Assembly (NCBI GenBank): GCA_008933615.1
Contig: WBUR01000012.1
Location: forward strand, 1-64,000
DNA length: 64,000 bases
DNA from: a bacterium
GTDB lineage: Bacteria; CLD3; SB21
Direction: 5' to 3'
Shown: one piece after another, positions 1-64,000 of the stretch
Layout: every line of letters starts with the position of its first letter
Numbering within the stretch: position 1 is the stretch's first letter
Translations under genes and position numbers: made by a program
The notes under the pieces: model-generated
What the model was told of the DNA's origin: nothing
The model's input: only the letters and a program-made list of their open reading frames with translations
Databases searched by the model: none

Positions 1-204
1 ATACATGACCACCCCGCCGCCCGTTGTGATCCAGAGATTCCCCAGACGGTCCTGCATGATCCGCTCGGCCGCAAAAGGAGGCAATCCATCGGCGGTGGTA
101 TATACTTTTAGGGAGAGTTTCTGAGAAAATAAAATCGACGGACAAAAAAACATGGCCATTAATAAACGTGCGATAAATTTGTGATTTGAAAAAAATGCCA
201 TCAT
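1..204 (-). CDS. Propeller-type sensor protein, N-terminal part (partial)
   Basis: This gene enters the window by its 5' end only; 68 codons are visible and the rest lies beyond position 1. The product opens with a hydrophobic segment that looks like a signal peptide or anchor (about residues 10-27). It then enters a motif of the two-component-regulator propeller (Reg_prop) type: a 'TTADGLPP' turn followed by 'QDRLGNLWITT' near residues 51-61. Such repeats form the periplasmic sensor of hybrid histidine kinases or diguanylate cyclases in FCB bacteria. The ATG overlaps the TGA of the upstream HD gene (ATGA, 201-204), so translation is probably coupled. The output domain is outside the window, so kinase versus cyclase cannot be decided. 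Confidence 0.7.
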   Translation of the reverse strand, partial: MMAFFSNHKFIARLLMAMFFCPSILFSQKLSLKVYTTADGLPPFAAERIMQDRLGNLWITTGGGVVMY

Positions 205-779
205 AAACGTTGCCTGTTCTGTTCCAGCTTCAGTTTTTTACGTCCTTCGGCCAGCGCCTCGTCATAAAGCGACTCCAGTTTTTTGTTGGCTCCGCGAACG
301 CCATTGATAACATTTTCAGTCCAGTCAAGATATTCCCATCGCCGTTCAAACGGCCAATCTTTCGGAGGCGAATTCGTCACGTCGCGCACATTGCATATTT
401 TGTCGCATATTTTGAGTTGCTTAGCCCGTATACTCTTTAGCGGCGCGCGCTCGATCTGTAGTCTTTTTCTTTCCTTCTTAGACAACCGTTTATCATCCGT
501 CACCTCGAGCACCAGGTCAAGCACATCATTGCCAAAAAGTTTTTTTATCTCATCGGGCGAGGTCTCGGTGTCTTCGATCGTATCGTGCAGCAATGCACCC
601 AAGATAACCACTATATCCCGAACTTCGCCTACATTCCAAAGAAGTTCTGCTACCTGAATGGGGTGATTGATGTACGGCGAAGCCTCGGCGTCTTTTCGCC
701 GCTGATTGCGATGTTTCTCGGCGGAAAACTTCAGCGCCGACAAAATCCTTTCAATGTCTTTTTCATGAAATGCGGTCAT
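201..779 (-). CDS. HD-domain phosphohydrolase, MESH1/SpoT-hydrolase-like
   Basis: A 192-residue single-domain HD protein. The metal-ligand set of (p)ppGpp hydrolases is visible: H39 in 'INHP', H65-D66 in 'LLHDTIEDTE', and D126 in 'KICDKICNVRD', with E69-D70 after the HD pair. As I recall, human MESH1 uses H35, H61, D62 and D122, and the spacing here is the same. This supports a stand-alone alarmone or nucleotide-3'-phosphate hydrolase rather than a generic HD protein; no synthetase or TGS domain is attached. It lies 4 bases after the DUF6986 gene and overlaps the following sensor gene by ATGA. Substrate (ppGpp versus another nucleotide) is inferred. Confidence 0.8.
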   Translation of the reverse strand: MTAFHEKDIERILSALKFSAEKHRNQRRKDAEASPYINHPIQVAELLWNVGEVRDIVVILGALLHDTIEDTETSPDEIKKLFGNDVLDLVLEVTDDKRLSKKERKRLQIERAPLKSIRAKQLKICDKICNVRDVTNSPPKDWPFERRWEYLDWTENVINGVRGANKKLESLYDEALAEGRKKLKLEQNRQRL

Positions 780-783
780 ATTT

Positions 784-2268
784 CTACGGTTTATTTTTTC
801 TGCTCGCGATCATGGCTGTAAATGAACCTGCTCGAAGATCTTCTGCATTGAGTCCCGAGTGCTGAATCTCTTTTTCCGTAAATGCGCCGCATTGAATCCC
901 TCGGTAAAAAAAATTCAATAAACCCTGCCCGCTCGCCGCATCATCGAACATTTGCCCGCTTAAAGAAGCCTGATTGCCCTTTTCGATGGACGATTTCATC
1001 CGCAACGACGCGGCTTCCAGTCCTTCTAAATAGAAATTATACACTGCCGCGTATCGAACGGGCAGATGTCCCGGATGAAGATCCCAGCTTTGATAAAATC
1101 CTTGCGATAAAGACCGTTGTACCTGAACAAAATAATTTTTCCAGACGCCATGCACGGCTTCTCTGTTTTCTTTCATTTGTCGAACTGATAATACTTTGCC
1201 GCTTGCGCGATGCGGCCCTACGGGAATCTGATGGATAGCCCCATCCGAAAGCCGCACACCTGTTCCGGCTAGAGCAACCTGCATGGCTTGGCGCGCAAAA
1301 TCGCATGCCGGGTGATCAAGCGTTTGAAAACGAGATGAAATATTTAATCCGGTGGTATAATCGTACGGCCCGAAATGCGCCGATACACATCGGCCTTCAC
1401 CTGCGGTGACTATATCGGTTAATGGCGATTGACCGTTTGATCCGATAATGACCTGCGGCGATTCGATCATGAATTCCAATTTCAATTTTCCGTCAGGCAG
1501 GCGATGCAGTTGTTCAAATGCTCTCAACAACCGAACTAGAGATTTTATTTGTTCAGACGATACAACCTTGGGGAGCGTCACAACAAAATTTTCAGGTAAG
1601 CGGCCGCCGCTTTTTTCGAAAAGAGTGGTCAGAAAAATATCGAGCGTGCGAATCGCCCGTTTTTTTGATTCTTCTGAAAATGATTTGATTCGAATTCCAA
1701 AAAAAGGCGGTAAAAGATTTTGTTCCATCGCGCTTGCCGTCTCATGGGCTGTGCGCATAGCCTCATGATCTTCTTCCGCGTCGGTGCGATATCCAAATCC
1801 GTCCTCAAAGTCAACGCGGTAGTCTTCTATCGGTTGATGAGTCAATTTCTCGATGATTCGATTGTAAACGGTATTGGCAATCCACGCGTTTTTATTTTTG
1901 CTTTCAGGTAAAGATCCTTCCTTCTTTAATTTTTTTCTAAGTACCTCCGCCTGCTTTTTTGAAGCCGGTAACTTCTTGTTATCCGGCAGACCTACTGCTC
2001 TTGCAAATTCGGCAAAGTTGGCGGCATGAGTATGTATGGCAATTAACGCTAGTTTGCCAAGTTTAGGTATCGTATCCGACTTGAATAAATGCGCGCCGCC
2101 GTAAAACGTGTGAACCGGCTGTCTTTCAGTCTTATCACCGGGATAGGTTTGCATAAATTTTTCATTGACCGATTTTAATGAAACCAAAACCTGCTGTTCC
2201 GTTTCCGATGAAAGAGAACGGTGAAGATTGGTGTCCGCTATGGCTAACTGTGCCGCTATACGACTCAT
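784..2268 (-). CDS. DUF6986-type HpcH/HpaI (citrate-lyase-like) aldolase family protein
   Basis: A 494-residue protein of the DUF6986 family, which I place in the PEP-mutase/citrate-lyase TIM-barrel group. Barrel landmarks are an acidic 'VDFEDGFGYR' strand (about 152-161), 'TLPKV' (231-235), 'EFMIESPQ' (265-272) and 'HFGPYDYT' (298-305), which match metal- and enolate-binding positions of HpcH-type aldolases and malate-synthase relatives. The reaction is not known to me. From memory, members sit beside allantoin/glyoxylate genes in actinobacteria, so handling of a C2/C3 product of purine breakdown is a reasonable guess. It follows the ATCase-like gene closely on the same strand. An AAGG precedes the ATG by 9 bases. 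Confidence 0.7.
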   Translation of the reverse strand: MSRIAAQLAIADTNLHRSLSSETEQQVLVSLKSVNEKFMQTYPGDKTERQPVHTFYGGAHLFKSDTIPKLGKLALIAIHTHAANFAEFARAVGLPDNKKLPASKKQAEVLRKKLKKEGSLPESKNKNAWIANTVYNRIIEKLTHQPIEDYRVDFEDGFGYRTDAEEDHEAMRTAHETASAMEQNLLPPFFGIRIKSFSEESKKRAIRTLDIFLTTLFEKSGGRLPENFVVTLPKVVSSEQIKSLVRLLRAFEQLHRLPDGKLKLEFMIESPQVIIGSNGQSPLTDIVTAGEGRCVSAHFGPYDYTTGLNISSRFQTLDHPACDFARQAMQVALAGTGVRLSDGAIHQIPVGPHRASGKVLSVRQMKENREAVHGVWKNYFVQVQRSLSQGFYQSWDLHPGHLPVRYAAVYNFYLEGLEAASLRMKSSIEKGNQASLSGQMFDDAASGQGLLNFFYRGIQCGAFTEKEIQHSGLNAEDLRAGSFTAMIASRKNKP

Positions 2269-2304
2269 AAATTATACCTTACATGATCCGCATTGACATT
2301 CAAC

Positions 2305-3228
2305 TTATTCCATCACCCACGCAAGCAATGCCATGCGAATAATAATTCCATTCTGCGTCTGACGAAAATAGGCGGCTCGCGGGTCATTGTCAACTTCGGG
2401 AGCAATTTCATTTTCACGCGGCAAGGGATGCATGATAATGGCTTGGGGCTGCATTAATTTAAGCGAACCCCCGTCAATAAAATATCGCTTAACGATCTTT
2501 GAATATTCTTCATCGGTGCCCGGAAACCGGTCACGTTCTATTCTGTTTACATAAACAACATCCACTTCCGGAAGAACGGCTCGCAGATCTTCTCCCAACG
2601 TAAACCAAACATGGTTTTCTTCCAGATGAGATAGAATATCTTCTTTCATCTGCATCGGTTTCGGCGCAATAAAATAGAGTTTCACCCTTTCATATTTTCC
2701 GAGCAGATAGGACAGAGAACGCGCAGTTCGGCCATCGGCAAGGTTTCCAACCATGGCAACTTTCAATCCGTCCAGTTTATTCGTTTCCTTATGAATCGTG
2801 TAAAGATCCAATAGGCCTTGCGTCGGGTGTTGCCCTCCTTTTCCGTCTCCAGCGTTAATGACAGGAGCGCTTGAAACTTCGGCTGCTCGTTTCGCCCCGC
2901 CATTTTGATTATGCCGCAGAACGATCACGTCGCAAAAGTCGTCAATCACGCGGACGGTATCTTCCAGCGAATCCGATGGCGTTGACGAAAAAAATTGAGA
3001 AGCGCGTTCCGTAGAAATCACTTTGCCGCCAAGCCGCGCCATGGCGGATTCAAAGGATAATCGTGTGAGTAAACCCGATTCATAGAACAGCGACGCCATG
3101 ATTTTATTTTCATAATCGCGCGTGCCTCCGCGCCGGAGAATCTTTTCCATGTCGCGCGCGCGATCGAACAATTCCACCAGCATGGGCAGAGTGAATTGTT
3201 GTGATTCTATGATGTGCCTCAGTTTCAT
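2305..3228 (-). CDS. Aspartate-carbamoyltransferase-like protein with altered active site
   Basis: 307 residues from the ATG at 3228, chosen because GAGG precedes it and it leaves the carbamate kinase gene intact; an in-frame start at 3282 would overlap arcC. The fold is clearly ATCase-like and resembles plant-type enzymes. Retained residues are R105 in 'IVLRH', H134 in 'QHPTQ', R167 in 'ADGRT', R229, and 'MHPLPR' at 266-271. The carbamoyl-phosphate loop, normally S-T-R-T at 52-55, reads G-L-L-T ('YESGLLTRLSFE'). The 80s loop has lost the K84 equivalent, and Q231 is E231. E. coli numbering is from memory. Its position right after carbamate kinase argues for a catabolic or altered-substrate transcarbamylase, or a pseudo-enzyme partner, rather than pyrimidine synthesis. 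Confidence 0.85.
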   Translation of the reverse strand: MKLRHIIESQQFTLPMLVELFDRARDMEKILRRGGTRDYENKIMASLFYESGLLTRLSFESAMARLGGKVISTERASQFFSSTPSDSLEDTVRVIDDFCDVIVLRHNQNGGAKRAAEVSSAPVINAGDGKGGQHPTQGLLDLYTIHKETNKLDGLKVAMVGNLADGRTARSLSYLLGKYERVKLYFIAPKPMQMKEDILSHLEENHVWFTLGEDLRAVLPEVDVVYVNRIERDRFPGTDEEYSKIVKRYFIDGGSLKLMQPQAIIMHPLPRENEIAPEVDNDPRAAYFRQTQNGIIIRMALLAWVME

Positions 3229-3247
3229 TGCCGACCTCTTCTTATTG

Positions 3248-4189
3248 TCAAGTACGATAAATATGCGTGCCTGCTTTTCCATTCACGGCGTCACCCAGAA
3301 ATTCGGGTTTTGTAATAATCACTTCCTCGCCGCCACGGGAAAGAAAGTCCACAGCCGCTTCCATTTTCGGACCCATGCTTCCCGGAGGAAATTGCCCGCT
3401 TTCCAAATATTGTTTTGCCTCTGCAAGCGTTATTCTGTCCAAGGCAATCTGATCAGGCTGCTTAAAATTTAAATATACGCGATCGGTATCGGTTGAGATA
3501 ATAAATCTTTTCAATTCCAGTTTTCCTGCAAGCAATGCAGATGCCCTGTCTTTGTCGATCACTGCTTCTATGCCGCTGAAATTTCCCTGTTCCTGTATAA
3601 CGGGTATGCCGCCGCCGCCGACCGCAATAACGATCATCCCGTCATTTACGCAATGTTTGATGGAATCGAGTTCGACAATTTCAATCGGTTTTGGCGAAGG
3701 AACCACTCGACGATATCCTCTGGCGGCATCATCCACAATGTGCCAGCCTAGTTCCTGTTTCCGCATTTCGGCGGTTTTTTGGGAAAGAAACGGGCCGATG
3801 GGTTTTGTCGGAAACTGAAATGCAGGATCGTCTTTTGATACAACGACCTGAGTAAGAATCGTAACGATAGAATGCGCCACCCCCAACGTATTCATTTCGG
3901 TTCGCAATGCGTTTTGTAAAATATACCCGATCTCACCTTGGGTTGAAGCGTCACAGCAATCAAGCGGCAGCGGATAGACTTGAGAAGAGGCCAATTCCGA
4001 ACGGATAAGCTGCGCGCCGACCTGCGGCCCGTTTCCGTGCGTGATGATCAACGAGTGTCCTTGTTTGATGAGAGCCGCGAGATAGCGACAGGTCGTTCTC
4101 GCATTTTCTATTTGCTCGCCGATCAATCCGCTCTGGCCGTGGCGGATAAGTGAATTACCGCCGATGGCTATTAATATGGGTGTGTTCAT
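3248..4189 (-). CDS. arcC: Carbamate kinase
   Basis: 313 residues, the usual family length. It interconverts carbamoyl phosphate plus ADP and ATP plus ammonia and bicarbonate, and in catabolic clusters recovers one ATP per carbamoyl group. Amino-acid-kinase motifs are visible: 'IAIGGNSLI' at the N-terminus, 'THGNGPQVG' (about 50-58), 'AVGGGGIPVI' mid-protein and 'STDTDRVY' towards the C-terminus. It lies between the M20 peptidase gene ygeY and the ATCase-like gene on the same strand. That is the expected place for the energy-harvesting last step after YgeW or a second transcarbamylase. The 225-base spacer upstream shows no gene. Confidence 0.95.
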   Translation of the reverse strand: MNTPILIAIGGNSLIRHGQSGLIGEQIENARTTCRYLAALIKQGHSLIITHGNGPQVGAQLIRSELASSQVYPLPLDCCDASTQGEIGYILQNALRTEMNTLGVAHSIVTILTQVVVSKDDPAFQFPTKPIGPFLSQKTAEMRKQELGWHIVDDAARGYRRVVPSPKPIEIVELDSIKHCVNDGMIVIAVGGGGIPVIQEQGNFSGIEAVIDKDRASALLAGKLELKRFIISTDTDRVYLNFKQPDQIALDRITLAEAKQYLESGQFPPGSMGPKMEAAVDFLSRGGEEVIITKPEFLGDAVNGKAGTHIYRT

Positions 4190-4414
4190 ACAATCGAAAA
4201 AAAATTATAATGAATGCAATGGCTCACCGCGAACATAGAAAAAATGAAAAACACATAACAAGAAATTAATAATGGTAAAGTGAAAATGTGATGCAGAGAA
4301 CCGAAAGTGATAAATGTTGTAAACAAATTGTCCGAAGTAATCTTTTGTTAGAGATTTTTTGTTTTTTGTTTAGTGTTATTCATTAAAATATGCTAGGCGG
4401 TTACCCACAAATAA
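4190..4414. other. AT-rich spacer between ygeY and arcC
   Basis: 225 bases between two co-directional genes with no ORF of note. A run of T-rich sequence at about 4349-4372 on the + strand corresponds to an A-rich stretch on the transcribed strand, so I see no terminator for ygeY. It may hold an internal promoter for arcC, but no convincing -35/-10 pair was recognised. Confidence 0.4.
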
Positions 4415-5617
4415 TTATCCTTTGACTTCTTTCAGATACATCTTTGGAAATGCCGCATACCACGCCGACGCTTTCACAAGATGTTCCACCGGAATATGTT
4501 CCGTCGCCATGTGCGCATAGATTTCATTTCCAGGCCCGAATCCGATACACGGAATACCGTGCATTCCCATCACCGCAACGCCGTTGGTGCTGAATACCCA
4601 GCGGCTTACTTGCGGTTTTTCACCGAACAATCCTTCAAACGTTTTGACGCCCGTCTTGAGCGCCGGATGCTCTTCAGGAAGAAGCCATGTCGGATAATAT
4701 TTTTTGGTAGGATAGGTTAGGCCTTTCCAACTTGGAACAGCATAATCGAGCACGACAACTTCTGCCTCTGCCGCTTTTACGCTTGGAAGATCCTGAATTT
4801 CCTTCACGGCAGATTCCAGCGTATCCGTTGCAGCCAACCTGCGATCCAAATGAATGGCAGCAGAATCTGCAACCGCGCAAAGCGACGGCGAGGTAGAACG
4901 GAACTCCGCGATCGTCACCGTACCTTTTCCGAGAAACGGTTCTCCTCCGAGGCGTTCGTTCAGTTTTTCAATATCCAACACGATCGGCGCCATTTTATAA
5001 ACAGCATTCACGCCTCGTTCCGGTGCGGAACCGTGGCACGATACGCCCTTGGTGCGAACTTCAATTTCCATTCGTCCGCGATGACCGCGATACACGGCCA
5101 GATTGGTCGGTTCTGTGATCACGACGATCTCGGGACGAATTTTGCCCTCCTTGATAATGTATTGCCAGCAAAGCCCGTCGCAGTCTTCTTCCTGCACGCT
5201 GCCGACGACATACAGCGTATAATCGTCTTCAAGACCCAAATCTTTTATGATTTTCCCGCCGTAAACAATCGATGCGAGCGCGCCTTTCATGTCGCATGCT
5301 CCGCGGCCGTATATGATACCGTCTTTTTCGTCGCCCTTGAACGGATCCACTTTCCAGTTTTCCGGATTACCCACGTCCACGGTATCAACATGCGCGTCGA
5401 GTGCAATAATATGTTTTCCGTGCCCGATGCGCCCGATAATATTTCCCATCGGATCGATCGTTATTTCATCGTAGCGGCATTTTTCCATTTCCGTCTTAAT
5501 GCGGGCGATTACATTGGCTTCTTGTGAACTCATCGATTTGATCGCGATCAGATCCCGGAGAAACCCCGCAACTGCGCGTTCATTCTTTTTCGCTTCTTCA
5601 TAGATTTTCTTTAGCAT
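4415..5617 (-). CDS. ygeY: YgeY-family M20 metallopeptidase/deacylase
   Basis: 400 residues, matching YgeY of the selenium/purine cluster. M20 metal sites are visible: 'LDAHVDTV' with H76 and D78, 'RGACDMKG' with D109, 'VQEEDCDG' with the general base and metal pair E143-E144, and the dimerisation-domain 'SCHGSAPERG' around 193-202. The family hydrolyses amide or carbamoyl bonds; in this cluster it probably trims a ureido or N-acyl group from a 2,3-diaminopropionate-type intermediate, but the exact substrate is not settled. A GAAGGA sequence lies 8 bases before the ATG. Its neighbours are the PLP enzyme upstream and carbamate kinase downstream. Confidence 0.9.
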   Translation of the reverse strand: MLKKIYEEAKKNERAVAGFLRDLIAIKSMSSQEANVIARIKTEMEKCRYDEITIDPMGNIIGRIGHGKHIIALDAHVDTVDVGNPENWKVDPFKGDEKDGIIYGRGACDMKGALASIVYGGKIIKDLGLEDDYTLYVVGSVQEEDCDGLCWQYIIKEGKIRPEIVVITEPTNLAVYRGHRGRMEIEVRTKGVSCHGSAPERGVNAVYKMAPIVLDIEKLNERLGGEPFLGKGTVTIAEFRSTSPSLCAVADSAAIHLDRRLAATDTLESAVKEIQDLPSVKAAEAEVVVLDYAVPSWKGLTYPTKKYYPTWLLPEEHPALKTGVKTFEGLFGEKPQVSRWVFSTNGVAVMGMHGIPCIGFGPGNEIYAHMATEHIPVEHLVKASAWYAAFPKMYLKEVKG

Positions 5618-5670
5618 GCATTAAGTCCTTCTTGTTTTGTAGTCATCGCACCTGAATTAAAATTAAATTG

Positions 5671-5715
5671 CCACAGGTTCACAAATTATAAAAATGATTC
5701 ATCGTGAATCTGTGG
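5671..5715. repeat. Imperfect palindrome between PLP-enzyme and ygeY genes
   Basis: CCACAGGTTCAC at 5671-5682 pairs with GTGAATCTGTGG at 5704-5715 (11 of 12), with an AT-rich loop. The arm carries the ATCTGTGG/CCACAG core that also occurs in the GCAGAT palindromes at 8.7, 11.6, 15.0 and 29.6 kb, so this is probably a diverged member of that family. It lies just beyond the stop of the upstream gene and may form a 3' mRNA hairpin. Confidence 0.6.
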
Positions 5716-5718
5716 CGA

Positions 5719-7167
5719 TTACATCATCGCATTAAACTCGGTAATCAATTTATCAAACTGAGCAACTTCATCTTCAAACAACTCGCGCCAATATTCCGGT
5801 TCCCATTGATCGCGCAATTCTTCCGACGATTTGCCTTGCTGTTCGATCCAGGTAAAATACTTCAGATTATGAATGGTTTTTTTGTCGTAATAAGAAAGTT
5901 CTTTGTAGTAATCGATACCCTGATGCATCAAAGGAGCGGCGTGGTCTTTTGCAGCTTCCACGGAAGTGTAAGCTCCCCGCTCCTGTTTCAATTCATCAAT
6001 ACGGGAATGGTACATATCCGCGCCGTCGGTGAAAATGGTCAGGATCACATCATTAGAATTGAATTCAAAATGTTTTGCGGTCTTTATCGCTGAAAGCATA
6101 TTCGAAACGCTGGAAATGCCCATCAATTTTAGATTTTCCAATTCATCGTTAGTAACTCCCGCTGATTTCAAATATTTTTGTCCTTCAGGTTCATTGAACA
6201 ACCGAAATACGCGCATACAATCTTCATCGTCAATGGCCGAAACGGTATCCGTATTCCGAACGTTGTGCACCCACGGAATATGCTTATCGCCGATTCCTTC
6301 AATACGATGTTCACCAAATCCGTTCATCAACAGGGTCGGGCATTGCAGTGCTTCACTCGCAACGATCTTGAGATTAGGATGAATTTTTTTGAGATAATCT
6401 CCGGCGCCGATCGTTCCGGCGGAACCCGTTGCCGAAATATAAGCGGAGGCTCTGCCGTTCTTCACGCCGAGCGCCTGAAATGCTTCTTGCAGCGCGGGGC
6501 CGGTAACATTATAATGCCAGATCGGATTGCCGAATTCATCAAACTGATTAAAAATGATATTCAGCGGGTCTTCCCTCAATTCCCAGCATTTGTCGTAAAT
6601 TTCCTTCACGTTCGACTCCGTTCCGGGTGTCGCAATCACCTCGGCGCCAATCCCTTTCAGCCACGTAAATCGTTCCTTCGACATGCCTTCGGGAAGAATA
6701 GCGATCGGCGTACAATCCAGGAGCCTGCAATCGAATGCGCCGCCGCGGCAGTAATTTCCTGTTGACGGCCAAACCGCCTTGTGTACGTCAGGATCAAATT
6801 CCCCGCTCACCAACCGCGGAACCAGACAGCCGAACGCAGCGCCGACTTTGTGCGCGCCGGTCGGAAAATATTTTCCAATAATTCCGATGATCCGTGCATT
6901 CACGCCAGTTATCGCTTTGGGAATTTCAAAATAGTTTACTCCTCCAAAACCGCCGCTCTTGATATCATTTTTCCAAGTAATGCGGTAAAGATTCAGCGGA
7001 TTGATGTCCCATAGTCCTATGGATGGAAGTTGTTTCTTGACAGCATCAGGAATCAGATCAGGATTTCGCATTTGGGCAAACGTCGGAATGGTGATGCCGT
7101 GTTTCTTGCACCGAGCCGCCGTTTTCTTTGCAATCGCGTGATTTATTTTCTTAATTATCTTCGACAT
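5719..7167 (-). CDS. PLP-dependent fold-type II enzyme in the ygeX position
   Basis: 482 residues, longer than YgeX (about 400) and not obviously its ortholog. It has the tryptophan-synthase-beta/cysteine-synthase fold: the PLP lysine is K107 in 'TGAHKVGAAFG', the substrate loop is 'STGNYCRG' (135-142), and the phosphate cup is 'ATGSAGTIGAGD' (246-257). It resembles clostridial proteins annotated as PLP-dependent protein beta subunit that occur with ygeW, ygeY and molybdenum hydroxylases. By position it should act as an ammonia-lyase or lyase on a 2,3-diaminopropionate-like amino acid. GGAG lies 6 bases before the ATG. The family call is firm; the reaction is inference. Confidence 0.8.
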   Translation of the reverse strand: MSKIIKKINHAIAKKTAARCKKHGITIPTFAQMRNPDLIPDAVKKQLPSIGLWDINPLNLYRITWKNDIKSGGFGGVNYFEIPKAITGVNARIIGIIGKYFPTGAHKVGAAFGCLVPRLVSGEFDPDVHKAVWPSTGNYCRGGAFDCRLLDCTPIAILPEGMSKERFTWLKGIGAEVIATPGTESNVKEIYDKCWELREDPLNIIFNQFDEFGNPIWHYNVTGPALQEAFQALGVKNGRASAYISATGSAGTIGAGDYLKKIHPNLKIVASEALQCPTLLMNGFGEHRIEGIGDKHIPWVHNVRNTDTVSAIDDEDCMRVFRLFNEPEGQKYLKSAGVTNDELENLKLMGISSVSNMLSAIKTAKHFEFNSNDVILTIFTDGADMYHSRIDELKQERGAYTSVEAAKDHAAPLMHQGIDYYKELSYYDKKTIHNLKYFTWIEQQGKSSEELRDQWEPEYWRELFEDEVAQFDKLITEFNAMM

Positions 7168-7459
7168 TATTTCTCCATTTTATTTTTTTGAGGACAGATA
7201 TAGTAACCAGGAACCATTTTTACAAAACATGTTTGCCAACAACCGGAATGAAAAAAAATACTGTCATTCTTGTAAGAATCTTTTTGAATTTAAGGCATTA
7301 CTGACACCTACATTAGCCAGAAACCCATTTATAAAACACCTGAGCGATAAACAACACTGTCATTCTGTAAGAATCCTTTTAAATTGAATCTCTCACTTTA
7401 TTCAAAAAAGATTCCTGCAGAATGACATTTACTGCTTGACTAAAATTCACTGACTATGA
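7168..7459. other. Spacer between ygeW and the PLP-enzyme gene, with repeats
   Basis: 292 bases without a gene. The region holds two direct copies of a CTGTCATTCTNGTAAGAATC element and one inverted copy, listed separately. No promoter pair was recognised with confidence. Confidence 0.5.
7261..7428. repeat. TGTCATTCT-NGTAAGAATC repeats, two direct and one inverted
   Basis: Copy 1 starts at 7261 and copy 2 at 7357, both reading CTGTCATTCT(T)GTAAGAATC. An inverted copy, AAGATTCCTGCAGAATGACA, covers about 7408-7427. Copy 2 and the inverted copy can pair over about 17-20 bases around a 30-base loop, giving a strong hairpin in any transcript through ygeW into the PLP-enzyme gene. The family resembles extragenic palindromes that are common in FCB genomes. 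It could stabilise or attenuate the mRNA. Confidence 0.65.
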
Positions 7460-8647
7460 TTACCTTCTCTTGATGTTGTTTTCCAGTAATTGTTTCATTT
7501 TCTCAACCGGATTTTGCATGCGTGTCAAAAACATCATCGCCGCAATGACGAACGGCTTATAACCCGCTTCAGCATACGTCGTAAGACGGTATTTTTCAAA
7601 CACATCTTTTGACACTTCGCCTTCGTCGCAGCTGACGCCGGAAATGTCCGCAGGAAGGCAGTGCATGTACAGCGCTTCGCCTTTTTTTGTTAATTTCATT
7701 CTCGGTTCGTCGCATTCCCAGCTCTTGAATTTGGCATTATTCGCCAGGCATTCTTTTTCAAGTTCCTTCAGCCCGGACTTGTCGTTGTTATTCAGCAGAA
7801 CGGTCCTTCGCTGCATGACATTGAACGGCGCCCATGATTTAGGATATACAATGTCCGCATCTTTGAACGCATCCTCCATCGTGTTGACAATCTCAAACTT
7901 TCCGGCGGACTTTGCCGATTGTTTCTTCGCCTGTTCGATCACGTCGGGAATTAAGCCGTATCCCTCCGGATAGGCAAGTGAAACGTCCATGCCGAAGCGC
8001 GACATTAGCCCGATAATTCCCTGTGGAACGGACAGCGGTTTCCCGTAACTCGGTGAATACGCCCACGTCATGGCAATCTTCTTTCCCCGCAGATTTTCAA
8101 GCGAACCGAAGGTATTCTTTAACTGCATCAGGTCGGCCAGCGCCTGCGTCGGATGATCGATATCGCACTGCAGATTGATAACACTCGGGCGCTGATGAAG
8201 AATCCCATGGTCAAATCCTTCCTGGACAGCATCTCCAAATTCCCGCATATATTTATTTCCTTCGCCGAGAAACATGTCGTCACGAATTCCGATCACTTCC
8301 GCAAGAAATGAGATCATATTCGCCGTTTCACGAACGGTTTCACCGTGAGCGATCTGGGATTTTTCTTCATCCAGTTCGGACAGTCCCAGTCCCAGCGCAT
8401 TGGCAGCCGAGGCGTAACTGAAACGCGTGCGAGTCGAATTATCGCGAAAAATGGAAATAGCAAGCCCGGTATCGAATACTCGCAGCGACTTCCCGGCTTT
8501 ATGCATGTCCTTCAATAATTGCGCGACCGTAAGAACGGCTTTTAATTCCTCTTCCGACCTTTCCCACGTCAAAAGAAAATCTTTACTGAACATATTGGTT
8601 TTATAACCGGACAGTGTGTCGAATAACGTCTGAAATTCTTTTTGCAT
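7460..8647 (-). CDS. ygeW: Knotted carbamoyltransferase YgeW
   Basis: 395 residues, the length of E. coli YgeW. It keeps a complete carbamoyl-phosphate loop, 'STRTR' at 71-75, plus 'DHPTQAL' at 164-170 and 'HCLPAD' at 329-334, so it should be catalytically competent, unlike the second transcarbamylase at 2.3 kb. The family was first called 'unknown transcarbamylase'; in purine clusters it is thought to work in the phosphorolytic direction, turning a ureido group into carbamoyl phosphate. AAGGAAGGA lies 5 bases before the ATG. It is downstream of the selenium-type xanthine dehydrogenase and upstream of the PLP enzyme, the usual order of such clusters. Confidence 0.93.
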   Translation of the reverse strand: MQKEFQTLFDTLSGYKTNMFSKDFLLTWERSEEELKAVLTVAQLLKDMHKAGKSLRVFDTGLAISIFRDNSTRTRFSYASAANALGLGLSELDEEKSQIAHGETVRETANMISFLAEVIGIRDDMFLGEGNKYMREFGDAVQEGFDHGILHQRPSVINLQCDIDHPTQALADLMQLKNTFGSLENLRGKKIAMTWAYSPSYGKPLSVPQGIIGLMSRFGMDVSLAYPEGYGLIPDVIEQAKKQSAKSAGKFEIVNTMEDAFKDADIVYPKSWAPFNVMQRRTVLLNNNDKSGLKELEKECLANNAKFKSWECDEPRMKLTKKGEALYMHCLPADISGVSCDEGEVSKDVFEKYRLTTYAEAGYKPFVIAAMMFLTRMQNPVEKMKQLLENNIKRR

Positions 8648-8952
8648 CTTATCCTTCCTTGTTTATTAAACCTAATCTCTCCCGCAGATCACGCTGATCT
8701 GCGCAGATAAAATTCTGTGGGCAAATGGAAACATAATGTATTTTCATTTCTAAAAATCGTTTGTATTCAAATTTTATAACCTTGTGCGAACCAAGCCAGC
8801 TTCGTGTTGCTTGCCCGATGGCGCGGGAGCGGTGTCTTGTTTAGTAGTCTATCTCAAATTTCTAAATTACTTGCAAAGTCAAGTGTCAGATAACGCTCAA
8901 CTATACACAAACAACCTTCTGCACCAATCTGCAAAATCCGCGGAAACAAATA
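8648..8952. other. Spacer between Se-type XDH and ygeW
   Basis: 305 bases without a gene. It carries a GCAGAT-type palindromic element at 8679-8724 and what looks like the other edge of such an element near 8924-8945 (ATCTGC...CCGCGG). The middle part (about 8730-8920) shows nothing I can name; it lacks an ORF with a start on either strand. Confidence 0.5.
8679..8724. repeat. GCAGAT palindromic element, copy 1
   Basis: The stretch begins CTCCCGCAGATC, continues through CTGATCTGCGCAGAT and ends in CTGTGGGC. The CCCGCAG start and CTGTGGG end are inverted. The same CCCGCAGAT...CTGCGGGA architecture recurs at 11568, 14959 and 29628, always between genes. Confidence 0.6.
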
Positions 8953-11538
8953 TTATTTGACTATTGCCTTCGCCGCCGGTGAATCTCTCATCGGTAGTTT
9001 GTATCGGCGGATGCCGTCGAATTTATATAAAGCTCCGGCGACCGCTCCGGCAGTGGGAACCAGCCCGATTTCACCGACTCCTTTAGCGCCAAACGGCCCT
9101 TCGGATTCATGTTCTTCAATAAGAATTATTTCCGTTTCAGGCATGTCCTTCGCCCGCAATATTCCGAGGGAACGGAATTTGAATGATTCCGGCACTCCGT
9201 CTTTTAGTTTTAATTCTTCCGTCAGCGCATAACCCAGTCCCATGTGAATGGAGCCTTCCAGTTGTCCCTCAATGAGTTTCTTGTTTATGACTTTACCCAC
9301 ATCATGCGCTGCAACGAATTTTTTCAGTTTACCCTGCTCATCCAGAATACACACCTGCGTCGCGAAGCCGAACGACATATGCGTGATCGGTTTTTTCGTT
9401 TTATCTTCCAGGGCGGTCGTATAGTCGATCACAACTTCTCCGAAATATTTTTTTCCGGCCAATTGCGAAATCGTTTTACCGGCATCTAAATCTTTTTTCA
9501 TTTCCTGTCCGGCCTTTATCACCGCGCGCCCACCGAGTACCGTTGCGCGCGAAGCCGTCGTCATGCCGCAAGGCGTCGGTTCCGTGGTATCGATATTCAC
9601 GCGAACTTTTCTCGGGTCGATCCCCGTTACTTCGCTGAAAAACTGAATCATTACCGTACAGAATCCCTGTCCCATTTCTGTAAACCCGGTGTTGATCGTA
9701 ATGGTTTCATCGGGATGAACCGTAACTACCGCCTGGCCATATTCCGCCATGCCGTTGCCAATGCCGACATTTTTGATCCCGCATCCGATGCCGGCGTATT
9801 TAGATGAATAATAAATATCTTTCACGGCCAGCAACGTTTTCTTAATGCCGACTGCGCGTTCAAATACCTGACCCGTACAAAAAGTGTCGCCGACATCGAC
9901 CACATTGCGCCAGCGCATCTCCCACCCGTCGATACCGACCTTTTCCGCGAGAATATCCATCATTCCTTCCATGGCAAAGGAAGCCTGGTTGGCGCCGAAT
10001 CCACGCATAGCGCCGCACGGTAGATTATTCGTGTACACCGCCAGCGCTTCGACATCCGAATGTAAAATATTGTAAGGGCCGCATGCATGCCCCGCAGCCC
10101 GCTCCAAAACTTTGGTCCCAACGGACGCGTATGCGCCTTTATCGCCGATCATCCGCGCACGAACGGCCGTTAACTTGCCATCGGCATCGCATCCAACGGT
10201 GTAAGTCATTTTGATCGGATGGCGCTTGGGATGAAGCCGAATGCTTTCTTCGCGCGTCAACGTAGCTTTCACCGGCGTTTTCGTCAGTATGGCCATCAGC
10301 GCAACTTGTCCCTGGATACTGATATCTTCTTTTCCGCCGAAAGCGCCGCCGTTGGTGATCAGCGTGACATTTACTTTTTCTTCCGGTAAATTTAGAAATG
10401 ATGCAATTTGTTTTCTATCATCAAATACGCCCTGCCCCTGGCTGAGCGCTTCTACAATCCCATCTTTGAGATACGCAATGGAACTTTCCGGCTCAAGAAA
10501 GGCGTGCTCGATCATCTGCGTTTCAAAAGTTTTCGTTTCCACGAAAGCAGATGCCTTCAATGCAGAATCTACATCGCCGCGTCTTATGACCGAGTCAGAT
10601 AATAGATTTGCGTGATCTGCATGAACCTGCACCGCGCCGTGTTTTAACGCTTCTTCGGGATCAAAAATACCCGGTAACATTTCATACTTAAGCTTTATCT
10701 GTTCAACGCCTTTGCGCGCCGTTCGCTCGTTGCTCGCAACAACCGCGGCGAGAATATCGCCGATGCAATGCGTAATCTCTCCTTCGGCAATAAATAACGG
10801 CCAATCTTTGTAAATGGTTCCCTGCTTGCGCACTCCGGTTACATCCTTTGCTGTTACTATACGCGCAACTCCGGCAAGGCGCTCTGCCGCCGAAGTGTCG
10901 ATTTTTTCAACTTTGATCCGCGGGTGAGGTGAAAAAAGGAATGCGGCATACTGCATTCCGGGCATCGTCATATCGTCAATATACGGCCGCTCGCCCAAGG
11001 CAAACTTCTCGACGTCCATGCGCGGAAGACTTGATCCGATTTTCCCGGAGTAATCCGCTTCAGGTAACGGCTGTCCATTTAATGCTTTTGCCGCAAGGTC
11101 GATCGCATCAACTATCTTCACAAATCCCGTGCATCGGCAAATATGATTATTCAGCGCAACGGCGATCTCTTCGCGCGAGGGCGTTGGATTTTTCTGAATA
11201 AGGCTTTTCGCCCGCACAACAATTCCGGGAGTACAAAAACCGCATTGTGATCCGGCAGAAAGCGTGAACGCCTTGGCAAAAATGTCCCGCTCCTGTTCAG
11301 TAAATCCTTCCAAGGTAAGAACGCTCTTCCCCTGAACATTTTTCGCCGGAACCGCGCATGAAGATACCGCTTTGCCGTCCACGATCACCGTACAGCAGCC
11401 GCAAGATCCTTGCGGCGCACAGCCGTTCTTAGGCGAAATCAAACCCGCCTGTTCGCGCAAGACATCCATCAAGGAAATGCCGTCGTCGAGCGTTGCTTCA
11501 AATTCTTTTTCGTTTAATGTAAATTTCATAGCATTCAT
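8953..11538 (-). CDS. Selenium-dependent-type xanthine dehydrogenase, single chain (2Fe-2S + Mo domain)
   Basis: 861 residues combining a 2Fe-2S domain with a molybdopterin domain and no FAD domain, the layout and length of 'selenium-dependent xanthine dehydrogenase' and of E. coli XdhD relatives. Cluster I ligands are C40, C46, C49 and C61; cluster II ligands are C99, C102, C134 and C136. The Mo domain shows 'GGAFGGKED', 'AMRGFGANQ', 'TEMGQGF' and the C-terminal 'GAKGVGEIGL', whose Glu is the likely base. The reading frame has no in-frame TGA, so selenium would enter as a labile cofactor sulfur replacement, not selenocysteine. It should oxidise purines and pass electrons to a partner outside this chain. 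It sits between ygfK and ygeW. Confidence 0.9.
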   Translation of the reverse strand: MNAMKFTLNEKEFEATLDDGISLMDVLREQAGLISPKNGCAPQGSCGCCTVIVDGKAVSSCAVPAKNVQGKSVLTLEGFTEQERDIFAKAFTLSAGSQCGFCTPGIVVRAKSLIQKNPTPSREEIAVALNNHICRCTGFVKIVDAIDLAAKALNGQPLPEADYSGKIGSSLPRMDVEKFALGERPYIDDMTMPGMQYAAFLFSPHPRIKVEKIDTSAAERLAGVARIVTAKDVTGVRKQGTIYKDWPLFIAEGEITHCIGDILAAVVASNERTARKGVEQIKLKYEMLPGIFDPEEALKHGAVQVHADHANLLSDSVIRRGDVDSALKASAFVETKTFETQMIEHAFLEPESSIAYLKDGIVEALSQGQGVFDDRKQIASFLNLPEEKVNVTLITNGGAFGGKEDISIQGQVALMAILTKTPVKATLTREESIRLHPKRHPIKMTYTVGCDADGKLTAVRARMIGDKGAYASVGTKVLERAAGHACGPYNILHSDVEALAVYTNNLPCGAMRGFGANQASFAMEGMMDILAEKVGIDGWEMRWRNVVDVGDTFCTGQVFERAVGIKKTLLAVKDIYYSSKYAGIGCGIKNVGIGNGMAEYGQAVVTVHPDETITINTGFTEMGQGFCTVMIQFFSEVTGIDPRKVRVNIDTTEPTPCGMTTASRATVLGGRAVIKAGQEMKKDLDAGKTISQLAGKKYFGEVVIDYTTALEDKTKKPITHMSFGFATQVCILDEQGKLKKFVAAHDVGKVINKKLIEGQLEGSIHMGLGYALTEELKLKDGVPESFKFRSLGILRAKDMPETEIILIEEHESEGPFGAKGVGEIGLVPTAGAVAGALYKFDGIRRYKLPMRDSPAAKAIVK

Positions 11539-11567
11539 AATTTGGATCTATTCCTGTAAAATGATTT

Positions 11568-11630
11568 TTCCCACAGTTAACATAAATGTTCGCAGATACA
11601 ATTTCTGCGTGAATCTGCGAGCGATGAATT
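11568..11630. repeat. GCAGAT palindromic element, copy 2
   Basis: Between the ygfK-like gene and the Se-type XDH gene. TTCGCAGATACA (from about 11589) faces TGAATCTGCGAG (to about 11621), with TTTCTGCGTG between. The outer arm is weaker than in copies 3 and 4 (CCCACAG on the left). Same family as 8679, 14959 and 29628. Confidence 0.6.
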
Positions 11631-11645
11631 TTATTTCTTAACTCA

Positions 11646-13607
11646 CTATCCTGCATTCACAAAATGAACACGGTCTGTATTCAACATTCCAATCAATAAC
11701 GTTTTCATCACAAAATAGTATCTCAAATCGATGACCGAATTGACCGAACCAGAGGCGTCGAGCACGTCGTTCGTTTCATAATCCAGACTCACCAGCGCCG
11801 AATGATTCCTAAAAATCGTTTGGCGGCTATTGCGGTCACGATGTAATTCAAATTCCTGATCTTTAAACCGTCCGAAAAGAATTACTTTTGTTTTGTCGGA
11901 TTGCAAAACAAAACCGCTGTACGTAGGCCATTTTTTGTAGGCTTCCAAGGAACCGAAAAATCTAGGCTTTTCAATATAAGGGCCGCCGTCTTCAGGGCAA
12001 AACACGTCGCAATTGCCGCATTCATTGCACGCATCCGCATAATTTCCGATCTGGTGCTTTTCTTTTATCGCGAACGATCCGCCGGCGATCTTCTTCCAGC
12101 CTTGCGCACTAATTTCGATATGATTATAGTCAACTTCAATCGGTTCGATCTCAAAATAAAAATTGGCGTCGTTCGGACAGACCGGAATACATTTATCACA
12201 ACTGATGCAATCAAATAAATGTAAACTGCTGCCGATCTTTTTTGGTAATTTATGATTTGCAGAAAAATGATACCGTGGATTCGATATACTTTTTTCCAAT
12301 AACAGCCCTGTGTTGTGAAGAACGGAAGATGGCCTGGTGATTTCCGTACAGCCGGATTGTTTTGCTGTCAAAACTATGAATTCGTCAACGGACTTCGCGC
12401 CAAGTGATTTCATTGCTTTCTCAAGATTCGTCAAATAATTCGGCAATCTTCCGTATCCTCCAGGCCGCAGCAGATCCGTGCAGGCCGTTACCGGAACAAG
12501 TCCTATCGATACGCAATCCGCAAAATTATTCGCGTCAACTCCGGCTGAAAAGGAGATCGGGAAATCGGCGCCAAATTCTTTTCGCCAGTCATTGACCAGC
12601 GAAAGATGCAGGACGTGGAGCGGCTGGCCCGAAAGATACTGAACTTTGTCCTTCAGGAATTTTCCCTGATTCAGGACTTCCAGCGTATTGCCGAATTTCA
12701 CACCCACAGTTTTTCCGTTTTTCTTACCGATATTCTGCAGCCGTTTCACTACGGCAACGGCATCTTTGAATTGGATATTCAGTTCATACGCTTTTGGATT
12801 CACGGAAACATTCGTGTAACCGAGTTTTTCATGCAGTAAATGTTCAAGGCGGGCCTGGCCGAGCATCGGAGGGTTCATCTTGATAACGACGTGAAATCCC
12901 ATGTCGCCGAGCAGAAATTCACAGATACGCTCGATCTCATCGGCCGGCGTTCCGTGAAACGTTGACAATGTGATGCTGTCCGATATCTTTTTCCGGAATG
13001 GCAGGTCGCGGTATTGCTTGAACTCATCCGGAATTTCATTTCGAAATTCCTCAATAAGAACTGACGCATCTTTCATTCCGTTAAGCCAAGAACGAATCTG
13101 AGGTGACTGGATTCCGGCTAGGTCGTAGCCGACGCTCACATCGAAGATGGTATTAAATTGCGATGAACGGTATTTCGAATCCGGCGCTTCTAAGAATAAC
13201 CAGTGTTTTAAAATATCGACCATCATGACCGCCTTGACATATTCTCTCGCAGATTCATCAAGGCGCAATTCCTGCGACCATTCCGTATTGTAGCCGATCG
13301 TCGCCATATCGATGCACGGGCGCGTGATGTCAAGTTGGTCTTTGATCTGAACGGTTTTTAATTCGATAATTCTTGAACCGGCCAACCATGCAAGAGCGAT
13401 ATTCTGAGTGAGTTGAGTGTGGGGCCCGGCGGCGGGGCCGACGGGATTGGCGGCTGGATTTCCGCACGATGTTACCGCGAGATTTTCATCGGCCGTCGGA
13501 GAGTAAAATTTCCGCAACGGCAGATCGAAGATCGTTTGGGCCTTCGTGTATTCGTAATACATTCTCCGCAAAAGCGTATTGAATGGAATGGGTACGAGTT
13601 CTGCCAT
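11646..13607 (-). CDS. YgfK-like iron-sulfur oxidoreductase lacking the GltD-like flavin module
   Basis: 653 residues, against about 1,030 for E. coli YgfK. The N-terminal dihydroorotate-dehydrogenase-like barrel (about 1-430) matches YgfK closely, including 'NPVGPAAGPHTQL', 'IELKTVQI', 'NTEWSQEL' and 'LLRPGGYGRL'. The C-terminal part has two 4Fe-4S motifs: C467, C470, C473, C477 ('CISCDKCIPVCP') and C527, C530, C533, C537 ('CNECGNCDVFCP'). The roughly 380-residue FAD/NAD(P) GltD-like segment that should sit between them is missing cleanly, with no frameshift. Electrons must therefore come from or go to another protein, perhaps the adjacent Mo hydroxylase. GAGGAT lies 8 bases before the ATG. 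Substrate is unproven; the family is required in gene sets for anaerobic urate use. Confidence 0.85.
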   Translation of the reverse strand: MAELVPIPFNTLLRRMYYEYTKAQTIFDLPLRKFYSPTADENLAVTSCGNPAANPVGPAAGPHTQLTQNIALAWLAGSRIIELKTVQIKDQLDITRPCIDMATIGYNTEWSQELRLDESAREYVKAVMMVDILKHWLFLEAPDSKYRSSQFNTIFDVSVGYDLAGIQSPQIRSWLNGMKDASVLIEEFRNEIPDEFKQYRDLPFRKKISDSITLSTFHGTPADEIERICEFLLGDMGFHVVIKMNPPMLGQARLEHLLHEKLGYTNVSVNPKAYELNIQFKDAVAVVKRLQNIGKKNGKTVGVKFGNTLEVLNQGKFLKDKVQYLSGQPLHVLHLSLVNDWRKEFGADFPISFSAGVDANNFADCVSIGLVPVTACTDLLRPGGYGRLPNYLTNLEKAMKSLGAKSVDEFIVLTAKQSGCTEITRPSSVLHNTGLLLEKSISNPRYHFSANHKLPKKIGSSLHLFDCISCDKCIPVCPNDANFYFEIEPIEVDYNHIEISAQGWKKIAGGSFAIKEKHQIGNYADACNECGNCDVFCPEDGGPYIEKPRFFGSLEAYKKWPTYSGFVLQSDKTKVILFGRFKDQEFELHRDRNSRQTIFRNHSALVSLDYETNDVLDASGSVNSVIDLRYYFVMKTLLIGMLNTDRVHFVNAG

Positions 13608-13632
13608 TAGGTGTTATCCTCTCTACGGTCTT

Positions 13633-14940
13633 TCATGGGACCGTCTCCATCATTTTGATCCACATTTTTTTTGATTTTTGAGCGGCCGTTGAATAGATGC
13701 TTTCGAGATCGATGCCCGGGATCGTACGGTTTTTCATAACCCATTTCCCTCCAACCATTACGGACTCGATGTTTGCCGAACGCATTCCGAATAAATAATG
13801 CCCGAAGATGTTTTCCTGCGACATAGGCGTCGGCGCTACGTAATCCGATACAATAAGGTCGGCATTGGAATTCTTAGCCAGAGTTCCAAACGGCGAACCG
13901 AAAATCTCCGAAATACAGCGCTGTCCGCCGGAAATAAGTTGGGCTAAATCAATCGGCTGTTTTTGTAGTGAATCTTGACGTTTGAAAAACGCGATTTTCG
14001 CTTCTTCGAGCATATCCGAAGGAAAACCGTCCGTCCCGATCATTCCTCGGTTCTTAAATTGGTGAATCGGCGCAACGCCTACTTTATTATTCATATTCGA
14101 ACGAGGATTGTTCGCAAGCCAAGCTTGAGACTTATTGAGCTTAGTATAATCCTTTTGTGAAAGATGAATGCAGTGGGCAAGAATAGATTTTTTTGTAATC
14201 ATATTCTTTCGGGAAAGCCTGTCAATGATACTGCATCCGTATTTCTTTTTTGCGTCGGCCACGTCGCACAGATCTTCCGCAACGTGAATGTGAACGCCTG
14301 TTTTGTACGTCTCCGCTAGTTCGGCGCAAAGCGACAGCGATTCATCATTCAGCGTAAATGAAGCGTGTGCGCCGACAAGTCCGCGGAAATGTGAATTTTT
14401 GCCGTTTGCATTTATAAAATTTTCGTTCTCCGAAATGCCTTCGTCACGCTGTTTCTTGCCGCCGCGGTCAGTTACTTCATAGCATAACACGCCGCGCAGT
14501 CCAACCTTCGCCATCGCTTCTTTAATAATGTCCAACGAACCCTTGATCGCATTCGGCGACGCGTGGTGATCGATCATGGCGGTTGTTCCGCACTGAACTG
14601 CCTCAATCGCGCCAACCAGCGCGCTGTAATAGATCGTTTCTTCATCCAGCGCACGGTCCAATTTCCACCAGATTTTTTTTAAGACCTCTAGAAAATTCTT
14701 AGGAGGCGTCTTCGGCATCGGCATACCGCGGGAAAGTGAAGAATACAAGTGCGTGTGGGCATTTACCATTCCCGGTAAGACGATCTTTCCACGCAGGTCA
14801 ATAACATCTTCGCCCGGATGCGGCAAGAGATTTTTTCCTTTTTCTAAAATCAAACCGTTATCGATTCGCAGGTCGATCATTTCTATAGAACCCGGAAAAA
14901 AGGTAACCGCCGTAGTGTTTTTTAAAAGTGTTTTTGTCAC
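13633..14940 (-). CDS. ssnA: SsnA-family amidohydrolase/aminohydrolase
   Basis: 435 residues with a GTG start. It belongs to the TRZ/ATZ-guanine-deaminase type of amidohydrolase. Metal and catalytic residues visible are H62 and H64 in 'NAHTHLYSS', H219 and E222 in 'HIHVAED', H256 in 'LAHCIHLS', and D304 in 'GTDGFPSD'. The 'LANNPRSNMNNKVG' strand (275-288) is typical of SsnA. The protein should open or deaminate a purine-derived ring or amidine in the cytoplasm, next to YgfK as in enteric clusters. No dihydropyrimidinase is seen nearby, so SsnA is the only cyclic-amide hydrolase candidate in the cluster. Confidence 0.9.
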   Translation of the reverse strand: MTKTLLKNTTAVTFFPGSIEMIDLRIDNGLILEKGKNLLPHPGEDVIDLRGKIVLPGMVNAHTHLYSSLSRGMPMPKTPPKNFLEVLKKIWWKLDRALDEETIYYSALVGAIEAVQCGTTAMIDHHASPNAIKGSLDIIKEAMAKVGLRGVLCYEVTDRGGKKQRDEGISENENFINANGKNSHFRGLVGAHASFTLNDESLSLCAELAETYKTGVHIHVAEDLCDVADAKKKYGCSIIDRLSRKNMITKKSILAHCIHLSQKDYTKLNKSQAWLANNPRSNMNNKVGVAPIHQFKNRGMIGTDGFPSDMLEEAKIAFFKRQDSLQKQPIDLAQLISGGQRCISEIFGSPFGTLAKNSNADLIVSDYVAPTPMSQENIFGHYLFGMRSANIESVMVGGKWVMKNRTIPGIDLESIYSTAAQKSKKMWIKMMETVP

Positions 14941-14958
14941 AACTCAACTCACTTAATT

Positions 14959-15025
14959 TTCCCGCGGATGCTGCAAATATACGCAGAGAAAATATCTGCG
15001 CAAATCTGTGAAATCTGCGGGAGAT
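14959..15025. repeat. GCAGAT palindromic element, copy 3
   Basis: TTCCCGCGGAT at 14959-14969 faces ATCTGCGGGAG around 15013-15023. Between them are TACGCAGAG and ATATCTGCGCA. This is a full-length copy, giving a long imperfect hairpin between ssnA and the threonine-synthase-like gene. Confidence 0.7.
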
Positions 15026-15035
15026 GCATTCATAA

Positions 15036-16319
15036 TTATTTTATTCCACGTGATGAAAGAACCGTCGTCAGCGCCTCGATCGTTGGTCGCAGCGTAATCG
15101 GCTCCCCGGCCGCTTGTTTTGCAGATTGAATATCTTTGAGCCCGTTTCCGGTTACCATAACTAATGCAGTTTCATTCGGTTTTATAATTTTCTTTTCCAA
15201 CGCACGCTTTAATCCGGCTGTGGAGGTGACGCCGGCCGGTTCGCCAAAAACTCCTCCGAGTCGAGCTGTAGATTTCATTGCTTCAAGAATCTCATCATCG
15301 GAAACGGTGATCATATCCCCGCGCGACAGTTTGATCTGCTGAATGGCTCTGCGCCAGTTGCGCGGAGTTCCCACGGCTATACTGTCCGCAATCGTATTGG
15401 TTTCAGTAGGAACAAGATCGTTGCCGGATATAAATGCATCTACGATCGCCCGCGCACCTTCTGCCTGAACCCCCAAGAGACGCGGAACGCGGTCGATAAA
15501 TCCAAGACGTTTCATCTCCTGCAGTCCTTTACCGATTCCTCCGATGGTACATCCATCACCAACCGAAACTACCACCCAATCCGGCAGATCATCAATGCAT
15601 TGTTCGGCTATTTCTAATCCTGCGGTTTTCTTCCCTTCAACTAAAAATGGATTCGTTCCGCTGTTTCGATTATACCAGCCAAACTTCTCACATCCTGCAC
15701 GGCAAAGATCGAACGCGTTTTCATACGACCCTTCAACTTTTAAAACCGTTGCTCCAAAAATAAGAAGCTGGGTCACTTTCGGTTCAGGCGCGCGCTGCGG
15801 AACAAAGATAAAACTTTTCAAGCCGACCGCGGCAGAAAGCCCGGCAAGCGACGACGCGGCATTGCCCGTGGATGCGCAGGCGATGGTATCGAATCCAAAT
15901 TCGATTGCTTTTAACACGCCGACCGAACTGGCGCGATCTTTAAACGAACTGGTCGGGTTTCGTCCATCGTCTTTCACCAATAATTTTTTTATTCCAAGAT
16001 GCGAAGCAAGTCGCGGGGCATCATACACCGGCGTCCAGCCTACATACAAATGCGGTAATGGAATCTGGGCCGGAATAGGAAGCAGTTCTTTATAGCGCCA
16101 ATGATCAAGTTTTCGCGACTGAATAACGGCCGGCGTAAAATATTTTTTAATTGAATCGTAATCGTATTGTATATCGAGGATTCCGTCAATCCCGCACTGC
16201 GGGCAGGTTTGAACGTTCCCATACTTGGATGCCGATCCGCATTTGAGACATCTTTGCCCAGTCACAAACGGAGGCGCGGTAAATTTACTTTCTTTGGAAT
16301 CCAAATGATCTTTATTCAT
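15036..16319 (-). CDS. Threonine-synthase-like PLP enzyme with N-terminal zinc ribbon
   Basis: 427 residues. An N-terminal zinc ribbon uses C24, C27, C39 and C42 ('CLKCG...CPQCG'); the PLP lysine is K127 in 'TSSFKDRA', followed by 'STGNAASSLAGL' and the phosphate cup 'SVGDGCTIGGIGKG'. This is the archaeal/plant-type threonine synthase architecture. The gene lies inside the purine cluster, between ssnA and uridine kinase, with no homoserine kinase or dehydrogenase nearby. It may be a lyase on a diamino- or hydroxyamino-acid intermediate, or simply thrC. No good ribosome-binding site precedes the ATG. Confidence 0.8.
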   Translation of the reverse strand: MNKDHLDSKESKFTAPPFVTGQRCLKCGSASKYGNVQTCPQCGIDGILDIQYDYDSIKKYFTPAVIQSRKLDHWRYKELLPIPAQIPLPHLYVGWTPVYDAPRLASHLGIKKLLVKDDGRNPTSSFKDRASSVGVLKAIEFGFDTIACASTGNAASSLAGLSAAVGLKSFIFVPQRAPEPKVTQLLIFGATVLKVEGSYENAFDLCRAGCEKFGWYNRNSGTNPFLVEGKKTAGLEIAEQCIDDLPDWVVVSVGDGCTIGGIGKGLQEMKRLGFIDRVPRLLGVQAEGARAIVDAFISGNDLVPTETNTIADSIAVGTPRNWRRAIQQIKLSRGDMITVSDDEILEAMKSTARLGGVFGEPAGVTSTAGLKRALEKKIIKPNETALVMVTGNGLKDIQSAKQAAGEPITLRPTIEALTTVLSSRGIK

Positions 16320-16395
16320 TAGAAAATGTAAGAATATTCCTGGATTAGTTCAACGCGATAAATTTCATTGAGATTTCGTGTGAGAGGCGTCCGTA

Positions 16396-17034
16396 TTACG
16401 TTTCATGATGCGCGTCCAGAAGCGCTTTGATCTTTGTCATGAGAATATCTACGCCAACTTTGTTCTCCACACCGTGCGGAATGATGATATCGGCATAACG
16501 CTTCGACGGTTCGACAAATTGCAAGTGCATCGGCATGACAAATCGTTCATACTGTTCTAAAACCGAATCCAATGTCCGAGCCCGCTCTTTAATATCGCGT
16601 TTCAGTCTGCGAATAAGACGCACATCGGCATCGGTGTCGATATAAACTTTAATATCCATGAGATCGCGTAATTTTTGATTTTCAAGAATAAGTATACCCT
16701 CCAATAAGATCACCTTATGCGGCTCGATCAATAGCGTTTCTTGCCGTCGCGAGTGGGTTTTGTGATCGTAGGTCGGGATTTCAACGGACTGCCGATTCAC
16801 AGCCATCTTCAACTGCTCGATCAAAAGATCGTTGTCGAACGCATCAGGATGATCAAAATTAAAATTGAGGCGTTTTTCGAACGGAATATGCGCAAGGTCT
16901 TTATAGTAGGAATCCTGCGCTATAATGACGACCTGATTTTGTCCACCGAACGCGTTGAGAATTTCCGTCGATACGGACGTTTTGCCGGAAGCGGTTCCGC
17001 CTGCAATGCCAATGAGAATCTGTTTCTGTTTCAT
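16396..17034 (-). CDS. udk: Uridine/cytidine kinase
   Basis: 212 residues, the normal length for Udk. The P-loop is 'GGTASGKTS' (12-20), followed by 'QDSYYKDL', 'NFDHPDAFD' (the nucleoside-binding region), 'YDHKTHSR' and the arginine-rich 'IRRLKRDIKER' lid. It phosphorylates uridine or cytidine in pyrimidine salvage. It lies between the threonine-synthase-like gene and xdhB on the same strand, so nucleoside salvage may be co-expressed with purine oxidation. The region upstream to xdhB (17035-17104) is short and shows no terminator. Confidence 0.93.
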   Translation of the reverse strand: MKQKQILIGIAGGTASGKTSVSTEILNAFGGQNQVVIIAQDSYYKDLAHIPFEKRLNFNFDHPDAFDNDLLIEQLKMAVNRQSVEIPTYDHKTHSRRQETLLIEPHKVILLEGILILENQKLRDLMDIKVYIDTDADVRLIRRLKRDIKERARTLDSVLEQYERFVMPMHLQFVEPSKRYADIIIPHGVENKVGVDILMTKIKALLDAHHET

Positions 17035-17104
17035 GTGTTTATTCCCGCTTTCAAAAACGGGTTAGGGGGTTGTATTGAATTAATTACTGAGTCATTTCTG
17101 AACG

Positions 17105-19417
17105 TTAAACTTTGCTTTTTCTAATTTTTTCAGCGGCTAGCAATATCACTTCATTCGTTGCGGGCAAAGAAAATTCCGGTTCTATTTTGTGATCGCCAAC
17201 TGCTGAAACCGCATCTTTAATGGCTAACCAGCATGACAAACCTAACATGAAAGGCGGCTCCGCAACCGCTTTACTGGAATGGATCGTATTTTGATTTGGA
17301 ACATTTTTTAAAAGCGCGACGCGAAAATCTTTTGGAATATCCTGTACATTCGGAATCTTGTAGGTATCCGGCGAGTGCGTCAGCAGATTACCTTTGGAAT
17401 CCCATTTAATTTCTTCCGTCGTGCACCAGCCGACGCCTTGAATATACCCGCCTTCAACTTGTCCGATATCAATTCCCTCATTGATCGAATCGCCGACATC
17501 GTGCAGAATATCCGCTCTCAGAATTTGATGCGCCCCGGTAAGCGTATCCACCAAAACTTCTGTGACGCACATACCGAAAGCATAATAATGGAATGGCCGT
17601 CCTTGTCCTTTTTCGCGGTCAAACCAGACATTCGGCGTTCGGTAATATCCTGTCGCGCTCAAGCTGATTTGTTTCATAACGGCTATGGGCATGAGTTCAC
17701 CAAAAACAATTTTTCTTTTAACATGCCGCATATCGGAAACTGAATTCTCTTCAAAAACAATGTCCTCAGGAACGGTTTTTACTTCGAGCGCTTGTTCGTT
17801 AAAATGATCTGCCGCAACTTTTGCGAGACGATACTTCAATTGATCAATCGCGTTTTTAACGGCCATACCGTTGAGGTCAGTTCCTGCAGACGCGGCCGTT
17901 GCCGGCGCATTGGGTACTTTGGATGTGTTGGTAGGACTTACTTTCACAGTGTCGGCTGGAACGCCAAATTCTTTCGCAGCAATTTGTTGAATTTTCGTAT
18001 GCAAGCCTTGCCCCATTTCTGTACCGCCGTGATTCACAAGAATGGTTCCGTCTTTGTAAATATTGACCAAAGCGCCGGCCTGATTTAAAAATGAAGTGGT
18101 GAATGATATTCCAAATTTTACCGGCGTGATCGTCAGTCCTTTTTTATAAAATTCGTTTTTCGAATTAAATTCATCCGCCGCTTTTCGCCGCTTTTCATAA
18201 TCCGACGTTTTGATTAACTGGTCATAGATCAGGAACAGATTATTTTTTTCAACTTCTTCGCCGTAATGCGTGACGTTGTGCTTCTGGAGTCCGTAGAAAT
18301 TAAGCTTCCGAATATCCGCCGGATCTTTTTTAAGATAACGGGCGATGCGGTCGACGATCGTTTCCATTCCGGCCATACCCTGCGGGCCGCCGAATCCGCG
18401 GAAAGCCGTATTGGAAGGCAAATTGGTTTTCCACGCACGTCCGATCACCTGCATATGTGGAATGTAATACGCATTATCCGCATGCAGCATGGCGCGTTCG
18501 AGGATCGCAAATGAAAGGTCGGTTGCCGCGCCGCCGTCGGAATTCAGCTCAACTTTCACTGCTTGAATTTTCCCATCAGAATCAAATCCGGCTTCATATC
18601 GGATTAAGAACCGATGCCGTTTGCCTGTGATTTTTTGATCGTCGTCTCTGAACAACTTTATTTTGACCGGCCGTTGTGTCGCATAACAAAGGAGCGCGGT
18701 CCACGCGGCAGTGTGATTTCCCTGCGTTTCTTTTCCGCCGAATGCCCCGCCCATTCGCCGAACTTCCACTTCCACTTCATTTTTAGGAATGCCCAGCACT
18801 TCCGCAATGATCGCCTGCGTTTCGGAAGGATGCTGTGTGGAACTAAACACCGTCATTTCTTTCTCTTCGCCCGGAATGCACAAGCAGGACTGCGTTTCAA
18901 GGTACCAATGTTCCTGCGCTCCGGTTCGTAATTCCCCGCTGATCACATGTTGCGATTCCTTTAATCCTTTTTCAACTTCTCCACGTTCAATTTTCCGCGG
19001 CGGGCCAAGAAGACTTTTTGCAGCCATTGCCTGTTCTATATCCAGTATCGCTTCAAGCGGCTCATATTCTATTTTGATCAATTTTTCCGCTTCAAAGCAT
19101 ATTTCTTCCGTCTCGCCGGCTATCAAAAAAATCGCCTGGCCGATAAAAGTTACTTCATCAACAGCAAGGCATAGTTCATCATGAACTACCGGCCCCATTT
19201 GATTTTGCCCGGGAATATCTTTGTGGCATAAAACGGCATACACGCCCGGAATTTTTTTTGCATCGGTGAGATCAAATGATTTTATTCTTGCATGGGCATA
19301 CGAACTGTATACGACGCGACCTATCAGCAAACGTTCATCCGCAAGTATATCATCCACATACACCGATTCTCCGGTGACGTGTTTAATGGCGCTATCGTGA
19401 ACGATCTGTGAATTCAT
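17105..19417 (-). CDS. xdhB: Xanthine dehydrogenase, molybdopterin-binding subunit
   Basis: 770 residues, the size of bacterial XdhB (Rhodobacter naming). Aldehyde-oxidase/xanthine-dehydrogenase landmarks are in order: 'GESVYVDDI' near the N-terminus, 'GGAFGGKETQ' (Moco contact), 'TAFRGFGGPQ' with the substrate-side arginine, 'GGTEMGQGLH', and 'AVAEPPFMLG' near the C-terminus with the catalytic-base glutamate. It pairs with the 2Fe-2S/FAD subunit encoded at 19820-21253 to oxidise hypoxanthine and xanthine to urate, reducing NAD+. The two subunit genes are separated by a small four-helix-bundle gene, which is unusual. The ATG has no strong ribosome-binding site, so coupling to upstream translation is possible. 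Confidence 0.95.
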   Translation of the reverse strand: MNSQIVHDSAIKHVTGESVYVDDILADERLLIGRVVYSSYAHARIKSFDLTDAKKIPGVYAVLCHKDIPGQNQMGPVVHDELCLAVDEVTFIGQAIFLIAGETEEICFEAEKLIKIEYEPLEAILDIEQAMAAKSLLGPPRKIERGEVEKGLKESQHVISGELRTGAQEHWYLETQSCLCIPGEEKEMTVFSSTQHPSETQAIIAEVLGIPKNEVEVEVRRMGGAFGGKETQGNHTAAWTALLCYATQRPVKIKLFRDDDQKITGKRHRFLIRYEAGFDSDGKIQAVKVELNSDGGAATDLSFAILERAMLHADNAYYIPHMQVIGRAWKTNLPSNTAFRGFGGPQGMAGMETIVDRIARYLKKDPADIRKLNFYGLQKHNVTHYGEEVEKNNLFLIYDQLIKTSDYEKRRKAADEFNSKNEFYKKGLTITPVKFGISFTTSFLNQAGALVNIYKDGTILVNHGGTEMGQGLHTKIQQIAAKEFGVPADTVKVSPTNTSKVPNAPATAASAGTDLNGMAVKNAIDQLKYRLAKVAADHFNEQALEVKTVPEDIVFEENSVSDMRHVKRKIVFGELMPIAVMKQISLSATGYYRTPNVWFDREKGQGRPFHYYAFGMCVTEVLVDTLTGAHQILRADILHDVGDSINEGIDIGQVEGGYIQGVGWCTTEEIKWDSKGNLLTHSPDTYKIPNVQDIPKDFRVALLKNVPNQNTIHSSKAVAEPPFMLGLSCWLAIKDAVSAVGDHKIEPEFSLPATNEVILLAAEKIRKSKV

Positions 19418-19442
19418 AATACAAGTTAATAGTGAGTTGTGG

Positions 19443-19802
19443 CTATTTTGTTCTTACTCGATTCGTTGTTTTCAAAATAGAGAATAGCATCTTGCAAATT
19501 TCCTGACAATCTCTATTGATGGAGTCAAATGATGTTTTATCAATGTATTCTGTTTCAAACAAGAGTTGAAGCCAGTATTCGGTTTCTTTCGCTTCCTTGA
19601 ATGCAATAGATACCTTTGCGGAGAATTCAGCTTTCGAAATAGCGCCGTTTGCTTCAGAAAGATTAGCTCCGATGGATGTCCCGCTTTTAAGTATTTGTTT
19701 TGAAAGAACAAATTCCTTCTTCTTCGATATTAGAAATTTATAAAGATTGACAATTCGAATCGAAAACTGAAACGCTTTTTCATAAACTTTACTTTGAGCC
19801 AT
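19443..19802 (-). CDS. Four-helix-bundle protein (S23/23S-rRNA IVS type)
   Basis: 119 residues with the family features: an N-terminal 'YEKAFQFSIRIVNLYKFL' helix, 'QILKSGTSIGANLSEA' (about 40-55), 'FSAKVSIAFKEAKETEYWL' and a C-terminal 'CKMLFSILK' helix. This family was found in insertions within spirochaete and other 23S rRNAs, but most members in FCB genomes are free-standing and of unknown function. Here it lies 17 bases after xdhA and 25 bases before xdhB, so it would be on the xdh mRNA. It is flanked by short ACTATTCACT-like and CACTATTAACT-like sequences, suggestive of insertion as a cassette. Confidence 0.85.
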   Translation of the reverse strand: MAQSKVYEKAFQFSIRIVNLYKFLISKKKEFVLSKQILKSGTSIGANLSEANGAISKAEFSAKVSIAFKEAKETEYWLQLLFETEYIDKTSFDSINRDCQEICKMLFSILKTTNRVRTK

Positions 19803-19819
19803 TATTCACTTCTCACTAT

Positions 19820-21253
19820 TCACTGTGTATCGCTCCAAAACTTCAACAACAGATTTCTCGCTGCGACTCTGCGAAACTCCTCTCCCGCTCGCGCATCGGA
19901 TATCGGACGAAATTCCAGGTCAATTAAATTCATCGCAGCTTCTGCATTTTCCCGATTCCATATCCTGCCTGTCAGGAATTTTTCTGTTTTCCCCGCCCTC
20001 TGCGTTTTTTCAGCCATGCCGCCATAAACTAATTTGATATTTTGCACTTCTCGGTTAGCACTCAATTCCAGCCGGAAAGCGCCGCTCACAGTGGAAATAT
20101 CGAGATCTTTCCGTTTAGAAATCTTATACGATTTGACTATCGTACCGTTTTTTAACTTCGGGATTTTCACTGCAGTAATGATCTCTTCTGTCATCCGCAC
20201 CGTCTTACGATAACCTTTTACATATATATCGAGATCAACTTTTCGTTTGCCATGAATACTCTCCAGAATGACCTTGGCATTATAAGCCATCAATACAGGT
20301 AACGTGTCGCCAATGGGTGAGGCGGAACCAAGATTGCCTCCGAAAGTAGCAAGGTTGCGAATTTGTGGCGAGCCGAAAACGGATAACATATTGTGCAAAG
20401 CCGGAAAAACATTTTTTACTTTTGCCAAAACCCGATTCAGCGGAACTCCGGCGCCTACGATCATTTTTTCATCGTCCTCTATAATATCTTTCAGATCGGA
20501 AATCGCAGATAAATCGATGACCTCCTCGAGAAGTTCGTGCTTCTTAGTTACGCGAAGTGCGATATCGGTTGCGCCGGTAATAAAAATGGCTTTAGGGTGC
20601 TCTACTTTCAACAGCATCGCTTCGGATAATGTTGTTGGCCTAAAATATTTTTGCCGGGATGTTTGAATGTCAAGTGATTCGGAATTGATTTTCTTAAGTT
20701 GATCAAGAACGGATTCTTCTTCATCAGTGAACCGATCCAAGCCGTTGTGAACACAGGCCTCCGCAGTCGCTTCCACGATCGGGCGATAACCCGTGCATCG
20801 GCAGAGATTTCCGGTAAGCGCATCATCGATCGCCTCACGCGTAGGATGAAAATCATTTTTATACAGCGCGAACATGGCCATGATAATTCCCGGCGTGCAG
20901 TAACCGCATTGGGCGCCGAATTTCTGCACCATCGATTCCTGAACTGGATGCAGGCCGCATTGCGTTTCGCTTAAGTCTTCAACAGTGATCAGCCATTTTC
21001 CGTGAATCATGGGCAGAAAAACAAGGCAGGAGTCTATAGGCGTATACATCATTTTACCGTTTTCGTCCGGCTCCGCAACCACGACCGTGCACGCACCGCA
21101 ATCGCCTTCCGCGCAGCCTTCTTTGGTGCCTTTATGATCGGGTAAACTGCGGAGGTAGTTAAGAACCGTCGTGGTAGGACGGAGATGTTTGTCTCGCTCA
21201 AAATCTATTTCAACGATCTTGCCGTCGAGAATAAATGAAATTGGTGAAGACAT
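19820..21253 (-). CDS. xdhA: Xanthine dehydrogenase, 2Fe-2S and FAD subunit
   Basis: 477 residues from the ATG at 21253; GCAGGA lies 7 bases before it, and the protein then begins at the expected XdhA N-terminus. A longer in-frame start at 21307 adds 18 residues with no family match. The plant-type ferredoxin domain uses C47, C52, C55 and C76; the all-alpha domain uses C116, C119, C151 and C153 ('CGYCTPG', 'CRCTGYRPI'). The FAD domain of the CO-dehydrogenase-flavoprotein type covers about 205-477, including 'FITGATDIALRV' and 'TFGGNLGSASPIGD'. It passes electrons from XdhB to NAD+. It follows icmF by 67 bases. Confidence 0.94.
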   Translation of the reverse strand: MSSPISFILDGKIVEIDFERDKHLRPTTTVLNYLRSLPDHKGTKEGCAEGDCGACTVVVAEPDENGKMMYTPIDSCLVFLPMIHGKWLITVEDLSETQCGLHPVQESMVQKFGAQCGYCTPGIIMAMFALYKNDFHPTREAIDDALTGNLCRCTGYRPIVEATAEACVHNGLDRFTDEEESVLDQLKKINSESLDIQTSRQKYFRPTTLSEAMLLKVEHPKAIFITGATDIALRVTKKHELLEEVIDLSAISDLKDIIEDDEKMIVGAGVPLNRVLAKVKNVFPALHNMLSVFGSPQIRNLATFGGNLGSASPIGDTLPVLMAYNAKVILESIHGKRKVDLDIYVKGYRKTVRMTEEIITAVKIPKLKNGTIVKSYKISKRKDLDISTVSGAFRLELSANREVQNIKLVYGGMAEKTQRAGKTEKFLTGRIWNRENAEAAMNLIDLEFRPISDARAGEEFRRVAARNLLLKFWSDTQ

Positions 21254-21320
21254 AAGTTTATCCTGCAAAGGAATACAGTATTCTATCCCATATTTATCAT
21301 TAGTCATTATTCATTACAAA

Positions 21321-24300
21321 CTACATGCTCCTTCTATACTGTCCACCAACCTGGTACAGCGCGCCGCTGATCTGCCCGAGTGAACAGCTCTTGACCGTCT
21401 CCATCAATTCTGCGAAAATATTTCCGTTTTGCAATGCGGTATGGCTCAGAGATTGAAGTCTTTTTGCGCACTCTTTATCATTGGCTTTCCAAAAACTCTT
21501 CAAGTTGATAATCTGCGCTTCTTTTTCTTCTTTGGTGGAACGGATCAATTCCGTTTGATGCGGCGTTTGATCGGGATTCTGGTTCAGAAATGTATTCACA
21601 CCGACGATAGGCAATGCGCCGGTATGTTTCAGGCTTTCATAGAGTAATGATTCTTCCTGGATTTTATTGCGCTGATACATGGTTTCCATCGCACCCAAAA
21701 CGCCTCCGCGTTCTGAAACACGGTCAAATTCCGTCAGTATCGCTTCCTCCACCAGGTCGGTTAATTCTTCGATGATGAACGATCCCTGCAAGACATTCTC
21801 GTTTTTCGCTAGCCCGAGTTCTTTATTGATGATCAATTGTATTGCCATCGCGCGGCGTACGGACTCTTCCGTCGGGGTCGTGATCGCTTCATCGTACGCA
21901 TTAGTATGAAGCGAATTGCAATTATCATAAATCGCCATCAGCGCCTGCAGCGTCGTGCGGATATCGTTAAAACTAATTTCCATCGCGTGTAAACTTCTGC
22001 CGGAAGTTTGAATATGATATTTTAGTTTTTGTGAACGGTCGTTGGCTTTGTATTTATATTTCAGCGCAACCGACCATATCCTGCGCGCAACACGTCCGAT
22101 CACGGAATATTCCGGGTCAAGCCCATTGGAAAAGAAAAACGACAGATTCGGCGCGAAATCGTCGACGTTCATTCCGCGCGATAAATAATATTCCAGATAA
22201 GTAAAACCATTGCCCAGCGTCAGCGCCGCCTGCGTGATCGGATTGGCGCCGGCTTCTGCGATATGATAACCGGAAATACTGACGGAATAATGATTCCTTA
22301 TTTTTTTCTTTACATAGTATTCCTGCATATCGCCCATCATCTTCAGCGCGAATTCCGTTGAGAATATGCAGGTGTTCTGCGCCTGATCTTCTTTTAATAT
22401 GTCGGCTTGAACGGTTCCGCGCACCACGCTCAGCGTATGCGTTTTGATTTTCTTATACGTCTCTTTGTCAACTAATTGATCCCCCGTGATTCCGAGCGTA
22501 CTATAACCGAAAAGCACACCGTCATATTTGATCGCTTTTTCATAGTGCGGATGGGAATGATCGACTTTCGGTTTCTTCAGTTTATCTGCCTGTCCGTGCT
22601 CTCTTAGATATTTTTCAATCTGCTGATCGATCGCCGTGTTAAAAAACATGGCAAGTATCATCGGCGCAGGCCCGTTGATTGTCATGGAAACGGACGTGTT
22701 GGGATCGCAGAGATCAAATCCGGCGTATAATTTTTTCATATCGTCCAGCGTGCAAATGGATACGCCGGAATTTCCGATCTTGCCGTAAATATCCGGACGA
22801 TAATCCGGGTCTTCTCCGTAGAGCGTAACAGAATCAAAAGCCGTTGACAGCCGAACAAATGCCTGATCTTTTGAAAGATAATGAAACCGGCGATTCGTCC
22901 GCTCCGGCGTTCCTTCACCGGCAAACATCCGTGTAGGATCTTCACTGCTGCGCTTGAACGGAAATACGCCTGCAGTATATGGAAATTCTCCCGGAACGTT
23001 TTCTTTCATGATCCACTTCAGCAGATCGCCCCAATCCTGATACGATGGCAGCGAGACTTTTGGAATACGCGTTCCGGAAAGCGATAAAGTCGAAAGTTCG
23101 TTAACAATCTCCTTGTCCCTGACTTTCGTAACCATCTTGTCCTGCGCATACAGTTTCTTGAAATGATCCCACTCCTTCAGGCGTTTCTTAAATTCGGGCC
23201 TGAGACGGATATTCAGATTCTCGATCATCTGGTCGATAGCATGAATTACATCGCCTGCATTCGAGATTTTGTCAAAGGTGATTTTCGAAGTCCCTTCCTC
23301 CGCGCCGCCTAATTCAAACGATTTTAATTGTCCTCCCGCGAAAGCATCCTGATTCTTAAAAATTTCTTTCGTGCCCTTTAATTGATATAGTTTCCGCGCA
23401 ATATCCGACTGCTCCAATACAAATTGTCCGTATGCGCGCGCCGTATCCGTGATCTCGCTGAGATAACGCGTTCGCGCCGGCGGAATAATATATTTCTTTT
23501 CGCTCATTTCCTGCGTGAGTACCATCGACGATGTCCAGTCTATTTTCACTTTTTCCTTAATCGCGCCAATGAGATGCATATACAGCATATTGACGCCGGG
23601 ATCGTTGAACTGGCTCGCTATAGTTCCAAATATCGGAAGCGCGTCGTCTCCGGCTTCAAATAATTTGCGGCTGCGTTTGTATTGTTTACGTACATCACGC
23701 AATGCGTCGAGCGAACCGCGTTTATCAAATTTGTTGAGAACGACGATATCTGCAAAATCGATCATATCGATTTTTTCCAATTGCGTCGCCGCACCAAAAT
23801 CTGAGGTCATCACGTACATGGACACATCGACCAGATCAACAATTTCCGAATCCGACTGCCCGATGCCCGCCGTTTCCACAATGACCAGGTCAAACGCCGC
23901 CGCTTTTGTGATCTCGATCGCTTCCTGAATGGCTTTGCTCAAGGCTAAATGAGATTGACGCGTGGCAAGACTGCGCATGTATACGCGAGAATGTACGATG
24001 GAATTCATCCGGATACGGTCACCGAGCAAAGCGCCGCCCGTCTTACGTTTCGACGGATCAACGGAAATGATCGCTACCGTCTTATCTGAAAAATCGTTGA
24101 TGAACCGGCGAACGAGTTCATCCGTGAGCGAACTCTTTCCCGCACCGCCTGTACCGGTAATGCCAAGCACCGGAATGATTTTGCTGACTTTGATCTTATC
24201 TATTTTTTTTCTCAGATCGGTCAGTGTGCCGTTACGCGAGCCCTCGACAATTTCCTCAGCATAAGTGATCAATTGCGCTATCGCCTTTGGATCTTTCTTA

Positions 24301-24773
24301 GACAAACCTTCCACTTGCCCGTTGAGATGATCGATAGTGGAAAAATCGGTTTTGCGTAGCATGTCGTTGATCATACCTTGCAATCCCATATTACGCCCGT
24401 CTTCCGGGGAATAAATTTTTTCAACGCCGTAAGCTTCGAGTTCGCTGACCTCCTCCGGCACGATGACCCCGCCGCCGCCGCCGAATATCTTGATATGCTG
24501 CGCGCCTTTCTGATTGAGCAAGTCCCGCATATATTTAAAATATTCGACATGGCCGCCTTGGTACGAACTGATCGCAATCGCCTGCGCGTCTTCCTGAATG
24601 GCGGTATTCACCACGTCTTCAGCCGAGCGGTTATGGCCGAGGTGAATGACCTCCGCTCCCGACGCCTGTAAAATGCGCCGCATCACATTGATCGACGCAT
24701 CGTGTCCGTCGAACAAGCTCGCCGCGGTGACAAAACGAATCTTATGTTTAGGTTTATAGACTTCAGTTTCCAC
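21321..24773 (-). CDS. icmF: Fused isobutyryl-CoA mutase (B12 domain - G-protein chaperone - mutase)
   Basis: 1,150 residues with a GTG start preceded by AAAAGGAT. The domain order is that of IcmF: a cobalamin-binding domain (about 10-140, with the base-off histidine in 'FDGHDAS', D22-H24), a MeaB-like GTPase (Walker A 'GTGGAGKSS' at 207-215, 'LNKFDKRG' near 350), and a methylmalonyl-CoA-mutase-type TIM barrel from about 590 onwards ('[10 protein letters not shown]', '[12 protein letters not shown]'). It interconverts isobutyryl-CoA and n-butyryl-CoA, or a related branched/linear acyl-CoA pair. It leads the xdh genes on the same strand; a functional link to purine breakdown is not obvious. 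Confidence 0.95.
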
Positions 24774-24822
24774 GTTTTATCCTTTTCAATTTATAATTCA
24801 TAATTTCAAATGTTCCCGATTA

Positions 24823-25515
24823 TCAATCTTCTATTACGTATCGTTCCACAGGCTTTCTGAATAAAAACACTAACAAAGCGCCAAAGACAAATCCGCCGAA
24901 ATGTGCCCACCACGCGACCCCGCCGGTATGTGCCTCTGCCCCGAGCGCCATCGTTCCTTGAAAAAACTGCAGCAATATCCAAAAACCTAAAAAGAAATAC
25001 GCCGGAATTTCAATGATCTGAATAAAAATAAATATCGGGAGTAAGGTCACTACGCGCGCCTTTGGATACAAAACAATATACGCACCCATGACTCCTGCAA
25101 TCGCGCCGCTCGCGCCCACCGTCGGGATGGGCGAATCGGAATTTAGATAAATGTGTGTAAATCCCGCTCCTAAACCGCAGAGAACGTAAAATAACAAAAA
25201 CTTTTTGTGGCCCATTCGGTCTTCCACATTGTCGCCGAAAATCCACAGATACCACATATTGCTTATCACATGCATCCAGCCGCCATGGAGGAACATAGAA
25301 GATACCAAAGGGCCGAATCGGCCGAGATAGTCAGCCGGTTGGTGCTGCGCCATCCAGAAATATTTGGCCGGAATGATTCCTAAAACACTAAACAAAACAC
25401 CTATATCTGATCCCAAAAACCATTCAAAAATGAAGACGGCTCCATTGATGATCATCAATGTAACAGTGACAACGGGAAACGTAGAAGATGGAACGGTATC
25501 TCGGAGTGGAATCAT
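24823..25515 (-). CDS. Rhomboid-family intramembrane serine protease
   Basis: 230 residues with about six membrane segments. The catalytic dyad is visible: S136 in 'GASGAIAG' and H205 in 'WWAHFGGFVFG'. The 'LHGGWMHVISNMWYLWIFG' segment (77-94) supplies the conserved His and Asn of the oxyanion region. It should cleave membrane proteins within or next to a transmembrane helix. It lies between recG and icmF on the same strand; no substrate can be proposed from context. Confidence 0.92.
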   Translation of the reverse strand: MIPLRDTVPSSTFPVVTVTLMIINGAVFIFEWFLGSDIGVLFSVLGIIPAKYFWMAQHQPADYLGRFGPLVSSMFLHGGWMHVISNMWYLWIFGDNVEDRMGHKKFLLFYVLCGLGAGFTHIYLNSDSPIPTVGASGAIAGVMGAYIVLYPKARVVTLLPIFIFIQIIEIPAYFFLGFWILLQFFQGTMALGAEAHTGGVAWWAHFGGFVFGALLVFLFRKPVERYVIED

Positions 25516-25595
25516 TAATTATAGTATTGTTTTAGATTCATCAATTCCCTCTTGTTCCGACTTTGATAAGGTGGTTATAGGGATTGTTTTGTTTT

Positions 25596-25624
25596 CTCAG
25601 CAAAAAATTTATGCGCTTGCTGAG
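25596..25624. repeat. 8-bp perfect stem hairpin between recG and the rhomboid gene
   Basis: CTCAGCAA at 25596-25603 pairs with TTGCTGAG at 25617-25624 around a 13-base loop. There is no T-run on the transcribed (minus) side, so it is not a classical terminator. It could be a processing hairpin or protein-binding site between recG and the rhomboid gene. Confidence 0.5.
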
Positions 25625-25685
25625 CAGTTGCAGACATTCTAAATGTATAAATTCTGATGGGTTTTTCCAATGACTTTCTCAATAC

Positions 25686-27800
25686 TTATCCCACTTCACC
25701 AAGCCCCAATTTATCGTAATATTCTTTCATGAATTTTTTTCGAATGAACGCGTTTTCCGTGCTCCGCAACTGTGGATCGTTTTTGACAAGATCGAACGCC
25801 GCTTGGCGGGCCTTTTTCATCAGTTCCTGATCGAACAAAATATGCGCCATTTTAAGTTCAGGCAGTCCGGATTGTTTGGTTCCAAAAAACTCTCCCGGCC
25901 CGCGCAACTTAAGGTCCTCTTCCGCGATCTTGAACCCGTCGTTCGTTTCTTCCATGACTTTTATTCGCGCCAAGCTCTCTTCTATCAGCCCGTCCTTGGC
26001 CAACATCAATACGCAGTACGACTGTTCGCCGCCTCGGCCCACGCGCCCGCGCAACTGGTGCAGTTGCGTCAGTCCAAATCGTTCCGCATGTTCGATCAGC
26101 ATGATCGTCGCGTTGGGAATATTTACGCCAACTTCGATCACGGTAGTGCTAACCAGAATGTAAATTTCATGGTTTTTGAATTGCGACATCACGTTTTGTT
26201 TTTCAGGACTTTTCATTTTTCCGTGCAGGAGTCCAAGTCGCAGATCGGGAAATATTTTTTTGGATAAATATTCAAAAGCTTCCGTTGCCGCCTTCAGATC
26301 GGATTTTTCCGATTCTTCAATGAGCGGATAAACGATGTAACATTGCCGCCCTTTTTTGATTTCGGTGCGAATAAATTCGTAGATTTTTTTCCGCGCGTCC
26401 TCTTTACGGGAAACCGTTTTGATAGGTTTTCGGCCGATGGGTAATTCTGCTATAACAGAAATATCAAGATCGCCGTACACTGCCATCGCCAACGTGCGTG
26501 GGATCGGCGTTGCCGTCATAACCAAAACGTCCGGGTAAATTCTTTGTGCAACTGCCTTCTGCCTGATCTCCGCTCTTTGCATGACGCCGAAACGATGCTG
26601 TTCATCAATAACAATGAGTCCTAATCTCTTGAATTCGACCTGCTCCTGAAAAATCGCATGCGTTCCGATCACAATATCCGTCTGATGATTTTGAATGTCC
26701 GAGAGTATTTTTTCACGATCGCTTTTTTTCTGTCCTCCTTTAAGCAAACTGACGCGGATATTCATACTCCATAAATATTCTTGAATAACATAATAATGCT
26801 GTTCGGCCAGAATTTCCGTCGGCGCCATAAACGCAGTTTGATATCCGTTCTCCACGGCAATCAGAATAGCGAGCAATGCCACGATAGTTTTGCCGCTGCC
26901 GACGTCACCCTGAATCAAACGGTTCATACAATGCGGCGACTGCATGTCGGCGTGAATCTCCCGCAGAACTTTTTTCTGATCTGCGGTAAGCTGAAACGGT
27001 AATTTTGAAATCAACTCTTTCGTTTTGTCGCCCACTTTAGAAAAAACTATTCCTTTTTGCGCCGATGTGATCCTCTTCTTTCGATAAGCCATCATCAATT
27101 GAAGATAAAAAAGTTCTTCAAATTTTATCCGCTCTTGCGCTTTTTCTAAATTGTCCATCGACAGAGGAAAATGGATTTGACTATACGTAGCCTGAATCGA
27201 CAGCAATTTATTTCTTTCCACGATAGGCCGAGGCAAGGTTTCTTCCAATGTATCCGTCATCGGCAAAAGCGGCTTGATCAGTCTGCGGAAACCGCGGCTG
27301 TCAAACCATTTTTTGCGCAGCGCCTCGCCGGAAGGGTAAACCGGAATGATCGACCCGGTATGCAGGAAGTTATTCTCTTCTTCATCTTCCAATCGGTCAA
27401 ATTCCGGATGCGTTATCTGTCTTTCGCCGTTGTAGAATTCAACCTTCCCGTACACCGCGAGGATATTGCCGCGTTCAAAAGCATTTTCATAATATTGCGC
27501 GCCTTGAAACCAAACAAGATTAATGTGCCCCGTATCGTCTTCCAGAATTAAACGAAATCGTGATCCCCAGCCTTTTCTATTTTTAATCAATGAAAAATTC
27601 TCCACGCGTCCGACGACGGTTGCCGCCTCATGGAGTTTCAGGTCTTTGATCGGTAAGACATGCGAACGGTCCAGATAGCGTCGCGGAAAATAATTTAATA
27701 GATCCCACAAAGTAAAAATGCCTACTTCATACAGCGCTTCGGATCTTTTCGGGCCGATACGCGGCAAAAATTTTACGTCGGTTTGCAAGTCATGGATCAT
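25686..27800 (-). CDS. recG: ATP-dependent DNA helicase RecG
   Basis: 704 residues, typical of RecG. An N-terminal wedge/OB-fold region (about 1-260) precedes two helicase lobes. Walker A is 'GDVGSGKT' (298-305), motif II is 'DEQHRFG', motif III is 'MTATPIPRT', and the C-terminal lobe contains 'STTVIEVGVNIPNA' and 'QLRGRVGRG'. The protein remodels stalled replication forks and Holliday junctions. The start is followed upstream by a 218-base region shared with a divergent response-regulator gene. Confidence 0.97.
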   Translation of the reverse strand: MIHDLQTDVKFLPRIGPKRSEALYEVGIFTLWDLLNYFPRRYLDRSHVLPIKDLKLHEAATVVGRVENFSLIKNRKGWGSRFRLILEDDTGHINLVWFQGAQYYENAFERGNILAVYGKVEFYNGERQITHPEFDRLEDEEENNFLHTGSIIPVYPSGEALRKKWFDSRGFRRLIKPLLPMTDTLEETLPRPIVERNKLLSIQATYSQIHFPLSMDNLEKAQERIKFEELFYLQLMMAYRKKRITSAQKGIVFSKVGDKTKELISKLPFQLTADQKKVLREIHADMQSPHCMNRLIQGDVGSGKTIVALLAILIAVENGYQTAFMAPTEILAEQHYYVIQEYLWSMNIRVSLLKGGQKKSDREKILSDIQNHQTDIVIGTHAIFQEQVEFKRLGLIVIDEQHRFGVMQRAEIRQKAVAQRIYPDVLVMTATPIPRTLAMAVYGDLDISVIAELPIGRKPIKTVSRKEDARKKIYEFIRTEIKKGRQCYIVYPLIEESEKSDLKAATEAFEYLSKKIFPDLRLGLLHGKMKSPEKQNVMSQFKNHEIYILVSTTVIEVGVNIPNATIMLIEHAERFGLTQLHQLRGRVGRGGEQSYCVLMLAKDGLIEESLARIKVMEETNDGFKIAEEDLKLRGPGEFFGTKQSGLPELKMAHILFDQELMKKARQAAFDLVKNDPQLRSTENAFIRKKFMKEYYDKLGLGEVG

Positions 27801-28018
27801 AGTTTTTATATAATTGTTTTATTTAATCTTACAAGCAAACAATGTGTAAGTGTCTTTTTACACTTTAACTAATAACAAAAAATATCGGCTAATAATCAAT
27901 TGATTTTCAGCATTTCATGACCTAAATTAATCTACGGTTTTTTGTAGAAATTTCATTTACAAGAACACGTTAGTCCAAATTAACCCTCGATCGATTTTAT
28001 CCCAAATTAAAAATAGCA
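27801..28018. promoter_or_regulatory. Divergent promoter region between recG and the response regulator
   Basis: 218 AT-rich bases between two divergent genes, so both must have promoters or leaders here. An inverted repeat AAGTGT (27848-27853) / ACACTT (27860-27865) lies close to the recG start and could be an operator or hairpin. I could not assign -35/-10 boxes with confidence. Confidence 0.4.
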
Positions 28019-28414
28019 ATGACTAAAACGGATACCAATACACATACGATCATGATCGTGGACGATGAAGACGAAGTTCGGGAAATGATTCGCCGGATTC
28101 TTCGGTTCTCACAGTTCAATGTGATCGAGGCTCGCGACGGAAACGAAGGAATGGAAATGGCGCTCTCGCATCAACCCGATCTCATTACGCTCGATATCAT
28201 GATGCCGGGTAAAGACGGAATTAAAATGTGTGAGGAACTCAAAGCCAATCCGCTGACAAAACACATCCCTGTTATCGTACTCACCGTGGCCGGCAACCGA
28301 AAGAAAGTAATGAACGCGGGCGCCGATCATTATATGAATAAGCTATTCTCAATCGACGAATTTATCAAAGTTATCCATAAATTACTCCCAAAAAAACCCT
28401 CGAAAGTCAATTAG
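28019..28414 (+). CDS. Stand-alone response regulator receiver protein
   Basis: 131 residues, receiver domain only. The acidic pocket is 'IVDDEDE' (about 13-19), the phospho-acceptor Asp is in 'LITLDIMMPG' (about 60), the conserved Thr is in 'IVLTVAG', and the Lys is in 'YMNKLFS'. That last motif is usually K-P-F, so the cis-proline next to the switch lysine is replaced by Leu. With no DNA-binding or enzymatic domain it must act by protein contact, as CheY- or DivK-like proteins do. No histidine kinase is adjacent. The ribosome-binding site is weak. Confidence 0.88.
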   Translation: MTKTDTNTHTIMIVDDEDEVREMIRRILRFSQFNVIEARDGNEGMEMALSHQPDLITLDIMMPGKDGIKMCEELKANPLTKHIPVIVLTVAGNRKKVMNAGADHYMNKLFSIDEFIKVIHKLLPKKPSKVN

Positions 28415-28419
28415 CCGCC

Positions 28420-29571
28420 CTATTCTATCTTGGCGACCGTAATCTCCTTTTCAATTTTTTTGACCTCTTTTTTTTCAGACAGCGAATCAATTTGTACGAT
28501 GTCGTACAATTCCAGATCATCAAAAGCTCCGTTCTTCTCGCTGTTGTCACGCTTATTTTTCAAGCACTCGATTCGCCCGAGATCGTTACACAAAAAAATT
28601 CGGCGCCGGCCTTTTTCTTTGAATAGGTCGGACACAACACGAAATTGATTTGTAAAATTTCTTTTCGGCGCAATAAATTCCGACAGATGAATATTCCGCC
28701 GGCTTAAAATAAGATAAGAAAATTTCAGTGACTTCCTGATGTGTCCCACCATCTCGTCCAATATTTCAATGAATTTTGGCCTCTCCCATGGCATGTCGTG
28801 ATGACACCAGTCCTCGGGATTTGCCAATGCAGGACAACTATTGTGCGTGAAACATGGCGCGTACATAACCCATCCGCTTTGCAAAAGTCGGTCCCTTAAT
28901 TCCAGTAATCGCCGTGACGAATTTTTCAATGCCGGTTCGATAAGGATGACAAAACCGTCCGGTAATAAATTCCGTTCCAATATATTAATAAATTGTTCCT
29001 CACCGTTTTTAGTTAATTCATTCAGAACATTTCCTCCGGTTATAAGATTGTAGCGTTGATCTGTGAGGCGGATGTTCTCAATATCCATTGGATGAGTTTC
29101 TAATTCATACTTCCAATCAAATCTTTCATAAAATTTCTCAAGCGTTTGCAGCGCAACGGATGATTGGTCCCATGCAGTGAAGTGTGTTCTGCTAGATGGA
29201 AAATTCTCTGCGAGCCACGATGATAAACTAATAATCATCGTGCCCGTTCCGCTGCCCAAATCCAATACACACAAAGCGGAATTCCCTTTGAAAAATTCTG
29301 ATTTTTTTAGTTCTCCGAGCGGGTAATACATTTTCAGCAGGTTACACGTTGTATAATACAATAGATATGCGTCGCAATATTTTTTGTCATCCAGGTACGT
29401 TTTAGAAACAAATACATCCCGTTTCCTGTTTTTTTTAAGACCCGCGGACATTTCGCTGATCGTTTGCGCAAAAGGTTTGAGTTGCTTCGGAACGGGATTT
29501 CCTAAGGAAAGGTCAAATTGCGATTCAAGAGCGGAGAGATAAAGTGATGGGAGGAGAAGCTTTTTGCTCAT
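28420..29571 (-). CDS. Rsm22-like SAM-dependent methyltransferase
   Basis: 383 residues. The SAM-binding motif is 'VLDLGSGTGTMII' (about 98-110) and 'TGGNVLNEL' follows later in the fold. A segment 'APCFTHNSCPAL...WCHHDMPWER' carries the cysteine-rich signature of the mitochondrial/bacterial Rsm22 family, which is linked to small-subunit ribosome assembly and may bind an Fe-S cluster. It converges on the response-regulator gene with only 5 bases between the stops, and no terminator is visible in that gap. Family assignment is by motif; methyl target is unknown. Confidence 0.8.
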   Translation of the reverse strand: MSKKLLLPSLYLSALESQFDLSLGNPVPKQLKPFAQTISEMSAGLKKNRKRDVFVSKTYLDDKKYCDAYLLYYTTCNLLKMYYPLGELKKSEFFKGNSALCVLDLGSGTGTMIISLSSWLAENFPSSRTHFTAWDQSSVALQTLEKFYERFDWKYELETHPMDIENIRLTDQRYNLITGGNVLNELTKNGEEQFINILERNLLPDGFVILIEPALKNSSRRLLELRDRLLQSGWVMYAPCFTHNSCPALANPEDWCHHDMPWERPKFIEILDEMVGHIRKSLKFSYLILSRRNIHLSEFIAPKRNFTNQFRVVSDLFKEKGRRRIFLCNDLGRIECLKNKRDNSEKNGAFDDLELYDIVQIDSLSEKKEVKKIEKEITVAKIE

Positions 29572-29627
29572 CGGGATCTTGTTTCCCTGGAATTATAAAC
29601 TTCCGTACTAGTCAGCTTACTTCTTTT

Positions 29628-29696
29628 ATCCCGCAGATACCGCGAATTTTTTGCGCAGACCATTTCTGCGTGTATCTGCGAAATTTGCGGGAGATG
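29628..29696. repeat. GCAGAT palindromic element, copy 4
   Basis: ATCCCGCAGATA at the left faces ATTTGCGGGAGAT at the right (about 29628-29696), with GCGCAGACC and TTTCTGCGTGTATCTGCG inside. It lies between serS and the Rsm22-like gene, about 20 kb from the other copies, showing that the family is dispersed and not restricted to the purine cluster. Confidence 0.7.
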
Positions 29697-29742
29697 GTCT
29701 GTATTTTTTAGTGTTGCTTCGCGTGTTTCGCCGGCAACAAAG

Positions 29743-31011
29743 TTATTGGGACTTGATCACGTCCATTCCCATATATTTTCTCAGCACCTTCGGAACAACC
29801 ACCGTGCCTTCATCGGTTTGATAATTTTCAAGAATGGCCGATACAACACGCGGCAAAGCCAGAGCAGATCCATTGAGGGTGTGAACAAATTCCGGTTTTC
29901 CAGCGGTGTCCTTAAATTTGATATTCATTCTTCGCGCCTGGAACGCCTCAAAATTACTGCACGACGAAACTTCCAGCCATCGTTGTTGCCCAGCAGACCA
30001 AACCTCAAGATCGTATTTTTTCGTCTGAGTAAATCCCATATCCCCTTTGCACATGAATAAAACGCGATAAGGCAGTTCCAGTTCTTGCAAAAGCTTTTCC
30101 GCATCCTGTCGCAAACTTTCTAATTCGTCATACGATGAATCGGGATGAACAAATTTGACCAGTTCAACTTTGTCGAACTGATGCAGACGATTAAGCCCGC
30201 GAACATCTTTTCCGTACGAGCCGGCCTCGCGGCGAAAACACGGAGTATACGCGGCGTATTTGATCGGCAATTGATCAGCTTTCAATACCTCCTGCCGATG
30301 AATATTCGTCACCGGAACTTCCGCCGTAGGCACAAGATAAAACTCATCCCGCGTCACGACGTACATTTGATCTTCCTTATCGGGTAATTGTCCTGTACCT
30401 GTCGCGCTGTCGGCATTTACTACAATAGGAGGCTGAACTTCCTTGTATCCATGCTCACCAGCCTTATCGAGAAAAAAATTGATCAGCGCGCGCTGGAGTT
30501 TAGCGCCGGCGCCTTTGTACACAGGAAACCCCGAGCCCGCAATTTTTGAACCTGTGGCGAAGTCAATCAGGTCTAGTTTTTCTGCCAACTCCCAATGGGG
30601 CTTCATTTGAAAATCCGCCTTAGGCATCTCACCCCATGTGAATATCGTCTTATTGTCTTCCGGCGTTGATCCGTCAGGAACCGACGGATGAGGAATATTC
30701 GGAACCGTAAGTAGAAGCTGATTCAGACTTGCCTCCGCGGCTTTTTGCTGTTCGTCCAAAATCTTAATTTCATCGCCGACCTTTTTCATTTCGGCAACCA
30801 GCGCGTCCGCATTTTGTCCGGATTTTTTTAATTTCGCTATTTCTTCAGACGCTTTATTTCGTCGCGCTTTTTTTTCTTCAACTTTAAGAATGATCGCTTT
30901 GCGTTCGTCATCAAATTTGACGAGCGAATCAAAATCTACATCGAACTTTTTCTCTTTGGCGGCCTTTTTCACCAGGTCTAAATTTTCGCGGATAAACTTC
31001 AGATCAAGCAT
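29743..31011 (-). CDS. serS: Seryl-tRNA synthetase
   Basis: 422 residues, normal for bacterial SerRS. The N-terminal coiled-coil arm (about 30-100, charged heptads such as 'EEKKARRNKASEEIAKLKK') binds the long variable arm of tRNA-Ser. Class II motifs are present: motif 2 'FRREAGSYGKDVRG' and motif 3 'NGSALALPRVVSAILENYQ'; the 'PTAEVPVTN' TXE serine-binding motif is also present. GAGGACACT precedes the ATG. The gene is divergent from the YihY gene. Confidence 0.98.
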   Translation of the reverse strand: MLDLKFIRENLDLVKKAAKEKKFDVDFDSLVKFDDERKAIILKVEEKKARRNKASEEIAKLKKSGQNADALVAEMKKVGDEIKILDEQQKAAEASLNQLLLTVPNIPHPSVPDGSTPEDNKTIFTWGEMPKADFQMKPHWELAEKLDLIDFATGSKIAGSGFPVYKGAGAKLQRALINFFLDKAGEHGYKEVQPPIVVNADSATGTGQLPDKEDQMYVVTRDEFYLVPTAEVPVTNIHRQEVLKADQLPIKYAAYTPCFRREAGSYGKDVRGLNRLHQFDKVELVKFVHPDSSYDELESLRQDAEKLLQELELPYRVLFMCKGDMGFTQTKKYDLEVWSAGQQRWLEVSSCSNFEAFQARRMNIKFKDTAGKPEFVHTLNGSALALPRVVSAILENYQTDEGTVVVPKVLRKYMGMDVIKSQ

Positions 31012-31108
31012 AGTGTCCTCATCTTTAAATGTCCATTTTCGAACTTTGCCATGATAACCAAAAACGAATTGAAAATCAATAATTACAAAATGATCCCATA
31101 CCTTTTGC

Positions 31109-31137
31109 TTGAATACAAATCGTATTGTGCTTACATT
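31109..31137 (+). promoter_or_regulatory. Possible promoter for yihY-kinase operon
   Basis: TTGAAT at 31109-31114 and TACATT at 31132-31137 are separated by 17 bases and lie 37 bases before the YihY start codon. The match to a sigma-70-type promoter is moderate, and the divergent layout with serS requires a promoter in this spacer. Confidence 0.35.
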
Positions 31138-31173
31138 ATTCTACTCGAGTTCAAGTTTCACTTCTGAAATCCT

Positions 31174-32148
31174 ATGAAGCACATACACGCCGTTTTAATG
31201 AAAAGATTCCGCACTCTTATCGTCTGGTGGGTCAAATTACTAGGTTTTATTTTCAAGTCGCCTGTGGTTTATTATGTCACTACTGTTCAAACCCGCATTT
31301 TCGACCGGCACAAACTGACGACTAACGCCGCCGCAATCTCATTTTTCTTTTTATTGAGTATCATCCCGATGCTCTTCATCGTTATTTCGTTACTGGGAAC
31401 GTTTGTTCAGTCCCCGGAAGAAGCGGAATTATTTATAGTCAATTTTGTGTCCAATCGTGTCCCGGAAAGTTCACGCCAGTTTATTTTAGATCTGGTTATC
31501 CAAAGCAATTTGATCAGCAACGTTAAAGGCCTTTTGGAAAATAAAGGGTGGGTCAGTATAATTAGTATCGCCTCGCTCCTGTGGACCAGCAGCGGCGCGT
31601 TTGCGGCCGTGGAAGACGCGATGTCGACCATATTCGCCGTGAAGGCGCGAAATTATTTTGTCAGCCGGCTGGTCGAAATGGGTATGGTCCTAATCATCGG
31701 TTCGGTTTTTTTGTTGTCCAACATGGTCAATGCAATCTTGCAAATGCTGAAGGACAGCAGAGCGAACTTATTCAACGTCGATTTTTCCAATCTCCCTTAC
31801 GTTTGGGATATTATTACCGAAGTTATGCCGGTTGCACTGACCATACTTATGTTCTACATCATCTACAAGATTCTTCCGCGCACGGATATATTCAACCGCG
31901 CAGCTTTGCTCGGCGCGGCCGTAGCGGGCATTCTTCTGGAGCTAAGCATCCACGGGTTTGCCTATTACGTTCAAAATTTCGCGCGATACAGCGTTTTTTA
32001 CGGGTCAATCGCCGGAGTCGTCATTACCATTTTTTCAATTTACCTTTCATCGATCATTTTATTAATCGGCGCGGAAGTCACGGAAATAGCTAATACGAAG
32101 ATGGTCAATACAAGGGAACTGCAACTTACGATCAAGGATTTCGAATAG
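31174..32148 (+). CDS. YihY/virulence factor BrkB family membrane protein
   Basis: 324 residues with about six hydrophobic segments. Family traits are 'TTNAAAISFFFLLSIIPMLF' (about 49-68), 'SIASLLWTSSGAFAAVEDAM' and a late 'YGSIAGVVITIFSIYLSSIILLIGAEVTE' region. Once misnamed RNase BN, the family's function is not known; an inner-membrane transport or envelope role is usually supposed. An alternative start lies at 31198. It ends 2 bases before the giant kinase-regulator gene, so the two are probably co-transcribed. Confidence 0.88.
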   Translation: MKHIHAVLMKRFRTLIVWWVKLLGFIFKSPVVYYVTTVQTRIFDRHKLTTNAAAISFFFLLSIIPMLFIVISLLGTFVQSPEEAELFIVNFVSNRVPESSRQFILDLVIQSNLISNVKGLLENKGWVSIISIASLLWTSSGAFAAVEDAMSTIFAVKARNYFVSRLVEMGMVLIIGSVFLLSNMVNAILQMLKDSRANLFNVDFSNLPYVWDIITEVMPVALTILMFYIIYKILPRTDIFNRAALLGAAVAGILLELSIHGFAYYVQNFARYSVFYGSIAGVVITIFSIYLSSIILLIGAEVTEIANTKMVNTRELQLTIKDFE

Positions 32149-32150
32149 AG

Positions 32151-35100
32151 ATGGGAATAAATAAAACATCGTTGCCGGAACTCCACCCGCGTTACGAGAT
32201 CCAGGAACAGATCGGCGAAGGCGGCATGAGTTTTGTTTACAAGGCATGGGACCGCATTTTTCAGAAATGGATCGCTTTGAAATGCGCCGGACCGGACATG
32301 GCCAATCCCTCCGCCTTCTTGCGTGAATATGAAATTTTATATAATCTCCAGCACCGGCACTTGCCAAAAGTTTACGATCTGTATTCGTCTCCGGACAAGT
32401 TGTTTTTCACCATGGACTGGGTTGAAGGAAAGAATTTAGCCGAATTTGTTGGCGCCGGACAAAAGCTTACTCCTTCCTTATTCTATTCTGTTTTTTTTCA
32501 ATTACTTTCTTCACTTCAGTATTGCCACAATCACGGAATCGTGCACTACGACCTGAAACCTGAGAATATTGTTTTACAAAACGATGCGGCCGGGTCAGCG
32601 ACTTCGATAATATTGATCGATTTTGGCCTGGCACGAATGGAAAGTGAAGTTCAGTCTGATACCGGACAGGGGACTATCCAGTATTCTTCTCCTGAAATAA
32701 TCAAAAAAGAAAAAACCGATCGCAGGGGCGACCTGTATGCCCTGGGTGTCATTTTACTTGAAATGGCCGTCGGTAAAAATCCGTTTGATGACGCCAATGT
32801 AGTAAATGTCGTAGTCAATCATCTCGAAAAGAAAATCAGCTCCATAGACTCGAATTATACTTTTGTTACTGAGGACGTCAAAAAAATAATTTTAAAGTTA
32901 TTAGAAAAGGATCCGAAATACCGTTATCAAAACGTAGAGGAGATTTATCGGGACCTCAATCCAATTCGTACCCAATTCCAGCCTATCGAACTCGAAGATC
33001 ACATCGTTTTGCATTCCGGCTTTGTCAATCGTGACAGCGAATTGGCTCAGTTGACAGAGGCTACTGTACAATTTTTCACCGAAGGGCAACCTGATAAGAC
33101 TTCAATATTTGGGATTACCGGAGAAGCAGGCGTCGGCAAATCGACATTGTTAAAACAATTCAAAATGAATCTTGAAAGAGACGGCTACGTCGTCATGTCA
33201 TTGCCTACGGCGCCTTCGCATAGTCGTAACCAAGTCCGTTCCTTTCTTCGCCACATTTATTACTTTACGCAAACGGCAAAACCTTCGGATGAATTCATTC
33301 GGGAATGGGAATGGATTCAGGATACAAATCCGGAAAATATTCTGCTAGATCGTGATAATTTGTTTTCCGGCCTTTCCGATTTAGTATTGGGATCTCTAAA
33401 AAACATTTCACGGCTCTGCGTTCTTATAGATGACTGCGATCAACGGAATGATTTCGAAAACGATTTTTTTAGTTACCTTTTCAGGAAATTGACGTTTGAG
33501 TCGCCGTGCAAGATCGCATTTTATTTGAGTGCAGTTCACCATGACGCGCCGTTTATTCAACTCAAAAATTTCGACCCGCCCTCCACTGCCTCTTTTATCA
33601 AAACTTTGCTCAATGACCCTTCTATAAGTGAAGAGATCACCGGTAAAATATATGATGCAACACGCGGCAACCCTTTTTTGGTTCACCACACGCTTGAATA
33701 TCTTATTCAGACGGAAAACCTGATTGTAAGTAATCGGGAGTGGCAGCTCAGCAAAGAAGAGCCGGTTTCAATTCCTTCTTCCATTCAAGAGTTTGTCCTG
33801 GCTAAGATCAAGAACTTGACGAGCGAAGACAAACAGATTTTGGAGGCCGCGTCGATTTTCCCTTCTTCATTTGCCCTTAATGAGATGCGCGTTCTTAATG
33901 CCGATACCGCACTTTTGGTAAAATTTCAGCGGTTAGTAAACAGAGGACTTATTAATCATTCCAATGGATCTTTTATTTTCAGCAGTCAGTATTTGCGCGA
34001 ACATGTTTACAAAAACATACCCATGGACATTGTAATGCAGCATCACCTGCAATTGGCGCGTCATTACGAATCGCTTGATGCCGGGAAGTTCACATCAGCG
34101 CTCGCCTTTCATTATTTTAATTCATCTGAAAAGACCAAGGCCCTGCCTTTTCTTCTGGAGTTGGCAAGTATACAGAAAGCGGCATTTCTGCCAAGAGAAG
34201 CTCTCGAAAGTTTCCGGCAAGCGTCTTCGATACAGCGCAGTATAGATCAAAACGATCCGTTGGTTGACACATTGTTCAAGATGGAAGAATTGTATGATCA
34301 ATTGGGTGAACGCAAAGATCAGGAAAATATCCTTCAGGACATCCTTGATATTGGGGGCCGTCAGAACAACCAACAGACTATCCTGCGCGGCCTCTTACGC
34401 CGAGCCAATTACCTTGAGCGTATATCACAATTTGAAGAATCACAAAAGGTCTGTGAAAAGGCGATTGTAATTTCCAAAGAAAAAACAAATGACTTTCTAC
34501 TTGGACACTTGCATCGTCAACTCGGAAGAAATTTTTATAATCGCGCCATGTGGAATAAAGCGCTGGATAATTACCGGGAAGCGCACCGACTCGCGGTGAG
34601 TTCGGATGACCAAAAGCTGGAGATGGAATGCCTTAATAGTTTGGGAACGGCTTACGGATCCATCGGAGATTATGAACAGGCAAAAGAATATTTTATCAGA
34701 TCTTTCGACCTTGCAGAAAAACGTCAGGATATAGAACGAAAGATCAATGCGGTTTTTAATATTGCGCGAATTTTCTACAAAACAAACGATCTGGACCAGG
34801 CTATTGCATATCTAAATAAAACGCATACGTGGATTAAGAGCACAAGGAACAAAAAGCTTGAACAGCGGCTTTATCAACAAAGCGCTCTAATCTATCTCGA
34901 TATGCACAAATACGAATATGCGTACGATTATAATGAAAAAGTCCATACTCTGAGTAATGAATTAGATGATTCATCTGCTGTCGGAAGAACTACAGCCAAT
35001 CAAGGGCTTGTTTATCTGCGTCTCGGAATGTACAAACAATCCCAAATGCACCTTAAACAAGCAATCGAGCACGCAATCAGTTTAAACAATAAAAAAGATC

Positions 35101-37241
35101 ATTTTAACAGGCGTCTTTATGAGGCTGAACTACAGTTGGCGCAGGGGGAATTTGATAATGTGGTTCACAATGCCACAGAAGCTTTAAATTACTTTCAAAA
35201 AGATGAAAACCCGGAGCTTTCATTCTACGCCAAATTGATCTTATTACGCATTGGAATCGAAACGGGTTTCAAGAACATATCATATTCGGCGGTTGAAAAA
35301 CTAACCGGGCCGTTAGCCGATTTATCTGATATTCACCGCTCCGATATAACGGCTAGCTTAAAAATTCATGCACTTAACTTATTGTCCAAAGCAATGCGAC
35401 TTACCGGGAACTTATCCAAAGCCATTACCTATTCAAATGAGGCAGTTGCTCTCCTTGACAAACAAAAATATTTTGAATTCAGTGCCGGCGAAATTTATTA
35501 TAACCACTACCAGACGATACTTGGTTCCCATGCGCCCAGAAGCCTTATCGGAAATTATCTTGAAAAGGCTTTCGATAAGATTAAAGAAATCGAAAGCAAT
35601 TTGAAGCGTTCGGATTTCAAGTCAAGCTTTATGAGCCTGCCCATAAATCAGGAAATCATCAACGAGTACAAACATTTTTTCAGCGAAGAAAGGGAATTTG
35701 ATATTCAATCATTTCAAGTTTTATATGAAATAACGCAGAATATCAATTCGATCCTGGACTCGGAAACATTATTTGACCGAATTATGGACAATGCCATTGA
35801 GAATACCAAATCGGATCGCGGATTGATTCTCATAAAGTCAGAAATATCCGATCAGTTCGATATGAAGGGGGCTCGCAATATCGACCAGGAAACGCTTTCA
35901 GATATGACGCATATAAGTCAGAGCATCGTTCAGGAGGTCTATCAAACCGGCCAGTCCATCGTTACGGCCGATGCCAATTTAGACGACCGCTTCAAAGCAC
36001 GGAAAAGCATCGTCGCATACAACATTCGATCCATTATGTGCGTTCCTCTGAAGATCAAAAATAATGTTATCGGCGCGGTGTACGTTGACAAACAATTTGA
36101 CACAAATTATTTCAGTCCGAGAAACCTGAAGTTCTTAGAATCGTTTGCTAACATCGCCGGTATTGCCATTGAGAACGCCCGCTTATATGAAAAACTGAAT
36201 CTCGAAAAAGATTATCTCAGCAAAGAAAATATTGAACTCAAATCGGAGATTCAGGAGAAATTTCTTAAATACCATATTATCGGTAACAGTAAAATGATGA
36301 GGCAGGTTTTCCACCTGATCGAAAACGCCGCCGATAATTCGGCCAATGTTCTAATAGAGGGCGAGAGCGGCACCGGGAAAGAACTGGTTGCGAAGGCAAT
36401 TCATTATAACGGTATCCGTAAGAATAAAAAAATTGTAGCTGTAGATTGCGGCGCATTGCCGGAAAATCTTCTTGAAAGCGAGCTATTCGGATACAAAAAA
36501 GGCGCGTTCACCGGCGCGAATAGTGACAAGAAGGGACTATTTGAAGAAGCCGACGGAGGGACGATCTTTCTTGACGAAATTACCAATACGTCACTTAATT
36601 TCCAATCGCGCCTGTTGCGCGTTATCCAGGAAGGCGAAATCCGCCGTGTCGGAGATAATGACATAAGAAAAGTGAATGTTCGTACGATCGTTGCCACCAA
36701 TCGGAATTTACTTGAACAGGTTAAGGCCGGTTTTTTTAGAGAGGACTTATATTACCGTTTGAATGTAATACCCATTTCACTGCCGCCGTTACGCGAGCGT
36801 AAAGAAGACATTCCTCTGTTAGTTCAGTTTTTTATCGACAAACACAACAAACTTAACAATAAAAACATTCAAGCCATCAGTAACGACCTGATGGAACGAT
36901 TAATGCAGCATCCCTGGCCCGGGAATATTCGTGAACTGGAGAATATTTTGAGCCGCATGATCCTTTTCGCAACTCAGGATAAATTAACTTCCGAGAACTT
37001 GCCGGACGAAATAAAAAAATCCGAGCCGTTTGACTTATCTGTCGTGCCCAAACAAACGCCCGCCATGACCGATTTAGCGCAAAAATCTCTTGAGCAATTT
37101 GAAAATGAGGCGGCACGAATCGAAAAGGATTACTTTTCAAAGATCCTCGAAAAAGCCGGTGGTAACAAAACAAAAGCCGCAGAAATGCTGGGCATTAAGC
37201 GGACTACGCTGAATGATCGATTAAAAAAATTGGGATTATAA
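32151..37241 (+). CDS. Giant regulator: Ser/Thr kinase - ATPase - TPR - GAF - sigma-54 activator - Fis HTH
   Basis: 1,696 residues. A Hanks-type kinase (about 14-270) has the glycine loop 'IGEGGMSFVY', K44, 'HYDLKPEN' (132-139) and 'DFGLAR' (157-162). A signalling ATPase follows, with Walker A 'GEAGVGKS' (324-331) and Walker B 'CVLIDDCD' (423-430). A long helical region of TPR-like repeats spans about 690-1180. A GAF domain covers about 1190-1345 and a short coiled coil about 1346-1380. The sigma-54 AAA+ domain has 'GESGTGKE' near 1404, intact 'GAFTGA' near 1451 and 'GTIFLDEI'. A Fis-type HTH ('NKTKAAEMLGIKRTTLNDRL') closes the protein. All catalytic motifs look functional. It may couple a phospho-signal and ligand sensing directly to sigma-54 promoters; its targets cannot be read from the window. 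Confidence 0.93.
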   Translation: MGINKTSLPELHPRYEIQEQIGEGGMSFVYKAWDRIFQKWIALKCAGPDMANPSAFLREYEILYNLQHRHLPKVYDLYSSPDKLFFTMDWVEGKNLAEFVGAGQKLTPSLFYSVFFQLLSSLQYCHNHGIVHYDLKPENIVLQNDAAGSATSIILIDFGLARMESEVQSDTGQGTIQYSSPEIIKKEKTDRRGDLYALGVILLEMAVGKNPFDDANVVNVVVNHLEKKISSIDSNYTFVTEDVKKIILKLLEKDPKYRYQNVEEIYRDLNPIRTQFQPIELEDHIVLHSGFVNRDSELAQLTEATVQFFTEGQPDKTSIFGITGEAGVGKSTLLKQFKMNLERDGYVVMSLPTAPSHSRNQVRSFLRHIYYFTQTAKPSDEFIREWEWIQDTNPENILLDRDNLFSGLSDLVLGSLKNISRLCVLIDDCDQRNDFENDFFSYLFRKLTFESPCKIAFYLSAVHHDAPFIQLKNFDPPSTASFIKTLLNDPSISEEITGKIYDATRGNPFLVHHTLEYLIQTENLIVSNREWQLSKEEPVSIPSSIQEFVLAKIKNLTSEDKQILEAASIFPSSFALNEMRVLNADTALLVKFQRLVNRGLINHSNGSFIFSSQYLREHVYKNIPMDIVMQHHLQLARHYESLDAGKFTSALAFHYFNSSEKTKALPFLLELASIQKAAFLPREALESFRQASSIQRSIDQNDPLVDTLFKMEELYDQLGERKDQENILQDILDIGGRQNNQQTILRGLLRRANYLERISQFEESQKVCEKAIVISKEKTNDFLLGHLHRQLGRNFYNRAMWNKALDNYREAHRLAVSSDDQKLEMECLNSLGTAYGSIGDYEQAKEYFIRSFDLAEKRQDIERKINAVFNIARIFYKTNDLDQAIAYLNKTHTWIKSTRNKKLEQRLYQQSALIYLDMHKYEYAYDYNEKVHTLSNELDDSSAVGRTTANQGLVYLRLGMYKQSQMHLKQAIEHAISLNNKKDHFNRRLYEAELQLAQGEFDNVVHNATEALNYFQKDENPELSFYAKLILLRIGIETGFKNISYSAVEKLTGPLADLSDIHRSDITASLKIHALNLLSKAMRLTGNLSKAITYSNEAVALLDKQKYFEFSAGEIYYNHYQTILGSHAPRSLIGNYLEKAFDKIKEIESNLKRSDFKSSFMSLPINQEIINEYKHFFSEEREFDIQSFQVLYEITQNINSILDSETLFDRIMDNAIENTKSDRGLILIKSEISDQFDMKGARNIDQETLSDMTHISQSIVQEVYQTGQSIVTADANLDDRFKARKSIVAYNIRSIMCVPLKIKNNVIGAVYVDKQFDTNYFSPRNLKFLESFANIAGIAIENARLYEKLNLEKDYLSKENIELKSEIQEKFLKYHIIGNSKMMRQVFHLIENAADNSANVLIEGESGTGKELVAKAIHYNGIRKNKKIVAVDCGALPENLLESELFGYKKGAFTGANSDKKGLFEEADGGTIFLDEITNTSLNFQSRLLRVIQEGEIRRVGDNDIRKVNVRTIVATNRNLLEQVKAGFFREDLYYRLNVIPISLPPLRERKEDIPLLVQFFIDKHNKLNNKNIQAISNDLMERLMQHPWPGNIRELENILSRMILFATQDKLTSENLPDEIKKSEPFDLSVVPKQTPAMTDLAQKSLEQFENEAARIEKDYFSKILEKAGGNKTKAAEMLGIKRTTLNDRLKKLGL

Positions 37242-37273
37242 AATTTCGATGTGCTAAAAATACTGCCCAACAA

Positions 37274-37301
37274 TCTTCGATCGAATCCGAAGTTTTATTT
37301 T
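37274..37301 (+). terminator. Weak intrinsic terminator after the giant regulator gene
   Basis: CTTCG at 37275-37279 pairs with CGAAG at 37288-37292 and is followed by TTTTATTTT. The stem is only 5 bp, so efficiency is doubtful, but it lies 33 bases after the stop codon in the convergent gap. Confidence 0.45.
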
Positions 37302-37361
37302 AAGATAGTGTACATCTCAAGTTCTGTATGCTCTATCAGTAATTGTACTTCGATCAAAACA

Positions 37362-38306
37362 TCATTGTACGCGATAAGGCACGGCTATCATATACGAATC
37401 GTACGGCTTTGCGCGCTTGTTAATAGTACTTATAGTCAGAAAGTCGATAACCAGCTGGTTATAGCCGCGCTTCTGCGAAGTCTCGACATATACCGTTTTT
37501 CTATAATAATCGGTAAAGGGAATTCGCATCATTTCCAGTCGACGGCGGTATTGGTTGCTCTGGGTGTCTCTATTCTTCCCGTTGGTAATAAATCCAACCG
37601 GCCGGTCGAAGGCGTCAACCCTATTTCTGACTTTCACCAACACCATGATCGAATCATTATTTTGCAACGTAACGGGATGATGGTAGAAATTCACTATTTC
37701 TGCCGGATCGTCAACGAAAATAGTCTGATCAGGCGTCACAATCCAAATCGAATCTATAGAAATCCTTGTGTTTTCCGCCAATGTTGCGGGATCGAGCGAA
37801 CTGCCATACGCCGCAGAAACAGTCAAGGGTTGCCATTCGTCTTTGGTTACCGGATTATTCCTTTGCACGAAAGTGATCGAACGAGAGAGTTGGTGTCGAA
37901 GCGGTTTAAACGACCTTGCTCCGGCGCTGTCAACGATGAAACTGCCATTGAGTCGATAACGCACAGTTGCATAAGCGAGCGAATCCTGAAATATGATGTC
38001 GATTGGTTTTATCCTCTCGACCCCATTCGGGATATATCTTCCAAATCGAAAACCGTTGGCAGCATTCATCCAGAAATCCGAAGCGCCATTTTTGGCAAGC
38101 GATTTTGACAAATCAGCCGCGTATAACGAATCGCCATCGTTATTCAAGCCGGGCGCGAATAGGCCTTCTTCGTCAAGGTCGATTATCTTCTGGATTTGAA
38201 TAGATGTATCCGTAAAATCATCGTCACCCAATCCGCAACCGACCCCCATGATCGTTACGAAAAAAGCTAAGGCCGCAACAGCTATTCTATATTTCATTAA
38301 TAACAT
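37362..38306 (-). CDS. Secreted lipoprotein of unknown function
   Basis: 314 residues from the ATG at 38306, chosen because GGAGG lies 8 bases before it; other in-frame ATGs are at 38315 and 38297. The N-terminus is a lipoprotein signal, 'MKYRIAVAALAFFVTIMGVGC', with the lipobox ending at the Cys in 'GVGC' and a following 'GLGDDD', so outer- or inner-membrane anchoring as a lipoprotein is likely. The mature part is rich in Asp, Ser and beta-prone sequence with no motif I recognise. It is transcribed towards the regulator gene and away from tRNA-Asn. Confidence 0.75.
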   Translation of the reverse strand: MLLMKYRIAVAALAFFVTIMGVGCGLGDDDFTDTSIQIQKIIDLDEEGLFAPGLNNDGDSLYAADLSKSLAKNGASDFWMNAANGFRFGRYIPNGVERIKPIDIIFQDSLAYATVRYRLNGSFIVDSAGARSFKPLRHQLSRSITFVQRNNPVTKDEWQPLTVSAAYGSSLDPATLAENTRISIDSIWIVTPDQTIFVDDPAEIVNFYHHPVTLQNNDSIMVLVKVRNRVDAFDRPVGFITNGKNRDTQSNQYRRRLEMMRIPFTDYYRKTVYVETSQKRGYNQLVIDFLTISTINKRAKPYDSYMIAVPYRVQ

Positions 38307-38727
38307 ATGAAACACCTCCAGTGTCTTTGCATCAATTTACTTCAACAATCATGCCTATATGATAAATATATGTTTTTTATCGACATTTGATAGTTAAAGA
38401 TTGTGATTTGTCAAACAAAATTTCGTCTATTGACGGTTTTTCCGTCAAACGAATTTATATGAATACTGACAATCTATGAAGATAAGTTCGCTTAGTAAAC
38501 AAGAATTATGAAAATGCATATGCAATTAACCATCCCAGTCATCAGGATATTGGCGATGAATAAACCTATATTAGTATACAGTGATGATTTTTTTTTAAAT
38601 TTTAATCGCTGATCTTCTTCACCATTTCTTTGAGACTTGGTGTCTTCGTGGCTTGCCAAATACCCTAAATCCTAAAAAATTCTTGACTTTTTGGGCTCAG
38701 CCGATTACATTTCGCCTCTTTGTAAAT
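38307..38727. other. Spacer between the lipoprotein gene and tRNA-Asn
   Basis: About 420 bases without a gene. It holds an inverted repeat TTGACGG (38430-38436) / CCGTCAA (38442-38448) and two direct GTCAAAC copies (38410-38416, 38444-38450), which could be an operator. Further right is a CTTTGAGACTTGGTGTCTTCG sequence that resembles a common extragenic repeat, then the tRNA promoter. Confidence 0.5.
38683..38711 (+). promoter_or_regulatory. Promoter of tRNA-Asn
   Basis: TTGACT at 38683-38688 and TACATT at 38706-38711 are exactly 17 bases apart, and the -10 box ends 16 bases before the mature tRNA 5' end. The match to a sigma-70-type promoter is good. Confidence 0.7.
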
Positions 38728-38799
<72 letters not shown>

Positions 38800-38802
38800 C
38801 TC

Positions 38803-38831
38803 AAACCCGTCTCTGCCTGACGGGTTTTCTT
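38803..38831 (+). terminator. Intrinsic terminator after tRNA-Asn
   Basis: AAACCCGTC (38803-38811) pairs perfectly with GACGGGTTT (38819-38827) around a 7-base loop and runs into TTTTCTT. It terminates the tRNA transcript; the Omp85-like gene begins just beyond it and needs read-through or its own promoter. Confidence 0.85.
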
Positions 38832-38853
38832 GTTTACGAAACACCGTAAAAAA

Positions 38854-40116
38854 ATGAAAAATTATCTTTCATCGCTGATACTTCTCGCGATCCTTTTTTT
38901 CTCGTCGCAACTATACTCCCAGCAAAGCCGTTTTTATATTTACGAAAAGAACGATAAAGTTAATGTCGCGCCGTGGCTCAGATACAATAAAGGCGAAGGC
39001 CTTTTCACGGGCGCTTCCAGCCAGTATTTTTTTAACGAGAATTTTTTCGCAGACGGGAAAGCAGGTTACGCCGTTGCCGGTAAGTTTCCGCGGTATATGA
39101 TCGGAATTCAAAAGAATTTTCAATATGAAAATAACGAATTCATTCTGCGCGCCGCGTATTATGACCTGACCGAAACGAATGACCAATACGTGTTGCCGGA
39201 CTGGCAAAACTCGATGACCGCACTTTTATTCAAACTCGACTATTTCAATTTTTACCGCACACGCGGAACGACGCTGACATTTGGCCAGAACTGGAACGGA
39301 ACATATAAAATAGATATATCCGCCGGGATGCGAAATTTTTACTCCATGCGGAACAAAGCAGAAGCGAGTGTGTTCTCAAGCGGCGGCGATAAAATCGACG
39401 GTAAAAGAGCATTTGCTCTCAATCCGCCGGTAGCGCAAGGCAGGGATTATTTTATTGCTTTAGATTATGATATTGATTTCAGGCCTTCGCCGACTTCATT
39501 CGTGAATGCATGGCATCTCCGCGGCCGCTACGAAAATTCGATATTGCTTCACGACATTGCCAAATCGGATTTTTCTTATCAACGTATGTATCTCGAGTTC
39601 AATCGCTATCAACGATTATTTACAAAGCAAAAATCGCTTTTTACGCTGAAATTAGCATCGTATCAGGGCAAAACTCAATTTACAGCGGATACCGCGGGCA
39701 CACCGCTGCCGCAGGATCAATTCCTATACGACATCGGCGGATACGGAAGTTTGCGCGGATACTCGTACAGGGAATTCCAGAACGGCAACCGTCTCGCCAT
39801 ATTTAGTTGGGATTATTTTTTTAATGGAACGTTCCTTCCTAAATCCTTTTTGACAAAGATTTGGGGGTTAGGTCAGATTTTCAAGAATACCGACCTCATG
39901 CTTTTTGCAGATGCCGGTTATGTCTGGAAGGTTGATCATACCAAGCCGGTGGTCAGTGTTGGCGGTATCGGTGTAAAAGATATTCGCGCCGATGCCGGTT
40001 TCGGTTTGGCCTTAACGGAATGGATCCGCTGCGAAGCCGCTTTTCCACTGAGAAAGGGTGTTAAAACCGAACGCGGCGATTATGTAATCTACCTTCGATT
40101 CACCCCTAAATTTTAG
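38854..40116 (+). CDS. Omp85/BamA-like outer-membrane beta-barrel protein
   Basis: 420 residues from the ATG at 38854; an in-frame TTG at 38830 lies within the tRNA terminator and is unlikely. A signal peptide is clear (residues 1-22, 'LSSLILLAILFFSSQLYSQQ'). The rest alternates as a beta-barrel with many aromatic strand ends and a C-terminal Phe ('YLRFTPKF'). The conserved Omp85 lid motif appears as 'GGYGSLRGY' about three quarters through. There is no room for POTRA domains, so this is a barrel-only member of the surface-antigen family. It probably inserts in the outer membrane; secretion or assembly role is unknown. Confidence 0.8.
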   Translation: MKNYLSSLILLAILFFSSQLYSQQSRFYIYEKNDKVNVAPWLRYNKGEGLFTGASSQYFFNENFFADGKAGYAVAGKFPRYMIGIQKNFQYENNEFILRAAYYDLTETNDQYVLPDWQNSMTALLFKLDYFNFYRTRGTTLTFGQNWNGTYKIDISAGMRNFYSMRNKAEASVFSSGGDKIDGKRAFALNPPVAQGRDYFIALDYDIDFRPSPTSFVNAWHLRGRYENSILLHDIAKSDFSYQRMYLEFNRYQRLFTKQKSLFTLKLASYQGKTQFTADTAGTPLPQDQFLYDIGGYGSLRGYSYREFQNGNRLAIFSWDYFFNGTFLPKSFLTKIWGLGQIFKNTDLMLFADAGYVWKVDHTKPVVSVGGIGVKDIRADAGFGLALTEWIRCEAAFPLRKGVKTERGDYVIYLRFTPKF

Positions 40117-40127
40117 TTTCGAGCCTC

Positions 40128-40883
40128 ATGAAATCTCCAAATCATGACGATCAATATTTTTACGTGATGCCTGAAGACGTCGATAACCGCCAATCGGTGA
40201 TACTGCGAGGCGAAGAAGCATTCCATTGCACCAAAGTATTGCGGAAAAAAGCAGGCGATCTTTTTTTTGCGGTTGACGGTTCGGGTAACGAATATCTCGT
40301 TGAACTGGAGGAGGCGCACAAGGATACGGTATCGTGCAGGATTATAGACAGCAAGACACGGCTTAGGGAATTACCGATGCATATCACGTTGGCACAAGCC
40401 CTCGTAAAACACGATCATTTTGACCTTGTGGTTGAAAAATGCACAGAACTTGGGGTCAGCACCATAATTCCACTGGAGACCGAACGAAGTTTAGCCGATC
40501 CAGGTAAGAATAAGTCTCGCCGCTGGCAAAAAATTATGATGTCGTCGATGAAACAATCCAGGCGATCGGTCCTTCCGCGACTGGACAATGTAACCCCACT
40601 GGCTGAACTTGTAGAAAAAAGCAACAATTACGATGTGAAAATCATTTTTCATGAAAAATCTGATCGGCCCGTGTTTGATTTTACAAAAAGCATGATTATC
40701 ACCGGGACGAAGATGCTTGTTCTCGTTGGGCCGGAAGGCGGGTTTACCGAATCAGAACACCGTACGGCTGTCAGCCGTGATTTTATAAGTCTCTCCTTAG
40801 GACAACGACGCTTAAGAGCTGAAACAGCCGCTATCTGCGCGATCGGCATTTTCTCGAACCTCTGCACCCCGCAAAACACCTAA
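40128..40883 (+). CDS. rsmE: 16S rRNA (uracil1498-N3)-methyltransferase
   Basis: 251 residues. An N-terminal PUA-like domain precedes a SPOUT knot with 'LVLVGPEGGFTESE' and 'LSLGQRRLRAETAAICAI', the two SAM-loop motifs of RsmE. It methylates the ribosomal small subunit at U1498. The gene starts 11 bases after the barrel gene and is likely co-transcribed with it. It ends with two CAAAACACCT repeats around the stop (40872 and 40912), of no evident role. Confidence 0.95.
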   Translation: MKSPNHDDQYFYVMPEDVDNRQSVILRGEEAFHCTKVLRKKAGDLFFAVDGSGNEYLVELEEAHKDTVSCRIIDSKTRLRELPMHITLAQALVKHDHFDLVVEKCTELGVSTIIPLETERSLADPGKNKSRRWQKIMMSSMKQSRRSVLPRLDNVTPLAELVEKSNNYDVKIIFHEKSDRPVFDFTKSMIITGTKMLVLVGPEGGFTESEHRTAVSRDFISLSLGQRRLRAETAAICAIGIFSNLCTPQNT

Positions 40884-40950
40884 AAATCAGCGTTTTTTGG
40901 GTATAGTGGCTCAAAACACCTCAAAATAAGGGCTTTCCTTAAAATAAAAC

Positions 40951-40979
40951 TTGACAAACCTCGTTTCATGAATTATATT
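40951..40979 (+). promoter_or_regulatory. Near-consensus sigma-70-type promoter upstream of HU
   Basis: TTGACA at 40951-40956 and TATATT at 40974-40979 are 17 bases apart. Transcription would start near 40986, about 400 bases before the HU start codon. Nothing protein-coding lies in between, so it drives either a long HU leader or a separate small RNA. Confidence 0.65.
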
Positions 40980-40985
40980 GTACCA

Positions 40986-41105
40986 TCCTGAATTTACGCG
41001 GACTACCCATTCTAAACACCGTCTGGTTAGGCATCCGCAAGGGTCGTCCGAAATAAAAGTGTTCAAGCCTGAAAAATTGTCTTTTTGTTCCTTTACAATA
41101 TTTTT
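40986..41105 (+). ncRNA. Possible structured leader or small RNA
   Basis: Downstream of a strong promoter, CGGACTACCC (about 41000-41009) can pair with GGGTCGTCCG (about 41043-41052) with one mismatch, enclosing a GC-balanced 33-base loop with further pairing possible. The region lacks an ORF and does not show the SRP-RNA loop or tmRNA/6S landmarks I know. This is a candidate only; the 3' end is not defined. Confidence 0.3.
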
Positions 41106-41142
41106 CGTGCATATCCGGTTGAATCACAAATGGAAAAGATAG

Positions 41143-41259
41143 GTTCAGCCTGAGCGCAGTCGAAGGCTGACTTTTCTATATTTTGTCATGGTTCGACAAG
41201 CTTGTCCTGAGCCCTGACGAAGGGCTCACCATGACGTATGTGAGTAAAACGGATAAGCA
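41143..41259. repeat. CTTGTCGAAGG-family hairpin repeat, copy A
   Basis: Two linked hairpins. The first is TCAGCC...GGCTGA (41145-41150/41165-41170). The second has outer arms GTCATGGT (41185-41192) / ACCATGAC (41228-41235) and inner arms TGAGCCC (41208-41214) / GGGCTCA (41222-41228). A further 20-base tail (41240-41259) also matches copy B at 46872-46891 in 15 of 20 positions. Same order and spacing as copy B. Confidence 0.8.
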
Positions 41260-41284
41260 CAATATTTTTTCTACCCTGTCTTTT

Positions 41285-41325
41285 CATGCTTCACGAGAGA
41301 ATTCCGCGCAACGGAATGAAGCATG
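41285..41325. repeat. Nested inverted repeat upstream of HU
   Basis: CATGCTTC (41285-41292) pairs with GAAGCATG (41318-41325), and inside it ATTCCG (41301-41306) pairs with CGGAAT (41312-41317). The result is a 14-bp interrupted stem just before the HU -10 box. It could regulate HU transcription or be another extragenic palindrome. Confidence 0.65.
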
Positions 41326-41340
41326 ACAAGTATGCGCGCG

Positions 41341-41346
41341 TATAAT
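41341..41346 (+). promoter_or_regulatory. Probable -10 box of the HU gene
   Basis: A perfect TATAAT lies 47 bases before the HU start. No good -35 hexamer is present at 16-18 bases; the upstream DNA is the arm of an inverted repeat, so an activator or extended element may be used. Confidence 0.45.
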
Positions 41347-41392
41347 AATAGTTGTATACGCCGTTTTTTAATCAAACAAAGGAGTCATTAAA

Positions 41393-41671
41393 ATGACCAA
41401 AGCAGAGATCGTTGCCAGAATGGCAAAAGATGCCGACGTGCCAAAAACCAAAGCCGAAAAAGCTTTGAATGCGTTTGTGGACGCCGTCACCGGTTCGTTG
41501 AAAAAAGGTAAAGCCGTAACATTAGTTGGTTTCGGAACCTTTGGCGTTTCCAAAAGAAAAGCTCGTATGGGAAGAAATCCCCAGACCGGCGCTGCCTTGA
41601 AGATTGCTGCCGCAAAAGTTCCTAAATTCCGTGCCGGCAAAGCTCTCAAAACGGCCGTAAGGAAAAGTTAA
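41393..41671 (+). CDS. hup: DNA-binding protein HU
   Basis: 92 residues, the size of HU/IHF proteins. The core 'TLVGFGTFGVSKRKARMGRNPQTGAALKI' region contains the beta-arm with the intercalating proline in 'GRNPQTG'; the C-terminal helix 'VPKFRAGKALKTAV' completes the dimer signature. It bends and compacts DNA. AAAGGAG lies 8 bases before the ATG. It is followed by a strong terminator and so is monocistronic. Confidence 0.97.
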   Translation: MTKAEIVARMAKDADVPKTKAEKALNAFVDAVTGSLKKGKAVTLVGFGTFGVSKRKARMGRNPQTGAALKIAAAKVPKFRAGKALKTAVRKS

Positions 41672-41714
41672 TTTTTAGCTCGCTTCGTAATAGGTAAAAG
41701 CGCTAAGAATTCCG

Positions 41715-41748
41715 TCCCTTCGCCTCTCGGCGGAGGGATTTTTTTTCT
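41715..41748 (+). terminator. Intrinsic terminator after HU
   Basis: TCCCTTCGCC (41715-41724) pairs with GGCGGAGGGA (41729-41738), ten pairs with one G-T wobble and a 4-base loop, followed by eight T residues. A textbook terminator. Confidence 0.93.
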
Positions 41749-41817
41749 TGCACTCCACCTCATATTATTTTACCTTCTGAACACCCATTTACAAGCACGC
41801 TTTCAGCGTTATTTAAA

Positions 41818-42453
41818 ATGTCCAGTTTTCGAATTGCAGTATTTGCCTCCGGGCAGGGCTCTAATTGCCGAGCCATTCACGACGCCATTGTAAATGGAAA
41901 GCTCAACGCCGAGATCGCCTTAATTGTCAGCAACAACCCGGATGCAGGCATTCTCGCATGGGCAAGTGAAAAAGGACTCACCCATATCTGTATTGCTTCA
42001 GAACAATTTGAAGATAAAAAACAGTTTCACGATACGCTCCTAAAAACTCTGGCATCACATCAGATCCAAATGATTGTGTTAGCCGGTTATATGAAAAAGA
42101 TAGGACTGCCGTTGATTGAAGCTTACCCAAATAAGATCTTGAATATTCATCCCGCTCTGTTACCTGCATTTGGCGGGAAAGGGATGTATGGCGAGCATGT
42201 TCACAAAGCGGTTATTAATTACGGAGCAAAAATAACGGGGGTCACCGTTCATCTCGTGGATCCTGAATACGACCACGGTGCGATCGTCATGCAAGAGGCT
42301 TTGGAAGTAAGTGACAATGACACGCCGCAAACGCTGGCGGAACGGGTGCTCGCTTTGGAGCATCGGATTTATTATCAGGCAGTCCAGTTATTTGCAGAGA
42401 ACAAAGTGATTGTACAGGATCGAAAAGTCTTTCTTTCAAAAAACATATCATAG
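41818..42453 (+). CDS. purN: Phosphoribosylglycinamide formyltransferase
   Basis: 211 residues, as expected for PurN. Visible are 'FASGQGSNCRAIHDAI' (phosphate loop), 'LAGYMKKIG', the catalytic Asn and His in 'ILNIHPALLPAFGGKGMYG', and the catalytic Asp in 'VDPEYDHGAIV'. It transfers formyl from 10-formyl-tetrahydrofolate to GAR in purine synthesis. It is followed within 25 bases by the CsgG-like gene but is functionally unrelated to it. Confidence 0.96.
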   Translation: MSSFRIAVFASGQGSNCRAIHDAIVNGKLNAEIALIVSNNPDAGILAWASEKGLTHICIASEQFEDKKQFHDTLLKTLASHQIQMIVLAGYMKKIGLPLIEAYPNKILNIHPALLPAFGGKGMYGEHVHKAVINYGAKITGVTVHLVDPEYDHGAIVMQEALEVSDNDTPQTLAERVLALEHRIYYQAVQLFAENKVIVQDRKVFLSKNIS

Positions 42454-42478
42454 AAACGAAACGAACAGGAGGAGTTAC

Positions 42479-43534
42479 ATGAAAATCCTAAAATTCGCAG
42501 CCACGTGCATACTGCTGGCCGGTTTAACTCTGGGACCGCTCTGGGCACAGGGAAAAACCTCGATGGATGCAGAAAAACAAGGGATTGCCATTGTCCCTTT
42601 CGATTACGTGGCGCTGAGCAAGAATTACGGAGCGACCGAATCCTATTCCGCAACGGGTGCGCGATCGGTACAGTGGAGAGCCGGAAGTTCGGATGTTTTC
42701 TCCGATGCCGACCAAGTCAAGGCCTTCGCCGATGCGGCCACAGAAAAAGTGACCAATGCCTTCGTTAAACTGAAACGATTCAAAGTCCTTTCACGCAAGG
42801 ACGTTGAAAAGATCATGAACGAACAAAATTTTCAAATGTCCGATAATGTGAACACGGAAACTGCCGTCCAGATGGGCAATATGCTTGGAGCTGCTTACAT
42901 GGTGATGGGGCAAATGCAGAATGTGTCCGCCACAGAAATCAAAGACTCGAAAGGGAAAGCTACAAATTCGTACACCGGTAATGTAGAAATGCAGCTTCGC
43001 ATCGTGGATCTTGCAACGGGTGAAATTACGGCGTCGAAGGATTTTAAAGGCGACAAAGGAGGCGCTGAAGCCGCTGTAGCAGGTATGCTGGGCAGTTTTA
43101 TGAAAAAATCGGGAGGCGCAACCAATGTTGTTGCTACTCTTGGCGGTTCCAATACGCCGTCTAATGCGGCTTTTGCGGCGTTGGGCGAGGCTGAAGACAA
43201 GGTTTACGAATGGGCAAAATCGGCATTCCCGGTCGAAGGTGAAATTTTTGAAATTTTGAAGGAAAGTAAGAAAGAAGGCGCTGTGCGGGTCAATATAACT
43301 TGCGGCAAAGATATCGGCGTAAGAAAAGACGACATGTTCAAAGTTTATATTGAAACGGAAATAGAAGTTGCAGGCAAGATGCGTAAGAAGACTACCGATC
43401 TTGGTAAATTATCCGTAAAAACCGTAGCAGAAGACGGGTGGTCATCAATATGTGACGTTGAAAAAGGAGGAAAGACTATTTCTGATAATTTCAAAAACGG
43501 CGTGAAAATGAAAGTGGTAGGCGTAAAGAAATAA
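42479..43534 (+). CDS. CsgG-like secreted protein
   Basis: 351 residues from the ATG at 42479, which follows AGGAGGAG. A signal peptide is clear ('ILKFAATCILLAGLTLGPLWAQ'). The mature protein begins 'GIAIVPFDY' and contains 'FKVLSRKDVEKIMNEQNFQ' and 'LGAAYMVMGQM', the core pattern of the CsgG/curli-secretion and related penicillin-binding-activator LpoB folds. There is no lipobox cysteine, so it is probably periplasmic and soluble rather than a membrane pore. A terminator follows. Confidence 0.75.
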   Translation: MKILKFAATCILLAGLTLGPLWAQGKTSMDAEKQGIAIVPFDYVALSKNYGATESYSATGARSVQWRAGSSDVFSDADQVKAFADAATEKVTNAFVKLKRFKVLSRKDVEKIMNEQNFQMSDNVNTETAVQMGNMLGAAYMVMGQMQNVSATEIKDSKGKATNSYTGNVEMQLRIVDLATGEITASKDFKGDKGGAEAAVAGMLGSFMKKSGGATNVVATLGGSNTPSNAAFAALGEAEDKVYEWAKSAFPVEGEIFEILKESKKEGAVRVNITCGKDIGVRKDDMFKVYIETEIEVAGKMRKKTTDLGKLSVKTVAEDGWSSICDVEKGGKTISDNFKNGVKMKVVGVKK

Positions 43535-43556
43535 CTCTATTTTAATAGCAGATTCT

Positions 43557-43590
43557 AAAACTCCCGAATGGTTCAGTTCGGGAGTTTTTT
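43557..43590. terminator. Terminator between the CsgG-like and lipoprotein genes (bidirectional)
   Basis: AAAACTCCCGAA (43557-43568) pairs with TTCGGGAG (43577-43584) plus T-run on one side and A-run on the other, so it can work on both strands. The stop codon of the convergent lipoprotein gene (43573-43575) lies in its loop. Confidence 0.9.
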
Positions 43591-44163
43591 GTTTATAACC
43601 GTTCTCATAAATTCTTCAAAATTTCGTAACGACCCTTTAATCACCAACTCGTTACTCAATACGGAATCCAAGATTGCCGGCGTGTTTCTGAATCCTGAAT
43701 AATTCTTTATTAGCGAATAATTACTCCGAAGCCTGTCGAATGAATTCGTTAACGCGGTCAAATGCTCTTGATACTCTGAAGAAGGTTTCAATATAAGCGT
43801 GTGAAGGCTGTCGAGATAATCCATGTTATATTTTTCGGCCGACTTATAGTTCTCAGACTCGATAACCCTCTTTATTGCCGCCTTCCAGTCAGTGTTTGTT
43901 CCTGCACGCAACATCATCGCAAACCGCAGGTTAAAATCATTGCTGCGATGGCCGAGTTCAATGGAAAAAGCCAATATCCTGTCCTCGTATCTTTGATGCT
44001 TTAATGAATCCAAATTTCGTCCAGGTAAAATTGGAAACTCATTTGTAATTACGGTTTGCCGCTCGGGTTGCATCGTTGCTTCCGGTTCCGTTTTTTTCTT
44101 AGAGCAGGAAACGCCGATGACCATCAAAAATACGACGAAAAGTAGTAGATTGAGCTTTATCAT
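43573..44163 (-). CDS. Small lipoprotein of unknown function
   Basis: 196 residues from the ATG at 44163, chosen because it places the hydrophobic signal at the very N-terminus; a GTG at 44187 would add eight residues. The signal 'IKLNLLLFVVFLMVIGVSC' ends in a lipobox with Cys, followed by 'SKKKTEPEA', so the protein is probably lipid-anchored. The rest is helical and charged with no recognised domain. It starts 29 bases after leuS stops and shares its strand. Confidence 0.75.
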   Translation of the reverse strand: MIKLNLLLFVVFLMVIGVSCSKKKTEPEATMQPERQTVITNEFPILPGRNLDSLKHQRYEDRILAFSIELGHRSNDFNLRFAMMLRAGTNTDWKAAIKRVIESENYKSAEKYNMDYLDSLHTLILKPSSEYQEHLTALTNSFDRLRSNYSLIKNYSGFRNTPAILDSVLSNELVIKGSLRNFEEFMRTVINKKLPN

Positions 44164-44192
44164 GAGTAACTGACTTTTTAATGCCACGTAAG

Positions 44193-46646
44193 TTAACCTT
44201 TGATTACGATGTTTACTAATTTATCCGGCACGACGATCATTTTCACAATTGCTTTTCCTTCGATCCAATGTCCTGCCTTTTCTTTTGCCATCTTTTCGAG
44301 AACATCTTTCGAGGCGCCCTTTTCGACAAAAAGTTTATCGCGCAATTTTCCATTCACTTGTACAACCACCGTAATTTCATCATCCACAGTTAATGTTTCA
44401 TTATACTCCGGGAATGAAGCTCTTGCCAGCGACGTTGTATGGCCTAATTTTTCCCATAGTTCCTCCGCAAGATGGGGCGCGAAAGGCGCTAGCACCAGTA
44501 CAAACGGTTCAAGGATCTTTCTAGGACGTACTGTCGTCGGCGTCATCTCATTGACAAAAATCATCATTTGTGAAATGGCCGTATTAAAGCTTAGTGTTTC
44601 AATATCGCCGCTGACTTTCTTGATCGTTTTATGGAGAATTTTTTTCAGTTCCTGCGACGGTTCGATATCTTGAAGTTGTGAACTGATCCTTCCCTCCGCA
44701 TCGATGTAGAGCCGCCATACGCGCTGGAGAAAACGATACACACCTTCAACTCCATTCGTACTCCAGGGCTTCACTTGTGTCAAAGGCCCCATAAACATTT
44801 CATACAATCGAACGGCGTCAGCTCCGTATTTGGAAATAATATCGTCGGGATTAACCACATTGCCGCGAGACTTGGACATCTTCTGGGAGTCTTCGCCAAG
44901 TATGAGACCTTGATTTACAAGTTTCACAAACGGCTCTTTCGTTGAAACCAATCCCATATCATACAGAACCTTGTGCCAGAAACGCGCATAGAGCAAATGA
45001 AGCACGGCATGTTCCGCGCCGCCGATATACGTATCAACAGGCATCCAGTATTTTTCTTTTTCAGGATCGCAAAAAACTTTTTCATTGTGGGGGTCGCAGT
45101 ACCGAAGATAATACCAGCATGAACCCGCCCACTGCGGCATGGTATTGGTTTCGCGGCGGGCTTTATTTCCGCTGGATGGATCAACTGTATTCACCCACGA
45201 TTCCATCGCGGCAAGCGGCGATTCACCGGTTCCGGCCGGCTTGTAGGAACTCAGTTCCGGCAGCATCAGCGGCAATTCAGATTCCTCCAGCGGCTTGATG
45301 GCGCCGTCTTCCATATGTATCAGAGGAAAAGGTTCTCCCCAATATCGCTGACGCGAAAAAAGCCAGTCGCGGAGTTTATAGTTTATTTTCGACTTGCCCA
45401 TACTTTTCTTCTCAAGCCATTCGATGGTTTTTTTCTTGGCATCGTTGATCATAAGCCCATTAAGAAAATCACTATTGATTGCCGGACCGTCTCCGGTATA
45501 CGCTTTACCGTCAAAACCCGAGGGCGGCTGAACCGTGCGAAGGATCGGTAATTTGTACATTTCAGCAAATTCCCAATCTCTTTCGTCCTGCCCGGGAACC
45601 GCCATGATCGCGCCCGTACCGTAACTGATCAAAACATAATCCGCAATCCAGATCGGAATTTCTTTTTGATTTGCCGGATTGATCGCGAACGCGCCTGTCC
45701 ATACACCGGATTTCTCTTTTGCAAGTTCAGTCCGTTCCATATCACTTTTGAGCGCGGCTTTGCGTCTGTACTCATTGACAATTTTCTTTTGTTCGGAAAC
45801 AGTAATTTTTTCCACCAGAGGATGTTCCGGCGCCAGAACCATGTACGTTGCCCCGAAAATCGTATCCGGACGGGTGGTGAATACCGAAAGAGTATCGGAA
45901 ACGTCTTTGATCTTGAAGTGAATCTCTGCGCCTTCACTTTTCCCGATCCAGTTGCGCTGCATATCTTTAATGCTTTCCGGCCAATCAACCAATTCAAGAT
46001 CTTCAAGAAGCCGATCTGCATACTTTGTAATTTTCAGCATCCACTGATGCATCGGTTTTCGAACTACCGTAAACCCTTTTTCGATCTGTTCCGGTACTTC
46101 TTCATTGGCGAGTACAGTGCCGAGTTCCGGACACCAGTTCACAGGAACTTCGGCGATATAGGCAAGCCCTCGTTTGTACAGCTGTAAAAAGATCCATTGC
46201 GTCCACTTGAAATATTTTGGATCGGTGGTATTGACTTCTCGGTCCCAGTCATAGGAAAACCCGAACATTTTCAGCTGGCGGCGAAACGTGTCGATATTCT
46301 GCTGTGTGGTGATAGCGGGATGAACGCCGGTTTTGACGGCATACTGCTCCGCCGGCAAGCCGAAAGCATCCCAGCCCATCGGATGCAGGACGTTAAACCC
46401 TTTCATACGTTTATACCGTGCAATGATATCCGTCGCGGTATATCCCTCCGGATGGCCGACATGCAAGCCCGCGCCCGATGGGTACGGAAACATATCAAGC
46501 ACGTAATACCGTTTATCTTTTGGAAATGACGGGTCTTCGGTGGTCTTGAATGTTTGATTCTTTTCCCAATAATCCTGCCATTTTCTTTCGATTTCATTAA
46601 AGTCGTATTTGGCTGCGTCTGCTCTCTGTTCCGGTTTTTCTGACAT
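44193..46646 (-). CDS. leuS: Leucyl-tRNA synthetase
   Basis: 817 residues, the bacterial LeuRS length. The HIGH-type motif is in '[15 protein letters not shown]' (residues about 57-71), the KMSKS loop is '[10 protein letters not shown]', and the CP1 editing region lies between them ('[13 protein letters not shown]', with the conserved Asp editing site in '[15 protein letters not shown]'). AAGGAAAGAAC precedes the ATG. It is divergent from icd across a repeat-bearing spacer. Confidence 0.98.
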
Positions 46647-47194
46647 GTTCTTTCCTTGAGTGTAAATATTCCCGCAAATGGCTCAGATGGACGCAAATAA
46701 AAAACGTCGATTGCGTGCGATACGGGTTACATAACTTAATGCGCTTATCGGATTCTCTCACAGTTAGCGAATTACTTGTCAGCCTGAGCTTGTCGAAGGC
46801 TGATTTTATTGATCGTTTGTCATGCTTCGACAGCTGCTCCTGAGCCCTGCCGAAGGGCTCAGCATGACTTTGTGAGCCAACCCGATGAGCAGGTAACTTA
46901 ATGCGGTAGCGGAAATGGTTTCCGAGAACTACAGCGCACGAATTATAAAAAAAGTGTGTGCCAAATGCAACCCCTCCTTAGCCTCATTTAAAACTGAAGG
47001 GACTGGGTATGTTTTCAGCTGCCACACTCAAAAAAAAGTGCAAAATCATGACGAAAGTCATAGTTTATTGAGATTTTTTTTACGAAAATTAGACTATTAA
47101 TCTTAGAATTCGGCTATTAATTGACCGAAATTCTGAATTCAAGAAGACTAAAAAGTTTCAAATCATATTCAACTAAAATATCAGGAGACTGATT
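46647..47194. other. Spacer between leuS and icd, with repeats
   Basis: 548 bases without a supported gene. It contains a short CCCGCAAAT-type fragment near 46668, a 12-base direct repeat TAACTTAATGCG (46732-46743 and 46894-46905) and, between those copies, hairpin repeat copy B. The AT-rich stretch 47040-47180 must hold the icd promoter, but boxes are not clear. AGGAG precedes the icd ATG. Confidence 0.55.
46778..46891. repeat. CTTGTCGAAGG-family hairpin repeat, copy B
   Basis: GTCAGCC (46778-46784) pairs with GGCTGA (46798-46803), then GTCATGCT (46819-46826) pairs with AGCATGAC (46861-46868), with inner arms TGAGCCC and GGGCTCA. The layout matches copy A at 41143-41259, including a 20-base tail. 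A 12-base direct repeat flanks the element at 46732 and 46894. Confidence 0.8.
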
Positions 47195-48592
47195 ATGTAC
47201 AAGGATATTCAAGTGCCAAAGGACGGCGCAAAGATCACTATTGACAACGGAAAACTGAAAGTACCGGATAATCCAATTATACCATTCGTCGAAGGCGACG
47301 GCACGGGACGTGACATCTGGCGGGCATCGGTTCGCGTTTTTGACGCTGCGGTTGCGAAAGCTTACGGCGGAAAACGCAAGATGCACTGGATGGAAGTGTA
47401 CGCCGGTGAAAAATCATTTAAGATGTCCCAAAGCTGGCTTCCGGATGAGACGGTCGAAGCTTTTAAGGAATTTTTGGTCGGCATCAAAGGACCATTAACA
47501 ACGCCGATCGGCGGCGGCATCCGCTCGCTGAATGTAGCGCTTCGTAAACTGCTTGATCTGTATGTTTGCCTGCGCCCGGTTCGTTGGTACAAAGGCGTTC
47601 CCTCCCCGGTCATTCATCCTGAATATGTGGACATGGTTATTTTCCGAGAAAATACTGAGGATATCTATACCGGCATCGAGTTTCAATACGGCACAGAGGA
47701 CAATAAAAAGTTCAAACAGGTTTTTAAGGAAGCCTTTCCAAAAGAATACGCTAAAATGCGATTCCCGGATACAGCCGGTATAGGGATCAAGCCGGTTTCC
47801 GTCGAAGGTACTGAACGTCTGGTTCGCGCCGCAATCACGTGGGCGCTGCTGAATAAACGCAAGAGCGTGAATTTCGTACACAAGGGCAATATTATGAAAT
47901 TTACGGAAGGCGCTTTCAAGGATTGGGGTTACACACTGGCCGCGCGTGAATTCAGAAACCAGATCGTTACCGAACGCGAAACATGGATTCTGGGAAATAA
48001 AGAAAAAAACGCCAACCTGAGCGTGGAAGAAAACGCCAAGGCGATCGACCCCGGTTTTGACATGATGTCGCCGGCACAGCAAAACGACATTACGAAGGAA
48101 GTTGAAGCGGCGCTGAAATTATGGGATACGCATGGCGACGGCAAGTGGAAATCCATGCTTCTCATTAAAGATTCCATTGCCGACGTGAGTCTGCAATTTA
48201 CTCTGATTCGTCCGCGCGATTATGATGTGATTGCCACGCTTAACTTGAACGGCGATTATCTCTCCGACGCGCTTGCCGCGCAGGTTGGCGGCATCGGGAT
48301 TGCGCCCGGCGCTAATATTAACTATGTCACGGGGCATGCGATATTCGAAGCGACGCACGGAACGGCTCCAAAATATGCCGATCTCGACAAGGTGAATCCC
48401 GGCTCGGTAATTCTTTCTGGCGAAATGATGTTCCGTTATATGGGCTGGACTGAAGTGGCCGACCTGATCGTCAAAGGCATGGAAGGGGCTGTAGCTGCCA
48501 AGACCGTTACATACGATTTTGCCCGCTTAATGGACGGCGCAAAAGAGATCAAGTGCAGCGAATTTGCAGATGCAATGATCAAACACATGTAA
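47195..48592 (+). CDS. icd: NADP-dependent isocitrate dehydrogenase
   Basis: 465 residues of the type I family, somewhat longer than E. coli Icd (416). Substrate residues are in '[24 protein letters not shown]' (phosphorylatable Ser included) and '[12 protein letters not shown]'; metal Asp residues are in '[16 protein letters not shown]'. The coenzyme site '[17 protein letters not shown]' keeps the Lys-Tyr pair typical of NADP use. It oxidises isocitrate to 2-oxoglutarate. The extra length is an insertion around 250-320 ('[15 protein letters not shown]...'). A bidirectional terminator follows. Confidence 0.96.
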
Positions 48593-48612
48593 GAAGATAA
48601 AATCAGATTTCT

Positions 48613-48653
48613 AAAAAAAGTCACCCTGACTTGTCGAAGGGTGACTTTTTTTT
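48613..48653. terminator. Bidirectional terminator between icd and pepE
   Basis: GTCACCC (48620-48626) pairs with GGGTGAC (48639-48645), with an A-run before and T-run after, so it can stop both icd and the convergent pepE. Its loop, TGACTTGTCGAA, carries the core of the repeat family seen at 41.2 and 46.8 kb. Confidence 0.92.
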
Positions 48654-48688
48654 ATTGTACTTTTTGAATTAATTCCGAAGGCCGTGAG

Positions 48689-49387
48689 TTACTTCAACAA
48701 AAAATCCAGATTGGCGCCTGGCTTATATTCGGCCGGTACTTCATTTTTCCTGAAAATTTTCGTACCGTTGATCCCTCCAAGCATAACGGATGCGCCTTCG
48801 ATGCGAAGCCAAGCTCCTTCGCGCAAACCCACGACGACGGTATCGTTCATTTCGTGGAACTCATTGATTCGCTGTTCGCGTGTCTCGCCTTGATGGGTAG
48901 AATTCGGATCCGGATCAATATAGTGCGGATTGATATTGAACGGCACGAGCCCCAGCGCGTCAAATGTCGGCGGATACACGATCGGCATGTCGTTGGTCGT
49001 CTTGATCGAAACGGTGGCAACATTGGTTCCGGCGCTTGCGCCGATGTAAGGCATGCCGTTTTGAACTTTTTCCCGTATGACCGTAATTATTTTCTCGTCG
49101 TACATTCGTTTTAACAAACGAAATGTATTTCCTCCGCCGATATGAATTGCTGAGGCGGTTTTCACGCCCTCACCGGGATCTTTGAATTCATGAATGGAAC
49201 GAACATCAATACCCATCTTTGCGTAGCGCTCACGGGTTTTGGCCGTGTAGCCGTCCAGATCATTGAGGGCGTATGGAACAAATAAGATCGATCTAATTTC
49301 GCCAAGAAAATCTTTGATCTCGCCGGCGCAGTGATCAAGAAAACCGCCGCCGTAATTGGTGGAATTGCTGATGAGAAGTAGTCGCAT
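48689..49387 (-). CDS. pepE: Peptidase E (alpha-aspartyl dipeptidase)
   Basis: 232 residues, the family size. The class-I-amidotransferase-like fold has the nucleophile Ser in 'YIGASAGTNVA', preceded by 'AIHIGGGNTFRLLKRM', and an active-site His in 'NPHYID'. It cleaves Asp-X dipeptides in the cytoplasm. AAGGAAA lies 7-8 bases before the ATG. It is convergent with icd. Upstream lies a 9-base tandem repeat array. Confidence 0.93.
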   Translation of the reverse strand: MRLLLISNSTNYGGGFLDHCAGEIKDFLGEIRSILFVPYALNDLDGYTAKTRERYAKMGIDVRSIHEFKDPGEGVKTASAIHIGGGNTFRLLKRMYDEKIITVIREKVQNGMPYIGASAGTNVATVSIKTTNDMPIVYPPTFDALGLVPFNINPHYIDPDPNSTHQGETREQRINEFHEMNDTVVVGLREGAWLRIEGASVMLGGINGTKIFRKNEVPAEYKPGANLDFLLK

Positions 49388-49414
49388 AGTTTTTTCCTTA
49401 AGTTATATAATTAT

Positions 49415-49484
49415 CAGTGATCATCGTGATCATCGTAACCATCGCGACCATCGTGAACATCGTAAACACCGTGAACACCGTGAA
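49415..49484. repeat. 9-bp tandem repeat array
   Basis: Seven full units of CAYCGYRAN run from 49422 to 49484 (CATCGTGAT, CATCGTAAC, CATCGCGAC, CATCGTGAA, CATCGTAAA, CACCGTGAA twice), preceded by a partial unit at 49415. Unit length is a multiple of three. It lies 28 bases upstream of the pepE start, in its probable promoter region, so copy-number change could alter pepE expression. Confidence 0.85.
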
Positions 49485-49494
49485 TGCTATCAAC

Positions 49495-49632
49495 TTACAA
49501 ATCGGCTAAATAATAAACATCTTTCACAGCTTTTCCGCTTTTTTCTTGTTTCACAACCAAGGCTCCTTTGGCCCGTAATTCAATAATTCTCGGGTTAATA
49601 TAATTTGTGTCTTCATGACAATTCTCCGTCAA
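49495..49632 (-). CDS. Possible 45-residue small protein (TTG start)
   Basis: A short open frame on the minus strand between tex and pepE. It reads as a compact, charged product ('RIIELRAKGALVVKQEKSGK...VYYLADL') with coding-like composition. No in-frame ATG or GTG exists before an upstream stop, so a TTG at 49630-49632 is the only start. Only a weak CGGAA precedes it. It could be a real micro-protein, or the remnant of a decayed gene. No family recognised. Confidence 0.35.
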   Translation of the reverse strand: MTENCHEDTNYINPRIIELRAKGALVVKQEKSGKAVKDVYYLADL

Positions 49633-49707
49633 CGTTCCGCAGCATTAAGAAGTTATTAACGTGGAAATTGTGCAGCGGTTACTCGAATTGATGCAAAGTT
49701 TAACCAA

Positions 49708-51876
49708 TTACATCTTCATGGTCAATTGAATTCTCCCCTTGGCAATATCCACGCCCAGAACCTTTACGTCCACCACATCGCCCACTGCTACGACTTCCAT
49801 CGGGTTCTTCACGTACTTGTTGGACAACTGGCTGATATGAACCAGCCCGTCCTGTTTGACTCCGATATCCACAAAAGCGCCAAAATCAACTACGTTTCGA
49901 ACAGTTCCTTTGAGTGTCATGCCTTCCCGCAGATCCTCCATTTTCAACACATCGGACTTGAAAATCGGTTTCGGCATTTCTTCTCGCGGATCGCGCCCGG
50001 GTTTTTTTAAGTTTTCAAGAATATCCTTCAAGGTTGGCAAGCCCACGCCAACTTCGCCCGCAATATTTTCAAGAGGAAGATTTGAATTCTTTAATTGAAG
50101 ATCAAGGAGATTTCCTGCAATTTTTGGATCAACAATACTAAATTTACTAAGCAGTTTTTCCGTTGCCAGATAGGATTCCGGATGAATGGATGTGTTATCT
50201 AATACATTCTCTCCGTCAGGAATTCGCAGGAAGCCCGCGCATTGTTGAAAAGCTGCCGGTCCGATGCCGCTGACCTCCAGCAATTGTTCGCGCCGCACAA
50301 ATTTGCCTTTGGCATCCCGGAATCGAATGATCGACGTAGCCGTTTTAGACGAAAGCCCGGAAACATAGGTCAGCAGGGATGCGGAGGCCGTATTTAGATT
50401 GACGCCAACATAATTCACTGCAGATTCGACTACGGACGTCAGCGTATCGGCTAAACGTTTCTGATTGAGATCATGCTGATACTGTCCAACGCCGATGGAT
50501 TTAGGATCGATCTTAACCAATTCAGCAAGTGGGTCAAGCAAGCGTCTTGCAATAGAAATATTGCCGCGCTGAGACGCGTCAAGGTCAGGAAATTCCTCCT
50601 TCGCGATCTTCGATGTTGAATAGACCGATGCGCCGGCTTCACTGACGATAGTATAGACCAACTCCAGCTCCCCCTTCTCCTTTTTCAAATCGGCAATAAT
50701 ATCTGTAACCATGGCTTCGGTTTCCCGCGACGCTGTTCCGTTTCCGATTGAAATGACTGTCACCCAATATTTTTTGACGAAATTCTCTATGATTTTTATC
50801 GACGCATGAATTTCTTTCTGGGGTTCATGCGGATAAATCGTATCGCCGGCGAGATACTTACCGGTTTCGTCGATCACTGCAACCTTACAACCTGAACGGA
50901 ATCCCGGGTCGATGCCCATGATAACTTTGCCTTTGGTCGGAGCCTGAAGGAGTAAATTTTTCAGATTGACTCCAAAAACACCGATAGCATGTTCTTCCGC
51001 TTTTTCGGTGAACTCGCCACGCACTTCCCGTTCGATAGAAGGAGCGATCAGACGGTAATAGCCTTCCTGAATAGCTTCGACAACTTGTTCACGAAATATC
51101 GATTTTTGTTTTTTTATATATCGATTACCAATCAAATTACAACAAGTTTCTTCATCCACCTTGAGGTTGACTCGGAGTTTTTCTTCACGTTCGCCGCGAT
51201 TGACCGCCAGAATGCGATGCGGCGGCATTTTGTTAATCGCTTCTTTGTAATCGTGGTACATTTCGTAATCTTTGTCATCTTCCGCTTTTTTCTCCACAAT
51301 CAGAATTCCATCGTCTTTGGTGAATTCACGAATGACTTTACGAACGCCCGCATCTTCGCTGATCATTTCTGCGACTATATCCCGCGCGCCCTGCAGAGCC
51401 TCTTCGACAGACCCCACTTTCTTTTCAACGCTAATATATTCTTTCGCATAATCCTCGACAGCGCCCCGTATCACTTCCTGAGCCAAAATTATGAGAGCCA
51501 AAGGTTCAAGGCCTTTCTCCTTCGCAATAATTCCTTTGGTTCGACGTTTTGGTTTGAAAGGCAGGTAGAGATCTTCAAGCTCTTGTAATTTTGCAGCGCT
51601 TTCAATTTTCTTCCTGAGTTCTTCAGTCAGTTTCCCCTGTTCGTCAATGGACTTTAGAACCGTTTCTTTTCGAGCTTCGAGGGCGCGATAGTACGTCACC
51701 TTATCAAGAATACCGCGTATCTGATTTTCATCCAGACTGCCCGTAACTTCTTTTCGATAACGTGTGATAAAAGGAACCGTGTTTTCGAGATCAAGCAGTT
51801 CCACCGTTGCATGAATATTCCGTTCAGTAATGGATAACTCTTTTGCGATTAATCTAATGATGTCATGTTCGGTCAT
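49708..51876 (-). CDS. tex: Tex-family RNA-binding transcription accessory protein
   Basis: 722 residues from the ATG at 51876, preceded by CAGGAG; an in-frame ATG at 51918 is less likely because the ribosome-binding site would lie inside the coding sequence. The order is Tex: N-terminal helical region, YqgF-like RNase-H fold ('GIDPGFRSGCKVAVID'), helix-hairpin-helix repeats ('ASASLLTYVSGLSSKTATSII', 'LLEVSGIGPAAFQQCAGFLRI') and a C-terminal S1 domain ('GMTLKGTVRNVVDFGAFVDIG'). It binds RNA or nucleic acid during transcription, with an unclear exact role. Confidence 0.95.
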   Translation of the reverse strand: MTEHDIIRLIAKELSITERNIHATVELLDLENTVPFITRYRKEVTGSLDENQIRGILDKVTYYRALEARKETVLKSIDEQGKLTEELRKKIESAAKLQELEDLYLPFKPKRRTKGIIAKEKGLEPLALIILAQEVIRGAVEDYAKEYISVEKKVGSVEEALQGARDIVAEMISEDAGVRKVIREFTKDDGILIVEKKAEDDKDYEMYHDYKEAINKMPPHRILAVNRGEREEKLRVNLKVDEETCCNLIGNRYIKKQKSIFREQVVEAIQEGYYRLIAPSIEREVRGEFTEKAEEHAIGVFGVNLKNLLLQAPTKGKVIMGIDPGFRSGCKVAVIDETGKYLAGDTIYPHEPQKEIHASIKIIENFVKKYWVTVISIGNGTASRETEAMVTDIIADLKKEKGELELVYTIVSEAGASVYSTSKIAKEEFPDLDASQRGNISIARRLLDPLAELVKIDPKSIGVGQYQHDLNQKRLADTLTSVVESAVNYVGVNLNTASASLLTYVSGLSSKTATSIIRFRDAKGKFVRREQLLEVSGIGPAAFQQCAGFLRIPDGENVLDNTSIHPESYLATEKLLSKFSIVDPKIAGNLLDLQLKNSNLPLENIAGEVGVGLPTLKDILENLKKPGRDPREEMPKPIFKSDVLKMEDLREGMTLKGTVRNVVDFGAFVDIGVKQDGLVHISQLSNKYVKNPMEVVAVGDVVDVKVLGVDIAKGRIQLTMKM

Positions 51877-52115
51877 GAAACAATACTCCTGAGTGATAAA
51901 GCAGGCCGCAGAAATCAAAGAGGCACTATGAGCCCGAAAATTATTTTCGATCTGTGTGTCAGTTGGATGTTGAGTTTATTTTAGCGTTTGAATAATAACC
52001 GTTTTGGAATGAAAATACAAGGGGCTGAATATTACGTAATAACTCGTATTGAGCATTCAACTGAATAGAGTAAATTAGGATACATTTATCTAAAATAACT
52101 ATTTCATTCAGATCA

Positions 52116-52580
52116 TTGAAAACCTATCTTCTGAAAAGAACCCAGGTAATTCGTAGCCCATTGGCTAAGGTCTTTGAGTTTTTTGAATCGCCTGAAAACC
52201 TTTCGATAATTACACCGCCATGGTTACGGTTTGTTATAAAGACGCCATTGCCAATCGATATGAGATCCGGCACCGTGATTGAATACACCATACGATGGCT
52301 TGGCATACCGGTTCGATGGAAAACTAAAATTACGGACTATGAACCGCCGTTACGTTTTGTTGACGAACAAATCACTGGTCCTTATTCCTTATGGCACCAT
52401 ACACATGTTTTTCGTGAAACAAAAGGGATGACTGAAATGACAGACACGGTACGATACCGGCTCCCGTTCGGCATCTTCGGCCAACTGGTTCATTGGCTTC
52501 TGGTGCACAGACAATTACAAAAAATTTTTGATTTTCGCTATCGAGCAATCGAAACGATATTCAATAGCATCCATTCTTAA
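52116..52580 (+). CDS. SRPBCC-family protein
   Basis: 154 residues beginning with TTG; no ATG fits. The START/SRPBCC pattern is visible: 'TQVIRSPLAKVFEFFESPENL' at the N-terminus, 'ITDYEPPLRFVDEQITGPYSLWHHTHVF' in the middle and a C-terminal helix. These are hydrophobic-ligand-binding cups. It sits 27 bases before a TIGR01777 epimerase-like gene; in several lineages the two are fused, so they are probably functional partners. Confidence 0.8.
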   Translation: MKTYLLKRTQVIRSPLAKVFEFFESPENLSIITPPWLRFVIKTPLPIDMRSGTVIEYTIRWLGIPVRWKTKITDYEPPLRFVDEQITGPYSLWHHTHVFRETKGMTEMTDTVRYRLPFGIFGQLVHWLLVHRQLQKIFDFRYRAIETIFNSIHS

Positions 52581-52607
52581 CAGGTGAATTGAAACGCGGA
52601 GTATTTT

Positions 52608-53519
52608 ATGAAAATCGTTTTAGCCGGCGCAACCGGATTCATCGGTCAAAAGTTGATTGATAAGCTACTGGCAGATGAACACAAAATCGTTATACTTACA
52701 CGGAATCCCAATAAGGCAAGGAACACGTTTGGCAGTAGTGTGAATGCGATTAAGTGGGATGCGCATTCAACCGGCGATTGGTGCAATGCTATCAATGGTT
52801 CAGGCGCTGTAATCAATCTGGCCGGAGAATCTTTAGCGGCTAGTCGATGGAACGAATCCCAAAAACAACTATTACGCGACAGCCGAATTAATGCAACTCG
52901 TGTGATCGTTCAGGCGATTGAAGGATCATCCGACAGGCCGTCCGTTCTGGTTAACGCAAGCGCAGTCGGCTATTACGGAGATGTGCCGGACGATACGGTT
53001 ACAGAAAAGTATCCTGCCTCTAACGATTTTCTGGGAATCTTGAGCAAACAATGGGAAGATGAAGCGCATCAAGCGGATCGTTTGGGCGTTCGTGTTGTTT
53101 GTTTGCGAATCGGAATTGTCCTCGGCGGCGGCGGCGGAGCGCTGGAGAAAATGATTCTTCCGTTCAAATTTTTTATCGGCGGGCCGCTGGGCTCCGGCAA
53201 GCAATGGTTTCCATGGATCCATCGGGACGACGTAATTGACAGCATTCGATTTGTTTTGATGAACGAAAAAATTACCGGCGCGGTCAATCTGACGGCGCCT
53301 AGTCCGGTCACGATGAATGATTTCTGTAAAACACTCGGCAGAGTCATGGGCCGTCCTTCTATAATGCGCGTCCCAGGATTTGTATTGAAATTGGCCGTTG
53401 GGGAATTCGCTCAGTTTCTTCTGGCTGGCCAAAAAGCCGTTCCGGATAAGCTCTTGAAGAATAAGTATCAGTTTCTCTATTCCGACCTTGAGAAGGCTTT
53501 GAGAAACATACGGGTATAG
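52608..53519 (+). CDS. TIGR01777-family NAD(P)-binding oxidoreductase/epimerase
   Basis: 303 residues. The Rossmann start is 'ILAGATGFIGQKLIDKLL' (positions 3-20), the SDR-type active-site region is 'NASAVGYYGDV', and the tail ('LLKNKYQFLYSDLEKALRNI') matches the C-terminal DUF1731 of this YfcH-like family. The substrate is unknown; cell-division-inhibitor annotations for homologs are not well supported. CGGAG precedes the ATG. It converges on the esterase gene with 5 bases between stops. Confidence 0.9.
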   Translation: MKIVLAGATGFIGQKLIDKLLADEHKIVILTRNPNKARNTFGSSVNAIKWDAHSTGDWCNAINGSGAVINLAGESLAASRWNESQKQLLRDSRINATRVIVQAIEGSSDRPSVLVNASAVGYYGDVPDDTVTEKYPASNDFLGILSKQWEDEAHQADRLGVRVVCLRIGIVLGGGGGALEKMILPFKFFIGGPLGSGKQWFPWIHRDDVIDSIRFVLMNEKITGAVNLTAPSPVTMNDFCKTLGRVMGRPSIMRVPGFVLKLAVGEFAQFLLAGQKAVPDKLLKNKYQFLYSDLEKALRNIRV

Positions 53520-53524
53520 CAGAT

Positions 53525-54283
53525 TCAATTCCGGAGATTTTGTTTTACGGTAGCCGTTGTGTCAGTAATCCACGCGATGCTTTGCTGCAAATAGGACACA
53601 TAGGAGTTAGCCTCATAGTGGCCCAACCCGTCTGCGATCACCAGCTCTGCGCGCCGGTTGTTTGAATGCATAACTTCAACTGCTCGACGAACGGAAGCGG
53701 TGCCAAAGAGTTCGTCATGCTGACCTTGAATGACATAATGCGGAACTGCCCCCGTCAGAAATCCGACAGGCTCTGATGCCATCGGAATCGCTGCAAAAAA
53801 AATATCGGAATATTTATCGGCATAGTACCACGTCCCAATACCACCCATACTATATCCGGTAATAATGATTTTCTGAGGATCCACCGGCCATTCGTCTATG
53901 GCCATTGATATAAAAGACATTACCGCTTGCTCGCTCTTTTTGTCTAACCATGATTCTCCGGGCGCGTCCGGCGCTACGATAATAGCTCCCAAATCTGATA
54001 ATGCCGGTTGCACCAAAACCTGCATGTAATTGTTTCCGCGATAGGGCGTTGCGGGGCCTGCATAATGTAATGCAATAACGAGCGGAACTTTTTTATTTTG
54101 TGGAATGACCGGAACCCACAATCCGTAAAGTAAATCATTTCCGTCACTCATTCTCGCTGACTCCGTATGGAATCCTGCGGATAAAACAACATCGTTAATA
54201 TCCTGCCTGTTGACATAAACGCCAGATGTTTGTTCACAAGCGCAAAGACCGAAGAATAAAACAAATACAGAAAAGCGAATCAT
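53525..54283 (-). CDS. Secreted alpha/beta-hydrolase (esterase/PHB-depolymerase-like)
   Basis: 252 residues. The N-terminus 'IRFSVFVLFFGLCAC' resembles a lipoprotein signal with a lipobox Cys. The catalytic elbow is 'GYSMGGIGTWYYADKY'; the acid is likely in 'QGQHDELFG' and the His in 'DGLGHYEAN'. The layout is of polyhydroxybutyrate-depolymerase or phospholipase/carboxylesterase-like enzymes. It is probably exported and anchored in the envelope; substrate unknown. Confidence 0.85.
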   Translation of the reverse strand: MIRFSVFVLFFGLCACEQTSGVYVNRQDINDVVLSAGFHTESARMSDGNDLLYGLWVPVIPQNKKVPLVIALHYAGPATPYRGNNYMQVLVQPALSDLGAIIVAPDAPGESWLDKKSEQAVMSFISMAIDEWPVDPQKIIITGYSMGGIGTWYYADKYSDIFFAAIPMASEPVGFLTGAVPHYVIQGQHDELFGTASVRRAVEVMHSNNRRAELVIADGLGHYEANSYVSYLQQSIAWITDTTATVKQNLRN

Positions 54284-54407
54284 AATTATCTCACGTATGA
54301 TTTGAAATTTTTACGTAGAATTCTATTTGCGGTTGCATTATTATTTTTTTTGAAACATAAATCTTCGGCTTGAGTATATAGGTTCAACTGTAGAGGAGAT
54401 AGTGAAT

Positions 54408-54995
54408 ATGAAATTTTTCTCAATTGTTTTTGCAGCCTGGATATTGGTTTATTGTCATGATATCACTGCACAGGAAGCAAAACCCCGCTATTTCTATGGC
54501 AGCGTGAATTATATGTTTCCAAAATACACGGAGCCTCTAGCCAGCCGGGCTTCTTTTGCTTCACGCGTTCCTGAATCAGCGCACATACCTTTACATATTG
54601 ATGCTGTTGGCTATTACTTTAGTTACAAAAAATTGACTTTAATCGGCGGCGTGATGCAGGTCGATATCGATCGTTACAGCGCCTATAGTGAAAAGCTCCA
54701 GGTTGAATATTATCAGCCGTCTTTCAGCGTTTTCCATTATCTCGACGGACAAATTGGTTCCGGCTTATTTATCCGTGGAGATATCGGCCCTGCGTTTTTG
54801 CGCATTTCTTCAAACGACCAAGGAACCGAAAAATCAAATATTGGATGGGGTTACTTACTTGGAGCGGGCGCTTCGCTGTCAACGGGATCCACTATTCTGC
54901 TTGCCTCAGCAAATTTCGCCAGTAAATCATTTCACGATAAATCGTACCGGTTTTTCAGTTTGGGCCTTGGTATCATGATTAAGAAGGCCAATTAA
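54408..54995 (+). CDS. Small outer-membrane-type protein, unknown
   Basis: 195 residues from the ATG at 54408, which has GAGGAG 9 bases upstream; the GTG two codons earlier is too close to it. A signal peptide is present ('FFSIVFAAWILVYCHDITAQ'). The mature part alternates aromatic and polar residues and ends in 'RFFSLGLGIMIKKAN', as in small 8-strand barrels. No named family was recognised. Confidence 0.7.
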   Translation: MKFFSIVFAAWILVYCHDITAQEAKPRYFYGSVNYMFPKYTEPLASRASFASRVPESAHIPLHIDAVGYYFSYKKLTLIGGVMQVDIDRYSAYSEKLQVEYYQPSFSVFHYLDGQIGSGLFIRGDIGPAFLRISSNDQGTEKSNIGWGYLLGAGASLSTGSTILLASANFASKSFHDKSYRFFSLGLGIMIKKAN

Positions 54996-55051
54996 ATGTT
55001 TTCACAAAATTAAATTCCGCACTATCCTTCATTTTCATTATCCAATTTATT

Positions 55052-55663
55052 TCAACTCTTCTTCCATTTGATTGTGCATCCGATCGCTTTAGTAAAATTA
55101 ACTGCGGGCTTCTGTCCTTTAATCAGCGCGTTAATTGCCGCTTCCACGTATTTATTTTTTGCAGCATCGGCGTTCTCGGTATTGTCATCAATGGCGCCTA
55201 TGTAAACCACCTCAAGGCCGCCTGATGTTTTTTGAAGAACATACATGTGCGGCGTGCGCGTGGCGCCGTACGTTCTGGCTATCTCCTGCGTTTCGTCTAC
55301 GAGATAAGGAAAGGTGAATTTCTTTTCTTTGGCGCGCGTGATCATATTATCGAACGAGTCCTCAGGATAATCCGTCGGATCGTTCGGATTGATTGCGATC
55401 ACGGGATATCCGAGAGATGCAAATTTTTTGTCCAACGCAATGATCCGATCTTCGTAGGCTTTGGAATATGGGCAGTGATTGCAGGTGAACGTGACGATGA
55501 ATCCATTGACATCATCTCCGTAATTTTTCAGCGACACATATTTTCCGTCCACATTTTTCAAGCTAAAGTCACGCGCTTTATCCCCGACTTTATAACCTTG
55601 AGCCAAGAGATTTCCGGCCAAAAGTAAAAACGCAAATAAAAAGCTAACGGTATTTTTTTTCAT
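55052..55663 (-). CDS. Secreted redoxin (thioredoxin-fold, AhpC/TSA-like)
   Basis: 203 residues. A signal peptide ('KKNTVSFLFAFLLLAGNLLAQ') is followed by a thioredoxin fold with the motif 'TCNHCPYSKAYEDRI'; the C-x-x-C is C-N-H-C. The middle contains 'ATRTPHMYVLQ' with the cis-Pro loop. Family members are periplasmic thiol-disulfide proteins. AAGGAATTAAAT precedes the ATG. It follows the TlpA-like gene directly. Confidence 0.88.
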   Translation of the reverse strand: MKKNTVSFLFAFLLLAGNLLAQGYKVGDKARDFSLKNVDGKYVSLKNYGDDVNGFIVTFTCNHCPYSKAYEDRIIALDKKFASLGYPVIAINPNDPTDYPEDSFDNMITRAKEKKFTFPYLVDETQEIARTYGATRTPHMYVLQKTSGGLEVVYIGAIDDNTENADAAKNKYVEAAINALIKGQKPAVNFTKAIGCTIKWKKS

Positions 55664-55665
55664 AT

Positions 55666-56223
55666 TTAATTCCTTTCAATGATGGATTGTATCAGGGATT
55701 GAAGTTCCTCTAACGAAAATTTCTTCTCATAGAAAACCCGTATATTTTTCTTCGAGTTGACGATCAACGTTGCAGGAATCGCACCGGACCACTCCGGACT
55801 GACCTTATCTATGTAGGAATTGGCATCGGGTTCGTCCAGCAAAACAACGGCCGATCGGATATTTTTTTTCTTCACGAACGGAATCACTTTTTTTTCAAGT
55901 TCCGATTTAAAATCCAGGCTGATCAAAACCACTTGCAATTTTTCGTTCTTATATGTTTCATTCACCGTTTCAAAATGCGGTAATTCTTCCACGCATGGAC
56001 TGCACCATGTGGCCCAGAAATTGAACACATACGTGGTGTCGTTCTGTTTATTTAACGATGTAACAAGTTCCTGAAAAGAAACTACATGTACATTCTGCGC
56101 ATGAGCATGGGATGCCAGAAATAAAACACTAAAAATTACTACGATTGGCTTTATACTAATTATCTCTTCTTTTAAGGATTGGTATTTAATTAAGATCTCT
56201 GATACAACGAATAGAAAATCCAT
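55666..56223 (-). CDS. TlpA-like thioredoxin (periplasmic)
   Basis: The thioredoxin domain has the active-site 'WATWCSPCVEELPHF' and a cis-Pro in 'GAIPATLIVN'. The signal peptide-like segment ('IKPIVVIFSVLFLASHAHAQ') begins near 56154, but no ATG, GTG or TTG lies between the FISUMP stop at 56186 and that segment. I give the in-frame ATG at 56223, which overlaps the FISUMP gene; an ATT at 56158-56160 with AGAAGAG before it is an alternative. The true start is therefore uncertain. Role: thiol reduction or oxidation in the periplasm. Confidence 0.78.
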   Translation of the reverse strand: MDFLFVVSEILIKYQSLKEEIISIKPIVVIFSVLFLASHAHAQNVHVVSFQELVTSLNKQNDTTYVFNFWATWCSPCVEELPHFETVNETYKNEKLQVVLISLDFKSELEKKVIPFVKKKNIRSAVVLLDEPDANSYIDKVSPEWSGAIPATLIVNSKKNIRVFYEKKFSLEELQSLIQSIIERN

Positions 56224-56806
56224 ATTGTGGATGTTGAGGAGCCCTTCGCAAAGTGTCATGTTTGGCACTGACTGTCCTTGACCAAACAAAGTGAGAATCC
56301 ACCTGCGTCGATGACCAAAAAACGGCCGTCAAACCAAATCGATTGTCGAATCCATTTTCATTCCAATATCCTGCCGGCCTGGCAGAAAAGCCTGTTTCAT
56401 TGGTAGCGTTCTTGTCGGTGTGCCAATATAAGCTATCTTTCAGTTTCGCTGCTCCAAGGTCACCCAAGTACTCTCCAAGTATTTTCCATTCATCATCGGT
56501 GGGCAAATGCCAACCTTTCGGAACAACTCGAATGGCCGTGTGCCAATCATATAAACGGCCGTAAATCCTCACATTAATTGAATCGTTGTTAGGCAGATAA
56601 GATACGGCGGGCTCTCCGTCGCAGGTTCGTGTAACGCGAAGATTTTCAGTCATCCAAACCTGTGTACCAATTTGCGCAGTATGGTAACGATTGCCATCTA
56701 TGTCGACTGCCAATCCACTGCTGTTTCCGGATTGCCCACAAGCCGGGGCAAACGAAGTGAAAATAAGTAAGAATACGAGAGCTAACGTCGCACATGAATT
56801 TGACAT
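56186..56806 (-). CDS. FISUMP-domain secreted protein
   Basis: 206 residues from the ATG at 56806. The signal segment 'LALVFLLIFTSFAPACG' may be a lipoprotein signal, though its lipobox is not canonical. The mature domain begins 'AVDIDGNRYHTAQIGTQVWMTENLR' and shows 'YGRLYDWHTAI', 'GWHLPTDDEW' and 'WSSTQV', the signature of the Fibrobacter succinogenes major paralogous (FISUMP) domain, a C-type-lectin-like fold. It is an exported surface protein of unknown ligand. Gene order with TlpA and redoxin suggests co-transcription. Confidence 0.88.
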   Translation of the reverse strand: MSNSCATLALVFLLIFTSFAPACGQSGNSSGLAVDIDGNRYHTAQIGTQVWMTENLRVTRTCDGEPAVSYLPNNDSINVRIYGRLYDWHTAIRVVPKGWHLPTDDEWKILGEYLGDLGAAKLKDSLYWHTDKNATNETGFSARPAGYWNENGFDNRFGLTAVFWSSTQVDSHFVWSRTVSAKHDTLRRAPQHPQYGFSIRCIRDLN

Positions 56807-56869
56807 AAATTCATCTCTAGAAGTGTAAAAACTGGTGTTCCGTATTACGTTGACCAAGGTAAAGTTGTT

Positions 56870-58618
56870 TCACCCGGTTTGAGTTAATTTATTTAGTTTG
56901 CTATTGCGATAACTAAACGAAAAATACACGACCAGGCCGATGGCAAGCCAAATTGAAAAACGAAACCAATTGGTCGTGCCCAATTCGGTCATTAGATAGA
57001 GACAACTGGTCAGGCCCAGAATGGGTATCAATGACAGTTTCTTTACATAGGCGGCAACAGATAATCCGCAGGATACCAAAATAAACAGAAGCATCGGAAT
57101 TTTGTGTTTAAAAACGTCCCAACCGAATTCTTTTCCTGCAGGGTCCTGCATACTGAAGAATTGATTCCAGCCCTCACCATTATATTGATAAGACAAATAA
57201 ATCCCAGTCGCCAACAACGCGGGAACGATATAACGGCTATTCACATACGGAATTTTAAATTTGGGTGTCGGAGCGGATTTTGAATTCTGCAAGACCAGGG
57301 AACCTCCGCAAACCAAGACAAACGCAAATAGCGTTCCGATACTTGTAAGGTCGGTCACCTCGGTAAGATTCATAAACAAAGCCGGAACAGCCACTACGAA
57401 GCCTGCTATGGCGGTAGAGAATGACGGCGTGTGAAATTTCGGATGAACTTTAGCAAAACGTTTTGGCAGGAGTCCGTCGCGGCTCATCACCATCCATATA
57501 CGAGCCTGCCCGATCTGGAATACCAGGAACACGCTGGCCGTTGCGATCACCGCGCTGATTGCGACAACGCCGCTGAGCCAGTTTAATCCAACCTGTTTGA
57601 ACACAAACGCCATCGGGTCGCCAACGGCTAATTCTGAATAATTGACCATGCCGGTCAGTGTCAATGAGATGATGATATACAATACCGTACATATGAGCAG
57701 AGAATAGATCATGCCGCGCGGCAGATCACGCTGTGGATTCTTGCATTCCTCCGCCGTAGTTGAGATCGCGTCAAAGCCAATGTATGCAAAGAAGACCGCC
57801 GACACGCCTTTCAAAACTCCCGTAACTCCATGGGGCGCAAATGGCGACCAGTTGTCCGGGTTGATGTAAAAAAATCCGACCGTGATGACGAGAAAAATAA
57901 TTCCGAGCTTAATTCCCACCATAATATTACTCGCATTACGCGATTCCCGGATACCCACGTAGATCAGTAATGAGATCAGCAATGTAATAAGGAGAGCCGG
58001 AACGTCCGCAACAATATGAAGCGGGCCGAGGACGGGCGCTTTTTCCCATGCATGGTATGCGCTCGCCAGCGAATACGGTATGTCGGATATGACCTGGCCT
58101 TGCGCGAGCATATGAACTACCTGATCGTGTCCTCTTAGCGCGCTCAAGAAATCCATGGTAATGTATTCCGGAAGCACCCATCCGATTCCTGCCAAAAATC
58201 CGGTGAAATAGTCCGACCACGAGATTGCAACTGCGATATTGCCGATCGCATATTCCATCAAAAGATCCCAGCCTATGATCCACGCAATCAATTCTCCAAA
58301 AGACGCATATGCGTAAGTATATGCGCTTCCTGCGACGGGAATCATGGACGCAAATTCAGCATAACACATGGCAGAAAATCCGCACGCAATAGCGGTAAAA
58401 ACAAAAAGCAAAGAAACTGCCGGGCCTCCGCTTGCTGCGGCGTTTCCTATCGTACTGAAAATTCCGGCACCGACTACCGCCGCAATTCCAAATGCAGTCA
58501 GATCGCGCACCGTAAGCGTTCGATTCAGCTTCGCGCCATGAGATTCTTCCAATAATCCTTTTTCCGCTTCATCCAGAATATGCTGCACCGATTTGGTGCG
58601 GAATAAATTTTTGAGCAT
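56870..58618 (-). CDS. APC-superfamily amino acid permease
   Basis: 582 residues with about 12-14 membrane segments. The family start is 'LTVRDLTAFGIAAVVGAGIFSTIG' with the 'GAGIF' substrate motif, then 'CYAEFASMIPVAGSAYTYAY' and 'FAYIGFDAISTTAEECKNPQRDLPRG'. This is the cationic-amino-acid/YfnA-type of APC transporter. It should import an amino acid across the inner membrane, probably driven by protons. The N-terminal 30 residues are a cytosolic helix. Substrate is unknown. Confidence 0.92.
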   Translation of the reverse strand: MLKNLFRTKSVQHILDEAEKGLLEESHGAKLNRTLTVRDLTAFGIAAVVGAGIFSTIGNAAASGGPAVSLLFVFTAIACGFSAMCYAEFASMIPVAGSAYTYAYASFGELIAWIIGWDLLMEYAIGNIAVAISWSDYFTGFLAGIGWVLPEYITMDFLSALRGHDQVVHMLAQGQVISDIPYSLASAYHAWEKAPVLGPLHIVADVPALLITLLISLLIYVGIRESRNASNIMVGIKLGIIFLVITVGFFYINPDNWSPFAPHGVTGVLKGVSAVFFAYIGFDAISTTAEECKNPQRDLPRGMIYSLLICTVLYIIISLTLTGMVNYSELAVGDPMAFVFKQVGLNWLSGVVAISAVIATASVFLVFQIGQARIWMVMSRDGLLPKRFAKVHPKFHTPSFSTAIAGFVVAVPALFMNLTEVTDLTSIGTLFAFVLVCGGSLVLQNSKSAPTPKFKIPYVNSRYIVPALLATGIYLSYQYNGEGWNQFFSMQDPAGKEFGWDVFKHKIPMLLFILVSCGLSVAAYVKKLSLIPILGLTSCLYLMTELGTTNWFRFSIWLAIGLVVYFSFSYRNSKLNKLTQTG

Positions 58619-58899
58619 CCTGATTCCGTTCGTTTTATGAACTTACGCTGTTAAAATTATTAACAAAGTTGAAATATAGAAATGCGTTTAAAAAAATATT
58701 GATGGGGACGGCAAAAAAGTTTAAGTAATTCGCCGTTTTATAGCAAGCAATTATTGAAATGGGTTAGAATTACGAGTTCTTTATTATGAAAAATTTCTGA
58801 CTCGAGCTTCAGCCCTATGTTACGTGTTCAGAGAAGGGTGCTCTTCGGGCACCCATTCTCCTTACACGTTAACTGATCAAAAAAATTGATAACACGTTA
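58619..58899. other. Spacer with a hairpin near 58831-58860
   Basis: 281 bases. GGGTGC (58836-58841) pairs with GCACCC (58849-58854), extended by GAGAA/TTCTC with one bulged A. There is no T-run, so it may be a 3' hairpin for the minus-strand gene ending at 58900 rather than a classical terminator. No other feature was seen. Confidence 0.5.
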
Positions 58900-59412
58900 C
58901 TAAAAAGTCAAACGCAGACTGGCGCCGGGTCTGCCTTTATCCATCATGGTCATACCCACATCGAATCCTTGGGCTTTATTGTGGTTGCGTACACACTTGC
59001 GCGCATCAAATAATTGCCAGATGTAAACACCAACGCCGACAACGGCTGCGGAGGCGACTGCGGCCACTTCGCCATTGCTCAATTTCTTGATCTTGGTGGT
59101 GCGAACTTCATAATCGTCTCCTTCTATATCGGTGACAATGACCTTTCGCTCTGCGGCAATTCCGGTGACCACACCGGCGCAAATGGCTTCGGTAAATGCG
59201 ATACCGATTCCCCGCCAGGTCTTACCGGCATAGATCTGCCCGAAACCGGGCGCGCCTAACGAAAGAATGACCCCCAGACGCTCGTCTTTTTGGATCTTCT
59301 GTTGGGCATTCGTCGACGACGAAACCGTGAAAAGGATAATCAATAATACCGACAACCAAATAAACGGGCGTTTGCGTTCCGGTCGTTGTTTTAATTCCCT
59401 GAAATCATGCAT
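58900..59412 (-). CDS. Small membrane-associated exported protein (DUF5683-like)
   Basis: 170 residues. It has an N-terminal membrane segment ('FIWLSVLLIILFTVSSSTNAQ'), then 'LGAPGFGQIYAGKTWRGIGIAFTEAICAGVV', the P-G-x-G-Q-x-Y pattern of DUF5683/TM2-like proteins, and a second hydrophobic stretch ('AAVASAAVVGVGVYIWQLFDA'). AAAGGA precedes the ATG. Function unknown. Confidence 0.65.
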   Translation of the reverse strand: MHDFRELKQRPERKRPFIWLSVLLIILFTVSSSTNAQQKIQKDERLGVILSLGAPGFGQIYAGKTWRGIGIAFTEAICAGVVTGIAAERKVIVTDIEGDDYEVRTTKIKKLSNGEVAAVASAAVVGVGVYIWQLFDARKCVRNHNKAQGFDVGMTMMDKGRPGASLRLTF

Positions 59413-59615
59413 ATATTTTTTCCTTTTATTAATTTAAATTAAATGCGCCTTTTATACGCGCCGCATCAAAAATGGTTTCATGTTTCTATTTAAGCGAATA
59501 CAGCTATGGACATTTCATAAACGTATTTTCCAATTCGGACATATCACGCCCTGGAATCGGCATTTGACGTAATGAAATTCTAAAGTCGCTAACAAGGCTC
59601 TCGATAAGTCTAATT

Positions 59616-60272
59616 TTAGTCAATGATACTAATTACTTGTTCAGAAATTTCCTCCAATGATTTCAATTTCACATCGGCAATATCGTATTTCGTGTGATCC
59701 CACACGCAGTGTTCCGGAATACAAATCGTCTTCATACGAGCGGCTTTCGCTGCGATCAGTCCGTTAAACGAATCTTCTATAGCAAGGCAGGATGTGGGAT
59801 CAACATTCAACAATTTGGCTGCAGTAAGATAAATCGCCGGATGCGGCTTGCCGTACATCTCGTTTTCCCCGGAATGAATTATTTCAAATTCGGAATGCAA
59901 ATTGAACTTGCTCAAAACAGCATTAATCAAAACCATATCGGAAGAAGACGCCAGAGCAATTTTTATTTTTTTATTCTTAAAAAACCGAAGGGCGTATTTA
60001 ACGCCGGAAATAAGTTCGCCGCGCTGATTCACCAAGTTAATAACGCCCATTACAATTTCATCCTGGACCTGTTTCAGCCGCATCCCGTTCCACGGACAGC
60101 GCCGGTACCAGTGTTGTACCACTTCATCAATTCGTAAGCCGATCGTTTGACGGCACATATCGTCGGTAATATCGATTCCTACTTTTTTAAAAACCACTTT
60201 CTCGGCAGCCTGCCAGAATGGTTCCGAATCGATCAAAATGCCGTCCATATCAAAGATCACGGCTTCAATCAT
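59616..60272 (-). CDS. HAD-superfamily phosphatase, HxpB/YniC-like
   Basis: 218 residues. HAD motifs are complete: 'FDMDGILIDSEP' (motif I with nucleophile Asp), 'ALASSSDMVLI' (motif II Ser), 'GKPHPAIYL' (motif III Lys) and 'CLAIEDSFNGLIAA' (motif IV). The C1-cap layout matches hexitol/2-deoxyglucose-6-phosphate phosphatases. Its start overlaps the AlkD gene's stop by four bases (ATGA), so it is translated with the upstream repair gene. Confidence 0.9.
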   Translation of the reverse strand: MIEAVIFDMDGILIDSEPFWQAAEKVVFKKVGIDITDDMCRQTIGLRIDEVVQHWYRRCPWNGMRLKQVQDEIVMGVINLVNQRGELISGVKYALRFFKNKKIKIALASSSDMVLINAVLSKFNLHSEFEIIHSGENEMYGKPHPAIYLTAAKLLNVDPTSCLAIEDSFNGLIAAKAARMKTICIPEHCVWDHTKYDIADVKLKSLEEISEQVISIID

Positions 60273-60946
60273 GATAACGATTCTCGCAATTTTTTGTCCG
60301 CCAGAATTTCCATTGCGTGCGACGCCTTGAGTTTCTTATCGCCATGTTCGATATACACAGGCCCGATCTGCGAGGCAACGATCATCGCTTCCATATTCAG
60401 CAGTTTATTCCGCTGTCCTATTGCAATCAGCGCCTCGTACATCGCCTGCCGCGCCCGGTTTTCCATCAATTGAATTTCTTTTCCTATGGCGTGCAGATGC
60501 TGAATGAATTCGTCATCAGAAAGACTTTCCTTCTCATGTGCGATGTAAGACATTACAGTATACCCGCAACGCCTCACATATTCTTCGTTGGAATTGATCC
60601 ATTGAAGCATCTTCAATTTTGCAAATGATGACAGCGCCACCACGTTACCAACAAACTCATCGGCAACTGCATAATAATGAATCCGCGTAATCCAATCGTC
60701 CATTAAGCTTTCGTTTATCGCATTCTGTTCGACGATCATCGTCGCGAGTATTTGCGCATCGATGTTATTCGATTTCCATAATTCCAGAGCTAAGCGCTGA
60801 TCGGAACCTATTTTTTTTTTTAGTCTTTTGAATTGCGCAGTACTCACGCCGAAATAATTACCCGTCGCGCCGTGTAAAACGTAAGCCGCACGTAATTTCT
60901 CAGTCCCAACCCGTTCCAACGCTGCCATTGTTTCCTGAAACGTCAC
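60269..60946 (-). CDS. AlkD-like DNA alkylation repair protein
   Basis: 225 residues made of repeated helices, as in the AlkD HEAT-like DNA glycosylases ('GVSTAQFKRLKKKIG', 'LATMIVEQNAI', 'VRRCGYTVMSYIAHEKE'). These enzymes remove positively charged alkyl adducts without base flipping. It overlaps DinB upstream and HAD downstream by four bases each, so three genes form a tightly coupled operon. Catalytic residues could not be fixed by eye. Confidence 0.8.
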   Translation of the reverse strand: MTFQETMAALERVGTEKLRAAYVLHGATGNYFGVSTAQFKRLKKKIGSDQRLALELWKSNNIDAQILATMIVEQNAINESLMDDWITRIHYYAVADEFVGNVVALSSFAKLKMLQWINSNEEYVRRCGYTVMSYIAHEKESLSDDEFIQHLHAIGKEIQLMENRARQAMYEALIAIGQRNKLLNMEAMIVASQIGPVYIEHGDKKLKASHAMEILADKKLRESLS

Positions 60947-61476
60947 GGTTTGCCTTTCTTTGATGCAATGCGTCCCAATTCTGTGATGGCCGACAAGTGG
61001 TGGTCATCGTGCTCTGCCGTAAAATACACCATATCCACCACGCGCATCGGTCTTTGGATACGCGGATGAAGTGCGATGACCTGATGAGTTTCATCGTCGA
61101 GACTCTCAAGCCGGTGTATAAACCGGTTTCGCGACTCGCGAAAAGCCTTTAGTATGTTGTCTATGGTATTCCGGTTATGATTGGCATCGTGCGTTTTTCG
61201 ATTCGTTCCGTCCCAGGCGCGCAGCGTCTTTGCGCGGAAAATAAAATCATCCACACGCCCGCTGTGGAGTTCGTCCAGATCGAGTAAATGTCCGGCATGT
61301 TCCTGAATTGACCAACCGTGTTCCGGCTTAACAGTCAGTATTCCTTTCGGCATTCCGCGCAACAATTCTTCCAATCGCGCCGGCGTGCCGCGGATACGTT
61401 CCATAAAATTAGGAAACATTCCTAAAGGATAACCCAACTCAAAATTTCGTTCGATCCATTTTATTCTTGTGATCAT
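60943..61476 (-). CDS. DinB-family metal-dependent protein
   Basis: 177 residues. The DinB/YfiT four-helix bundle is indicated by three spaced histidines: 'IQEHAGHLLDLDELHSGR', then 'NRFIHRLESL', and 'FTAEHDDHHLSAI' near the C-terminus. Members often are thiol-dependent transferases. It leads the DinB-AlkD-HAD operon with ATGA overlaps. No RBS stronger than usual was noted. Confidence 0.88.
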   Translation of the reverse strand: MITRIKWIERNFELGYPLGMFPNFMERIRGTPARLEELLRGMPKGILTVKPEHGWSIQEHAGHLLDLDELHSGRVDDFIFRAKTLRAWDGTNRKTHDANHNRNTIDNILKAFRESRNRFIHRLESLDDETHQVIALHPRIQRPMRVVDMVYFTAEHDDHHLSAITELGRIASKKGKP

Positions 61477-61531
61477 AATGCAGCCCGCAGCATTTTATTA
61501 TTTTGAACTGACCTTTTTTCAGTGGCGTTAT

Positions 61532-62728
61532 TTACATTATTTCCATTTCAACTGTTTTTTCTTTTTTGAAGGTCGCCAGACCCACCATCATCAACAGCGC
61601 CGTTGCAATGATGACAAAAAACAAGACCCCTTCATTGAAATTCTTCAATAAAAGCCATTCGGGAATACTGTAAAACAGGATAATGGTAATCAACCCTCTG
61701 GGCATCAAAAATAGTTCCGGGAATAGATTTCCTTTTAAAAAACTTTTCAAATACAGAAAACGTACCGCCAGCAAAACCAGAATGATGGCCGTTCCCATCA
61801 TGACAACTTCGGGATGGGTCAAAGAAATAATGTCTATGGAGTAGCCAAACAAAATAAAAAAGAAGGTTCTTATCAGAAAAGCCGACTCGGCAGTAATGGA
61901 ACGCATTTGTTCCAACAAGCCGGGTAATATGGATAAGTCGACATGTTTTGTAACGATAGCCGGGACAGAGGAAAAGTTATTAATCAAAATCCCAAAGACT
62001 AGAATAAGCAGTAGTGAAGGCAGATGATATATTTTTCCTATCCCATACAACATCAACAGCAGCGCAAAAATCATAAAAAACTTAATATGCGTTTTGATCC
62101 GCGCAAGCGTAAAGAAAAGCAAAAATGAAGCAACAAGAGAAATGAGAATCACTAAAATCAAAGTGCCGCCAAACGTTACCAAAGAGCCGAGTTTAAGGAC
62201 GCGCTCGGTGATGAGAAAGTTAAATAGCATAATACCGATGATGTCGGAAAAAGAAGCCTCGTATACTAGAAACTCTTTTTTATCAGGCGCCAAATGCACA
62301 ACCGTCGGAATCACGATAGCGCTGCTGATGATAGAAAAAGGAATTGAGTACACCAGACAAATCCGAAAAGGCTGCTCCATCCAATAGTACAAAACACCGG
62401 CGAGTAAAAAACTCGATATAAACAAAATGAGTAATGCCGATAGGAATGAATTCCGAATGAGCGGCACACGTTCTTTGGTTAATTTTAAATCTAACGATGC
62501 TTCCAGAACGATCATGATCAGCCCGAGTGTGCCCAAAAACTCCACATACGGCCGTATTTTTTCCAGATAAATGCCTGTATACGCCGATGTTTGGCTCAAG
62601 GCAACTCCTGTGGCCATCAAAAGCAAAACGGATGGAATTTTTGACCATCGGCTGAATTGATCAAAGAGATACGAGGCTAGAACAAGCCCGCTCAGGATAA
62701 TGATAGTTGTATTGGTATTAATGTCCAC
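61532..62728 (-). CDS. Cation/proton antiporter (CPA family)
   Basis: 398 residues with about 11-13 membrane segments, GTG start. The N-terminus 'TTIIILSGLVLASYLFDQFSRWSKIPSVLLLMATGVALS' and the 'YEASFSDIIGIMLFNFLITE' region are characteristic of Na+/H+ or K+/H+ exchangers (the conserved acidic pair lies in this second stretch). It probably works in pH or ion homeostasis. It lies 13 bases after the GNAT-nitrilase gene. Confidence 0.9.
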   Translation of the reverse strand: MDINTNTTIIILSGLVLASYLFDQFSRWSKIPSVLLLMATGVALSQTSAYTGIYLEKIRPYVEFLGTLGLIMIVLEASLDLKLTKERVPLIRNSFLSALLILFISSFLLAGVLYYWMEQPFRICLVYSIPFSIISSAIVIPTVVHLAPDKKEFLVYEASFSDIIGIMLFNFLITERVLKLGSLVTFGGTLILVILISLVASFLLFFTLARIKTHIKFFMIFALLLMLYGIGKIYHLPSLLLILVFGILINNFSSVPAIVTKHVDLSILPGLLEQMRSITAESAFLIRTFFFILFGYSIDIISLTHPEVVMMGTAIILVLLAVRFLYLKSFLKGNLFPELFLMPRGLITIILFYSIPEWLLLKNFNEGVLFFVIIATALLMMVGLATFKKEKTVEMEIM

Positions 62729-62741
62729 GAAACCCTGGTCG

Positions 62742-64000
62742 TTATTGATTTTTTAGATCTATGACCCGATATAGGTCAGTCCTGCGATCATGCCAATTCA
62801 GCACGCTGCCTGTTTGTCGGTTTTTCTTCAGCAGTTCCAGATCAACTTCATCCACAATGATCGTTTCCACATTCGGCGTCGCTTCGGATTGGATCGCATC
62901 GCGCGTAAACGGAATATCCGAAGGCGAAAATATGGCCGATTGTGCGTAATGCACGTCCAGATTTTTCACATCGGGAAGGTTTCCTACGCTGCCGGCGATA
63001 GCAACATACACATGGTTTTCAATGCAGCGCGCCTGGGCGCAGTAACGCACGCGAAGATAGCCATATCTCTCATCCGTGCAGAACGGAACAAAAATGATCT
63101 GCGCGCCTTGTTCTACAGCCATCCGGCTCAGTTCGGGAAATTCAATATCATAACATATCTGAATGGATATTTTCCCTTTGTCTGTATCAAATACTCTTAA
63201 TTCATTTCCTGCCTTGACGCCCCACCACACCTTTTCATTCGGCGTGATATGCAGTTTGTACTGTTTGTCCAAAGTACCGTCTCTTCGAAAGAGATGAGAT
63301 ATATTATAAAGATCATCTCCTTCGACGGTAAAATGAGACCCTCCGATAATATTGATATTATATTTTATGGACAAACGATTGAACAGTTCGAGATAATTGG
63401 AAGTAAATTTCGCCAACTGGCGAATGGCTAAGGCCGGCCGGTCTGATGGAAGAAAAGATAACAGCTGGGTTGTAAACATTTCCGGAAATACTATAAAGTC
63501 CGATTTATAATCGGATGCGACGTCGACAAAATATTCAACTTGCCTGGCAAAATCATCGAAACCGTTTATCGACCTCATTTGATATTGCACGGCGCAAATT
63601 CTTACCGGCGCGACGCGAGCCCATTTAAGCGATTTGTGAGGAACGTAATCCAGATTGGTCCACTCCAAAAAAGTCGCAAATCCTCTTGACGCGGCATCGG
63701 ACGTCATATAATTAGGGATCAATCTCTTCAACACGAACCCATTTGAAATTTGCGTGGTCAATACGGGGTCAATAAGTTTTTTATCAATGACTTTGTCTAC
63801 ATATTCACGCGCTTCCATTTGATCCGCATAATTATCGTACCCGGGTATGCGGCCGCCGATAACGATGCGCATCAGGTTAAACTCTCGCGCAACCTCTTTG
63901 CGGGCCTCGTATAGCCGTCGCGCCAATTTTAATCCCCGATATTCGGGGTCCACCATTATTTCTATCCCGTATAGCGTGTCTCCCTTGGAATCATGATTAC
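62742..64000 (-). CDS. GNAT acetyltransferase - nitrilase fusion (5' end cut by window)
   Basis: The frame is open to the window edge, so at least 419 residues are seen and the start is outside. The N-terminal part is the end of a GNAT domain ('[27 protein letters not shown]', the acetyl-CoA loop). The C-terminal part is a carbon-nitrogen hydrolase with the Glu-Lys-Cys triad in 'IVFPEMF', 'YKLHITPNE' and 'ICYDIEFPE'. Such GNAT-nitrilase fusions exist in several bacteria; whether the amidase acts on the acetylated product is unknown. Confidence 0.9.

Follow-up and report, generated by a model that had tools for sequence, protein, structure and literature searches.

Gene content of the urate-degradation clusters

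The window, by which we mean the whole 64,000-nucleotide stretch of DNA that was analysed, carries a gene for an ATC-like protein with the motif GLLT at residues 52–55 (E. coli PyrB numbering), which we refer to as the GLLT protein. The gene ends a run in the order SsnA-YgfK-Xdh(Se)-YgeW-YgeX-YgeY-YqeA, and the features are as follows:

2305..3228, minus strand: GLLT ATC-like protein, 307 aa (OTCace_N and OTCace, Pfam PF02729/PF00185; translation and motif table)
3248..4189, minus strand: YqeA-type carbamate kinase (TIGR00746/NF009007 above cut-off; the kinase tree mirrors the ATC tree)
4415..5617, minus strand: YgeY, which hydrolyses the second ureido group in the pathway as published (NF009555/TIGR03526 above cut-off; PMC12507026)
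5719..7167, minus strand: YgeX-type diaminopropionate ammonia-lyase, a PLP enzyme (cluster position and PLP-fold matches)
7460..8647, minus strand: YgeW knotted transcarbamylase with STRT and HPTQ intact (NF005538/TIGR03316 above cut-off)
8953..11538, minus strand: selenium-dependent xanthine dehydrogenase type, in the XdhD role of urate to yanthine (TIGR03311 above cut-off)
11646..13607, minus strand: YgfK-like yanthine reductase, short form (TIGR03315 is the best match, below cut-off, over profile positions 4–403 of 1012)
13633..14940, minus strand: SsnA aminohydrolase, a urate-cluster marker (TIGR03314/NF005540 above cut-off)

The biochemistry of reductive (yanthine) urate degradation was published in 2025 (PMC12507026, PMC12990295), and SsnA, XdhD, YgfK, YgeW, YgeX, YgeY and YqeA from its gene set are all encoded in the window; HyuA, the one pathway step missing from the window, is found on contig C8 of the same genome. 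The YqeA gene lies 19 bases upstream of the GLLT gene and is its co-inherited partner. Four further genomes contain a related gene with either GLLT or STLT, and all five genes are positioned directly after the carbamate kinase YqeA in a reductive urate-degradation cluster. The order YgeW-YgeX-YgeY-YqeA-ATC recurs in L007 and L008, and YgeY-YqeA-ATC in L005 and L006; YgeX orthologues are present in L007, L008 and L147. YgeW belongs to the same cluster and superfamily as the GLLT protein (Li et al. 2025, PMC12507026), but is knotted, has STRT and is a working transcarbamylase, whereas the GLLT protein lacks STRT. An Rfam search of the first 25 kb of the window gave no match.

The published pathway makes two ureido acids, with one ureido group taken by YgeW through phosphorolysis and the other hydrolysed by YgeY, and a second ATC-like gene is not named in that publication (Li et al. 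2025, PMC12507026). An earlier note on this DNA had proposed that two ureido groups need two transcarbamylases. This does not hold, since YgeY is present in the window and in all of these clusters, and the L141 urate cluster has YgeW and YgeY with no YqeA or ATC-like gene; together with the published pathway, this rules out a second transcarbamylase being required by the chemistry. As there are urate clusters that lack an ATC-like gene (L141; E. coli), the gene is accessory.

Other genes at these loci also vary. The YgfK encoded at 11646–13607 in the window is short (653 aa) and seems to lack the FAD part of its E. coli counterpart, and PydA-like proteins take the place of YgfK in some urate clusters (L196, 1560–4058; L204, 5914–8424; L218, 9168–11762) with dihydroorotate-dehydrogenase, Fe-S and pyridine-nucleotide domains, either fused (~830 aa) or split in two genes. 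A threonine-synthase-like PLP enzyme is encoded directly upstream of SsnA (window 15036–16319); across the class sampled, such a gene adjoins SsnA in the majority of urate clusters, but it is not among the published-pathway enzymes. Directly downstream of the GLLT gene is a DUF6986 protein gene (window 784–2268), present in the window's genus only and evolving faster than its neighbours (dN/dS 0.13–0.19). The YgeW gene of the Acidobacteria MAG L008 (5010–6235) is broken into two overlapping frames, reflecting a frameshift or an assembly error. A divergent YgeW-like transcarbamylase (L147, 2562–3563; 333 aa, 43% to YgeW) precedes a carbamate kinase and an STRT-type ATC-like gene, and short YgeW-like proteins resembling it are also found in urate clusters L195, L196 and L217.

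Active-site residues of the GLLT protein

The reading frame of the GLLT gene (complement of 2305–3228) is intact with 307 codons, and an alternative start at 3282 would give a protein of 325 aa. Profile, Pfam (PF02729 and PF00185) and fold searches all place the protein in the two-domain ATCase/OTCase fold superfamily, the fold search returning ATCase again with Arabidopsis ATCase structures as the nearest solved relatives. The score against the TIGR00670 'aspartate carbamoyltransferase' profile is 286 bits, exceeding the equivalog cut-off of 237, such that automatic annotation would say PyrB.

For numbering we used an E. coli PyrB sequence whose length and key residues all agree with expectation. 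Relative to this, the window protein has the substitutions S52G, T53L, R54L, S80F, K84P and Q231E, with G85 and E86 of the 80s loop also altered, and retains T55, R105, H134, Q137, R167, R229 and H265-P-L-P. The mapping agrees with the earlier note, which had described G-L-L-T at 52–55, an absent 80s-loop lysine and Glu at position 231, with R105, H134, R167, R229 and HPLP retained. The SxRT carbamoyl-phosphate motif of PyrB (S52–T55) is therefore GLLT in four genomes and STLT in the fifth. The RxQ, K84 and S80 features of PyrB are likewise changed (R229 in three of the five, E or D at residue 231, P at 84 and F at 80), and HPTQ and R105 are found in all five, the residues common to the whole set being T55, R105, H134, Q137 and R167. 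HPLP in the window protein corresponds to HPLS, NPLS and SPLP in its relatives, and residue loss goes further in L007 and L008 (R229S/Q, H265N/S, and P268S in L007). AlphaFold2 models, built with only 13 sequences, gave a pLDDT of 67 for the window protein and 71 for an STRT control, with residues 35–101 too poor for interpretation of the pocket.

The housekeeping PyrB is encoded elsewhere

The genome encodes four transcarbamylases: a canonical PyrB on contig C6, an ArcB that adjoins an ArcC on contig C51, YgeW, and the GLLT protein; CarB is also present, in two pieces. The second, normal pyrB for which the earlier note had suggested looking is thus the one on C6, which has STRT, K84, R229/Q231 (RxQ) and HPGP, and which rules out the GLLT protein as the sole pyrB of the genome. 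A canonical PyrB is found in all five GLLT/STLT genomes, with the other genomes giving a strong second PyrB match (404–413 bits compared with 240–255). The closest solved relative, Arabidopsis PYRB (6ypo/6ys6), is a plant/Pyrococcus-type ATCase that resembles the window protein in fold, length and ~45% identity and shares HPTQ, R105, R167, R229 and HPLP, but S52, T53, R54, S80, K84 and Q231 are replaced in the window protein, which is not the cell's pyrimidine enzyme. Although the TIGR00670 equivalog cut-off is passed, the loss of catalytic residues and the presence of a canonical PyrB elsewhere in every one of the five genomes make it scarcely credible that the GLLT protein is the organism's ordinary aspartate transcarbamylase (pyrB).

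Distribution of the GLLT motif

GLLT occurs in the window genome, in two species of its genus (95% and 91% identity) and in the Bacteroidota MAG L007 (78%), and the 'Acidobacteria' MAG L008 (68% identity) has S-T-L-T, in which R54 is lost and S52 and T53 are retained. The window codons are GGT TTA CTC ACA; the two sister species use GGT TTG CTC/CTT ACA, and L007 uses GGG TTG TTG ACT. The recurrence of the same motif in four genomes with synonymous codon differences rules out a frameshift, an assembly error or a base-calling artefact, consistent with the earlier note's observation that there is no frameshift.

A survey of homologues and their gene neighbours, proposed in that note, shows the GLLT form to be confined to the urate cluster; nor is it common among ATCases, a possibility also raised there, as R54 is absent from 5 of 79 aligned ATC-type homologues, these being the GLLT/STLT genes only, and phosphate-site loss is seen in none of the other 74. 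No GLLT/STLT genes beyond these five were found in a scan of 84,980 genomes by exact query peptides and of several hundred genomes by protein, although divergent GLLT forms may be missed by the exact peptide seeds of the larger scan. A tBLASTn search of plasmids gave matches that are all below 60% identity, the best of them annotated as an ordinary pyrB. The GLLT/STLT set is therefore five sequences, three from one genus, and the genomes compared are draft metagenome assemblies in which gene absence is weak evidence.

Descent from an OTC-carbamate kinase-ATC module

Of 294 genomes sampled from the class of L007, a group that also holds Ignavibacteria MAGs, 80 encode a homologue with 56–78% identity. 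Where the neighbourhood is readable, and with the exception of L007's own gene, almost all of these are located directly behind genes for OTC and carbamate kinase (CK). This OTC-CK-ATC-like module is widespread in Ignavibacteria-type genomes (L009, 3378–6181; L103–L138; and others), usually with a normal PyrB elsewhere: 33 of 34 triad genomes have at least two pyrB-type matches, although the second is a contig-edge fragment in G074 and G226, and G062 has one match. The modules are often accompanied by ornithine aminotransferase and by a 444-aa protein (L009, 7558–8892) that has no Pfam or NCBIfam match and is kept beside the module in many genomes at 63–83% identity.

The triad ATC-like proteins of these genomes (56–66% identity) resemble the window protein in lying beside a carbamate kinase, in having lost K84 and in having an acidic residue 231, but all 55 keep STRT and S80, and their partner is OTC rather than YgeW and the urate genes. 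S52, T53, R54, T55, S80, R105, H134, R167 and HPLP are invariant in the 55 sampled, whereas just six keep K84 and 50 have an acidic residue (Asp or Glu) at position 231. The loss of K84 and Q231E, which the earlier note had regarded as peculiarities of this protein, are thus older traits general in an STRT-bearing sister family, and only GLLT is special to the urate-linked branch.

In a maximum-likelihood ATC tree, the six urate-cluster genes are monophyletic (100/98) and nested in the CK-linked family (99/98), with the branching order STRT (L147), STLT (L008/L146), and GLLT (L007 and the window's genus); the branch lengths of the GLLT lineage are not unusual. The tree of the carbamate kinases unites these six genomes in a single clade (SH-aLRT 98) that falls among the triad kinases. 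The GLLT protein is therefore a member of the carbamate-kinase-linked ATC-like family, both by its monophyly with the triad proteins and by its adjacency to carbamate kinase, and the matching of the two trees indicates that the kinase-ATC pair was taken over as a unit, with the phosphate site being dismantled only afterwards. We conclude that the GLLT protein descends, with its neighbouring carbamate kinase, from an OTC-carbamate kinase-ATC module, and that its phosphate-binding residues were lost stepwise inside the urate cluster, starting with R54, followed by S52 and T53 and accompanied by S80 and the 80s loop.

Selection and the focus of change

The GLLT gene is under strong purifying selection, with dN/dS at 0.06 for one sister species and 0.07 for the other. 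YqeA is higher at 0.10 and 0.14, and ArcB and PyrB are close to the GLLT gene at 0.02–0.05 (PyrB 0.02–0.04, slightly below the GLLT gene). The 55 triad proteins have 132 columns conserved at 90% or more; the window protein departs from these at nine, every one of them in the active-site segments, which hold 31 of the 132 (P=7.9e-7); the segments were picked from the known ATCase site before counting, but with GLLT already known, so that P overstates the surprise somewhat. The STRT relative L147 has four conserved-column differences, none of them in the active-site segments, and within the triad family 18 of the 109 differences of this kind fall in these segments, fewer than expected. Change focused on the active site together with continued constraint argues that the site has been rebuilt or switched off, and not that it is decaying.

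Interpretation

In transcarbamylases, SxRT binds the phosphate, HPxQ the carbamyl moiety and R167 the alpha-carboxylate (PMC4581275), and the title of PDB entry 1acm calls R54 'critical for catalysis'. With S52, T53, R54, S80 and K84 lost together there is no plausible phosphate site, and the protein is very unlikely to carry out carbamoyl-phosphate chemistry, whether forward or reverse. The retained T55, R105, H134, Q137 and R167 would correspond to a half-site for a ureido group and a carboxylate. With the phosphate half gone and this half kept, the reading that we favour, at a probability of roughly 0.6, is that the GLLT protein is a pseudo-transcarbamylase, unable to use carbamoyl phosphate at a useful rate and kept as a partner of YqeA and/or YgeW in their module, or as a ureido-acid binder. 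It is probably a non-catalytic (or differently working) partner protein in the urate cluster; a non-catalytic partner was one of several options in the earlier note, and moves to the front because the phosphate site is gone and the gene is under strong purifying selection. YgeW makes carbamoyl phosphate from 2,3-diureidopropionate and YqeA converts it to ATP, and the GLLT protein would serve this recovery module as a scaffold for YqeA/YgeW; physical complexes of carbamate kinase and carbamoyltransferase have a precedent in Pyrococcus furiosus (PMC6022934). Alternatively, it may bind a ureido amino acid and so sense pathway intermediates.

The conservation of R105, H134, Q137 and R167 in all five proteins would be needless for a purely structural partner, which points to a bound ligand or to residual chemistry, and the variation of R229, H265 and P268 among the five makes a single shared acceptor ligand not obvious. 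A carbamoyl-phosphate-independent ureido-acid binder or enzyme acting with the carbamate kinase, whether as a sensor, a scaffold or a new catalyst in anaerobic urate degradation, is a possibility that we hold only tentatively, and we know of no such function in the transcarbamylase superfamily. The most interesting rival is a hydrolytic enzyme for a ureido acid, with albizziin or 2,3-diureidopropionate as possible substrates, in which T55, R105, H134 and Q137 would polarise the ureido carbonyl, R167 would hold the carboxylate, and water would attack instead of phosphate. The carbamoyl and carboxylate residues are exactly those kept in all five proteins, the phosphate residues have become small or greasy, the gene is under strong purifying selection, and the host pathway makes two ureido acids (PMC12507026); however, YgeY is in every such cluster and already performs ureido hydrolysis, a new acid/base or metal ligand is not evident, and R229 and H265 vary within the five, so that we consider a hydrolase unlikely. 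To our knowledge there is no hydrolase among members of the transcarbamylase fold.

Weaker is an active second transcarbamylase whose donor or acceptor has changed, such as one that phosphorolyses the second ureido group to give a second carbamoyl phosphate for YqeA. The ureidoglycine transcarbamylase Rxyl_2847 also adjoins a carbamate kinase (PMC4016543), and such activity is quite conceivable for L147, the nearest relative with STRT in a urate cluster, but SxRT, which every transcarbamylase family retains, even the 'pseudo-ATCases' that have new activities (PMC4016543 Table 1, PMC4581275), is gone here, along with S80 and K84. The reverse-direction enzyme or second transcarbamylase of the earlier note thus appears improbable, with S52, T53, R54, S80 and K84 all replaced. 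An allosteric or regulatory role independent of YqeA and YgeW, with nucleotides or pathway ligands as effectors and transcription or PyrB as the target, might be suggested by the nearest solved homologue, Arabidopsis ATCase, having been solved with UMP bound, but the conserved linkage is to carbamate kinase and not to pyr genes or regulators, and we think such a role doubtful. Finally, catalytic-residue loss goes further in L007 and L008, as might be expected of a decaying duplicate without function; this is very improbable given a dN/dS of ~0.06, reading frames that are intact in all five genomes, which span three lineages, synonymous codon differences within GLLT, and conserved-column changes that are confined to the active site.

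The pseudo-transcarbamylase that we favour is to be distinguished from the 'pseudo-ATCases' of Barba et al. (2013), which are ATCase paralogues encoded next to carbamate kinase in clusters for purine degradation. One of them, Rxyl_2847, is a proven ureidoglycine transcarbamylase (UGTCase), and the tested subgroup uses carbamoyl phosphate/phosphate (PMC4016543). The GLLT protein is similar in its position beside carbamate kinase, in the purine-degradation setting and in its altered RxQ. However, all three published subgroups keep STRT, and as a class they retain STRT and HPTQ with HPLP and RxQ changed, whereas the window protein lacks STRT and has HPLP; because STRT is absent despite the same setting, we do not file the GLLT protein under the pseudo-ATCases, from which it is set apart by the motifs as published.

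SxRT has been described as characteristic of all known transcarbamylases (PMC4581275), and the GLLT protein is a selected, cluster-linked ATCase homologue without it, for which misannotation as pyrB is to be expected since it passes the standard equivalog cut-off. The triad ATC-like family from which it arose is a candidate for the catabolic ATCase, which is counted as unproven in the family review, or for a new ureido-acid transcarbamylase. The preserved series of STRT, STLT and GLLT shows how the site was taken apart, and the GLLT lineage is a test case for the change from a metabolic enzyme to a pseudoenzyme.
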